From Tomocerus qinae (lineage: Eukaryota; Arthropoda; Collembola; Entomobryomorpha; Tomoceridae), in NCBI GenBank assembly GCA_020055645.1, contig CM034547.1, positions 36,462,909 through 36,526,908 on the forward strand: a stretch of 64,000 nt of DNA, read 5' to 3'. A program made the position numbers and the translations under genes. Positions 1-64,000 of the stretch are shown here, piece by piece (the first letter of the stretch is position 1; each line of letters opens with the position of its first letter). The notes beneath the pieces were generated by a model. The model was not told the DNA's origin. It worked only from the letters and a program-made list of their open reading frames with translations, and made no database searches.

Positions 1-3000
1 ACATATCGTGAATAAATGTACTCATGGTTCCGTCTGATATTGAATTAGCCCCTGTGTTTGGATCTGAGCCGAATGTTGTCCAGTTTAGATCACTGGATAC
101 ATCAAATCCTTCATTTATTTGAGAACGGCTGCCTTCACTTGATGCAGGAGTGATGGTAGAGTATGAATGCACTCGCTTAGATCCAATTACTACGAAATTC
201 AAAAACTAATTATGTTTCAGAACTAAGTGATACTAATATAGTTTAGTGAAAAATGTCAAAAGACAAACTTACACTGGTACAAAAATTGGTGAATATCTCT
301 CACTATTGCTTGAGGCTGTTTTCTAGAATCGGGAACTTTAGACCAACATTCCGATATAACGCGATGTACTTCTAGAGGACATTTTGTTGGACGAGGTAGT
401 CGCCACCCAGTCGAATATTTCTGCAGAGTTTTCAATACGTATATTACAATTATAATTTTCTTACTTTTATGACGTTTGATTTAAAAAATTTAACATTTGC
501 CTACCGATTTGTAGGTAGCATGGGGTAGGTCGTTTGGAGGTTTTTCTCCGTACGAAAAAACTTCCCATAAAGTTGTCCCAACTGCCCATATATCAGCACT
601 GACAAAACTTTTGGCTAAAGATGGTATTTCAAAAAATTCTGGTGGTATCCAATGAACACTGAAAACAAACATTTTTTTACCAAAAACTGGCTAGCTTAAA
701 CTAAATTCATAAATTCAAATGGTCTTACTCATCTGCTGAATAGGTAATTATACTAGGATCAGAAAGTTTGACTATGAATGCGCTTTCACTGTGTTCGTAA
801 ACCATGACATTATGGCACCGTATATTTCCATGTACGATTCCATGGTCTTCCTGCAATCATGACATATACGTCATTACATGTTACTGTGTGCTCTTAAGAG
901 CATTAGCATTTTATTTAACTATTTTTACTATTGAGTTATTTTTTTTCGATTAGTTAAATTCAACAATAAAACTATAACTTACAAGAAACCATATAGCTTT
1001 TGCAATATGACTAGCAGCTTCAATCAGTTCAACAACTTCGACGTGAAGAGAATTTTCTTTCAAATAAATGTCCAGTGGACCAAGAGGCATCCAATCTAAT
1101 ATCAGCGCTTGAGGGTTACCAAGTACAATTCCGCGCAATGCTACTAATGAGTCGCACTGCCATAGTACACATCGGTCTGCCATTTCTAATAGCTCCTATT
1201 ATCACAAAAATATATTTCTCTTTTAGACTCTTTTGCAATATATGGAATTACGATAAGGTATGCCGTAAAGTATTATAGGCCAACCTTCATCATTTTCTCC
1301 TCATTTTCTTTTTTCAAAAATTTGATAGCCACATCCACATTGCTGGTCTTGTTTTGTTTCCAAATAGCCTTGAATATTTTGCAAGTTTTTCCTTCGTATT
1401 CAAACCGTTTTCCTCTGTAAATTTGTAAAGATCGTGCTGAAATACATTGAGGCGCAATTGATGATAGTTCTTGCACTTCTGCACTTTTAGCAGAAAACTT
1501 TTCCGAACGGTTATTTTGTTTACGGCACAACAATAAAGGAGTTCGATCTATACAAAGCAAATGAATAAATACAAGTCACTGTCTCTATTATGTACTACGC
1601 TAACTATAAGTATCATCAAACTATTTCATACATCACGAATTTAATATATTTCTATTAATACTAGACAAAAAATTTGACTAACCGTATTCAGACGGAGGTA
1701 GGCATTCCTTCAATACAAAATCAGTTTCTGGATTTGCAATGAAATGTGAAATTAACTCTAAAACAGAGCTAAATTCTTGTGAATATTTTTCAAGTACATA
1801 TTTTCCTTCTGCGGTGCAATTAATTTCTTTAGTCATTGGGCGACTTCTACAAAAACAAATTTAAAAAGTTAATTTTTTAGTTGATTTAATCCATATTAAC
1901 CTTAAAAGGGTAATTACTGATCTTAATATAATTCTCATAATTAATATCATACTTGTTTTGTAAAATGTAGTCAATGCTGTAGGAATTAAATACAACCGAA
2001 CTTTGTCGTAATATGAAAGAACCAGTAGCAGTTGTCGGATGTTTGGAAAGCTTTTCATACGAAAATTTTTCTCTGAGTTAGAATCAAAATAAATCATCTT
2101 AAGCAAACCATTTTTATATCACCATATTCATAAAATAAGTAGCAAATTAATACGATCCAAAAATTGTAAAATAGAGTATTAAACTTACCCAACAGGTCCA
2201 TGGCATTTAAAAAATTTAAGCAGGCCTAATGAAGGGGTGGGTAGATCTTTGCACAAATTAAACGTCCATTTTTCACATAAACGGTAGTAGCCGTCCAGTA
2301 CGGATACATAAGATTGTACTTGATCAATAGATTTGAACTTAAAGCATATTGGAATTCCATTTTTTCTTGAAATCTCAGCCGTACAGTCTCCCCTCATAGA
2401 AATGAAGCACAAATCTTCTACAGAGCAAATGTGTTCCCACTACAAAAAAAAATACTTAGCTGAACCCATACAAGTTTGTAGTTTATTGGTTAAATTCTAC
2501 ATTATTTGATATCATAAAACTCAAATGTTACATTTTGTTTTCCAATGTAGGCGATAGAAACCCCTGGTTGATCAGGATGAAATGGGTCCACTCGAATTGT
2601 AGCCGGGTATTCTTCTTCCTTATAGGTCATAGCGTGGTATTCCTCCACCAAATATCTGGGAGCTAATTCTTCTACTTGACTGATATACTGCTCTTTTATA
2701 TATTTAGCACTAGCAACGTTGTGATGACGGTCTATTTGAAGTAATTTTGTCAATTGTTCATGAATTCGTTTTTTAAGGAAAAACATATGCTGCTTGTAAA
2801 TGCATTTGGGGATAAACTGGCGGTAGTTCGTTTCAACGTATTCTCTCGCTAGTCCGTCTTCAATGATCGTTCTAAACATATCCGTCACACATAATCCGAG
2901 GGCTTCACATTTCGTTTGATCTTGGATCACTTCCGGAATGTCTCCATGCAACAAATCGTGTCGAATTTGATGAAATAAGTAATCAAAAGAATTTTCATCC

Positions 3001-3275
3001 ACTCGACTTAAATGAGGGAGAGATGGTACTTTGAATCGAAGCCGGAACTCTACTTGGTAGAACTGAGTTCCATCAAATTTGAAACAAGGGGCTAGCCAAA
3101 TCCCTGAAGACTTTCCTATTCTGAGTGAAAACAGATGAAGAGCTACTGGTCGTAATTGAAGATGTTTGGCAACGATTTTGCACACATCTTCGGCTGTCAA
3201 TTTGTCAGTAATAGGAACGTCGAAATTCTTGCCTCCTTTGTTATACAGATACACTACTATTCCGTTAGAGTCCAT
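1..3275 (-). CDS. hop: Janus kinase (JAK, hopscotch family), 5' two-thirds of the gene
   Basis: Cytoplasmic tyrosine kinase that couples cytokine receptors to STAT. Nine exons are visible on the minus strand: 3275-2532, 2439-2189, 1846-1683, 1547-1285, 1195-983, 850-729, 658-505, 420-273 and 189-1 (continuing off the window). All junctions keep frame, giving about 749 residues. Exon 1 encodes an N-terminal FERM domain (residues 1 to about 300). Exons 2-3 match the SH2-like region. Exons 4-8 form the JH2 pseudokinase: VAIKF with the beta-3 lysine at K462, GPLDIYL, HGNIR in place of HRD (552-556), SDPS in place of DFG (575-578), WIPPEF and DIWAVGTTLWEVFSYG. Exon 9 starts the linker to the active JH1 kinase, which is not in the window. 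An in-frame stop at 2502 lies in intron 1 if the GTAACA donor at 2531 is used; that donor and GTTGGC at 1284 are the weakest. Family assignment is firm; the symbol is by orthology. Confidence 0.93.
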
Positions 3276-3529
3276 TGGTCACACTGTTAAAGAAAAAATT
3301 GGTTTTGATCATCATTTATCAATAAAATATGTCACTTGATCATCGAGGAGATTATCTTTGTACAAATGTATACTATTATAGCCGTTACTGACTGTAAGAC
3401 GCACAACCAACCGGTTCAAGAACTGACGAAGTTAATATTTTCTGTTATCTATTTCAGATTGGATAGAAGCAAATGCAACTGCAAAAACAACTGCCGGAAG
3501 AAACGCAAACGGAACATTGGTTTCGAAAG
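3276..3529. promoter_or_regulatory. Head-to-head interval between JAK and the C1orf43 homologue
   Basis: Only 254 bp separate the two start codons. On the minus strand a pyrimidine-rich acceptor (TTTCTTTAACAG) ends at 3284, eight bases before the JAK ATG. On the plus strand another (TCTGTTATCTATTTCAG) ends at 3457, upstream of the C1orf43-type start. If both are used, 3285-3456 is intronic for both genes. Each 5' untranslated exon would then lie inside or beyond its neighbour, so this is not a simple bidirectional promoter. The acceptors are seen; their use is inferred. Confidence 0.5.
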
Positions 3530-6274
3530 ATGGCTCAACAACTTTCTGGCGGTACGTTGGTTATCATCATCGCTGGAGGAGTCCTAACCTTTCTTTTATT
3601 ATTCATCTTCGCAAAAAGACAAATTATGAGATTCACCTTGAGATCTCATCGGGGACCTCATGCGCCTTTAGGTGCTGATGCTAATAAGGTGAGATACTGT
3701 GCTACTACTTATAACATAACTAACACCCGAACAGCGAACATAAACCATGGAATATCTGATCTAATGCTGATACATTATGATATACATAGGCTAGCTTGAT
3801 CCAAGACTCTTGGAATATTTAAACTCTGACTCTTACTTTTCATCACATTTGACAAAATCTAAAGATTTTATACTCATGAATGACTCATGTCCGAGACCGA
3901 CTGGCTACTGTATGTATAGATTTTTGGTTTTGGTATCATATACCTACAGACGCGGCAGTGTTATAAGCAAGGCATGAAAAACAATTCGGACTATAATATC
4001 ACTTGTGTGTTGTGTCACTAGACTTTAGACACGTACTTTAGATGAAGGCAGTCTAAGCTTACTAAAGTCCAGATTGTACACATTATATACTGAATTGTTC
4101 ATGATTTCCCCTTTTCTTCGCCCTTTGAATAGTTTGAATATTAAAAGACTACGACTAGTATTTTATTGTAATTGTAATACCTGCATTGCATATAAACAAT
4201 AAGTACGGATAAGCAAGCAAATAAAATGATAAAGATAAAATAAGATAAGATAAAATGTTTTGGGGGAAACGCTGTCAAGTGTGTCAAGTAAAAAATTGGG
4301 TTTTTAACACCTTTATCTTGTGGTACTAGGCTGGGGAAAAAGTATTCTAATTTATGGTCAGGGTCAGGGTAATTTTGCCTTTTAGTGAGGTAATATTGGC
4401 TCACATAGTAAATAAAAACCAAAAAAAATTTTTTGTGCTTTTGAGACAAACTACTTGATTTAGTCTTTCATGCTCACACTTAGCTCAAAACAATCCGCTA
4501 AATAATACGCTTAATGTCACAGTGTCAAGTTTACTCATTTGCTGAAACTGTATCTAACTTGTATTTTGTATGCATAAAAATTCCGTATTTGTATTTACAA
4601 CATATTTCGCGAACACCCTGTAGATATAATATGATAATTTGATTAGAGATCCAAAAATGGTCAAAACATTTAAACAATAAATATCGGTTGGATTGGACCA
4701 AACGGGCCGCAGGTAAATATCAAGAAGTGTACATGTCCACTTGTTGCCAAAAATATATTATATTATGTAAATCGAAATAGCAGATGTAAGCAAAATAAAA
4801 TTGTTCCTCTCTAGCCCGACTCGAGTGGGGCTTGCCTTGTTCGAAGTTAAAAGTAAATATCAAGTATACAATATACAATTCAATTACTTGATCTTGATAC
4901 GTGTTTTGATGTTGGATTCTCCAAACGAATCAAAATGCAAAAACATTCAGGCATTTGAATTTTAAATATCGTTTCCTGCTAAAACGTGATAATTTTCTTG
5001 GATTCGCTACAATTTTAAGCAGAATTGAAACGATGTGGTATGTTTAATATTGAGTTGGTCAATATAAAATAAATATTAAAGCTTATTTTATTTTGTTATG
5101 TTAACAAAATGTTCAATTCAGCATCATTTTGGCATCATTTTGGTTTATAGCGTTTTAACTAAGCACCCAACAAGTTGCAGACGCGCTTCTCTGAAAAATC
5201 TGTGATAGTTATTCAAAACTGTTGAATAAAACATGAAAAGATTCGAATCTTCAAGATAAGCTGCTCAAAAACACATTTGGATTCATTGTTTTATTGCACC
5301 AAATCCCTCGATGATGTCTATTTGCTGTGTCATCCTCCTATATTTTTCTTCTGATTCTAATCTTTTACTGCATTGGACGACTGGACCATTTAACGAATAC
5401 ATTATCAAAATTAATTCTAATTTTCAATTTTATGTATCTAGTCTTTGCGGAGGGAAATTCTACGTCGCATTGATGCCTTGCAAAAAATAACATACGAGCC
5501 ACAAATTTTGCGAGATGACGTCGCTGGCAAATACTCAAAAGAAGGAACTGTAAAGCCATGTCATTACTACAGAATGAAGGCCGTTGATGATGCTAAAACT
5601 TTAGGTGATATTTTATCTCATACATACACACCTGTCTGTATTATAACTGTACATTTTCGACTTTGGTTTGCAGAATGAAAAAACAAAACTAAAAAAATTG
5701 TACACTCTTTTTCAGAAATGAGCATAGTAAAGAAGAAATTAGGGAAGAGACATTCTTTCGAAAGTCTTCGCTCTTATTTCATTTTAATTCTGACACCTCA
5801 AGTTGATCCAAGAGTAGTGCATCAGTTTTGCGACCTTTATGAGGCTTCTCGATATAACCCAAAGCCTTTTAATGAAGAGGAATATAAAGCGTTTTGCTTG
5901 CTTTTACGACAACTTCGTAGCGCGTAAGCAATTTAATATTTCGTTGTTTTTGGTTTTTGCTTAATGTATATCTTTAGTAGAATAAGAATTATAAATAATA
6001 TATTTGCCTACACAGGGTGGTCACTTTACAACCTAAGTGCAGCGTCCGCAGCCCTGCGAAATCTGCCAAAGCACCTCCGCCTCAAATGCCATCAGCAGTA
6101 ATATTACAAAATGAGGAGAAAACTGGTTCACTTGCCGCACCTTACATTCGTCGACTGACGAAGAAAGACAAAAGCAAATGGAATCCTAACGATGAGGAAC
6201 AAGCTCTATGTCACTCCAACACGTTGCATGAAATTTCAGTCATTTCCGATAAGGACGAATCGACGGTTGTATGA
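3530..6274 (+). CDS. C1orf43 (NICE-3) homologue, single-pass membrane protein
   Basis: Four exons: 3530-3688, 5442-5604, 5716-5923 and 6016-6274 (TGA), in consistent phase, encoding 262 residues; human C1orf43 is 253. A hydrophobic segment at residues 9-28 is followed by FIFAKRQIMRF and RGPHAPLG, which closely match the human juxtamembrane sequence. Exon 2 carries LRREILRRIDALQKITYEPQ, also conserved. Exon 3 has LRSYFILIL and YEASRYNPKPFNEEEY. The basic, proline-containing tail in exon 4 is less conserved. I prefer the ATG at 3530 because its context is stronger and it aligns with the human start; an in-frame ATG at 3473 would add 19 residues. In vertebrates the protein has been linked to phagocytosis and endomembranes; its insect role is unknown to me. 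An AATAAA lies near 6355. Confidence 0.9.
3689..5441 (+). other. Intron 1 of the C1orf43 homologue (1.75 kb)
   Basis: GTGAGA donor and TATCTAG acceptor bound an AT-rich intron. It contains short A-rich low-complexity sequence (about 4195-4255). I see no second gene, RNA gene or complete transposon in it. Confidence 0.75.
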
Positions 6275-7622
6275 TATTAAGTTCCATATAGATGTGGTCT
6301 TTAGTCTGTACAACAAAATCGCTCATTTTCGGCTAATGTCACCCTGTAAGTGTAAATAAATTTTACATTTTTAATATATGATGTATTTATTAAATACTAT
6401 ATTTATGTCAATTTAAGAATAATTAATGATGTTAAACTGCCTTGCAATTATATATCTAATGTCATATATATTTAATACTATTTAGTGTTTAGTGTTCTAC
6501 TTTACTAATTCCATTTTCCACTTTCGATTTCTTAGTACTGTCAACTGTAACTGTAACTGTGCCCTTAATGAAAGGCGTAAAGTAATAATACCACTAAACA
6601 TGAAAAACAAGTAGAATTTTGCTACAAAAAAGTGGTTAGAAATTCAAAATACTGATTTAGATATGAGAACCTTCCAATTCGTATTGAATGACTAAAAAAT
6701 GATTATAAAAGTCATTCAGTCATTTGACATTTGGATCACAATAGCCATTAATTAAACAGTAGCAAGTATAGCATTTTTGTAATATTATGAAAGTAATATT
6801 TATACTATTTACTGTCATAGTTGTCATTTATTGTAAATTACCAAGTTCAAAGATTGTTTAAAGTTTCGGCCTTATCTTAGATGTTAGATGTGGATGACGA
6901 AATTAAATATTGATTTTAAAAAAGGTTACTTTTATATTAACGGATTATATTATTATTATTATAATTTTATATGTAGAATATTATCATATGTAGCATGTAC
7001 ACACAACATGAAAATAACATTGACATTCGGATCAATATTTGATTATTATCTCATGCACATTTAATTTTGATGTTGGATAATGATAGTAATGTGTTATATA
7101 ATATAGTCAATATTGTTTGTTACTAAAATACTAAATAATACAAGATATTTAGTTGATGCTTGATTTTTGATAGGGTGCATTGACATTGATTAATCAAAGT
7201 ATGCTAAATTTGAAAGTGCATAATATAATATGATGTAATGATGAATAATATCAAATAATATTCAAAATTAATAATATACCTTTGACCACCTCAGCATAAA
7301 GCGTTTATGAAGTTGAACTGACTGACGACTGATGTGTACGTTACGTATTAAACCTGAGTTTATTTACACGCGCGTATTTTAATAGCTAGTGCACATCCAA
7401 TCTTAGCTGGTATTTACATTACAATTTGACAATACCATCGCACAGTTACTGAAAAATTGAAGCCACTACACTGATGACAGAAGAACAAAGTTTGTGATAA
7501 TATTTTCAATTCCAAACACAGTCTGAATTTGGTGCTAAAGAAACTGAGATTTGATCATTGGCGCCGAATGGCATAACAACTCAAGCACTATGTAACCCAT
7601 CATAGTTTTGTAAACATAGGGG
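6275..7622. other. 3' UTR and AT-rich intergenic sequence
   Basis: The first 100 bp or so belong to the C1orf43-homologue 3' UTR, with AATAAA near 6355. The remainder is very AT-rich, with ATT/AAT runs around 6940-7260. I see no coding frame or mobile element. Confidence 0.6.
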
Positions 7623-8105
7623 ATGGATGTGTCGCTGTTCTTGGACGTCTGTTCTAACGAATTCTATGGAATTACTTTGTTGGCCGTTACTTATTTTGGT
7701 TTGTTGAGTGCAAAAACGAGTGAAGAAATTGTCCAGTCGATCTCGGAGATTATGGTAATTTCATTTCATAGACAGCATTTATCCTGTGGTGGTTCATAAT
7801 TCACAAACTTATAATATAAACCTACCGTTGCATAAAAGCCATCTTGTCACTACTAATTTTCCAATCTTTAATGTGATCTGTGGACGTGGACCACTGGACC
7901 AGTTATCACTTGCTGATTACATACCGCCGCATTTGACAGTTGGTGAATTATCTCAACTCTCTAGGGTCTGTAGCCTTCCATATTCAGTATTTACTCCATT
8001 GATCCTTATCGTGTCTTAGGCCAGGCCTTCAAACTAAACAAATCATCCGGCGTTTGGACTGACTGTGAAGACGAAATAAAAGTAATTCAAAGCCGAAGAT
8101 CAGAG
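7623..8105 (+). pseudogene. Broken fragment of an unrecognised protein-coding gene
   Basis: A run of coding-like sequence begins at an ATG at 7623 (MDVSLFLDVCSNEFYGITLL...) and continues in a second frame from about 7770 (INLPLHKSHLVTTNFPIF, GRGPLDQLSLADYIPPHLTV). It ends in a third frame at 8026-8105 (QAFKLNKSSGVWTDCEDEIK), followed by a GTATGT donor-like site. The residue composition is unlike the surrounding random frames, so it looks like a real protein. The frame breaks about twice without plausible introns, and I see no continuation downstream. I do not recognise the family. It may be a decayed duplicate whose intact copy lies elsewhere; base-calling errors in a live exon are the alternative. 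Confidence 0.5.
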
Positions 8106-10292
8106 GTATGTAAAGTTATACATTCACATTATTTTTACTTGTACTTATTTTTTTGATTCATGAATGATTACTCAATCTGTGTTTCCCTTTTCACTCATCA
8201 TTTTATCTAAAGACTGTGAATACAAACAAGAACATACATATTATTGTGTTTTTAACCACACGATTCTCAAACTTTGAACTGTTGGGCTTGGATTTCTTTT
8301 GTCTGTCATCACTATTAGACGACTTAAGAAATGTAACCCGACCATCCGTTACGTTTACCGTAATATGACAGCATGATACAGCTAGAAATCAATTTAGCTT
8401 TTATTCTAATCTTTTATTTGTCATTTACGTTGACATCAGCATGCGGCCGAAGTTGGAAGTCATAGATTGGATGTCAGATCATAGCTTCATTTCATGACAA
8501 GATTTCTAGTTTACTATTTCTATTCTACTAGGAAATAAGTGCAATTTGACATTTTAGTGCCAAAAGCTAGGTATTCAGTATTGGATTGGATATGAATTAT
8601 GAAGATAATATAAGTAAAGCATGCTCTTGTTTTGTATGTCTTATATGAATCATCAGAGTATTCAGATTCAGATCAGTCATTACAGTAATCAGTATTCAGT
8701 CAGTATACATATTTTCTTGTTTTAAAAGTAAACCTATAGGCTAATGTTAGGTTGTGTCCAAGTCCAAGGCTAAGTGTGTGAGATAGAGTGGTTAAAGCGT
8801 AAGTGTAAGGGTGTAGTGTAGAGTAGGTAGATGCTGTATGTATGTAATGTAGTATGGTATGTCGTAGCCGCTATGCGCTTGCAGTAGCCATTCTGCATTC
8901 TTGTATTGCACATTGCATAGCTTGAGCTTGACCTGCCGCTCTGGAAAATCTCATGTTACCCTCTTGGACTTAAAGCTATTCCAACCAAATCTACTGTGTT
9001 GTCTTATCTTATGTGTATAGAGGATTTTACCATACTTGTAGTTTTACATAAATAATACAATTGTACTTTGTATTTACCTAGGGGGAATGTGCCCGATACC
9101 GAAATATATGTCGCCCTTTATTTGTGCCTTTACTTATATTTTAACCTCTTTAGTATATTACCGTGCATGCAGGTATACGTTATACACTGTATCGTGTGCA
9201 CAGTATAAACTATGTACTATTATATATTTCTGTGATAAAAGCGTAAGCTATTTTATGCTGCATATAAAAATATTTGCATTCATTTGTACAGAATTTCTGC
9301 AAAATTATGTATATTTATGTACCTATTATAACCATGATTTGATTGATTTGTACTGAGTTCTACAAGAATTCTTAGACATACATATAGTTAGTCAGCATAT
9401 TTTTGAGCACAATTATATTAAAATAGGTTGAACATTGATATGTTTACGAGTGAGGCGATAATAAATAGTAATATTTACAAGGAATAGGACTTACCGACTA
9501 TTATTTAAAATATCTTTTTTAAATGTATAATGTGGTTTGGGATTAAAATGTTTGTCTATGGGTGTACGATGCGATGATACACATGCTTCATTTGTGTATT
9601 TCCATCTTATGTATTTGTGAATTTGTTATCTCCTTTCATTTCCATATAATATACTATATACCTCTACCCTCTACCTCATTTATAGGTTAGTATAATACGA
9701 ATACTAATATTAATCCTATTATATTGCTATATCATGACGAGCGACGAGGTGTTTTATTTTGAATAATTTTCAATGTTCATGAAGTCTGTTGGAGTAGTGT
9801 GTGCTGTAATTATGTGAGTGCGTACCGCTGACAATGGCAATAAGTACCTACCTACCTACAAAAGTGAATTAAAATATTCATGGAGAATTTGACTGATTTT
9901 GGTAAAGACTAAGGTTGATAGGTTTAAATAGTTCTCATTTTTCCAGTTCTCAGTAAAGCTTTAGCTTGGGTTGTACTTAGTACTTGTTTGGAATGAGTTT
10001 TTTTTGCTAGGTCTTTTGTTTCTCAGTTCTTTCATAGCAGTTCTCTCATGCGTGTTTGAATTGTTGCTATAGCTGACTGATTCCAGGTTTTCAATTTTGT
10101 TTAAAACTTTCATATTTCAATTCCAAGTTTACTACTTATGTATATAAATACATGACACAGTAGCTGAAATTCGAACTTGAAAAATCGCATTTTCTTGCAA
10201 CTATTGATAATCAAAGTAATTTTTATTTTCTACTATTAATTTCAGTGTTCTGAATCCATCTTCTCAATCCATCTAAACTAAAATCAAACGCG
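8106..10292. other. Intergenic sequence and cyclin B upstream region
   Basis: AT-rich, with no supported gene; open frames here, such as 9087-9356, are rich in Y, C, F and I and look random. Near the right end there is a TATATAAATA at 10141. A pyrimidine-rich acceptor, TTAATTTCAG, ends at 10245 and implies that the cyclin B mRNA has a spliced 5' untranslated exon somewhere upstream. The promoter itself cannot be placed. Confidence 0.5.
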
Positions 10293-12855
10293 ATGGCCAC
10301 CGCACGTAGTAGGACAAATTCATCTTCTTCGGTAAGTTACATTAGTAATGTCTATGTGTAAGCTGAAGGCAATTTTTGTCTCAAATGATTAAATGCATTA
10401 ATTAAGATTGAGGTTAAATTTTTAACTCTATTGATATGTAGTCGATAATTAATGAATCATTTTATGTGAATGTTTAAATTGTACCTGTACATATTGATAT
10501 AAACTGTTTTAATGGTTAAGGATTGGTTTAGGGTACCAATACTTTGCTGTATTGTGTTAACAGTTTTACATTTATGCAGATATAACATGAGAAAGCTTAT
10601 GGTTGATGGTTTAAATTTGTTGGTCGTATTTATTTAAACACTATTATGTTCCTGACATATTTCTAGGCTTCTAGTATTGGCTCGGACAACGCAGAAATGC
10701 ATTTTAGGAGCACTAAAAATGTGCTTGAACAGGGATCCAAGAATAAGAATATTGTTCAAAGAACCCGTGACGCTTTGGGAGATATAGGAAATCGTTTGAA
10801 GAAAAATGGTGGCAACACCAATGGTAACACAAAGCCTGCTTTTGCAATTGGGAAACCGGCTCTGGGTCTTCAAAATACAGGAAATTTTGCTGTTCCTCTT
10901 GCCCCTGCCCCTAAAGCAGTTCGAAAGGATGCTAATGCAAACAAAAAACCACAAATTTTTAGATCCAATTCTGTTACTGGAAATGGGACATCTCAACAGA
11001 CTAATGCTCAACCTGTTATTGTAAAGCCTAAAGTTGTAAAAGCAAAAGTTTTTACCAATCTGCACAGGTATATTGTGGTAGAACTATTTTTATTTTGCTT
11101 TAATCATTATTATAGTGAGTTCGTTGGGTAGTAATTAATATGGAATCATAGACTTGATAACTGTTGTTTTAGAACTCAATCCTTACAAGTGAAAAATGGA
11201 ACTGCCGAAAAAGAAAATATTCAAGAACAGACAAAGGACCATTCCAGTGTGGAAGAAGAAAGTAATGAACCGAAAGAATACAATGACGAAGTTTCTATAG
11301 GTGCTGTAGTGGATAAGCAGGAATCTGATAAAGCTGATGTTTCCGAAAAAAATTACACCAAAGTTGACAACGAAGAAGTTGGTAAACACAGTGAAGAACT
11401 TTCAACACAACCCCAGATTACAGAACAATGCAGCGTCGTGAGCGAAGCTAAGAAATCTGATTCTGAATCCGTTGTCGAGAATGAAGACAGTCTTCAAATT
11501 GACCTTATGGAAAATGGATTTTCCTCGAAAAGGTTTGGTGTGATCGACATTGATGCAAATGATGAAGACAATTACTTTTTGGTCTCGCAGTACATAGTTG
11601 ATATTTGCGATTATTTGTTTGATTTGGAGGTATTTCTTTAAATGAAAATTGTGTATTGTATTTAATATCGATCTATTAAATTTTGACTTGCTTGTGAGAT
11701 AAATTTTAAATGAAATTAATTTTCTTACTCCTTTTTTAGAAAAAGTATCCTATTAAGATCAGGTACCTGGAGGGTCGGTTGGTTAACTCAAGAATGAGAG
11801 CTGTTTTGATGGATTGGCTAGTAGAAGTACACAATCAATTCAAATTCGCTCCTGAAACTCTGTACATTGCCACAAAAACAATGGATAGATATCTACAGGT
11901 AATATTTGCTAACAGTCGTTCAGTAATTATATTACGATTTTCAATTTTCCAAATGAAGTTATCTACCATTCATTTATGTTTTAGATTGACCGAAGTATCA
12001 CGAGAAAACAACTGCAACTAGTAGGCGTAACTGCTATGTACATAGCTGCTAAGTTTGAAGAGGTTTGCACACCGACTGTACTTGATTTCGCTGCTGTGAG
12101 TGACAATGCTTTTTCTTCCTCCGATGTGTTAAAAATGGAGGAGACTATGCTGAGAGCGCTGGGATACGATTTGGCTCCTCCTCCCTCGTGCTTTTTCTTG
12201 AGACGCTTTTCGAAAGCCGCATCGGTACGTTTTTCAAAATACTCTTAATTCTTTTATCCCTTCGTATAATTGTTCGTCATTAATAAAGTCATAATAATAA
12301 TATATTATAATTTGGTTATTTAATAGTCATCAATTCAGCTTCATGGACTGGCAAAATATATCATGGAATTGGCCCTTGTTGACTATGCGGCTGCTCACCT
12401 CTTTCCTTCTGAACAAGCAGCCGGCGCTCTTTCCTTGGCCATGTTGTAAGGAAATTTTAATTATTTGAAAATTTTCGAATATATAGTTGTTTTTAATGCA
12501 TTTATTTGTCTTGTGACAGAGTTCTGGAGAAGAAACCTCTTGTTGAAGCCTGGAATTGTACGATGCAGCATTACAGTAAAACCACATTGCAAAGTTTGGC
12601 TCCTATAATTACAGTGATGTCTGGCGTTTTGTCCAGAGCCCACGAAGAACCAACTAAATTACAGGTATTTTAATTATCACTGTTAAACTATTCCTACAAA
12701 ATGTTTTTTACAAATACTAAAATTTTGCGATTTTTTAGGCTGTTACTAATAAGTATTCCCGAGCTCGAGCATTTAAAGTAAGCAAACTGCCAGAACTTAG
12801 TGTTGAAGAATGGAAAGGAAGAGTTGCTAAAGAACTTATTTTATATAAGCAGTGA
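10293..12855 (+). CDS. CycB: G2/M-specific cyclin B
   Basis: Regulatory subunit of CDK1 that drives entry into mitosis. Eight exons: 10293-10331, 10667-11067, 11173-11629, 11740-11898, 11985-12224, 12327-12445, 12520-12664 and 12739-12855 (TGA). All phases fit, encoding 558 residues. The destruction box RDALGDIGN (residues 47-55) marks it for APC/C-dependent degradation. The N-terminal cyclin fold starts with MRAVLMDWLVEVH (318-330) and continues with TKTMDRYLQ, AMYIAAKFEE and LRALGYDL. The C-terminal fold has LAKYIMELALVDY and ends near KYSRARAFKVSKLPEL. Between the destruction box and cyclin box lies an unusually long E/D/S-rich spacer (about residues 148-270), which accounts for the large size. 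The destruction box and DYAAAHLFPSEQAAGA region fit cyclin B better than A or B3. The start has G at -3 and +4. Confidence 0.95.
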
Positions 12856-14025
12856 ATACTTGTTTTTACATTTTTTAATATACTAGAGCCCTTAATTGTC
12901 AGTAGGCATTTGCCTGATTACGATATTACTGACAACCGTTTATTAGCTGGAGTACACATACATAACGAAGTGTAACAATTCAATGTTTTCAATAAGTGGA
13001 CTACTTTTCTTACTTGATTTAACTACAAATAGGATTTTATTGATTAATAACTGTAATTTTTCGTGCGAAGTTGTAAATAATATATAACTACAATAATGAT
13101 ATATACATTTTTATTTCTTCAAGTCTGGCTAATCGTTAGTTAGAATTGATATCGCATGATTGCATTTTAATTTGAGAAAATAGTGTTCGTTTTATCCTAA
13201 ACTCAATTGTAATTACTATTTTAACATAGGTTAGGATTAACAAAATAAAATAATCCGATTTAGCGTATCATTTAAATTGAGGGCTGAGAGTTATCTAGAG
13301 CAGAGCAACTATAAAAAGTATTTTCAAGCATTAGTACACTGGCTGTACGTAAGCTTATATAAATTGCCGATTATGAATGCTGTGCTGATTCCTGATGGTT
13401 TAATGATGGAATTACTTATTTATTAAATATATTCAGATTTTTCTTGGTACTGTAAGTACCTATTTATAGAGAAGTCTTCGTGCTTCTCCTTATTATAACC
13501 CTTAAAATTTTGAAAAAAGAATGGAAATATTGGAAACATTTTTAAGTCTTTGATCTTACTATCGGTTAAGTGAAACGATCATTATTTATGTGGTGTGACA
13601 ACTGAAACTGGGATAGTTTTAATTCTCCATTGATTGTCTTATAAATCGAAACAATTTATAAAGAAACGAAGGCTTGTAAAGTTATCGTAACATCCCCAAT
13701 GTAATAATATGGCCCAACAAGTTCCTACATCTTGCCGAAAATACAGTAATCAATTGTCCGTCATTCGTTTTAAGGAGTATAGCATAATGTAATATCATAT
13801 CATAATAGAAATTGATTAAACTACTACCATATTATTGTATGCGAAAGAATGACTGGTTACATTTACAAAAATTATTGTTGTATTTATGTTGTGTAAATTA
13901 AAACGTGAGACTTAAATTATTTAATTAAGATAAATTGTGTTCTGTGAAAACATTTATACTTTAATAAGTAGAACAATAAAAAGGTACATTTCATAAGCCT
14001 TCATATCAATGATTGTGTTGTAGAT
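12856..14025. other. Cyclin B 3' UTR and intergenic sequence
   Basis: Contains possible poly(A) signals (AATAAA near 13244 and 13975), so the 3' UTR could be 0.4 or 1.1 kb long. No other gene or repeat is seen before the outer transposon begins. Confidence 0.55.
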
Positions 14026-14043
14026 GTCATTTTGGTATCAACA

Positions 14044-14210
14044 CAAAAGCTCCCGTACTAGAAAAGCTCCCATTTAGACAATCTCCCTATTAGAAAAGCT
14101 TCCCGTTAGACAAGCTCCCTATTAGAAAAGCTCCCCGTTAGACCAGCTTCCGGTATGAGAAATAAGGAGAAACGGCAGAACGAAAATCGAAACTATAAAA
14201 CTTAGTAACT
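14044..14210. repeat. Left terminal inverted repeat with 32-bp subunits
   Basis: Built from alternating units of about 18 bp (AAAAGCTCCCCGTTAGAC) and 14 bp (AATCTCCCTATTAG), repeated about three times. A unique inner part follows (GAAATAAGGAGAAACGGCAG onward). It pairs with 23151-23285 in inverse orientation but has one more 32-bp unit than that arm. Confidence 0.85.
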
Positions 14211-15045
14211 TGAGACGTAGAGGTGGATCGGATATCTTTGAAGTTAAAGCGAACTAGTATTATACTACTCTAATATAGTATAATTACATTACATTACAAT
14301 TACATTTTAATTGAAATAATTTTATTTCATGCGATGCAACCAATTTAAAGTAATTGTAATACAGTAGCATTTAAGGAGGGGTGGGGACTTTCAGCGTATA
14401 TTACTCAGAGCAATGGACTAAACGTACAGGCATGCGGTTTTCTATTTCAGAATTTACAAAGATTTTTAAGACGAGCATGAAAGCCCAATTTTCAAAAATC
14501 ATTTTTTAAGTCATCGAAAATTCAATTTGAAAATTTTGATTTTGAGTGGGGAAATACATGTAAGAAATATATTTTGAATTTTTGTTCACATTTGCAGACA
14601 CAAATTCAAAAAAAGGTGCCTCATGCTCTCCCTCATTTTTTCCCCTCTTTTTTATGGCATTTTTGTTATATTTTTACGTTTTTCCAAAATCTTGAAATCA
14701 TTTTTTAAAGATTTTACATGCAAAATTTTGCCTAAGAACTGCGACAAAAATTGCGGGAGGACAGCACGGAGTATTCATAAATAATGGTGGAAATACAACC
14801 AACAAACACAATTGTACAATTGTTGATTGTGCATTCCTTTAGAATTACGAAATGTTATTTCTGACAGTTTCCTATCAGTTTTAATTTTTTAATCATTTAA
14901 CCCTAAAATTCTTGACCTCGCCCCTCATCAAACTCTACATCTGAAAAGGATAAATTGAGGTGGTAAGTATAAGAGAACTAATTCGAGGTGACATATTAAT
15001 TATATAAATTACTAGCAGCATCAAATTTTGCAATTATATTTTCAT

Positions 15046-15590
15046 GTTTCAGCAGTAACTATCACCGTGGTCAACCAGATTTAGAAGCCAGACTCGACTA
15101 GGAGTCCAAACCTTCGAAAATATCATTCTGTTTGATCTTGAAATCCTCGTCAGCTGATACGGGTAAAAAATTGCGAATTAAGATTAATTTCTTATTGCAA
15201 ATTAGTAGTTTCGAAATCATCATTTTTATAAACTACATCTTGGAGTATTATAACTAGTTCATTTGTATTTCAACAGTAATTGTCACCGACTGTGTTTAGT
15301 TGCATGAATTGACTGGGAATCCAATAAGATCATTGTTTGCAATCCTCAAAACGTCGTAGAGCATACATAGCAATTCGGGTAAACAGAATAGTTTATTATT
15401 GCATATTACTAGATACGATATTCCTATTTTTAAAACGTGAAGCATGAATAGTGTAACTCATTATTCATATTTCAGCAGTGTCACCGTGGTCAACTAGAGT
15501 AAGAAGCCAGACTCGACAAGACATCAACGTATAGATCAAAATATACAATCCTCATTTAATTGGCAATATTATTGTATACAAGACAGTCAG
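15046..15590 (+). repeat. Three degenerate internal repeats in transposon copy 1
   Basis: Units begin near 15046, 15268 and 15470. Each opens with TTTCAgCAGT and TCACCG, followed in two units by AAGCCAGACTCGAC and, more loosely, by a copy of AATCCTC and an ATTGCAnATTA(C/G)TAG block. The period is about 200-220 bp. They do not encode a shared open frame. They may be decayed exons or binding-site arrays. Confidence 0.6.
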
Positions 15591-15602
15591 ACAAGAAGTA
15601 TT

Positions 15603-16583
15603 GTGATACTCGTACAAACGTTTGAGTGGGATACCCAAACGGCTACACCCCGGTAGACGATTTTTTTGCACGATGGGTGGAAAATGCGGACATAGACCAA
15701 TCAAGACTAGAATTAAAAACTTTAAGCCAAAAAAGCTTATTCCTGTTGTGCTAGAAAATCAAAGCAAAAAAAGAGAACGAAATTTGGGACATTAATGGAA
15801 GAAGAATGGTTTCAGTCGAATCATTACAAATACTAATCCAAGAAACACAAAAGAATGTGAAATTTTGCCTCAAAAGTGATTAAAATTTTTTAAAAGAGAC
15901 ATGGATTGGACTGCGTCGCAGATTTCACATTGCATGTGGCCACTGCGGTCGGCAGTTTACAGTCTTGATGGACTCTCAAAACAATTCCTTACCAATCAAT
16001 ACTGCCGCAGTTTGGGGAACAATGGAATCTGGTGGGGGCTATGATTCTCTTTTCGATTTACTAAAAATAATGGATATCCCTCCAATTAATTTTAAATTAT
16101 ACAAATCAAATGAATATAAAATACATGAATACCAAGAACTATCTTTGATTCAAAATTTAAAAGAAAATGGCAAGGAAGAACTACGATTAGCCCTAGAAGA
16201 TGAAAAAACTTTACTATGATGGTATTCCATGTATAGCAATAAGTTGTGACGGTAGTTAGGGAAAGCTATCGTACGGAGACTCATACAAATCTCTTTCTGG
16301 TTGTGCGGTTATCATCGGAGTACGAACTGGTAAACTGTTGCACATCGACATTCGAAATAAATGCTGCTACACTTGTTTAGTTCATCCTGATTCTCCGCAC
16401 AAATGTTTTAAAAACTATAACGGAACAAGCACTTCAATAGAAACAGATGTAATTGTCGAAGGATTTCTCAAAAGTGAAGAAATGCATGGGATGTATTACT
16501 CACAAATGATAGCTGACCAAGATTCGAGTGTTTTTGTTAATGTACAAGAATCCATGAAAACTAAATTTGGATTAAATGAATGA
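15603..16583 (+). pseudogene. Degraded Mutator/Kolobok-like transposase, copy 1
   Basis: Two clear open pieces (15965-16219 and 16338-16583) follow a shattered N-terminal part (15603-15880). The first contains INTAAVWGTMESGGGYDSL; the second contains HKCFKNYNGTSTSIETD and DSSVFVNVQ. These match the conserved blocks of the Mutator-like transposase domain common in insect genomes. Before the second piece a DGS codon run is followed by TAG where copy 2 has TGG. One-base indels separate other pieces. The protein ends at FGLNE, short of the usual C-terminal part of the domain, so it is both frame-broken and truncated. Confidence 0.75.
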
Positions 16584-17215
16584 CTGAATGACAATTTAAT
16601 TAATGGAAAAATTATATGGTAAATTGCAATAATGTGTAATGTTATTTGGATGTAGAAATGAATGCAATTACTTTATAGACTATATAATTTTTTGAGTGTA
16701 GGATAGAAATTCAAAAATTTTACAGCTCACGAGTGGGATTTGTAATGGTAATTACCCCGGAGTGACAATTTAATTGATTCAAAATTTATAATTACTACAT
16801 TTTTACATTATTTCAAAGTGCATGATAATAATATGTAATGTTATTGGGTAGCAATCCTAATATGGTGTAAATAATCAATTCATTTTAATTATAATATAAT
16901 GTTTTATTGTTTAATCATGTGTCATCCAATAGCCAATGTTATCATAAAAATACTTACTCCCACTCGTCATCATTTACATTACTTTGAGTCGCTGATCCCC
17001 CAAAGTCCCACTTATCATCATCAAAAAGTTTTGAATTTGCATTACCAAAAATACCCTAATGCTCTAGCAGATGAGAACGATATTTTTTCGGCTTTGCATA
17101 CCCACAGGTACATTTTTCCCATTTTAGATGTTCCTTTTTCTTTTTCATCGGCAGATCGCTCTTCGTCAAATTCAGGACAGCGAAAACTTTGTAGACTTGG
17201 GTGGATTTTCAAAAA

Positions 17216-18370
17216 TCATTTCATCCGATGATAGCACAGCATAGTCAGTCGGGCATCAATAATTTCCGAATGATGACCATTTATGTTTTGCCGGTCGACC
17301 CCAAAAAAATGCTTGCTTAAATACGACATTCCAACTTTCTGTTTTTTCATATCAACGTAAAAATCTTGAATGTCGATTAGTTGACTAGCTTCAACGGTGT
17401 TAGCATTCAAATCCAATGACTCCAAATATTTTTGTATTTCAGTTGCAACGACCACTTTTCCTTTTAGACACGACTTTATATAAGGCAATGTCTGTTAAAA
17501 TTAATTTGTATTTAATTTCGTGGAAATTTCATGAGTGAGTAGTAGCATAAAATAAGTAATTGTAATCCCAGTAGATCATTAAATAAAAAAGATAATCACA
17601 AACCTCCTCTAATGTTTTTCCATTAGCTACCATTTCCTTGGTTATCCCTGTTAGGTTAGTAAAATATTTGCATATTTTCGGATAATTTATAATTGCCCAC
17701 AGTAAAAGTTTGCCTTTTTCATTGACCACGGCAATTGATGACGCTGCTTGCTTATGACTTCCCTGGAGTTCTAATTTCTCTACGTCAAAAGAAACCTCCT
17801 TAGCTTCAGCGATCAAATTACCTCTGTAAATAAACGGCACCTATTTCCAATTATAATAGTGTAATTAAAATCTTGCCAACTCATTAAATATTTTTAAACA
17901 TCCTCAATTAAACTGACTTACGGTAGGGAAATGAGGTAAGCCACAATTTAAAATTTTGGGGCCAGGAACTGGTGCTGCACCGAGGTCAATCGGGTTGGAG
18001 GGCCTACTCACAGACGTCTCCTGACCCTCATTAGGAGGCATAGCAACTTTTGGCTTCTTGTTAATCTCCACGATAAGATTTTTAGCAGAGTTCATTTGGA
18101 TGCGGCTGCACGGACTACGCTTGACAATTTCAGAAGTCAGGCAGTGGTAAGCATCTGGTGTCAAATGTTTTGACATTTCCAAAATGTCTTCCTGTTAATT
18201 TAAAATAATAAGTATACTATTCTTACTGAATTAACTTTAAGTGATGATTGATGCCTAAAAGTAATAAATGACTCGGAGAGAAATGAAGTACTTACCACCT
18301 CTTTTGGAATATAATATATTGCCTTTTTTGTGGAGGCAAAGATGCACATGTTTTGTGACTCATTGTTGTA
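17216..18370 (-). CDS. DEDDh-type 3'-5' exonuclease carried by transposon copy 1
   Basis: Four exons on the minus strand: 18370-18296, 18191-17922, 17840-17604 and 17491-17216 (stop). All are phase 0, encoding at least 285 residues. The protein is identical in sequence to that of copy 2; one codon near the C-terminus differs silently (CAT versus CAC). Exonuclease motif I is FDVEKLE (D134, E136), and motif III is HSEIIDAR (H268, D273). It resembles RNase T/REXO4-like exonucleases, including the LTGIT and DFYVD blocks. At the usual motif II aspartate position (KVVVATEIQKYLESL) I read tyrosine Y216. The start is uncertain: the first exon seen begins with YNNES after a TTTGCAG acceptor, and the next exon upstream is non-coding or decayed. 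An alternative start is the methionine in QNMCIF. Confidence 0.65.
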
Positions 18371-18680
18371 CTGCAAATTAAATGGTATATTAGGTACAGT
18401 ATCGCAATATTTTTAAGATATAAAAAACGTTATCTGATACAAGTCGTTAGTACGGTAGTAATGTACTTACCCAGATATTTATGATTCAGGTCAGATTATC
18501 ACCAAACAAAATTGAAGTGAGGACAGTTTTTGGCTTGTTTGAAAAGTAAACTAATAATAAGCAATACCCTCATTGCGTTTGTTTACGATATTGAGCTAAT
18601 AATATTGTATCGCAATTTATGCACACCTCGCAAAGTGTCACAGTATTTATCCTTCTTGCTCTGAAAGTTACCACCCCTCC

Positions 18681-18684
18681 TTAA
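18681..18684. other. TTAA shared by the two inner transposon copies
   Basis: A single TTAA separates the right end of copy 1 from the left end of copy 2, forming the perfect palindrome CCCCTCCTTAAGGAGGGG. It fits insertion of one copy into the target duplication of the other, or a tandem duplication. Confidence 0.9.
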
Positions 18685-19352
18685 GGAGGGGTGGGGACTT
18701 TCAGCGTATATTACTCAGAGCAATGGACTAAACGTACAGGCATGCGGTTTTCTATTTCAGAATTTACAAAAGATTTTTAAGACGAGCATGAAAGCCCAAT
18801 TTTCAAAAATCATTTTTTAAGTCATCGAAAATTCAATTTGAAAATTTTGATTTTGAGTGGGGAAATACATGTAAGAAATATATTTTGAATTTTTGTTCAC
18901 ATTTGCAGACACAAATTCAAAAAAAGGTGCCTCATGCTCTCCCTCATTTTTTCCCCTCTTTTTTATGGCATTTTTGTTATATTTTTACGTTTTTCCAAAA
19001 TCTTGAAATCATTTTTTAAAGATTTTACATGCAAAATTTTGCCTAAGAACTGCGACAAAAATTGCGGGAGGACAGCACGGAGTATTCATAAATAATGGTG
19101 GAAATACAACCAACAAACACAATTGTACAATTGTTGATTGTGCATTCCTTTAAATTACGAAATGTTATTTCTGACAGTTTCCTATCAGTTTTAATTTTTT
19201 AATCATTTAACCCTAAAATTCTTGACCTCGCCCCTCATCAAACTCTACATCTGAAAAGGATAAATTGAGGTGGTAAGTATAAGAGAACTAATTCGAGGTG
19301 ACATATTAATTATATAAATTACTAGCAGCATCAAATTTTGCAATTATATTTT

Positions 19353-19895
19353 CATGTTTCAGCAGTAACTATCACCGTGGTCAACCAGATTTAGAAGCCA
19401 GACTCGACTAGGAGTCCAAACCTTCGAAAATATCATTCTGTTTGATCTTGAAATCCTCGTCAGCTGATACGGGTAAAAAATTGCGAATTAAGATTAATTT
19501 CTTATTGCAAATTAGTAGTTTCGAAATCATCATTTTTATAAACTACATCTTGGAGTATTATAACTAGTTTTTTTGTATTTCAACAGTAATTGTCACCGAC
19601 TGTGTTTAGTTGCATGAATTGACTGGGAATCCAATAAGATCATTGTTTGCAATCCTCAAAACGTCGTAGAGCATACATAGCAATTCGGGTAAACAGAATA
19701 GTTTATTATTGCATATTACTAGATACGATATTCCTATTTTTAAAACGTGAAGCATGAATAGTGTAACTCATTATTCATATTTCAGCAGTGTCACCGTGGT
19801 CAACTAGAGTAAGAAGCCAGACTCGACAAGACATCAACGTATAGATCAAAATATACAATCCTCATTTAATTGGCAATATTATTGTATACAAGACA
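19353..19895 (+). repeat. Three degenerate internal repeats in transposon copy 2
   Basis: Same array as in copy 1, with units starting near 19353, 19575 and 19777. The elements sharing TTTCAgCAGT..TCACCG recur with a period of about 200-220 bp. Confidence 0.6.
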
Positions 19896-19912
19896 GTCAG
19901 ACAAGAAGTATT

Positions 19913-20890
19913 GTGATACTCGTACAAACGTTTGAGTGGGATACCCAAACGGCTACACCCGGTAGACGATTTTTTGCACGATGGGTGAAAAATGCGGACA
20001 TAGAACCAATCAAGACTAGAATTAAAAACTTTAAGCCAAAAAAGCTTATTCCTGTTGTGCTAGAAAATCAAAGCAAAAAAGAGAACGAAATTTGGGACAT
20101 TAATGGAAGAAGAATGGTTTCAGTCGAATCATTACAAATACTAATCCAAGAAACACAAAAGAATGTGAAATTTTGCCTCAAAAGTGATTAAAATTTTTTA
20201 AAAGAGACATGGATTGGACTGCGTCGCAGATTTCACATTGCATGTGGCCACTGCGGTCGGCAGTTTACAGTCTTGATGGACTCTCAAAACAATTCCTTAC
20301 CAATCAATACTGCCGCAGTTTGGGGAACAATGGAATCTGGTGGGGGCTATGATTCTCTTTTCGATTTACTAAAAATAATGGATATCCCTCCAATTAATTT
20401 TAAATTATACAAATCAAATGAATATAAAATACATGAATACCAAGAACTATCTTTGATTCAAAATTTAAAAGAAAATGGCAAGGAAGAACTACGATTAGCC
20501 CTAGAAGATGAAAAAACTTTACTATGATGGTATTCCATGTATAGCAATAAGTTGTGACGGTAGTTGGGAAAGCTATCGTACGGAGACTCATACAAATCTC
20601 TTTCTGGTTGTGCGGTTATCATCGGAGTACGAACTGGTAAACTGTTGCACATCGACATTCGAAATAAATGCTGCTACACTTGTTTAGTTCATCCTGATTC
20701 TCCGCACAAATGTTTTAAAAACTATAACGGAACAAGCACTTCAATAGAAACAGATGTAATTGTCGAAGGATTTCTCAAAAGTGAAGAAATGCATGGGATG
20801 TATTACTCACAAATGATAGCTGACCAAGATTCGAGTGTTTTTGTTAATGTACAAGAATCCATGAAAACTAAATTTGGATTAAATGAATGA
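19913..20890 (+). pseudogene. Degraded Mutator/Kolobok-like transposase, copy 2
   Basis: Three open pieces in order. 19913-20191 contains NGRRMVSVESLQILIQETQK, the usual N-terminal block. The second runs from after the stop at 20189-20191 to 20527 and includes a CGHCG zinc-binding-like motif plus AAVWGTMESGGGYDSL. 20564-20890 contains LSYGDSYKSLSG, HKCFKNYNGTSTSIETD and DSSVF. Frame is lost between pieces by a stop and one-base shifts; at the DGSW motif copy 2 lacks one G of a G run. The C-terminal part of the domain is absent, as in copy 1. This copy cannot make transposase; mobility would have needed a source elsewhere. Confidence 0.75.
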
Positions 20891-21522
20891 CTGAATGACA
20901 ATTTAATTAATGGAAAAATTATATGGTAAATTGCAATAATGTGTAATGTTATTTGGATGTAGAAATGAATGCAATTACTTTATAGACTATATAATTTTTT
21001 GAGTGTAGGATAGAAATTCAAAAATTTTACAGCTCACGAGTGGGATTTGTAATGGTAATTACCCCGGAGTGACAATTTAATTGATTCAAAATTTATAATT
21101 ACTACATTTTTACATTATTTCAAAGTGCATGATAATAATATGTAATGTTATTGGGTAGCAATCCTAATATGGTGTAAATAATCAATTCATTTTAATTATA
21201 ATATAATGTTTTATTGTTTAATCATGTGTCATCCAATAGCCAATGTTATCATAAAAATACTTACTCCCACTCGTCATCATTTACATTACTTTGAGTCGCT
21301 GATCCCCCAAAGTCCCACTTATCATCATCAAAAAGTTTTGAATTTGCATTACCAAAAATACCCTAATGCTCTAGCAGATGAGAACGATATTTTTTCGGCT
21401 TTGCATACCCACAGGTACATTTTTCCCATTTTAGATGTTCCTTTTTCTTTTTCATCGGCAGATCGCTCTTCGTCAAATTCAGGACAGCGAAAACTTTGTA
21501 GACTTGGGTGGATTTTCAAAAA

Positions 21523-22678
21523 TCATTTCATCCGGTGATAGCACAGCATAGTCAGTCGGGCATCAATAATTTCCGAATGATGACCATTTATGTTTTGCCG
21601 GTCGACCCCAAAAAAATGCTTGCTTAAATACGACATTCCAACTTTCTGTTTTTTCATATCAACGTAAAAATCTTGAATGTCGATTAGTTGACTAGCTTCA
21701 ACGGTGTTAGCATTCAAATCCAATGACTCCAAATATTTTTGTATTTCAGTTGCAACGACCACTTTTCCTTTTAGACACGACTTTATATAAGGCAATGTCT
21801 GTTAAAATTAATTTGTATTTAATTTCGTGGAAATTTCATGAGTGAGTAGTAGCATAAAATAAGTAATTGTAATCCCAGTAGATCATTAAATAAAAAAAGA
21901 TAATCACAAACCTCCTCTAATGTTTTTCCATTAGCTACCATTTCCTTGGTTATCCCTGTTAGGTTAGTAAAATATTTGCATATTTTCGGATAATTTATAA
22001 TTGCCCACAGTAAAAGTTTGCCTTTTTCATTGACCACGGCAATTGATGACGCTGCTTGCTTATGACTTCCCTGGAGTTCTAATTTCTCTACGTCAAAAGA
22101 AACCTCCTTAGCTTCAGCGATCAAATTACCTCTGTAAATAAACGGCACCTATTTCCAATTATAATAGTGTAATTAAAATCTTGCCAACTCATTAAATATT
22201 TTTAAACATCCTCAATTAAACTGACTTACGGTAGGGAAATGAGGTAAGCCACAATTTAAAATTTTGGGGCCAGGAACTGGTGCTGCACCGAGGTCAATCG
22301 GGTTGGAGGGCCTACTCACAGACGTCTCCTGACCCTCATTAGGAGGCATAGCAACTTTTGGCTTCTTGTTAATCTCCACGATAAGATTTTTAGCAGAGTT
22401 CATTTGGATGCGGCTGCACGGACTACGCTTGACAATTTCAGAAGTCAGGCAGTGGTAAGCATCTGGTGTCAAATGTTTTGACATTTCCAAAATGTCTTCC
22501 TGTTAATTTAAAATAATAAGTATACTATTCTTACTGAATTAACTTTAAGTGATGATTGATGCCTAAAAGTAATAAATGACTCGGAGAGAAATGAAGTACT
22601 TACCACCTCTTTTGGAATATAATATATTGCCTTTTTTGTGGAGGCAAAGATGCACATGTTTTGTGACTCATTGTTGTA
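21523..22678 (-). CDS. DEDDh-type 3'-5' exonuclease carried by transposon copy 2
   Basis: Exons 22678-22604, 22499-22230, 22148-21912 and 21798-21523 (stop), all phase 0, encoding at least 285 residues. Splice sites are GTAAGT/CAG-like except the weaker GTTTGT donor at 21911. Motif I (D134, E136) and motif III (H268, D273) of the DEDDh fold are present, and motif II has tyrosine where aspartate is expected. The gene faces the transposase remnant tail to tail. Its intron structure argues that a genomic gene, not an mRNA copy, was captured. Function is inferred only: RNA or DNA 3'-end trimming. Whether it is active is doubtful given motif II. Confidence 0.65.
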
Positions 22679-23150
22679 CTGCAAATTAAATGGTATATTA
22701 GGTACAGTATCGCAATATTTTTAAGATATAAAAAACGTTATCTGATACAAGTCGTTAGTACGGTAGTAATGTACTTACCCAGATATTTATGATTCAGGTC
22801 AGATTATCACCAAACAAAATTGAAGTGAGGACAGTTTTTGGCTTGTTTGAAAAGTAAACTAATAATAAGCAATACCCTCATTGCGTTTGTTTACGATATT
22901 GAGCTAATAATATTGTATCGCAATTTATGCACACCTCGCAAAGTGTCACAGTATTTATCCTTCTTGCTCTGAAAGTTACCACCCCTCCTTAACTGTAATA
23001 TGTATTGTTACTATTATCTTACTACTTGTTCCAGCTATACACAGTCCATGTTTCTTGTCCCAAAAATAAAAGATATTGTGTAATAAAGCGTCAAAGCAGC
23101 CCGTTAAAAGCCAATCAGGAAACTGCGTAATTAAAAATTAAACGGTAAAA

Positions 23151-23285
23151 AGTTACAAAGTTTTATAGTTTCGATTTTCGTTCTGCCGTTTCTCCTTATT
23201 TCTCATACCGGGAGCTGGTCTAACGGGGAGCTTTTCTAATAGGGAGATTGTCTAACGAGGAGCTTTTCTAATAGGGGAGCTTTTA
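23151..23285. repeat. Right terminal inverted repeat of the outer element
   Basis: Reverse complement of the left arm, with two rather than three 32-bp subunits. Contains GGAGCTTTTCTAATAGGGGA-type units at its outer side. Confidence 0.85.
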
Positions 23286-23304
23286 CAACGTATTCGTCAT
23301 TTTG

Positions 23305-25849
23305 TTGCGCAATTTGAGCTAAACGGACATGAATAAATTAATTATCCAATCTAATTGATGAAATTGATTCGATTTATTATTATTATTATTAATTAATTCT
23401 GATTCACTCAGATTGAATAATCATGATCAACAGTGGGTGAAGGACAAAACAGGGAACCAAAAAATTTGCTCATTCTATAGCCTTATGTCATTACGTCCTT
23501 TATTTTTAAATAGGTACGTAATGCTATGCGACTCAGCGCAAACAAGGCTGTTGATTCGAATTTTGGATTGTGTGCTCTTCAAGATATAAAGCATCAGGTA
23601 AAACGTTGAAAGGGAAGTTCTTGTATCAAATAATACTCCACTTCAGCCTTTCGAGAGCGGCAGTCCTTTAAGGGGAAAGTGAGATTTTTATGAATTTGAT
23701 CATGATCAATAAAACCCGAAAACTTGTTTCCTTTCGAGCCTCTTACTCTGTATACATTATATTACTTCCGAGTTTTGTCATCGACAAAATTATCAAATAA
23801 TTATAGTAAAACTAAACAGTTGAAGTTTTCTGTGGTATTTTGTAGATATAAAATACGAAAACAAGGTATAAACTAACTTACACTTTATCAACTCTATGCT
23901 TGCAGAGGCAATTGACAATTTATCGATAGCAATTTCAAAAAACATTCATGAATACATTCGAAGTCTTCCAATCCGAACCAAAACAGTGGCTGGTGGGATT
24001 ATGTGAGATTACATGAATTATTTACTAGTAAGGGAGTAAAGGTGTTTTGGTATTTTGATATACTTCCATGCATCTTGTAAGCACCAATAGCACTTAAAAC
24101 ATAACAATGGCAAGACTATAAAAGATAAAACTTGATTGTAGTCTTGTCTATGTACTACTAATGCTGCTGTTGCTGTTGGGTAATATCAAAATGAAAAAAG
24201 TTTAATCCAAGCATTGAAGGTCTCATGTGGTGCATCTGCTACGCTCGCAAGAGTCTTCTTACATAGTCGCACGTAGATCCAGAGTGTAGAATCAGCAGCA
24301 GCGCATTATCCACCTAATATCATCCACTACCTCGAAGTTCCTCCCTCCATAGAAAACCCAATGGTATGAATTGAAGGGCGTTACTGGAGAAAATGCTCCT
24401 CATATCAAATGATATCCGATGATTCCCATTTAGAAAGAATATTCGCCCCTCGTCCTCCTAATTTTGATTCTGACCTATCCAGTCCAGTCTCCTAATAACA
24501 TCTTAACCCTTTTAATTTCAAATCTTCGTCTGCCATGAAATAATAATTATTATGATTAGAGTAGGTTAAATCTTAAATGAGAACTTAATTTGTAAATGTT
24601 GTTGAGTAGTATCACGTAATATTTAGCATTGCAGCTATATAACAGTATGTGTTTATGTAGGAAGAACGTAATTAATAAATATCAGTGCAATAAAAGAGTG
24701 CAAGCATGCGGTACTGGCTTACAGAAACTAATATACTGTAGAATAGAACAGAAAGACAATTTTTTGCATTTTTTCTGCTTCATCAATTACCCCTTAAATA
24801 TAAACCAATTTACACAACATGATTTTGTGGTGTTTTAAAATTATTTTGCATGTAAAATATTTAAATCTCATTTGTGGCTTTATGTACATAATATATAATT
24901 TGAACTGCATTTGGGCGTGGGCTATAATGAGTTATGCCTCGGTTTTACATTATAAACGAAATCCCCTTTTTAACAACGAATTAACAACCCACATTACACA
25001 GATCTCAACTCTCTCTGAAACTTAGGTAAAATCCCTTCAATTCCCTTCTATCAAAATGTGAAAATCTTTACATGCATTCCAGTTAGTGTAAAGACAAACT
25101 CGGTTTAAAGGGTTGCTGAACAGGGAATAAGAATTCAGCTAAGCTACACATTCCAAAATTATGACAAACTTATTTTACGGTACTTATTTGGTATGCTAAT
25201 AAATATGACAAAATGAGGAATATGACCTGAAGATTAGGATGATTTATTAATTCCTGAAATGAAAATCAATAAAAATGTCCTTATAGTCTACCTTTTTTCA
25301 AATTTCGTCGTCTTTTTAATGATGGTCATCTCATTTCCGACAGTCTCCTGTTAGGATCTGGAGAGCTTAGACCGTATTTACCAATCACCTAGTATATTTT
25401 CTCTCTAGAATTTTAAATCAAATCATAGCAAATTAAAATTATTTTTTTCAAATGGGATGATCTGCAGTCTGTATATTTCTACATACGGCAATGAATATCC
25501 AATATTCAACTTTGTTCTAAAATAATCTTTTCGTACTTTAATGACTATTTGAATATCTACTCCATAATTAATTCATAGTACTATGATATGGTGTTTAAGA
25601 AGATAACGACCGATAACATGCTGATGACATTAATATCACGTTTTGATTTGATTCATTACAATTAGAAAGAAGAGTAGTAGATTCTACGTAGCAGTTAGAT
25701 TGATTAAAGTAGTATGACTTCAACTGAGTAGTGCAGCATTACATTGTAATGTAGGGCTGACATTACACCAACACTACCCTGGTTGGTAGGTTAGGAATAA
25801 TATTATGAGCCACAATACAAAGCCATAGTACATGTACAAGTACATCGAG
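23305..25849. other. Intergenic sequence upstream of the ARID3 homologue
   Basis: Short ATT microsatellite at about 23373-23395. No coding frame longer than about 70 codons and none that resembles a protein family; no transposon ends seen. Confidence 0.6.
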
Positions 25850-26033
25850 TGTTTAGGTACTCGCTCACTCACTCTCTTCACTTCTTCAGCAGAGAATAGA
25901 ATCCTTATGTACTCAAAGGAACTGACACACGCAGCTTACTCACAATCAGTAAGAGAGACGGAGAGCGAAGAAGAGGATTTCATTCACCTTCAGTCGGTAG
26001 TTGTGAGCACAGTGTACTACTAATCCACACCGT

Positions 26034-26041
26034 AACCGGTT
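26034..26041. promoter_or_regulatory. Grainyhead-type site AACCGGTT (1)
   Basis: Perfect 8-bp palindrome matching the Grainyhead consensus, about 90 bp downstream of the proposed initiator. Binding is inferred. Confidence 0.35.
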
Positions 26042-26383
26042 AAAGGCTAGCCAAAACACTGGAGGATTTTGAGACCCTGTCTTAATTTACTACACCAACT
26101 CTAATGAGTTAGTTGAGTTATGTACAATCACAGTGTTTGAAATAACAACAGTGTCTTTACAGACCACAGTGTGCAAAAGAAAGTTTACCGAGGATTTTCT
26201 GATAATTTTCGAGAAAATTGTTTTATTCACTTGTTTTGAGACAAACTGAGGAGATCGCTTGCGAAGAGGAATAAACAGCAAACAGATCAGGGTGCCTACG
26301 AGAGTCCTGTGCAAAACAGGAGGTCTGATAATTTTAAGGGCAACGTTCCATATAAGTTTCCAAAATTCGGGTGAAAAATCGAG

Positions 26384-26391
26384 AACCGGTT
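26384..26391. promoter_or_regulatory. Grainyhead-type site AACCGGTT (2)
   Basis: Second palindrome (within GAACCGGTTC), 18 bp before the proposed start codon. Two such words within 360 bp are unexpected by chance in AT-rich DNA. Confidence 0.35.
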
Positions 26392-26409
26392 CCCTGTCAT
26401 CCGACGGGC

Positions 26410-29400
26410 ATGGAGAACCACGAAAGTGACATTGAAGGCTCCCTGGTAAGCCAAATTTCCATTATTGCTTTTCAGACGCAAAAATATTTCGGTAGTTCCT
26501 TATGACACTACAAATGTCAGTTTGCTATAAATTCGTTTTGCAAATAGCCGTTGTTTTTGAGTGTAAGGTTAAGTTAGTTCAACATCTGTATGTACCAGTC
26601 ATTTAAGTTCGCAAAAGCACGAATTTATCAAACTGTATTTCGTAGGAATATTCATTAATAAATTCAGTATGTTTATTTTTATCCAACGCATAATAATTCA
26701 TCGTCAATGTACATGAAAGATGACGTAAATTGAAGTCATATCGCATCTGAACAATAAGTACACTGTATAGAATATGACCAGCTTTTAATCTCTTGATATA
26801 TGATAATGTAATACACAGAATCGGTATGCATCCGTAGGTACATAGGCAATCAAAATAAAATAGAATCATATAGGTACTGTGAGTTCACATCAAACCCATC
26901 GATATAGAATAATGTACACACAATAGGACATAGAACTATGGCAGAGTACATGCATTGGCACTATGCAAACAATGACACATTAAATAATTGTGGCAAGTAA
27001 ATATTGAATGAAAAAGGATTTTCTTTGTTGTGTAAAACGATCCGACATGTAAGAGCTTAATCATTTAATTTAATTGCTTACATTACCTGAGAATTTCATT
27101 TGTCATTCTCTATCTGAGAGAGAACATAGAGCACCGCTCTGTTAATAATTGATGTGGTCGTATGCATCTGCATGTAAAGTATATTATAAGCGTATTTTAA
27201 TTGCAATCGTGTTTCGTATTATTTAGGTGTGTAATATTTTGATCACTTTTAATCATTATTACTCTGTGCCTAACACACCTACATATTTTAATGTACAGGA
27301 TTTAATAAGCAATTCAATCTACCTAATGTACATAATATATAGGGATTGATGAATTCAAGTTAAACCTCAAGGTTGCATCATTCCTTTTGTGAGTAGTTTA
27401 ATTCGGCGAATTAATTCAATTATGAATCGTGACAAATCTGATTGTGAGTCATGATCAAGATATGCAGGACGCTATAACATCCGATATCAAACGATAACAC
27501 TGCTGCACTGCTCCATCTCGAATAGTTGCATGCACACGTAATCTGTCTGTCTCGTCATTATTTAGTCTGCACAAGTTCCTACTTACATGATCTGGTCATA
27601 CAAGATGTTTGGCGGATCTGTTACATCTTTCTAGAGAAATTAAACGTTTCCAATTCAACTGTCATCCTTACTCGAGTTTGATGATAATAATGAGGATTTG
27701 CGTAAAATTCATATCTGGCTGAAGATATCTATTTAACATAAAATGTTATCGTTCTTAACAGTATCGCACGGAATATTTATTAATGCGAAGGAGTAACGAA
27801 AGAAAATATTCCGAATAGGTAAGCTAACCTGAGTCAGCTCAGGAGATATCACATTTACATCAGAACACATTAGATAGAACACCCTGTCCTGTCATAGACA
27901 GTCTAGTCTGACCGGCATGAAAACTCGAGTCGGTGATGTGGGCCTAATCATATCGTGTCATGTCCTTAATATGCATTTCTGTCAGCAGCACCATTCATGA
28001 GATTCTCGTTGAGTTTAGTCAGTAATCTCGTATATACTGTAATAATTTTATTGTGAACTACACCACAGCATTAGCGTGCATTACACCAAATATTAAAAGT
28101 GAACAGCTATGCAGATGGGATGTAGAGCCATATCAGAATGTTTAATGTACGTACCTACCTACTGTAGGATTTCTTGATATAAGTTGATGTATCATGTGGA
28201 TTTCCACTTATAATCTTCTAAGTCGCTCCCTATCAAGATTTTAAGAATCATTCCATGAATCATTAGGCTCCGCGTATGCAACATAAATGTTTAACATGAA
28301 TTAATTTCGATGCCAAGTTGAACTCTCTTATACACTACCATTTCTTAGCATGTGGATAAATATATGAACTACATAGGCTACTATACGCTCTTCTATTTGG
28401 TAGCATTTGTTTTACATACTTGATTACTACAAGTTTCTTTTCGTATCATTTCATATAGGGATTGAGTTGAGAGAAATGTAATTACCTTCATGATCATTTA
28501 ATGTGAAATGCAAATGTGTCTTTATTCAGTTCGTGCACTTGTATTTAGCAGTTGTATACAGTTTAGATATAGCTTTAGGTAGTTTGGATTATGTATAGTG
28601 ATGCTGGTTGAGAAATTATTATATGGTAGAGGATCACATATGGGATGTGGGTGGCTAAGGTGAATTGACTCTGCTCTGGCTTGCGCTGCACTGTACATGT
28701 AAAATGCAATAATTTATGGATATGGGAAACATATTGAATGTTTAGTTAGTGAGTGATTATCTTACTCATGTTTCTGGATGTTGTGACATTGCATTGGAGT
28801 GCTTCTTTATTGTAATAACGCGAGTTGTGGGTGGGTGCTTGGAGTCGTTGGTGTCAACATGGGTACCTATTATTCTCTATTACATTATAATAGTACTGGC
28901 AGGATGTGAGAAGACAAAGAAACTTGTGTCTTGTTGTACATTTTGCATTGCAGGTATAATTTATTTGTATTTGTAAGTCATATCTATCGGAAGACGCGGC
29001 TCATTTCAAGTCATGCCTTCTCTCCTACACTCTTTTCAACAGTAATAAGATAATAAGAATATCATTACCTGTAATATAGTACAAAGATAGAGTCGATGTA
29101 ACATTGACTGACGGAATAAGTGAGCGTGTCTGTCTACCTACCTATATACCTGCACTTTTTAATCTCCTTTCTGTTCCTGTTTAACTTGAAAAATACTCAA
29201 GTTGTGTACATAGGATAATTATCGTTAACTTACGATTATTAGGTAGCTTACCTTTCGTTTAGCCCCATTACTGACGAATAATAATGTTATTTTACTCCGT
29301 ATTTTGGAAAGCCTTTGATTGTCTCACGACGAAACTCGGGGAGAGAATCTGATTGAATAATGAGGATGACGCATTGTATGGGCATGCATTTGCTCAACTC

Positions 29401-32400
29401 GTGCAAAATAATAAATAAATATTATGTCTGCTACATTAAGGTTAAGCGTTGGGTTGGCGGCAGGCGGTAATGGCAATAATAATAGACCGAGATAGGAGAT
29501 TCACTTGATTTCAGACTTCGATCTTTATAATATTATATCTCTTGTTGATATGATAACTTTTCTATTTGTTATCTATTGTATAATATTATTTCTTTCTTCT
29601 GACTCGTATACCTGGAATACTAGGACTGGACTACTGACTGAGAGTAAATTGACTAGCCGAGACTCCCAACTTCTCCGTAAAACTTTAACCACGACAGAAA
29701 ACTCCACTTCATCCACTTAAACGAGAATCGCTACCTTACGCTACCTTCTTACTACCTACTTGTGCATTCCCAGATAAATACGTTGTTGTTGTGTAAGATT
29801 ACAGTGTAAATAGCAACATGCGTAATGTAGATACCTACCTGGGATATTTGTTACAATATAACCAAGTACAACATCTTTCCTCTTCAGCCAGAAATGTATA
29901 GTGTATAAACATATCGGACTAGTAATGTTGATATCAAAAAAGCCGGTTACCCCTTCAGGCAATTTGATATCCTCTCGAGCGGAGCATCTCTTTAATTCGC
30001 AGGTACATTGATAAGTTAACTGGTATGGTGTCTGCAGGAAATTATCTTCGAAGGATTTGGCACAGATTTTTTTCTTATTTATTTCTCAATCGCTTTATAG
30101 CTACTGCTGCTATATCAAGTGAACTGTTAAGTTGTTGGCATTGGGTCGGATCTTAATCCTGTCTACTATACTACAACCAGAAATGATGATTGAATTGGAA
30201 TCAGGGAAGATTCGCAAGAGATTTCTTTCGTTTTCGCAGTATTCATTCGGATTTGTGATTATTTTCATGAAGGGATTTCTAGGAAGGAAGAATGACTTGG
30301 TTGCTTTGTCTTAACTTCTGGCTCCAGAGGAGTCAACGCAAACGTCAAACGAAAGGCCAGATGTACATTACACACAAAGAGCGGATGGAGCAAGTCAAGA
30401 AAGACATGCAATGCAAACAAAACCACCCAAATCTAATAGCTTTTGGATTGATAGGTTTATGAGGAGAGATACGACGGAAAGCGTAGGATGATTAATCAAA
30501 ATTCTCTATACTTTATAAATTCTTACCGAATGAACGATTGTCAAAAGGTAGTATTTACCTCCAACGGAAGAAAAGAAATATTTAATATGAGTAATATATT
30601 ACCTAGACACGTTTTCTCATGACGGGACTCACGTATATTAACTCGCATAGGTCATATAATTATAGGCCTTGTGTATACATCTGTTGGTAAACGTGTCTAT
30701 CTTAAGAAGAGTAATGTTTTGTACATATAATAATAACTACTAGCACACTTTACTTAGGAATAAATAAAATAGAGTATTGTACACAACCCTTGAGCTCTAT
30801 AGTAAACTGGACACTTAGCATTGTACGATGTAGGTGGGTACAAATAATTTTAATTTTATTAATAGTACCAACACAAATAGTAGTAATAATAGACAGTCCT
30901 TAATGCTACTAATTTTAAGTCAAGCCAAGCCATTTTACATCAGATCAAAACAGAGCGGCTGTAGAGGAAACACGTTTAGGTCAGTCAGAAGAGTTAAATA
31001 AATGACAATGACAAAAAAGGGTGATTTTGTGTCAACCATTTTGAAAAGGCTTTAGAAATGAAAATAATTGATTGAATGTTGTAAAGGTAGGTTAGCATTA
31101 TACTGCTGTCCTGTGATAATGTGGTGTGATGTTGTCCGGAGATATATTTATTGGTGTTCTTGTTCATTTTATATTATTTTCCATACAACACTCGTATTAA
31201 CACTCATACGGACAGTATTTGTAGCTAATGCAAGTTGCTTAAGTAGTATTCTAATGCATTTGGAATTCATTGGGTTGAGGTAGAGCAGAGGGATTTGTAG
31301 AAGAATCATAGCCGGAGGAGAGATATGAGACATTATTTCATGCATGGAAAATCTATTGTGACCAAAGCATTATAATATGAAATGAAACATTATGTACTTA
31401 CATAGGTAGACACATCAGATATTTATTATTTGAATGCATGGATAATGTGCCTTGAATCGGGTACTGTTTACTACAGGTCGACTGTTCTTTGGGATGCATG
31501 GGATAGAGGTGAATTATTTCATGGGATATGGAACGCTCGCTTGTCGTCACTGTATTTTCCATTGTCCAATTCCATTACTGATTCTCTCTTTCATATCTGT
31601 ACCTTGCTTTGCATTCGAACAAATACCTTCAGATATTTTAATACATTATATAGGGACTTTGCAAGGAGAAACTTATTATCATAATCCATCGATAATAATA
31701 AGAGCTCACTGACTGACTACTACTACTTAATTTTAAATTCTACTGGGACATGTACAGAAAACATTCAGCCATTTACGATATCACATCGCAATGGGCGATA
31801 CAATTTATTTATACTGTACCACACACAGGCACACAGGGGAGTAGTACATTTTCCAATTCCTATTCTTTTAAGACCTGAATATAAGTGACAATATTTAATA
31901 CAGTAATGATAAGTCACATACGTAAGCATACCTTTTAATCGTCTATTTTCGTGCTAGTACACTATCCCTGAAGTAGTACTTGGAAAAACAGATTCCACTG
32001 TATTTAATAAAATCTTTATGTACTTATGTTTTAATATGGATAAATGGAATTTGTCAACTTTTTTACATGCATGGTTCACAAATAGTTTTAATGTGTTGAT
32101 ATTATTTCATGCAAAACTAATACGAATACTAAGAGAACTGGGTATTAACTAAAACAGATTTTGTATGTATAACTATGGGCTGTTGACCTTTCCTAATGCA
32201 TTGTAAACATAAAGAATTTTCTTCAAAGTATTTTATTTATTGGTAATATATTGGTACTTAAGTTAATGCAAGTATTTCCATCGAAATCCAGCTGGACGGT
32301 TAATGGTATGGACGGATTGGATGATTGATATCCTATTGAAGCATTATTGGTTAGGTTAGGTTTACCTCTATTATCCAGGTCAGGTCCCTTTCTTTGCTTA

Positions 32401-35400
32401 AATCTTTTTACAATACACTTACATTACACTCGTGAATTCTTGAAAAAATTGAGACATTCTTTGAGGCTCCGAATTCTAAGTGAGACTTGTGTGCTTTTCT
32501 CTACGAGGACAATAAAGAATTTTGTATGATTCGCCTTGAAAAATGAATCGAATATCGAAAACAAGATCCTAGTTTCTTATCTGGCCTTCTTTTATTGCAA
32601 TCTTGATAGTTCTATCAATGCATGAAAGCGGATTTTGAATTGGAATTACTATTCAACGATCAGTCTTACGATAAATAATCGTATGCCCAAGAATTTTATC
32701 CTAAACGAATGAAAATGGCGGGCGGGGGAGGAAATCGGTACACAATTTCCATCTCGTAGCTACAATTGGAGAAAACGAAAGTTAACAATGATACAGATAG
32801 CTATGCGGGGCAATGATTGTTGAAAATGATATTGTACGATTCAGTTCAGTTGGTAAAATGAAATGCTAATCACAAATAGATATTTGTATGGGGTGTAAAT
32901 TAAGGAAGACGAATCATGAATCCCCTGAACCTCATTTGAATTGTATTCAAATGAGAAGAGAGGTTTTTGTTTGTTCATTTAATCTGCGACTTATTTTAAT
33001 TAAATCCGACTCGTCGATTCCTCTGCAGTGGAGTCAGAAAAGAAATAAAAATTGAAATGAAAGTTGTTATTGCCATTCGCTCCTTTGTTCTCTCCTTCTG
33101 CGCTCTATCGATAAAATGAAAATTTTACAGCGATTGTGATTATGTATTTATGTTATTATCACTATATTTCACAACCGTAATTGATACATATGGATTCAAT
33201 GCATTACACAGGTAATGCGTTTGTTAAACTTCGAACTGGCCTTTGTGTTTCGATATGCATCTTCATTTTATGTTCATGTCTGCGAACCATGCTTTGTCGT
33301 AAGTCGTAGGTATTGCAGCACTACGAATTCTGTAGGCATTAAAATGAAATATTATGTCTACGAATTTATTTGCGTCTATCTCCGTTGTGTGTAGTTTGGA
33401 TTGGAAATAAGTACATTGAGATTGTTAATGATAAATAATCCAATCGTTATCCAGTGTGTCTAACAAAAGCAACAGGTATGCATATCTAATGTTCATTTTT
33501 AATGTGCGTTGGTGGAATTTGAATTGCTTGCTACATGTAAGCATTATTTTGATGATTGGTTAGGAAGGATCAACATTTTCAAGGGCGTAGCTAAGTGAAA
33601 ACTAATTTGGTTCTTCTAGTTGTCTTTCCATTGGGTCGAATTTATTTTAATTTGTGTTCTCCAAAACTCTGATTCTAACTGAGAATTATCGACCATGATA
33701 TCTGTATTAGTATTTATTACTTTTATTGCAAGCTCAGCAAATAATATATTGATAGTATAGCTATTTTTTCAGTCAGTTCAGTGTCTCCAATGGTTGTCTG
33801 CATAATAATTCATTCAAGTTTTAGAAAATATAATAATTTAGTTAGTAAAGTCTAATAAGTCGTGTTTTTATCTCTTTATATGATTATTATGTTGGATTTA
33901 ATAGCGACGAGGCATGGCATAGTATGTGTTTGAGCATAATATCTTGACTCTGTTCGGCGTCTGCTTCTCTTCAGTTCTTCACTAACAGATACATTAAATT
34001 TGAATGCTTGTTAGTATTGCTGGATAGTATTTTATTTCATTTTCGTTTCTGTCTCGCTCATTCGTCCAACAAAAGCTATGCACATTACTGCAATTAGACG
34101 TGACATAAATATTACTATGTCTACATACATGAATGTTAGAATAAAGGTAAAAAAGAAGAAAGTCTCGTCTCTTATCTGCATTACGATATGCTTTGTGTGG
34201 TTATGAAAGCGGTATGAATAAGATTCAAGGATACAGTATTTAATAACACTATAAAATAATGTGTAAGCATCATGGCTCTTGTGTGTTTAATTTATTTGAG
34301 GTTTGCTATGTTCGTTCTAATCCGTCCACTCTATCTATACGGATAACAAAGCAAGTTCGTACTTTTTCAATAATGCAGTCAAGTTCCCCTTCATAATGTT
34401 GACTTGTTGTGCTAGGTTCTGCTCTGAGAGATGATGATGTGTTCTGCTCTCCTCCGTTGTTATTGTATTGTCTGTCATTATTATACCTGCGAGGTGTCGT
34501 AAAAATATCATGAAAATATTTTTATATCATCTGTCTAGGGGCAGGTGAGTTTCAAGATTGGAAGGGAGGAGAATATCCTTGAAATGTGAACAAACGACGA
34601 TTCATACATTGCTTTGTATTTCTCACTTCTATCTCTACATTTCTCTTTTCAAATGCCACAAACTGTTCTAATGCAGTGTATTTTTAGTCACGTGTAAAAT
34701 CTGCAAACGTTTTGAGTTTACTGAAATTATATTTAAACTTCTGTTCATTTTGGTTATCTTTTATACACATATTATACAGCTGAGTCAGCAGAAATTCTTT
34801 CTAATACTTATACTAATGATCACATTTGGTTGCTAAATAAAGTTAAGACCATTATATTAAATCACTTTTATAAATTACCTTGGTCTTTGTACGTTCTACA
34901 TACAAATATACGATCACAAATCTTGACGTTTGCTGTTCGATACAACCATCACAGTCTTCCTACTAATGTGTTGGACTTTAGTATCTTTCAACTGTATCTT
35001 TCGATTGGTAACAAGAGATTAAGGCAGCAAACATGAATAATAAATAGAGATTACTTACGACCAGCCTAGTCAGATTGATTCAAACAAGATAAAAATGAAG
35101 ATGTATTGCAGACAGCTACTAATATCAGATTTACAGGAGATTTGAGAAAGTTTGATTAGCGCAATTGTGTTAATTTCATGTAGCCTTTTAGATTGAAATG
35201 AATACGGGACTGTCAGATAGGAGTAAAGTTACACATGCTATTGATAATTATTTACGATATCTATTATTACATTCATTCTCTTATCTTGCATGTTGCTGCA
35301 TAAAATGATATATAGGTACTCTGGCCCAAACAGATTGTACATGGTATTAAAAGACAAGTTGGTAAATATTGCATAGGAATAAATAAGCACATCATAAGCG

Positions 35401-38400
35401 TCGCTACCTAGCTATTAAACAGAATAAAATGTCCATGGTTCTCTTAACGGCTCTGGTTCTCTCAGTAGAAATAGAACTGCCTAACAGAACCTTAATATAA
35501 AATACAAATAATTCAATTCATCCTCCATTTCATTAAGACTCGAGTGCAGTTGAGATAAATGTAACTTTATTGTAGCAAACATTCTTTCGTCATAAAGAAT
35601 ATTTAATGGTGCAGTTAAAGCAGTAAAGCAGATGCTTATAAAATGGTTACCGCCGATCTTTATAGAATTCTAATTTTGCAGAGGCAAATTGAATAGACAA
35701 ACAATTTTGCTTAGCAGTAAGAAAATATCACACAAAAGGATTTAATACTCTGTTAAGTTGGGCAAGTGTGTGCCATGCTCCTATGTACAGAAGAGAGGGT
35801 TAATTGCGTCCATTTTATATCCATATAGGAAATTGAAAATCTATCTATTAAGTATACAAACCAAGACTATTTACGTGTTTCAATTTATTCATAGTTTATT
35901 TATCGCCTGTACTGAGTACAAGGTATGTGTAGCCAGAGAGTTACGAAATGGATTTCATCCAAGTGAGCGGGACTGCGTAATTTTATTTAGCAGAGCTCAG
36001 TAGTATTAAAAGGTTGTGAATTGAGATCTGTAACCTGTGAGGGAGAAGTTATTTTATTTACCCTACGCAACTGAATACCTTTTGCCAACAAAAAGGAGGA
36101 TAATGAGTTTTTGATAATATTGTGTGATGTTATTTGTAGGGATCTTTTCCTCCTGCTTTAGGTGTATCTGGTCAATTAGTAGTTCTGAGAAATTGTTTTG
36201 GATTTCCAGTGAGCATTTGGTGAAATTGAAGATGGAGAACAAAAGGATCCTAGATGTTCATTGTTGACATCTGATAAATTTATAGGGATTCCGAGTAAAT
36301 GGACTTGAGGAATTTCATTTGTAGTAGGTACCTTTATTTTATAGGCAAGGACTGGACTGCGGGTGTACTCTATCTAACTGTTGCATTAGAAATAAATTTA
36401 AGGTGTAAAGTGTAGTTTCAGAGGCCGCTATTGATTCCGAGGGTCTCACAATGAAGGACATCATTCATTAGATTTGTGGGCTTGGGCTTTTCCTTTCCCA
36501 AATGTTTTAGCATTAAGTCTGTGGCTCAATTGGGTAAAAACTTTAGTTGAGGTCTAGTAATGTCCTGTACTCTTCCATAAGTTCCGTTCGGTAAGGTTAT
36601 GGTTGCTCTTCTGATCTGACATATTTTGCCACGATTATATAACTTATAAGTTCAGTTATACGGGAACAATCAAGCTGGCTGTAAGAAAGCGGTAGAGTCA
36701 AGGCAAGTCAAGTTTTAGACTTGGGAGGTATAAACTATATGACTGGAGTAATATTTATGTACATGCATATCCCACGAAGCATGTGTCTATTGTGGTATAT
36801 AGCAGAGAGGTGAATAATAGCAACAAGATATATGATATGTCTCTTAGGTTATTGGTTTGTTATGCTGTGCAATACTCTAGTATACAAAATATAATTTCAC
36901 TGCGGCTGTGGGTCGACTTGGAGTCAAGAAAAGTCGTTTCGTATCTGAACTTAGAGAATCTACGTTGCTTATGGTTTAGTTGGGTTGTTGATGAACATCA
37001 TTGCTTTGCCTGATGTATATTGAAGCGGAGGATCTCTCTGTTTCCCTGTTGCAACTTGTCCGCCCCCCATTTCTCTGATGTTTTCCAAGGAAAGTTTTGA
37101 TAATGTAGGTCAGGGTAGCATTAAAATCGGATTTTTAATTTGTTGGTCGAGAAGAGAATTTAGGGAAACTAAGATTCTGGCATTTCGATGGGCATCCTTT
37201 TCTGATAGCATGATAAAATACATAGGCATTTTGTGTTAGGTAGAGAACTACAATTATCACCGAGTAATATGAGCAAAGCTCTATATTCATTCCTTAGATC
37301 CTGAACAAACAATGCTTCACATAGAGAGTGTATTAGGACGTAAACATCATCCTTTACTGTAGATAGTATACACGAGAAATGTGTATAGCTGATGATCTGA
37401 TCTGTAGATCAACATTTAGTTTAAAGTTTAGTGAAGTCAGTCGTATCAGTTTACTTATCAGAGTATAGATATGATATATTGTCCTCCTCGGTCATTTTGT
37501 AAGCCATTGTTCATTCGAAATATTAAGAACTGAACTAATTGTGAGTTCATGAGCTGGGAAATGAGTGAGCCACCACGTTTAGAGTAAAGACAGTGACAAA
37601 GAGTGAAATACCCATACAGGCGTTATTAAGAGTATATTATGAATTGACCACGATTTCCAGCAATTCAGCATGCCTATCTCTATTTATCTCCAGTTGATGG
37701 ATTATATCGGGTACACTATAAATTATGGTAAGTATGCGTCTACATAGGATAGCTTAGTACAAGGTATAGGAATTTATACCAATGTACCTATATACATAGG
37801 CTGAAGTATTTGTCATTTGAGCATTGTATACAACCACTAGTACATTCAGATACATAACGACATAACATGACCCGTCATCATTATTATTATTGTCGCCATC
37901 ACCAGCCAGCCCTGGTGGTTTCGTCTCTTTCTTGCTTAGTTTGTGTTCCTATACGTGCCTAAGTTGCCTACGGCTTGAATTGAATGAAAGCTTGGCATGG
38001 ATCGAAGAGCCCTATTTCCCTCACTTCCATCAAAATTTAAGTGATAATCCTGAATGGGAAAGGTCACTCGTAATTCATTTCGTAGTAATACAAATAATAT
38101 GTACAAGAACATGGATGAACCACTTTAAAGTGTTCTACTACTCTGTTATTTGTTATAAGTGTCAGGGAGCGTATAGCGCACTGCTCTGCTACTGCTGCCA
38201 TATAAATGTTAGGTAAGCATGTAGTAACAGTAAAAATGCTGACTGTATGTATTTGTATTGGTTTTATTCGTTCTCTTGTTGCCCATTTTCCTCTGTCTCA
38301 TCACAACAACACCACGAAGTGCAACTTGAACAAATAAATACGATCAGAGGTACCCATTTGTATTTATTTGTACAGTTCACTTCAGTGTGTTCACGATTTA

Positions 38401-41400
38401 AGTTATAGCTAACATATACTTATTTACTTATTGAGTATTTTCTAGAGGTATACCCAACTACATAGCTACCTCGTATCTCTCAAAGTGTTATTATATCGTG
38501 AATCCCTTCCTATAGACGACATGCTAAACCTCAATTGTCAGTTTTCACTGTGAATATCATCCTCCGAGCATTTATCTCCTCCTACAATCATAGACACGAC
38601 ATCCCGCAACGCTTCACACATTTTCGAAAATTGGCCAGAGCTACGGTTCACTTCTAAATTATTAATGTCTCGCTAAGTAGATACATGACCGACATGAAAA
38701 TACTTGGAAATAATTTTTTGTAGGATCAACCGTCTTCTGATGAATTTTGTTGGAAATAATTATTCTATTTTAATTAGAATTTAGGTGCTACCTTTTTTGC
38801 TTCCAGTATTTTGACGGAAATAATTTTCATAATTTGTATGTTGTATTCGTAGGAATTACTGATAAATAGTATTACCTACAATTATCATTCATAAGACAGG
38901 ATTTGGTAGCGATTTCCAATGAAATGCATTAACAGTGCAGATGTAAGCATTAAAATAGACAGATAGGTAGTTTAGTATTTAAATGCAGTAGCATGAAAGT
39001 ATGAACATGTAGATTGTAATAAGTGCTATTGTTGGCTTATGTTTTCTTGCAAGCGTTTCTTTATTTCAAATTAAGAGCTTGGGAAGGATGGCACGGGGCA
39101 GATTTAGTGTCAGACAGCAGAGGGGAAATCAGGAGATATATGAGCATGTGGAATGTGTAGAGCACTGTATATCTCGAGTGTAATGTTGTACTTCTGTCTT
39201 GGTGCCTTGTGTTTCTATATCGAAAATGGCCTTTTACTCTCAGATTTGGTTGTTTTGGTGGAAAAGCGCATATCAAGCATCTGGTCCGTTACTTGAGACG
39301 CTCAACCATATGCTTCCTTTTCAACAGACGCAGAAGAGTGCACAAGATTCATATAGCACAGTTCCATCGCAATTAGAAATACAAGCATAAGTACATCGGG
39401 TAATACCTAAATAAATCCAATAAGGGAGGAAATAATTTTTCTGAGTTTGGTGAGAGAATTTTGAGTCTCCCTAGAGTTTTGCTTGGGTTCCTTTTATAGT
39501 TTGACTTTTAAGATTTTATTTTCCGAAGAATCTCCGGCCAGACAGACTCGACGACTTGACTCCTAGTCAGTCACAGAAAACCTCGTTAATACAAAAAATG
39601 TCTTAAGAAATTAACATTCTGATCCCTTCTATTCATTATGCCTAAGTAATACCAATACGTTGGCCTTGTAGGATAGAATATTATATTATAAACTAGTGTA
39701 CTATAAAATATATACTTAAGCACGTTTGGGAGATAATGCATTTCTTAAATATTTAGCTAATGGTAGACACAAAATATTTGATTTTCTATTCGATGAATTG
39801 AAAACAAGAATAAAATAGAATAAAGAAGAGGATGAAGTAAAGTAATTCATCAGCTTTGGATTAGTTAGGTGTGTTTTGAAGGTTGAGCTTTAGAATGCCT
39901 TGCCTGTACAGATCAACATTGTACTAGGAAATAAGTATAGGAACTTCCGTAGTCAGATAACGTTATTTTGTATTTCTTTGACCTTCTCGGATGTATTGGA
40001 GGCATTATAATGTTTTCTCTGAAAATCAGAAATTTTTGATAGGGAAAGAGAGTTTTTATATTTTTTGATCCGCATCCACCTGGGTTGGATCTGGTTCGTC
40101 CTTATCACGTTCTCTTGTGAGGTGAAGTTTATAAGTTTCTCACCTGCTCTCTGCTTCACTTTTACTCTTCGTACTCTACTTAGGGAGGATTTTTTGTTTC
40201 TTTGATAGGATTTCCGATTTCCCTATTTTCATCTATTGAGAATCGAGCCGATCACCTATTCAGATTCAGATAGGCTGGAGTTGAAATGAAATATTATAAA
40301 AAAGCGAAAATTGCCAGGCGTGAACGATTTGGACATGTAACACAACAGGAGCGAAGTACCAACGAACAACCCTCTTTTTTGATGATTCCTCTCTATTTTT
40401 TTATATTCAAAGAGTAAATTTGGGGTTTGGAATCATACCGAATGGAGGTGCGTTAAAGAAATATACATACGAATGAGACTTTCATGTAAAGAATGATATT
40501 TTTTATATCGACTTTTTATTTTATTCCTCCTGTTTTATGGAAAGTTTCATTTGTTATGCAGTACAAGGTACATAGTATAAGTATTAGCTCTGGTCTGACT
40601 GACTGGTTTGCTTCACTTTATTATGTTAAGCATATCTGTTGGCAGTTAGTCTAGGTGCGCCTTGTCTATTATATTATGTCATCATTGTTAGATATCCCGG
40701 AAAGGGTCAGAGAGGTAGGAGACAAATGCTGAATAGGATTCATGCATATTCCTGAAATCAGGCAGTACTTATGATAATAATAGTGTTCACTAGATATATG
40801 AAGGTGCCTTATACGGATAGCTTTGCTTACCAATCTGAGATTTGCCTTTGAGGAGAGGTGCTCGCCGCATGACAAAATCTTTGATTAAGCATGACAGCCA
40901 GTTTTATTATGCAACCCTTAGAGAGATGTTTGGTTGGTAGAGAGCTGAACTGATGGAAACCGTATGTTTTAAATCCTCCTTTTTTACCCAAAACGAACGA
41001 AACGATAATAACTAACGACCTCACCCAAACAGCTCTATATGCATAAATGTTCGCTTTGCATTGCAATACTTGACTGTTATGCTTTAGACAGAATATTTTA
41101 TTGCAGTGTAAAGCACCGAAAGGGGGAAATGTGGAACTGCATTCCATGTGTGTACTGACAAATGTACATATGCATGATATTTATTCACTTTATTGAGAAA
41201 TCCTTCCTTCGACATCGACATTTGTTTGATCATTTCACGTCTGATCGACAGACGCAGCTGAATCTCATGCAGAAGAGAAAGGGTAGCTCCAACACTTTTA
41301 CTAATAGCTGCACATATAAACCGACTATTATCTCTACATATAAAATCATAATAGGCTATGGATTAGTCCTATATAAACGTAACTTGACTACCTCAATACA

Positions 41401-44400
41401 AAACGAAAATAAAATATTACAGTAGCTATAAAAGCATATGCTTTACACAGAGCTTCGTGTAATTTTCAATGTAATATGAGATATAATGTATTGTATATTC
41501 ATTTTAAATAGAATCCCCAACAATGGCATTAATAGTGTGTGCAAAGTGTGCATAAAGTCATTCATGATAGAACAGACACCCATTTGTGATCATCATTACC
41601 ATTTCTCAGTGAAAATTAAAGGGTGGAAAAACTGCATCGTAGTACCAATTAGACATACCCATAATCATGCTATGAGCAAAACCATTTGCTTACCAAACTG
41701 TTTACGTTGTGACACGTTTTCGATTTACGTACAAATGTTACGCCATAATGTAAGCCAACGTACTTTCTGATCAAAGTTTGCCAATAGATGCAAAATATAG
41801 TACTCTAAAGATAACTTGGCCAATAATTTAGTGAATGGAAAGGAGAGACATTAAGTAGACTCGTGATGAAAGAGACTGCAGTTCTATGTAATATAGAGAA
41901 TGTTACACTATTTCTTTTCGAATGGACGTAGATCATAGCCGAAGCGCACCTATGGATATTTTATTTATTTAAAGTAACATAACAATGAGACTTGCAGCCT
42001 AAATATGATGTTATATACTGCTAAGGATGAAAAGGGCCAATATGAAAACAATAAGTAGAAATACGTAAGTAGTTGAACCACTTACTACTTAGTGCAAACT
42101 TTGTACTTGCATGTGGCATATGAGATATATTATATTAGGAACAATAGTGTGAAATGTTTAGAAGGGAAAATGAGATGTATTATGGAAATCATTTGATAAT
42201 GCACACTAAGTGACTGTGTACCTGAACGGATGCAAACAATGAATGGCAGATAAAATAAGAACAACACTGAAATGGACTACCGTGGTAAATTAACAGTGTA
42301 TGCAATCGTACAAGTAGAATTAGTTATTTATACTGTGCAAGTTTTTAGATTTCCTAAGGATGAGAATGACATGAGTTACATTGTTATTGGGAGAAGGTAG
42401 GTCCTAAGTGATACATCCCTACCCAAAATGACTAAAGTGCCAAGGCAAGTAAAGATCGAAGATATAGAAAAATCTAGTTTGAGTTTTGGTAAGGCAAGCA
42501 AGGAATCAAGGAATAACAGAGCACAAGTGTACGAAACAATAACAAGGTATCCATGCATTGTGCACTAATAGCAATCTGAATGTAATCGGTAGGAAAAGAA
42601 AAGTTTGGGGAATAGCATTAGGGATGATGAAATCATCATGGACAATGTTAGTTAAATATAAAACAATGTATGCCTATGTGCAATGCGATTAGAATGAGGT
42701 TAATGTGATTTTAATGGCTATTGAAAAATTCCAAAAACATGACAGAAAAAGTGAGAAGTTGCTCTCCGTAGTTAGCAGACAAGAAGTATAAATAGTAGAA
42801 TAGACAGGTTGATATAAGTTATATTGTCTTATAACTCATATTAAAAGGAGTATTAAACCATTTATATTTATTGTAGTTAGCATCTATCTAATTGTAATGT
42901 AAGTAAAGCACAAGCTGCCATGTCAGCCGTACAACAGGAGCCATCCTAGCCAATCTAAGAAAGGAAGCAGTAGCAATAAGTGGAGTAGTTGGCATTAGAT
43001 GAGTGTAGGAAGAATAAGCAAAAAGGACAATGAAAAGAAATTATATCTGTGAAAATGTAAGTGCTTACAAGCATGGTTCTTATAATTGTGTCTTCTATTA
43101 CACGTTCCGTAGAGTAGAGCATTAGTCTTTTTGTCAGTTAGCTCAGTGTATAGGGAGTGATGTCTACTATCAATTTCTACTGTTGGATAATATGAAAAAT
43201 GTGACGTGTGATGAGGAAACGTGTGTATAAAAGTACCTAAGTGAGAATGGTTGGTTATCGTTTGTAGGATAGAGTAAGGATGGATGGGTTGCGTTACGAT
43301 GAGATGATTTAGGCTCAAGTTTGACTTGACTTGTGTAAAGTTTGAGTTGTGTTCGTCGTCGATGTAGATTGATGAGTTTGTTGGCGTCATTTCAAGGAAT
43401 GCAGTCATCTTGTGATTTCTTCCCCTCAATTTGATTCATTACCATTCGAAACTCTTCTGTTGTGTTCTATTGCTCTCATTGCTTTATTATGTCTAAGCAA
43501 TCAACATCTGCCCCTCTATATAGAGCGTCTTCTACTCCTCCCTCCGTCATTTCCTCTTCTGGATCATTTTATACGCAGCGAATATATTTTTATCACATTT
43601 ATATAGCTATATAGCAAAAGAAGGTCCTTTGCTCAACATTCGTCATTTCTTTTGCATAATAGTAATTGTATCCAGCACACTTAGATATAAATAACACTGT
43701 AGTATGTATGTCGAACATTCAATCATGTACTCCGTAAATATCTTGGGAAGGATTTTTTATCTTATTTGTATTCTGCCGTGATCTACTTGTAACATTATTA
43801 GTATTGGTAGTGCGGTATGAGTAACTGCGTAATCTTTGAGAATCGTTTATAAGAACATATTTGTAAGCAACTTATTAGACAGCAGACTTTTCTATTGTGT
43901 TTCTTGTACATCCTGTCCTGTATTCTGTGTATATTGATGGAATCTTTTCTGTTGTATTTGGCAAACAAATGAAAGTTTTTCTGCATTTTTAGGCCGGGAG
44001 AGGGTCTGTGTAGATATATGCGAACACATTCCTCATGTCGGTTGTCTGATAGACGAGGAGGATGAATCTCTTAGCTATGTGATGTTACAGTGAGCATGTA
44101 CATCATAGAAATGCACTTGCTCTCATCTCATTCGTATGGAACTGATATTGTTCCAGTCTCTTTCGACTTTTTCGTCAAATGTAATTGAAATTTTCCCCAG
44201 TGATATGATAACACTTCGCATTCTATTATAGTCGTTCTCTGAACGAACACTCTCCTACCTATCAACCATCAATCAATCATTCCCATCGGCTCCATCCCAT
44301 CACATCACACAGAAGCAGCAACGCCTTGGAAATTGTCATTTTCCTCTCCCGATGATATACTCACACAATAATAGAAAACAGTTCAGTCAATATTTAGAAT

Positions 44401-47400
44401 AAACTACACAACTATTACTCTACCTATCTTATGCATAAACTATACTTAGTATATACCATTAAGTGCGATTACATATTAGGAAGGGTATACTGTACGATTC
44501 TTTTTGAACTGGTTAAAGATGAAAGATGTGCTATATTAGTACCTACTCACTGATTAGTACAGTTTGGTTGGTTTTAGTACGTAGTTGCATATGATAATAA
44601 GTAATTACGAGAGATCTACTCTAGTGTCACATATATCCTTTACTGTTTGGATAAGAAGGGAGATATGCTATGTAGAGCTAAGTATAGTGAAGGAACATGA
44701 AACTAAATGAGATTTCTATTGATGAGATGCGAGTTGGATGGAGAAGAACATGATAGTAAAGTAAGTCATGAAAGTGAGTGAATAAATAGCTTTGTTATTA
44801 CTTGTCTGTTGTTATTTGGCAGTTGAGCATCCGTCCTGCCTAATCCTGAGGTAAAAATAGCATATTTATAATCAACGGAGTAAATTGACGTTCGCTTAGC
44901 ATCTCTGTTCTAGTACATGTACAATATTCATATTAGTCAGGGCATTAAATACTCAGTCAGTTAAGTTGCTCTCAATTTTCTATTATTGGTACTGTACTAT
45001 TTACTTAATGTGCTTATTGTTCCTATCTAATCAATGGGAAAGAAATGACTTCCTTTTCTCATCTCATTTTCTATTGGGCTTATTCTGTCTTTCTTGGCTC
45101 TCGTACTCAACATGATGACGCAATGGAGGAGGCTTTATTGTATTCCTTGACATTTTGCTCATCTAATAATTGTTCAATGTTGGATCACACAAATAAAGAG
45201 ATTTGAAAAACATGGCGAGTAAAGTGAAACGGAGATACTATTAGGGAAGACGGAAAAAATAAGTAAGACAAGGCGACGCAAATCGAACAGACAAAAGCTG
45301 AAGTTACCTTGAGACAAGCTCCATTCAATCAAGTCTAAACTAGAAACTATTATGATATGATTGTTTGAGAAGAAGAGCGTACGTAGCAGGAGCTCTTTAT
45401 GTAAAATTTCCCGAGAAAAATTAGATTTTGATGATGGATTTGGATACTAACGAGTCTGAAATGAAATGAAAGTCCCGTAATGGTCCTTGAGCTTTGTTTG
45501 ACGAGAGACTTAATGGAGGGCAATGTTTGAGTTTCCTATAATAATTTCTTCATATCAGGTGTACACCTCCTCTATTATTATTATCATTCAAATAATAAGA
45601 ATAGAAGCGAAAATAAGGCAAAGTAAGTGTTTACTCTCTGAGTCACTATTATACCTTCTGTATAGTTATAGCATAAAAGAAGCATATTACTATTATGTAG
45701 TTGAGAGTTTGCCTACCCCAAACTACTATAACCTACCTCATTTATATCTTTGTAATTGTATATGGTATTGGAATGGAAATTGAAGCTTGTAAGTATGTTC
45801 TCGCTTCTTGGGATATGAAATTATAGATTCCTAACATAATTCAGGTAGTGTTGAATTTATAAGAGGAAAGGTCTTTAGTACTAAGTAAATGCTGGGAACT
45901 GTGTGGTGAGGTGGGCTAAGGTTAAATGAAATAATGTGTATCTAGCCAGTAAGGTTAGGTTGGGTTAGGTAAGGTAAGGAGAACTGCCTTGAGAAAAGAC
46001 TTGAAGTGGATTGAATTGGATGGGACGTTGCTGGGATGGGATATAAACAAACGCAGGAGAAGAACATCAAAAGTTTTTGATGTGAGAAATGACTTTTTTC
46101 ATGTGATCAGATTGTAGAGTGTCTTGTCTAGAATGTACTCTCTCGGGTCGGGATGATGATCGTTTTCCTTGCTCGCCTACTTAGATCCCTGTCTATTAAA
46201 TAGTCACGGAGGGACGTTATGGAGTTACTGAAGAAGTGAGCTTTGAGATGAAGCAAGTTGAGACAAATCAAGGGAGTTGATATTATTGTGCACTGGCTAG
46301 TTAGTGCAGACTGTCTTGACTGGGAATTGGAAGAACAGAGAAATGAAAAAGAAGTCAAAAGAAAGACAATCAAAGATTTCAGGTCAGGATTCAAGTTAAG
46401 AGGGGAACACCTATGGCTTTATGGCGACACGATTCTTGCCTTTTTCCCATTCTCCTCTCGACTCGTCCTCGCTTATAAAAGATTGGGACCTTTTTATTTC
46501 TCAGTATTTTTTCATCTCTTTTATACTTTACATCGATTTGACAATATAACACACACCCACCCACCCGCATTACCAGCTTAAGCATTTCAGATTACTTTGT
46601 TTGTGTGGGATGCTCGGACGATAAACATTCTACTTACCTATTCTGACTATCATTTCCACCGGCTTAGCTTAATGCACTAGAGATTCTTGGAATGAAGCAA
46701 TAATGTAAAGCACTAAAATCTCGTACTAAAACTACTTAATAGGGACGCTCCAGTCCGCATAAAATACAATAAAACGGAACGATATGATATGATAGGTAGG
46801 GAATAGATGTAAGTGACATAAAATAATGTAGCAATACAAGATGAGGTTTGTAGATACGTATTCATGGATCACTTTGGATAAAAAGTGGACTCTCGTAATA
46901 ACATTTATAGCAGTACTCTCTATGTACATAGAAAGTAAAAGCTTTATTACGATTCCTTTTATCACGATTTATCTTTGAACCCGATGTGAATTGCTTTTTG
47001 TGTACGTCTGCATATGTAATAGGTAAATAAGATGAGGAATTTTATTATTTATTTATATGTTTTAACTGCTTACTCACATTGGTGTCCCTACTATGTCTAA
47101 GTTATTTAACTAGCTCACGGATGTATTTATAGACGAGACATGAGACTCACCTCGACATTCACGTATGAAAGACTGTAAAATTATAATTGTGTCTGCATAC
47201 ATTATTTTATTATTTAAGATGTTATGTGACTTATGTTATGTAAAAGTGACATACCTATAGAAGACGCGATAGGAAGATGGGTCGACGAGGGTCGGAACCT
47301 TTCTTTCCCATTTTATTTTATTTTTATGCTCTTTATTTTTTATCATGGAGTGAGCGACGGGCATTGGCTTTCTTTACGTTTGCATTTGCATTGACTGTAA

Positions 47401-50400
47401 ACTTTACCTCCTTCGTTTATAACATAAATAGGGATTTATACAACAATATGTTATGTGCATTATTGAAGGAGGGCTATAATTATAATACGGGGAGATAGTG
47501 AATGGCAGTCTGTAGAAACTTTTACGTTTATGAGTGGAAAAAGTGGAACTTGTCCTGCAATGCAATTGCAGCTCATCTGAAGCCAACAGAGTGCCCGCAG
47601 TTTCTATCGGTGCTCTCCATTGTGTACAATACTGAGTTTAAATATAGATATTTATACACGGCGTATAGGTTGTTTTAATATATTCAATGTTTTGTCCCGC
47701 TCTCAGTTGAGTTGACGTCCTGAGGAGATTAAATGACTTGGTGAACTTGTGTAAAGGTGTAGGTTTCTTATTTTTGGACACTTTTGAGTTCACTTAGAGA
47801 TGTTTGCTAAGGCACTCGTGGGGTGTCTCATTATTGCCGAAACAGTATGCTCTGTGTTTTCTTAGTTGAGTTAAGTCACTAAAGTTACCTTCCTACAATC
47901 TTCTCACTGTTTCACTTCTTTTAGCCACGATACTTTTTTATGGTATGACATAATTTATGAAGCGTGTGATTGAAACTGGTAAATTTTTATTTTCCCTACC
48001 ACCTCCATTATGTTTCTGTACATCTCTATATGGCGGGCTTGGACTTGCTGAGATCCCCCATGCTGCTACTATTGGCCATTAGAACTTTAACCAGTCAAAT
48101 AAAGCCACATTGAAATGGCTCTTCATTTTTCATGTAATTAAAAATCAGGCTTCTCCTGCCTGACAGTTTCTTGATATGATTTACTTTATGGCACGCACTC
48201 TTTACCGACTGGAAGTTGCTTTAAGTCGAATTGGACTCTTAAAATCTTTACTAAACTTGTAAAATTAAATTTCTGTTGTAAACCAGAATTTGTTAAGCAT
48301 CAAGTTTCAGCGTGTGTTTACATGAATGAATTCCAATTAAAGATTTGAAGGTTATGTAAGCAAGAAGTGTACACAATGCTGGAATTACGTACAAGTTTTT
48401 ACGTTTTATAGCCAGTGTTTTATATTTCGTAGAAATCCATGAAAAAAAGGCCAATAAATAAGTAAAGGGTCGTTTTGGAGTTAGGTTTTGTCATCCGATT
48501 ACAAATGCTAAAGTTAATTGGTACAAAAATTCACCATTTTGTGGAATGAAAGAAGAAGTTAGGGTTTGTGAGTGGAGCACCAATAATTCCTTGACATTAA
48601 TAGCGACAGAGATATAATAGAAAATTGAAGAGAATTATTAGTGGATGTTGTTAGAGGCTCTAAATTTTTTACCATTTACAACAGTCGAGCCGTATTTTAT
48701 ATTTCGAGGAAAAATCAGATTTCCCCTTTAGGTTTTATTGGAATTTTACATCCAAAAAAATCAAGTTGTTTGTCAGTGTCCCCATGTGTCCTGCTCCGTC
48801 TTGTCCTTATCCTTTCTTCAACATTACCTAGAAAGTTACTCGCGTTGTACAACATTATTATTGCTCTGTTCTGCATACTACTACTATTTACAGTCCTCAG
48901 AGTTGAGAGATAGCTAATAGCCACGACAGATCCTATCTCCCATACAGCATTGCAATAACAATTATATAACATCACAGAAAGATAACACAACCATAGTCCG
49001 TTTCTATATGCAGTAAAGTTTGGAGAAATAATTGTAAGTGAAGTTATGGCAAACTTTGCTTATGAATGTAACTCATTATGGAGGTTAAAATGGAAGCCAT
49101 GTTAGGAAGTGAGTGGAAATGCATAGTACTGATAGTGGGGAAGAGATAGTGAAACAGAAGCTATAGGCCAGAGAGAAGAAGGGAAATATCACCTACAAGA
49201 CATAAAGAGTTGAGTCTTTTGGGGCAAAGATAGCCGAGCTCACACATGTACATACAGTAGGTGCAATTTGGTGTTTACAGGAGTCTGGTATTAAGGGGGT
49301 AAAAAATACTCTGAAAAAATTGAGGGTTGTCTCGAGAAAAAAACGATAAAAAGGCTTGGGTGAATTAACCCTTGTTGATGTTGCATCTGTGTGAGTGAGT
49401 GGATCGGAAGGAGTGAGTGCATGTGCCAGACACGCGTCTCTATTCATCTCCTTCTCTCCAGACGGGACTTCGGATCCAGTTCTCCTTACTTCCACCTATT
49501 TATACGTAGTTAGTGAGGTACGATATCAGGACTCCACTCAATCCCACCGAATAATGAAATGAATCCTTTGGCTTTCTCTAGATACGAACTCTTTAGGAAT
49601 GAATGGGGTGAACTGGATGTCGACTAATGCATGCTACATGTGCATGACACACTCCTTTACTTTACGTAATCAGCCACTTTACCTTGCCCACATAAATAGA
49701 ATACCTTCACTCTACACACGCTCCTTTATCTTCCTCTACATGCGACCATTCTACTTTTGCCCATTCAACTCTCTCAATTTCAATTCAACTTAACCAAAAA
49801 GGGATAAATCACAAGAAAAGGGTCCTTACACACAATTATAATGATATAAATCCTGAATAAAACTAATATTCTGAGTAAAGATGTTTTTTGAGTCCTTTTA
49901 CATTCTACACGGAGAGTTTACACTATTATATCACAAAAGCTTTTAGTGCCATTATTACTTAATTTGTAAGTACCTAAGCAATACACTACATTTTACACAT
50001 TTCTGGAAAAGGAAGAAATTGAATAAAGCCATGTAGTTTGCACAAAGAAGTTGATGCCTTTTCTTAACTTGATCTCTAGTAATACCTTCATTGTTATGTG
50101 ATGCACATGTTTACATTAATGTAGGGACTTGAAATAGGCACGGGCTTCTTTTGAAAATCTAAGACCATCTTACAATGTAGATTATGGTATTGTTGAAATT
50201 CTTTCGGAATACAAAAAATTGTGTATCACAGTTTGAAAGAGCATACGTTAGTACAATCATATTCAAGAAGATATTAAAGATGCAATTCGTACTTTGTGTG
50301 TGAAAAATGTACCGAATGTGATGTATAGCTATAAGAAGTTGTTGAAGCATTCTAATGCAGAGAAATTGATCTTGTTTTGTGTAATTTGTTATTGCAGTCG

Positions 50401-51379
50401 GGGCCAGAAAACGATTTAAGCGAGGAGGAGGACGATGACTCCCGGATCTCTAATAACTCTCGGACAGAGCAGCCAATCAAACCCTCTATTGATCCTGAGG
50501 TTCTTGCCAGACTCAAGCAGGTAACATGTCTTCCTCACTGCATCTTATGCACTTACACTACATAGGCGAATAAACTTGTAACAGAACTGTACTTGTACGT
50601 GTGTGCAGTGCATTGTAATATGGTAATGTGCAATCAAATAAGCCTGTTCTTGACTGGGCACGCTTCATTCTACATTCTGCAGTCATTGCATATTATATAC
50701 GTTTGGGCTATTTACCTTTTTACAACAATAATCTGCATTGCACTCTCAAACACGACGAGCAAATGCAATAAGTCTTAGCTGAAGTAGATGAGTAAACTTC
50801 GGCAAATATTACTGTATTACTAGTGTTTGCATGTATAACAGCAAGACTTTTCTTACCAATGCAACAACGTGCTCATCGTATTCGAAATAGAATACTAATT
50901 AGATATTGATTAGAATTCGAACTAAAATTTTTACTTCGTAATAGACAAAATGAGTCTCCGTAACACCTATATTAAACTATGTGATTAGATTTTAATCCGA
51001 GGTAATAATTTGACAGCATGGAGTGCCATTTGGGCAAGAAGACTTAGAGCGACAATTTCCTTTATTCTTTCCACCGCATATGATGGCTTCTCACTTGGCA
51101 GCGGCGGCTGCCGCAGTAAAGCAAGAAGACATGGTGCACAGAGTAAGTTTCACAATTTGTATCTGAATCAATTGATATGGATGAGTTGGTGGTGGAGAGT
51201 GATTACTTAGCTGAGCTCAGGTGACTTTTCCTGGTTTTTCACAGGAGAGATCTCCTCCACTTCGCTACACGGCTGAAGAAACACTTCCTGCTAATCAGAC
51301 GCTTACGCCAGCCTCTGACTCATCTACCTCGTCCACATCTTCTCAGCAGACCTGGAGTTTCGAAGAGCAGTTCAAACAG
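26410..51379 (+). CDS. dri: ARID3-family transcription factor (retained/dead ringer), N-terminal exons
   Basis: DNA-binding developmental regulator. Exons 26410-26445 (proposed first), 50398-50520, 51017-51142 and 51245-51379 are all phase 0, encoding the first 140 residues. The three downstream exons are well supported. They read an acidic run DLSEEEDDD, HGVPFGQEDLERQFPLFFPP, a six-alanine tract (HLAAAAAAVKQED), and an S/T-rich stretch ending in WSFEEQFKQ, the hallmark start of the extended ARID region in Dri/ARID3. The next exon should continue with the ARID domain and is beyond the window. The first exon reads MENHESDIEGSL, then a GTAAGC donor; it has G at -3 and +4, the right phase and a promoter-like block upstream, but rests on 12 codons only. 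The gene therefore spans over 37 kb here, with introns of 23,952, 496, 102 and more than 12,600 bp. Confidence 0.8.
26446..50397 (+). other. Giant intron 1 of the ARID3 homologue (or its 5' flank)
   Basis: About 24 kb without a supported gene on either strand. The longest open frame (42995-43429, minus) does not resemble a protein. No tRNA-like cloverleaf or transposon termini were recognised. A CAG/GTATAA juxtaposition at 28951-28956 is a possible recursive splice point. TTAGG-like words occur at 45953-45980. Probably holds cis-regulatory elements, which cannot be delimited without comparison. If the proposed first exon is wrong, this is upstream sequence instead. Confidence 0.55.
45953..45980. 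repeat. Short degenerate TTAGG/TAAGG tract
   Basis: Words GGTTAGGT, GGGTTAGGT and AAGGTAAGG in 28 bp resemble the insect telomere unit TTAGG but are not a regular array. A two-unit match (GGTTAGGTTAGG) also occurs near 32349. Confidence 0.4.
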
Positions 51380-54300
51380 GTACGTACCTCTTTATCTATT
51401 CCTCCCAGCTAGTGCTTCCTTTTTAATTAATTTAGTCTTAGACTAGTTTGCATCGAGAATTGATCGCGTCTCATTGGCACCAAGAAGAAAGGATGAGAAA
51501 TAAAGGTGAAAAGTTAGGCAATTAAAAACAAGTCGTTTAGTTATTAGCAATTCGCCAATTATTACGAAGGCGCCGTCATTTCTTCGTGATTCCATTACCT
51601 GCGTTTCCCGAGGCGAGACAATTAGTAGTACAACAAATCATAATTGTGTGGAATTTAATGATACGTTGTCGCTCGACTTGGTTGGGAGCGTTAACGTATG
51701 TAATATGCGTGTATAGATCTAGATTATACGTAACCTGGATGCATAACTATACAGAGGATAATATAGGGATATACCACTCAATATACTGAAGGAACATGGC
51801 GGATGAAGAGATTATTATTTTTCTGCAGCGTTTGTTTTCTTCCCTTCTCATCAGATCTGACGAGTCTCTCATTTCATACTATTATGATTATTATGCTAGT
51901 TGAAGTTGAGCTGACTTGGACTTGACTGGCTGTGAATGTGAGTTAATTTGAGCTATTAAGGGGTTGCCTTGCACTGATGCAATTGCCGTGAGTGATACTG
52001 ATAGGGATTTCCGCTTGTCGTGCTCATTTTTATATTCATCATATATTGCATTATCTCTATTTGTGTGTATAATATTACATAACATTCGTAAATTATACGA
52101 TATGAACTCATAACGTGAGTGGATGAGCCTTGTGTTACGATAGACGTCTGTTCTGAGCAGATTAAAGATAGTATTTATGTCTGTGTAATGTAATATTATG
52201 GTATTGTGTGAGCAGGAGCAAGGAGAGGAGGAGAGAGACCCAGACGGCATGCCTATGTAGTCCTTAATAATAATAATCGTATATTATCCTGATTCCTCCT
52301 TGATCAGAGACGAGTGCGCGTTCTGACAACTTATTTCATTGGATTGGATCAGATGCGACTCGGTAGTAGTCTATAGACACTGTACACACTATATTCTCAT
52401 TAGTTTAGAGTTCATTACCTTATTTGAGCAGAATTGTGTGACTCTGTCTGCTCTCATTGTATGGTCTTGGGTCATTTAGTGTCGGCGGAATGACTTTCGG
52501 CTCCCTCCGCATTGGCTCGGCGGAGAAAGTGGGAAATGTTATGTTTGATCTAGATTCGGATAAGGACAAGAAGAACAAAAAGAGCAATTGAGAGTGACTT
52601 GACTAGGTAGCTTTATGTTCTCATATAAAGTAATGTGCCATGCATTGTCTTGTGCTATTCATGTACAGATAAGTAAGATGGCTGTTATTACTATCTCTGT
52701 CGTCTCTATACTATTAGGCGGACTGTTTTCTTTTTCGTATAATTGAGTATATGAGTTTGTCTATGGAAAAAGAGGCTTGAATGGATGGATGGGTGGTGAG
52801 ACTGGGAGTATGAAATGAACTAATCTACGGAGAAAAGGAAGAGTACTAGAACAAAGTAGAACTGCTGGAAGGAATTTATTTAGTTTTCCTTCAGTGAATT
52901 TAGTATGCTGTGCAGATGGTATAAAAGGACGTGAGCGAGTGGAGCAATGTGATGTGATGTACATCAAGTGAATAACTTTCCTATCCTCATTGCTCCTCTG
53001 CTACTGTATTTGGTCTGATATTAGACTGTCCTTCTCTGTCGTTTGACGACACTCCAACCAACTACTTCAGTCACTACTCTAATCTCCCGTTTCTTTTTCG
53101 GAGAGCTACTTGGAATTTTGAGTAGAAAGGAGTGGGTGCCTTAGTCAACTTCCAAACGTCTACTACCCCCATCATCTTAGGAAAAGCACATTTTGCAACT
53201 ACTACTACTATACCTCTTACTGTCTAATATGCAAGTGTATAGTAGTAGTTGTTAATATTGTGCGCCTTTTCAGAATAGTTTGTCTACTATTAGTTTTTGT
53301 ATCAGTAACTTGGCCCTGTTTATAGTCCAAATGGGTAGATACAGGAGATATCAAGAGGAGAGTAGATTCATTGCGGTAACTATGTAGATGCATATACTTA
53401 TATAAGATTGTTGTGTTATATGCGTTCATCGTTCATTCGTGAATGTGGAAGATGCGATGCTGATGGCTCTGGAGGAAATTAAAATTCTCTCGTCTGTTAG
53501 CTCAATTTATCTCGAGTCGCTCGACAGAGGAATGAGAGTTTTTCGTTTTTGCAATTCATCAACTCAGTACTTTGTCCAATTCCCACCATACATCTCCCAG
53601 ATCATCAATTCACTGATCATTCTATACCAATCCATAATACTTCCTTGGTGCACCTACCTACTACTACTGCTCCTCGTCTCCTCTCCGTCCTTAGACAGAT
53701 ACATAGTAGATAGAGTGATAGTAAGTGGCAATAGTCCTTCCTTCATAACCAAGATAACATAAAACTAAGAACATGGCTAATGGTTGGGGCTAAGGCTCAC
53801 TATGAATACATCTCGCAGTCGAGAACTGAAGAGCATTACCAAATAGAGCTAATATCTCCCGTTTCTCGCTTTCATTCCATTCCGTACAAAATGGCGTGAC
53901 CTGAACGCATTTCCACACCAAAAATCAAATTACATGCATCTTCCTTCTTTGCCATTTTTCAAACTTCCTCTCCACTCTTTCATTTCGGTTTCCGTCACTA
54001 TTCCTCTTTATATCTCAACTTTACTACACACCATTCGATGATGCATACCGAGATACACAGAAATATCCAATTCACTTCCTTCGTCATCAGCCCAACTTTG
54101 TATCTCTTCTTCCCAAAACTCTTTTCTTACTTTTTTCTTAGATATTGTAACTTATTTACTACATGTTCAATTGTATTCATTAAGGCACTTGCTTTCTAGA
54201 CCCGACTCTTTTGGAGCCTAATGTGGAATCTCATGGATTCCCATGTCTTCAATTGCATTGTACTTATATCTCTTATAACGAGAACATTTCTCAAAGCAAT

Positions 54301-57300
54301 TTTCTTCTCTTTTGTTATTATTACTAATTGTAAGTTGCAGTTCGTAGTAGAAAACTCATTCCTACTTTTCTTCATCTACTCACCCAAATGACTATCTCAT
54401 CTCAAACTGCCTCCGTTATAGTTAATGTCACTATCCATAAGAAACTAGCAAATCGTGTGTTCAGCTCTACTGAACCAATCCTGTTACTTTTAATGTTCAT
54501 TTTTCTTCTCAGCACACTAAGACGATGACTCTGCCATTTCAATATCTGTGAGCACCTAACTCAATTATTGATCTGAAACAAGGAAGTATTGCCACGACCA
54601 ATTAAAGAGAAATGTATATAATAAATCCCTTTCTCGAAACTGTAATTAAGGATACTTATTCTCCGCTATAAGACGTTTTAATTTATTCAAGAGTAATTTC
54701 CTTTAGAGGTTACGTCTTAAGTTTTGAGTTGACGCTCTTATACCCATGGAAAAAGCTATTAAGATAAAACTAGTTTTTGCCGAATGACGATTCTGGGCTG
54801 CATTTGTAAATTTGTAAATGTAGGTATATGTAAAAGTGTAAGAGTATAGGCAACAAATTAGTCTTATTGTAAATTAACAGATAAATATTTTATTTGCTGC
54901 TAATGTTGCATGTTTGGGATTGGGATACATCTCATTTTCTCCAATTTTAGTTGATGAACTCATCCTGGTAATTTCTGCATCAAATTGACTGAGCAAGGTT
55001 GTTCGTTTAGAGGGAGGATATAGGATACTTATAAATGATGTACAAATAACATAAGTACTTATAGATTATGAAATAGTAAATAATATATCGGTAGATAGGT
55101 GTTTGGAATGACAAATAATTTTTATTTTCTGCTGATCATCCTATGAAGGTAAATATTAAATACAATCTCTATAATTATTACTAATTACTACTTCTATTAT
55201 TATAAGCTATTACAAACGCATAATATAGAGATGATAACACTTAAATTGTAGCTGAAGGACGTGGGAGGATCTCCTATTTAGTCAGACACAATATATTTGG
55301 TGTGCACACGTATTCACAATGTTATTGTTAGTTAGATAGGATTTAATGGTTTTGTTGCAGTTTGGCATATCTACATTTATACACAATTACGTCGTATTAA
55401 TAGTGGAAAATCTATTAGGAATTTAATGGCATGAGTTGACTGATATGATTTGAGAGCATAATTACACGCTCTACGTTATACAAGAGTAATTAGAATATTG
55501 ACGATTTTAAAACATTGCTCACTACAACTATCATAAATTACGATAGTATTAGGGAAGGAACAGAATAATATTAAATATGGGGACAATCCATTGGATTCTC
55601 GCATGTGATTCCATTTTCAAGTGCTTTTGTGCATGTTATATTTATTGTGGTTTTATCATCTGCTATGAATAACCGAGCAAATAAAGGCAGTGTCTGTAGC
55701 CAACAACGGGAAATCACTTGATCAATGTTAAATACATGTTAATGGTGTCGACTTGTCTGCCAAATGAAAGCGGATGATCAAAAGAGATAATCCCAATCGA
55801 ACCGGATTCAGCTTGATTACCTTTTTAGAGGAATGATGTTTTAATGTGGGATAGAAAGTACGCAGTTAATGATAATCGAAAGGATATTGATGTTGGCAAC
55901 TTTGTTAGCTTTGTGATATTATTATGTTGTCATCTTTATCGCTTCAAATAAAAGATAGATACGACATGCATACCAACGGACTGACATGACACGAGCTAAA
56001 GAGACCATAAACAGTGGAATTCATTAGATTATCACGGTTCATGGATGATGATGATGTGTGCGATGGTCGATGAATTCATATAAGGGGAAATAACTAGCAA
56101 TCAGACTATGTGGTTTATTTAATGGATGTTTTCTCTTGTGTGCTCAGGGGGTGGGAGTTAACATGATAATGTTTGCAATCCTATGAATGATTAATCAGCC
56201 ACACTCAACTACATCATAATATCTCTATACGTACTTAGTGCAGGAACATCCAAGGCTTAATATAAGTTTATTTAATACTTCGTTTAATGCTTGTGTTAGT
56301 TAAGTAAGCATTAAATTATTAGAATTGAGCTGTAAAATCATCCTGCTCATTATATCCATTCTACATCACTCCATGATATTCTAATGTATATTCTACACAT
56401 AGTCATACCTAATAAAAGACTTATGCATGTTGCAGTACAATGAGCATATAGACACGAATGGAATTAAGTGCTTCTCCAAATATTGTTTGTGTACAAATTG
56501 TGCAGCTATGAAAAACGGCTGACAGTATTTACTTCACTTGTTTCGTGTTCATTCTGAAGGGTCAATTTGTAGGGAGGAGATTCGACTAATCGGTCTCTAA
56601 GACCGACTCTAAATGTTCGTTCAACATTACAATGGAAGCATCAGAATCCGATGCATTTTATTGACAGACGCTCGACAAAAGATTTGCATGTACCAAACAC
56701 CAAACTGAGCATTTGTTTAACTCGATAATTAATTATTCAACACCCACTCTAGGTGTTATACGCAATTGCAGTTTACTGTAACGAATGTAAAATGTTAATT
56801 ATTAGAAGCGACTGATATTTAAGCAGCATCGAAAAATAGAATTGTAGTAATAGAAGTTCCAGGTTGCGGTTCAGTTAGGAGTTGAGTCCAGTCGATTCAT
56901 TTCCGTTAGTTTGGATGCAGGAGGGAATTGAGATGTTTAGACTTTCGTTAGAGTTGAGAGTGAGGAGAGCCCAGCGTGGGATTCTCACCATCAGTGTGGG
57001 TCATTCCGGGTGGAATTTTATGGGCAACTCGGTCCAAATTGATTAAGATTTGATTTCCTCATCTCTCTGCTAACAAATTGGGTCTGTCTGGTTGGACTCC
57101 AAAAGCTCCACTCTTGAACTAATCAAGGACTCATCTGAAACGCATATGCTGCTCGCATCTCTTTTCTCGTCCACTTTTATTCTCCTTCGACCCAAGTTTG
57201 AATTTCAAAGGACCCGATTGAACTTAATTGATTGAGCTTTTATGTGGTGCGTTGTTTGGCGAGAGAGTGACATGACAGCAAGCATCTGGGCTAATAATCT

Positions 57301-60300
57301 TCCTTTGCAACTGGATATCCCTGTCCCTAAATTATATTGATGTCTCTATTTACACACTCCTCTCTGACCATCCTGGATATTTAATTAACTACTATACGCT
57401 ATGTCCCTGACGCTAGATTGCATCTTTGCTCTTATACGAGGCAGATGCTTCTGTTGTATGGGCTCCAATAATTCCCGATTGTTTCGTTGAAGGTTTTCAT
57501 TTGATAAACTATTAGACACACACGGTGTTTAAAACGATATGCAAGTGGTCAAATTTTAAATTACCTTCATTGTGTTGATTTATAAATGTTTTACAAATCT
57601 ATGGTATAATTGGGTGCAGTAAGACTGACTTTCAAGAATAAAAATTACCTATTCTGAGTAGAATGGTAGAAGACAAAGAGTTCGGGGAAAAGATGAAAAA
57701 GTGTGGAAAGGGAGCCGAGAGGAGAGGATTGGGCGATGATATGACAGTGATATATCCCTCCATTAAACGAGCATCGTCTCCTACTCATCGTTCAAATGGG
57801 CTGGTCTTCCCGACTTGTTCTGTGCCGTTCAATACATCCTTTTTATGTCCTCTGCTCATATTTTTTTGTAATTGAATATACAGAGATTATTGTGGTGCAC
57901 ATCGTGAGGTATGAATATATAAGGTTGGTTGACTCGGGAGAGATGATGTGTATAATGTAATAATAATATAGCAGATCCATGTCATGTTTGCTTGTGAGGT
58001 TGATGTTGAGTTTGGAGTTCGTGTGAGCGCAAATAGACGAGAAAGGAAATCTCTGAAGTTCAAACAGGATTCGTCGGAAATCAATAACCTATATCAAAAT
58101 ATTTGCATTCCCCCATTAAACATTGCATGATGTGATGATAAACTTGAGACGAGACACGATATCTCTGTTTAGTACTACTAAATGAAACGACTTTGTCTAA
58201 CCAAACGTTAAGCTAATAAGAGCCACAACCAAATGACATTATAAATACACTATTACAAAAATGTTCAAGTCTTGTTATTAGTCTTAGTTAGGTACTTATT
58301 AGATTACATTGCTGAGACATGAAAGAATAAATAGACGGAGCTGCATTTACAAAGACTTTTTCTCTACTAAATATAATATTTCCCTGATTCCACTCACCAA
58401 TGAGTAGGCAACTTGAATTATATAGGCATGACAAGAAGTGTATGTCAAATATTGCACATACAATAAATCTATATGCACTAATGCTACATTTAATGCTACT
58501 ACGAATATGATTACGATATTTGGATTTTATTCTCCTCCTAAGGCTTCATTTCCTCCGTTTACTTTTCAAACAAATGTGTATTATTTCACTATTATGGCTT
58601 CTTGGTTTAATAACTCTGTCGAATGTACACACAACAAAATCCTCCTCAACTATTGACATTTTCACCCCTTCCAAATATACTAACATTATAATAGCACTGT
58701 ATATTTAATCTGATCATTATATATAACCAGGACATAATCAGTTAGACATCAAAACTTATTGTTTGCCCTACCGAGTAGCATCACTCTAGCGTACTTGGAA
58801 CTAATTATTAAGTTACACCTTTGCATGATAACGAAAACAGACACGTCACTTCTTCCAATGAAGAATGTTGGCTACGGAAAGACTTATGAGTCAAAAAATT
58901 TTGAATTCATGTCAGTCTTCAATTATATTCTATGATTTTCCTAATTTTTCTTCTTAATGAACATATGACTCACATTAAAGTTTACTTTATTATGATGTAT
59001 TGGTGAAACTTGTTTCATGTCAAAGTGTTTAAAAATTCATCTAAGTGTGAAGATAACACATTTTCCAACTTTTTAGAATGTTTTGACTGCATTTTGCTAA
59101 TAGTTGCTCTATCAAGTGCAAACAACAATTTCAAGTTTTTGTGATTGAGAGTGAACATGATATACAGTTAACGGTATGTTAAGCCTGTTACACATAATTG
59201 TAGTAATGCATACATACTGAAGAAGTAGTGCTGAATTTGGCACTTGCTTCTGACATTATTAGCTGAATCGCTTCAAACGATTTCTTTTCCTTTTTAGCTT
59301 CCTTTTTGCTTAGGTGTTAAGTCGTCGGTTGTCAAAATATCGTTCCATCCTGTCAAAGGTGTCAAAACACACGGCTAACTTTGCCATTGCATTACAAAAC
59401 GAAATAATCCGCATTAGGTCATGCAATTGAAGTTAGGAATTTTATGTTAATCACAACTTTTCTGAAAGGAAATTCAGTAATTGCGACTTTTAACAGTACC
59501 AAATAACAAAATTGATAAGTTAATCTGCATAGGGAAAGGATGAACCTTTTTAAAGTATTGTATCAACAAGTTAATCATCATAGTATGACTAATCCGTCAG
59601 TGATTTTCCATGGAAGAGTAGAAATGGGGATAATTAACTTGTAGATTAAGAGTGACTGCATAAAAACACTAAATATATATCGCCATTTTAACGAGGCTGC
59701 TATATTTATTGTGTAATGGCTAATGGGTATTATAATATTTTATGATACAGAGTAATCCTCTATTAAGAATACTTATTATGCCTAATAGAAACTTAAGTCT
59801 AAGAGGAAAATTAACGCGAGTACCTAGTCGAGAGAACACAAGAAAGGATGATGATGTCTGACGGAATTGAAGTAGGTATTAGTCACATTAATTTAAATTA
59901 CGTTCTACCTGTTGTATAGTATACATTATAAATACAGAATAATAGCATCATTATCTTGCTGATATGTACTCCAATATCTTTTAATGCACGTAAGCATTAG
60001 TAAGAATACTAGGGAATGTGGTTATGGTTTAGAAACGTTTGGAGTTGTCTTACTAATTTTAAGTTTTAAATTTAGACTGCATTTGCATTAATTGATGAGA
60101 GTTTGCTGGGAAGAATGTATAATGCTATATAGATGCTCGAGTAATCTGGTGCGCAAGAGGGTTGGAAATGTAGCATGTGTATGATTTAATGGTAGTAACA
60201 TAACGTAGGACTCATTGTCTACAATATTTGAGTTTATAGTATATCTAGTATAATAATTAAGGGTCATTTCATGAAATATTTATAACTTGAGTCAAGTAGA

Positions 60301-63300
60301 AGTGAAGGAAGAGATATTCGTAGTGTGGAAGTCGTCGAGAATTGTTGCGTTGTGGATCATGAAGCGAGCATTATTAATATTAGTGTAATAGGTACAGACA
60401 CATGGATATAAATGTGATAAGAGCTGGACGGAGATGGAAGGAAGAGCGGAGGTTATAGACAATAATAATAATAACAATAATAATGATAATAATATGAGGT
60501 GGGATGTGTCGTTAGTTTTAATGTGTCCGACTTGGTGCAACTTAATGATGTTGAATATGAAATGAAACTGCGGGGAGGAGGAAGAGTTCTTTGCTTTACT
60601 TTTCGTTTTCTTGAGTTTTGCCTCCCTTCTTTCTTCTCCCTCTCAAGGGAATAATATCACACTAATCTACATTAAAGGTACTTCACATTCACATTAGATT
60701 TTAATGTTTTCCTCGTATCTCTTTCCCTTGCAGCTCGAGTGCTGCTTTATTGGTCATACTCACCATCATGTCTGCCTAATGTCATAAATGTACTACATTG
60801 TATATTTATCATATTAGTCCTCTCCATTTTGGAATAAGCGAATGGAAATGGAATAAATATATGCGGATTAGTATGTGCTCACTGAACAACTCCATTTTTT
60901 ACTGCGGCATAAATAGATGCCTCTGCACTAATGTAGCTAAGTAAATATTAAGATGAGATTCTAAAATCTCTCTTGTTCTGCTCCGCCACCTTAAGAATTA
61001 CAATTCAGTGATCATGACGTTTTTAATGTACTTGCACACATACCAATTTACAGATGTTGTTTTATTGTTCCTGTACATATCTTCCTATTTTACATTCCTT
61101 CATTTTTACTCCCAACTCCTTTATGCAGTGTTTTATTTTCAAAACAAATGGAAAATTTCATATGTTCAATGAATCCACACACAAAATTAGAGATTGCATT
61201 AAAGTGATGATTAATATTAATGTGAAAATGTTATTTTTCCGTTATGACAAAGTATTTACAGTAAATATATTATCTCTCAATGGTTTCATGCGATATTTAG
61301 GTAGGAAGCTAGAAATCATGTGTTTGCAATTGGAAACATTGTAGTACATTGTGTTTGACTTTTGGGATGGTGTCCATTAAGTACCTTACCATGAGCAAGA
61401 AGTATTTAGAATAGCTTATAGCTAATATTCAACACACATGTGAATTCAGCTCTGCTTTCCAACTCCTTGTACTCTCAAAACTATTGTAGATGAGTACTGT
61501 TAATAAAATTATACATGACTAGGTATATCTTATAGGGTTAAGTATCTACCAATATGTAAACTATGTAAATTTTGAATTCCTTTTTCAGAGACGATGTTAA
61601 GTTCATTTGCCTTTGTTATTCAATTTCATCGATTGAGGAGAATAGATGAGAGGTTGAAAGATCTCTGCTACGAGTTGTTACTAATATCTTTAGGTACATA
61701 CGTAGCGTATTTGTATTATCAACTGTGTATATATGTAATGAATGTACTCTGGCTCTCGCCTCTCTAGACTGGGCAATAATAACTCATTCTTATGGGTAGG
61801 TAGTCTTAAGTGTAATGGTATTGGTATCCGGCTGGTTAGCTCAATTCCATTGTCTGATAATGTTAGTTGAACTTGAGCTTTAGCTTGTGCTACAATCTGG
61901 CCTGGCGTGCCTCTCCTCTGTTCTCTTGTCCAGTTATTATCCGGATTTTTGTTTACGGGTTTTAGGTGATTAGAATTGTAATGATTTTTAACGTAGTAGT
62001 GTATACATTCAAGAGCTATCTACACGTACATGTGTAATAGTCCCAGAGTTATTTACTATTTAGATAGCGACATAGAATTGCATTAGATATGTTTTATGGA
62101 TTTTTATTGCGCCTCATTCTAAACGACTACCTCTCCATATTTTATAGCGTAGCTGTGCTAGTTGTCTATACTTTGTTTGAATTATCACTGCAATGAGTTT
62201 TTATGACTCCTACATCTTTAATTAATGGCATTAGGTAATCGTATTATCCTTAATCAGCCACATTTTAATTACTTTGCCATTTTAGCCACTGATTACGTCT
62301 TTGCACTTTTTATAATTACATACCTTCGTAGGAGGAATCATAAATTTGTTATTGTATTTGCCTGACGTGTGTATCTTCTCTACCATTATGTAATATGTTT
62401 GTCATAAAGTAAATAATGCTTTACATACGAATGTATTATATTTAATGATAGTCTCAAGATAATAATATCGCTAGCTGCCTCTACTTTAGCTTATTTGGGC
62501 TCTTCTGTGTATTATTATTTTGTATCGTATTGTATTTAGGTTACCTCATAATTAACGAGTTAGTGTAAGGAGGTTTTATAAATGAACCTCCCCTAAGCCT
62601 TCTGTTTCCAACTTACCTAACTCTGGGGGACAGGGACATAACACATTTACTCACAACTACCAACAATGAATTTTAATGTGCAAACTACATGAAAACATGC
62701 TTTCAATATTTTAATGCTTACTCCAAGCGATACAATTGGGCTGTGCTAACCATGCGAATTTATCATCTGCCATTTTCACTTGTTTACGCTCTTAGTTAAT
62801 TGGTTTGCTATTTCTAATTACAAGGAATCACAAAGCCGTCGGTTGTAAAATAATTAAATATAAATATCAATCTAATTGTCTATTTCTTAATATGTCTTCT
62901 TACAATGTATTTTCTGTTCTTTAATTTGTATAGGAAGTTATTAGATATATCGATTGGATGCTATACCCATTAATTCAAGTCCCTTTTACATATAGACTTA
63001 CACTTCCCTATAAATAAGAATCTCTGAGCTAGATAAATATATTAGGGGTATTAAAAGGTTATGCAAGAGCTGTGCCTATCCAGCAGTAACCCACGACGCA
63101 ATAGAAATGTAATAATAAGGGATTCATTTGTGTTTTGTGGTGTTCTGTTTCTGTATCGTTGTTTAAGTGCTTTCTGTAAATGTAGTTCATTACATATAAG
63201 TAGAAGTACTAATAGGAGTAAGTGTAGTTAGGTAGTAGAAAAGGCTCGGCACATGTTTCGTAAAGGAAATATAGGAAAAGCGATCATTTTCAAAGAGATC

Positions 63301-64000
63301 CAAAAGCCTAGGAAGGAATTTGTTGAGGGAAAGAAAAAGATATTAGCGCCCGAGTCATAAATTTCGTCGCAAATAAAAGATTGAAAATCCACGCCCCTCT
63401 CGAACCTTTTTCTCTCTTCAGTTGAGTGAGTGAGTTGAGTTTGTGTTTCTTCTGTTTGTACTTTTTGAACGTTACATTATTATATCTGAAGCATTTAATG
63501 GTTACATTACAAGGGAATACGATGAAATGGAAATGTAGGCCCACTTCTTCAGTTGGATTCCTTTTTTACTTTTACCTTCATTTCAGTCCGGTATATCCAC
63601 AGATAAATATGTATTGCCTTTTAGTCCTCTTCATACAACCTTCAAGAAGTGTATAACAGACAGAGGGCAGGAACAAATATACCATAACGTAGAACAACAA
63701 CATCATAACCTTAGATTCTTTCCTATACTAATAATTTATTCTTAAACAAAGGGAGAAATGAGCAATCAATTACAATGGCTCTCCTGGCTCAATATAAAAC
63801 AAATTAACCTTTTTTCATGCTCTAATCACGATTTGCCGTGTCTTGGCCTCCACTCTTTCACTCCATTTTCAGGCATCCCACACTTCAGTTAAACTACATA
63901 GGGACATGTGTACAATAAATAAGAGTATTGTTATTACCAAATAAATACTATTTATTATGTGTGTATTAGTAGTATGTCCCCTTCAGCTGCCACAGCCAAA
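51380..64000 (+). other. Long intron of the ARID3 homologue, continuing off the window
   Basis: Starts with a strong GTACGT donor directly after the WSFEEQFKQ codons. No exon encoding the rest of the ARID domain is seen through the right edge, so the intron exceeds 12.6 kb. Contains an AAT microsatellite (60461-60494) and scattered TTTTAATGT words. No other gene or recognisable transposon. Confidence 0.6.
60461..60494. repeat. (AAT)n microsatellite
   Basis: Imperfect AAT repeat of about 11 units with two interruptions, within the long intron. Confidence 0.9.

What the first reader, a model, noticed from the sequence alone, without database searches (positions are those of the whole stretch)
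14375..22988. Transposon that carries a spliced DEDDh exonuclease gene opposite its transposase
Both copies have a plus-strand Mutator/Kolobok-like transposase remnant and, on the other strand, a four-exon exonuclease-fold gene (about 285 residues). A nuclease passenger is unusual for a cut-and-paste element. It could be a captured host REXO4-like gene, a functional accessory of the element, or a host gene within a composite unit. The introns argue against capture through mRNA.
Basis: partly seen in the sequence, partly recalled or inferred. Interest (0 to 1): 0.8.

Follow-up and report, generated by a model that had tools for sequence, protein, structure and literature searches.

The report
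Decayed Kolobok transposon carrying exonuclease relic
These are two side-by-side copies of a broken jumping gene whose fuller relatives in the same genome carry a transposase and two different DNA-cutting enzymes; the exonuclease in these copies looks like a decayed leftover rather than a captured host gene.

Summary
Window 14375-18680 and 18685-22988 are two ~4.3-kb TTAA-flanked elements with a broken PF20700 (Kolobok/Mutator-like) transposase on + and a four-exon DEDDh-type exonuclease frame on -. The genome search found 33 near-full-length copies at 97-100% identity.

It is most likely neither a captured host gene nor a working passenger. Longer relatives (~6 kb) have three genes: transposase, a YqaJ PD-(D/E)xK nuclease downstream, and the exonuclease convergent on the other strand. 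Of 44 hand-picked transposase loci, 30 have the exonuclease, each time downstream on the opposite strand. The catalytic residues and one intron position are conserved in five families, 36-58% identical to the full-length relative F44.

The window copies are internal-deletion derivatives. An exact Tyr-codon pattern for the third catalytic Asp hits 51 sites, 0 beside a listed YqaJ; the Asp pattern hits 12, all 12 beside YqaJ. dN/dS is 0.7-2.1 among derivatives, 0.16-0.33 against F44.

Kolobok with DEDDh exonuclease is published as KolobokD, with PD-(D/E)xK nuclease as KolobokE (PMC9587614). Both in one element, with an ISG20/REXO4-like exonuclease, is not in the passages I read.

The parts
14375..18680 (+). 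Element copy 1 (4306 bp), non-autonomous Kolobok derivative
18685..22988 (+). Element copy 2 (4304 bp), head-to-tail with copy 1
14371..14374 (.). TTAA target-site duplication, left
   Evidence: empty site
18681..18684 (.). Single TTAA shared by the two tandem copies
22989..22992 (.). TTAA target-site duplication, right
14375..14392 (+). Terminal inverted repeat GGAGGGGTGGGGACTTTC (copy 1, left end)
22971..22988 (-). Terminal inverted repeat (copy 2, right end; GAAAGTTACCACCCCTCC as read on +)
19808..20188 (+). Transposase remnant, N-terminal frame (copy 2); no Pfam transposase domain of its own
20192..20527 (+). Transposase remnant, middle frame, PF20700 7.6e-13 (copy 2)
20564..20890 (+). Transposase remnant, PF20700 2.9e-26; ends at the internal deletion (copy 2)
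20882..21002 (.). Approximate junction of the ~1.78-kb internal deletion, with filler and a nearby ~70-nt insertion (transposase C-terminus and YqaJ gene missing)
   Evidence: coordinates worked out by hand from it
22604..22678 (-). Exonuclease exon 1 (copy 2); start frame shifted relative to F44
22230..22499 (-). Exonuclease exon 2 (copy 2)
21912..22148 (-). Exonuclease exon 3 (copy 2), holds D and E of DEDDh
21523..21798 (-). Exonuclease exon 4 (copy 2), third Asp replaced by Tyr; H and last Asp kept; stop after HRMK
21264..21522 (-). Remnant of the C-terminal tail, out of reach behind the stop and a frame change (copy 2)
18296..18370 (-). Exonuclease exon 1 (copy 1)
17922..18191 (-). Exonuclease exon 2 (copy 1)
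17604..17840 (-). Exonuclease exon 3 (copy 1)
17216..17491 (-). Exonuclease exon 4 (copy 1), third Asp is Tyr
15884..16583 (+). Transposase remnant (copy 1), two frames

Best explanation
The window holds a head-to-tail dimer of a young non-autonomous Kolobok element. Its parent type is a ~6-kb three-gene Kolobok still present in the same genome: a transposase, a downstream YqaJ-type PD-(D/E)xK nuclease on the same strand (probably one spliced protein with it), and, converging from the other end, a spliced ISG20/REXO4-like DEDDh exonuclease. The derivative lost the transposase C-terminus and the YqaJ gene by an internal deletion; its exonuclease lost a catalytic Asp and its tail; and it was amplified by transposase supplied in trans. 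In the full-length element the exonuclease probably trims 3' ends of transposition or repair intermediates, complementing the YqaJ nuclease. Shown: gene layout, deletion, link of the Asp-to-Tyr change with loss of YqaJ, TTAA sites, conserved catalytic residues and one conserved intron position, loss of constraint. Inferred: movement in trans, joining of transposase and YqaJ by splicing, and the biochemical role.
For: 33 near-full-length copies at 97-100%. TTAA at both ends in 8 of 8 loci L001-L008. Flanks joined at one TTAA match seven uninterrupted genomic copies at 80-87% and one at 77%. F44 (C2:44604838 on) has transposase, YqaJ (PF09588 1.9e-16) and exonuclease with intact tail; a ~1.78-kb stretch of it is missing from the window element. 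Of 44 hand-picked transposase loci 42 have YqaJ downstream on the same strand, 30 the exonuclease downstream on the opposite strand, 28 both. D, E, D, H, D are invariant in five exonuclease families. Asp pattern 12 sites, 12 of 12 within 4 kb of a YqaJ hit; Tyr pattern 51 sites, 0 of 51. dN/dS on exons 3-4 is 0.16-0.33 between F44 and five derivatives, 0.69-2.13 among them (7 of 10 pairs defined). Exons 2-4 are full-length and gap-free in 14 of 30 copies, 16 carry a gap.
Against: No expression, splicing or biochemical data. Genome searches score only the best candidates and three exonuclease lists are cut off, so counts are lower bounds and absences weak. The Asp and Tyr patterns need exact matches, so diverged copies are not counted, and the 51 Tyr sites were not each checked for the deletion. 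Few substitutions underlie dN/dS among derivatives; only 5 of the 18 copies prepared were compared; for the tail the contrast is weaker (0.22-0.26 against 0.46-1.18). dS between F44 and F11 is saturated (2.95). F23 (L072) showed no clean TIRs in the 7 kb held. A few element ends lack exact TTAA (L037, L044, L045 and the junction in L040).
Confidence: 0.9

Rival explanations
1. A recent capture of a host REXO4-like gene, introns included, at DNA level (Pack-type passenger).
For: Introns are present and the exonuclease is ISG20/REXO4-like.
Against: The same gene sits at the same place in families whose transposases are about 34-58% identical, with the same exon 3/4 border in the five families read. 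The host RNase_T scan gave only a REXO2-like and an ERI1-like locus, but it also missed the element's own exonuclease, so a split host REXO4 gene could be missed too.
Confidence: 0.03
2. The exonuclease in the window copies is a working, selected accessory of the non-autonomous element, for example as a nucleic-acid-binding pseudonuclease.
For: Exons 2-4 are open in 14 of 30 copies, both window copies included. Tyr is found in all derivative loci where the position could be read. Inactive DEDDh proteins with a binding role exist (Exuperantia; seen here only as a reference title in PMC12934764). In the tail dN/dS among derivatives falls to 0.46 for some pairs.
Against: dN/dS on exons 3-4 is 0.69-2.13 among derivatives; the tail is cut off by a stop and a frame change; the start frame is shifted; 16 of 30 copies have a gap in exons 2-4; the F14-type sister derivative keeps its truncated transposase frame but has frame changes in the exonuclease.
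Confidence: 0.06
3. The exonuclease is a separate host gene or second mobile unit that happens to lie inside a composite unit.
For: It has its own strand and introns.
Against: It lies between the element ends in F44, F11, F14, F6 and the window family, with a constant convergent layout in 30 of 30 tabulated loci that have it.
Confidence: 0.01

Closest known systems
KolobokD (Kolobok lineage with DEDDh/DnaQ exonuclease; PMC9587614)
   Same: Kolobok transposase, TTAA target, DEDDh exonuclease as accessory gene; reported from mollusks, arthropods and cnidarians.
   Different: There the exonuclease is said to resemble exuperantia, TREX and ERI1; here profiles hit ISG20, ISG20L2, SDN1 and PAN2, and none of those three is among the hits at E up to 10. 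A YqaJ nuclease in the same element is not mentioned in the sections I read. The window copies are broken.
[quoted passage not shown] PMC9587614)
   Same: 42 of 44 tabulated transposase loci have YqaJ downstream on the same strand; L073 has only these two genes.
   Different: 28 of the 44 also carry the convergent DEDDh exonuclease.
KolobokP (PMC9587614)
   Same: Kolobok with a nuclease; multimers described.
   Different: His-Me finger nuclease and long terminal direct repeats; the window element has short TIRs, and the proteins scanned gave no such Pfam hit.
Dada transposons with DEDDy exonuclease domain (PMC3706591)
   Same: DNA transposon with a DnaQ-like exonuclease thought to process 3' ends.
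   Different: Domain lies inside the transposase, DEDDy type, 6-7 bp TSD.
ISL2EU (PMC4482050)
   Same: Most autonomous candidates carry a second ORF with a YqaJ exonuclease domain.
   Different: Different transposase superfamily; no DEDDh gene in the passages seen.

Membership tests
Kolobok superfamily | TTAA 4-bp target-site duplication | tested here: met
   8 of 8 loci L001-L008 and the window flanks; empty site. Exact TTAA missing at ends in L037, L044, L045 and the L040 junction.
Kolobok superfamily | Termini 5'-RR and YY-3' (unlike piggyBac) | tested here: met
   GG...CC termini
Kolobok superfamily | DDD/E transposase with C/DxxH motif between second D and last E | tested here: met
   PF20700; CVNH and QAESFM read by eye in F44. 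Deleted from the window copies.
KolobokD | DEDDh exonuclease encoded by the element | tested here: met
   All residues in five families; the window copies have lost the third Asp
KolobokD | Exonuclease similar to exuperantia, TREX, ERI1 | tested here: inconclusive
   Best PDB profile hits are ISG20L2, ISG20, SDN1, PAN2; none of the three named appears at E up to 10. ERI1 is in the library; that TREX and exuperantia are is recalled. The published sequences could not be compared.
KolobokD | Place on the published transposase tree | not testable with these tools
   Repbase sequences and the paper's alignment file not held
[quoted passage not shown]
   YqaJ PF09588 in F44, L072, L073 and beside 42 of 44 tabulated loci; deleted from the window copies
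KolobokP | His-Me finger nuclease and long terminal direct repeats | tested here: not met
   Short TIRs; no such Pfam hit among the proteins scanned
Pack-type gene capture | Recent host donor gene | tested here: inconclusive
   No close host gene in the PF00929 scan, but that scan also missed the element's own exonuclease; the gene is shared by distant families, which argues against recent capture.

The most novel reading that the evidence does not exclude
A Kolobok lineage not yet described as such encodes two exonucleases of expected opposite polarity: a YqaJ/lambda-type nuclease attached to the transposase, and a separate convergent ISG20/REXO4-like DEDDh enzyme acquired independently of the TREX/exuperantia-like one of published KolobokD. 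They act as an end-processing pair in transposition, and derivatives that lose transposase and YqaJ also lose constraint on the exonuclease.
Probability: 0.4. Interest if true: 0.55.

Novelty: new variant of a known kind. Interest (0 to 1): 0.4.

Why it matters
The same genome holds a family with transposase and YqaJ only, families with all three genes, and amplified derivatives with a natural Asp-to-Tyr change, which makes the role of accessory exonucleases in cut-and-paste transposition directly testable.

Tried and rejected
Recent host capture: rejected because the gene and its strand are shared with distant families and the exon 3/4 border with the four other families read. Working exonuclease in the window: rejected because of Asp-to-Tyr, the shifted start, the lost tail and dN/dS around 1. 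Host donor gene: the PF00929 scan gave 3 matches at 2 loci, a REXO2/oligoribonuclease and an ERI1 relative, with no useful similarity to the element exonuclease; the scan did not recover the element's own exonuclease, so it cannot exclude a split host gene. TIRs of L072: no convincing pair within the 7 kb held. The F23 exon 3 string was not found, so F23 values there rest on exon 4 only. Chance-level PDB hits outside the exonuclease families (a collagenase fragment and a toxin subunit, E 0.02-0.55) appeared and were set aside. The species was not identified; 'eukaryote' is my inference. Exonuclease lists and the transposase list are cut off, so absence at a locus is not proof; only L073 was searched directly by HMM.
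Full report
WHAT IS THERE. Two near-identical units, 14375-18680 and 18685-22988, lie head to tail and share one TTAA; TTAA also flanks both outer ends. Their ends are 18-bp imperfect inverted repeats (GGAGGGGTGG...ACTTTC). A genome search with copy 1 gave 37 matches: 33 near-full-length at 97-100% identity (both window copies included), two partial, two end matches. In 8 of 8 loci L001-L008 both ends abut TTAA; among the other ends seen, L037, L044 and L045 do not, and the junction in L040 has only TT. The joined flanks of the window dimer, with one TTAA, match seven uninterrupted genomic copies at 80-87% and one at 77%, so the dimer sits inside an older inverted-repeat element (arms 14085-14211 and 23150-23276).

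TWO GENES, BOTH BROKEN. On the plus strand PF20700 (Mutator-like transposase) matches in separate frames (7.6e-13 and 2.9e-26). On the minus strand four coding exons give a 278-residue protein with a weak RNase_T hit (4.8e-4, below Pfam's cut-off) and ISG20 as best PDB match (0.001). Profiles from relatives raise this to 2.6e-9 and to 6.3e-14/1.3e-13 for ISG20L2/ISG20, followed by SDN1 and PAN2. TREX, ERI1 and exuperantia are not among the hits at E up to 10; ERI1 is in that library, the other two are so by recall.

THE PARENT ELEMENT. Fuller relatives exist in the genome. F44 (C2:44604838 on, ~5994 bp, same ends) has a transposase, a YqaJ nuclease downstream on the same strand (PF09588 1.9e-16) and the exonuclease on the other strand with a complete C-terminal tail. 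DNA alignment shows that the window element lacks a ~1.78-kb piece (positions 3945-5727 of the F44 stretch), with a few bases of filler and a ~70-nt insertion nearby. The missing piece holds the transposase C-terminus (CxxH motif and last E, read by eye) and the YqaJ gene. F11 (C4, transposase 55% identical) is 6238 bp between TTAA-flanked ends and has the same three genes. F23/L072 (49%) also has all three. L073 (51%) has transposase and YqaJ within candidate TIRs 591-5202 but no DEDDh exonuclease by HMM.

HOW GENERAL THE LAYOUT IS. From the genome lists I picked 44 transposase loci by hand, leaving out the deletion derivatives and most fragments among the 160 matches (itself a cut-off list). 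42 of 44 have YqaJ downstream on the same strand within 4 kb, 30 of 44 the exonuclease within 7.5 kb, 28 both. In 30 of 30 the exonuclease is downstream on the opposite strand; two of these lie 6.7-6.8 kb away, the rest 2.5-3.7 kb. Of 82 YqaJ loci, 44 have the exonuclease within 6 kb downstream on the other strand and 38 have none listed. The exonuclease lists are cut off, so the positives are lower bounds. In one family transposase and YqaJ lie in one 887-residue open frame.

CONSERVATION OF THE EXONUCLEASE. Across five families (the others 36-58% identical to F44) D, E, D, H and D of the DEDDh site are invariant. The exon 3/4 border is at the same place and phase in F44, F11, F23, L075 and L076. 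F44 has Pfam RNase_T above cut-off; F11 and F23 have no Pfam hit, so the family assignment rests on their similarity to F44 and on the profile searches. Between F44 and F11 dN is 0.33 and dS 2.95 (saturated). The exonuclease is an old, conserved part of the transposon.

DECAY IN THE WINDOW FAMILY. Every derivative locus where the position could be read has Tyr in place of the third Asp (two loci, L036 and L062, gave a second, Ile reading from another aligned piece), while L069, L071 and L072 have Asp. Exact pattern searches found Asp at 12 sites, 12 of 12 within 4 kb of a YqaJ hit, and Tyr at 51 sites, 0 of 51; the 51 were not each checked for the deletion. The window copies also have a stop straight after HRMK, a frame change in the tail and a shifted start. 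Exons 2-4 are full-length, gap-free and open in 14 of 30 distinct copies held; 16 carry a gap, in-frame gaps counted too. dN/dS on exons 3-4 is 0.16-0.33 between F44 and five derivatives, and 0.69-2.13 among those five (3 of 10 pairs undefined, dS zero). The transposase fragment behaves alike (0.23-0.45 against 0.66-1.83, one pair undefined). For the tail the contrast is weaker (0.22-0.26 against 0.46-1.18, one undefined). Five of the 18 copies prepared were compared, and two of them (L055, L065) are close sisters. The F14-type sister derivative keeps its truncated transposase frame open but has frame changes in the exonuclease. So neither gene seems needed in cis, and the derivatives look mobilised in trans (inference).

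HOST GENE. A PF00929 scan of the genome gave three matches at two loci. PDB searches place them as an oligoribonuclease/REXO2 and an ERI1 relative; neither resembles the element exonuclease usefully. The same scan missed the element's own exonuclease exons, so a host REXO4-like gene split by introns is not excluded.

COMPARISON WITH WHAT IS KNOWN. [quoted passage not shown] A search for the word KolobokD found only this paper. PMC3706591 (passages) describes a DEDDy exonuclease inside Dada transposases; PMC4482050 (passages) a YqaJ ORF in ISL2EU. In searches (listings, plus the passages named) I did not find a Kolobok with both nucleases or with an ISG20/REXO4-like exonuclease; Repbase entries and the paper's supplements could not be checked. 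Hence 'new variant of a known kind', with 'new member' as the fallback.

MECHANISM. Best reading: cut-and-paste at TTAA by the transposase, with the YqaJ nuclease (5'-3' by family, recalled) and the DEDDh exonuclease (3'-5' by family) processing element or donor ends. The internal deletion with filler is what interrupted gap repair could give (inference). The window copies themselves most likely do nothing but be moved.

Noticed in passing
window 14085-14211 and 23150-23276: Inverted-repeat arms (127 nt, 96% complementary) of an older repeat into whose TTAA the Kolobok dimer inserted; seven uninterrupted copies at 80-87% and one at 77% elsewhere in the genome.
   Followed up: partly
L040/L069 (C2:44604838-44610834 and the next copy): The full-length element also forms a head-to-tail dimer, but its two ends are joined by only two bases (TT on one strand, AA on the other) instead of TTAA; the junctions in the window and in L025 have TTAA. 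This could point to a joined-end or circular intermediate.
   Followed up: no
C5:20859852, C1:86941032, C1:34696528: Transposase and YqaJ matches fall in one 887-residue open frame, a transposase-nuclease fusion, with no exonuclease listed nearby.
   Followed up: no
L076 (C1:109125350-109126080) and similar loci: Another multi-copy family with a DEDDh exonuclease (all catalytic residues kept, frame broken after the exon 4 core). No YqaJ is listed beside this copy, but a related exonuclease locus (C1:70871513) has one at C1:70873076.
   Followed up: partly
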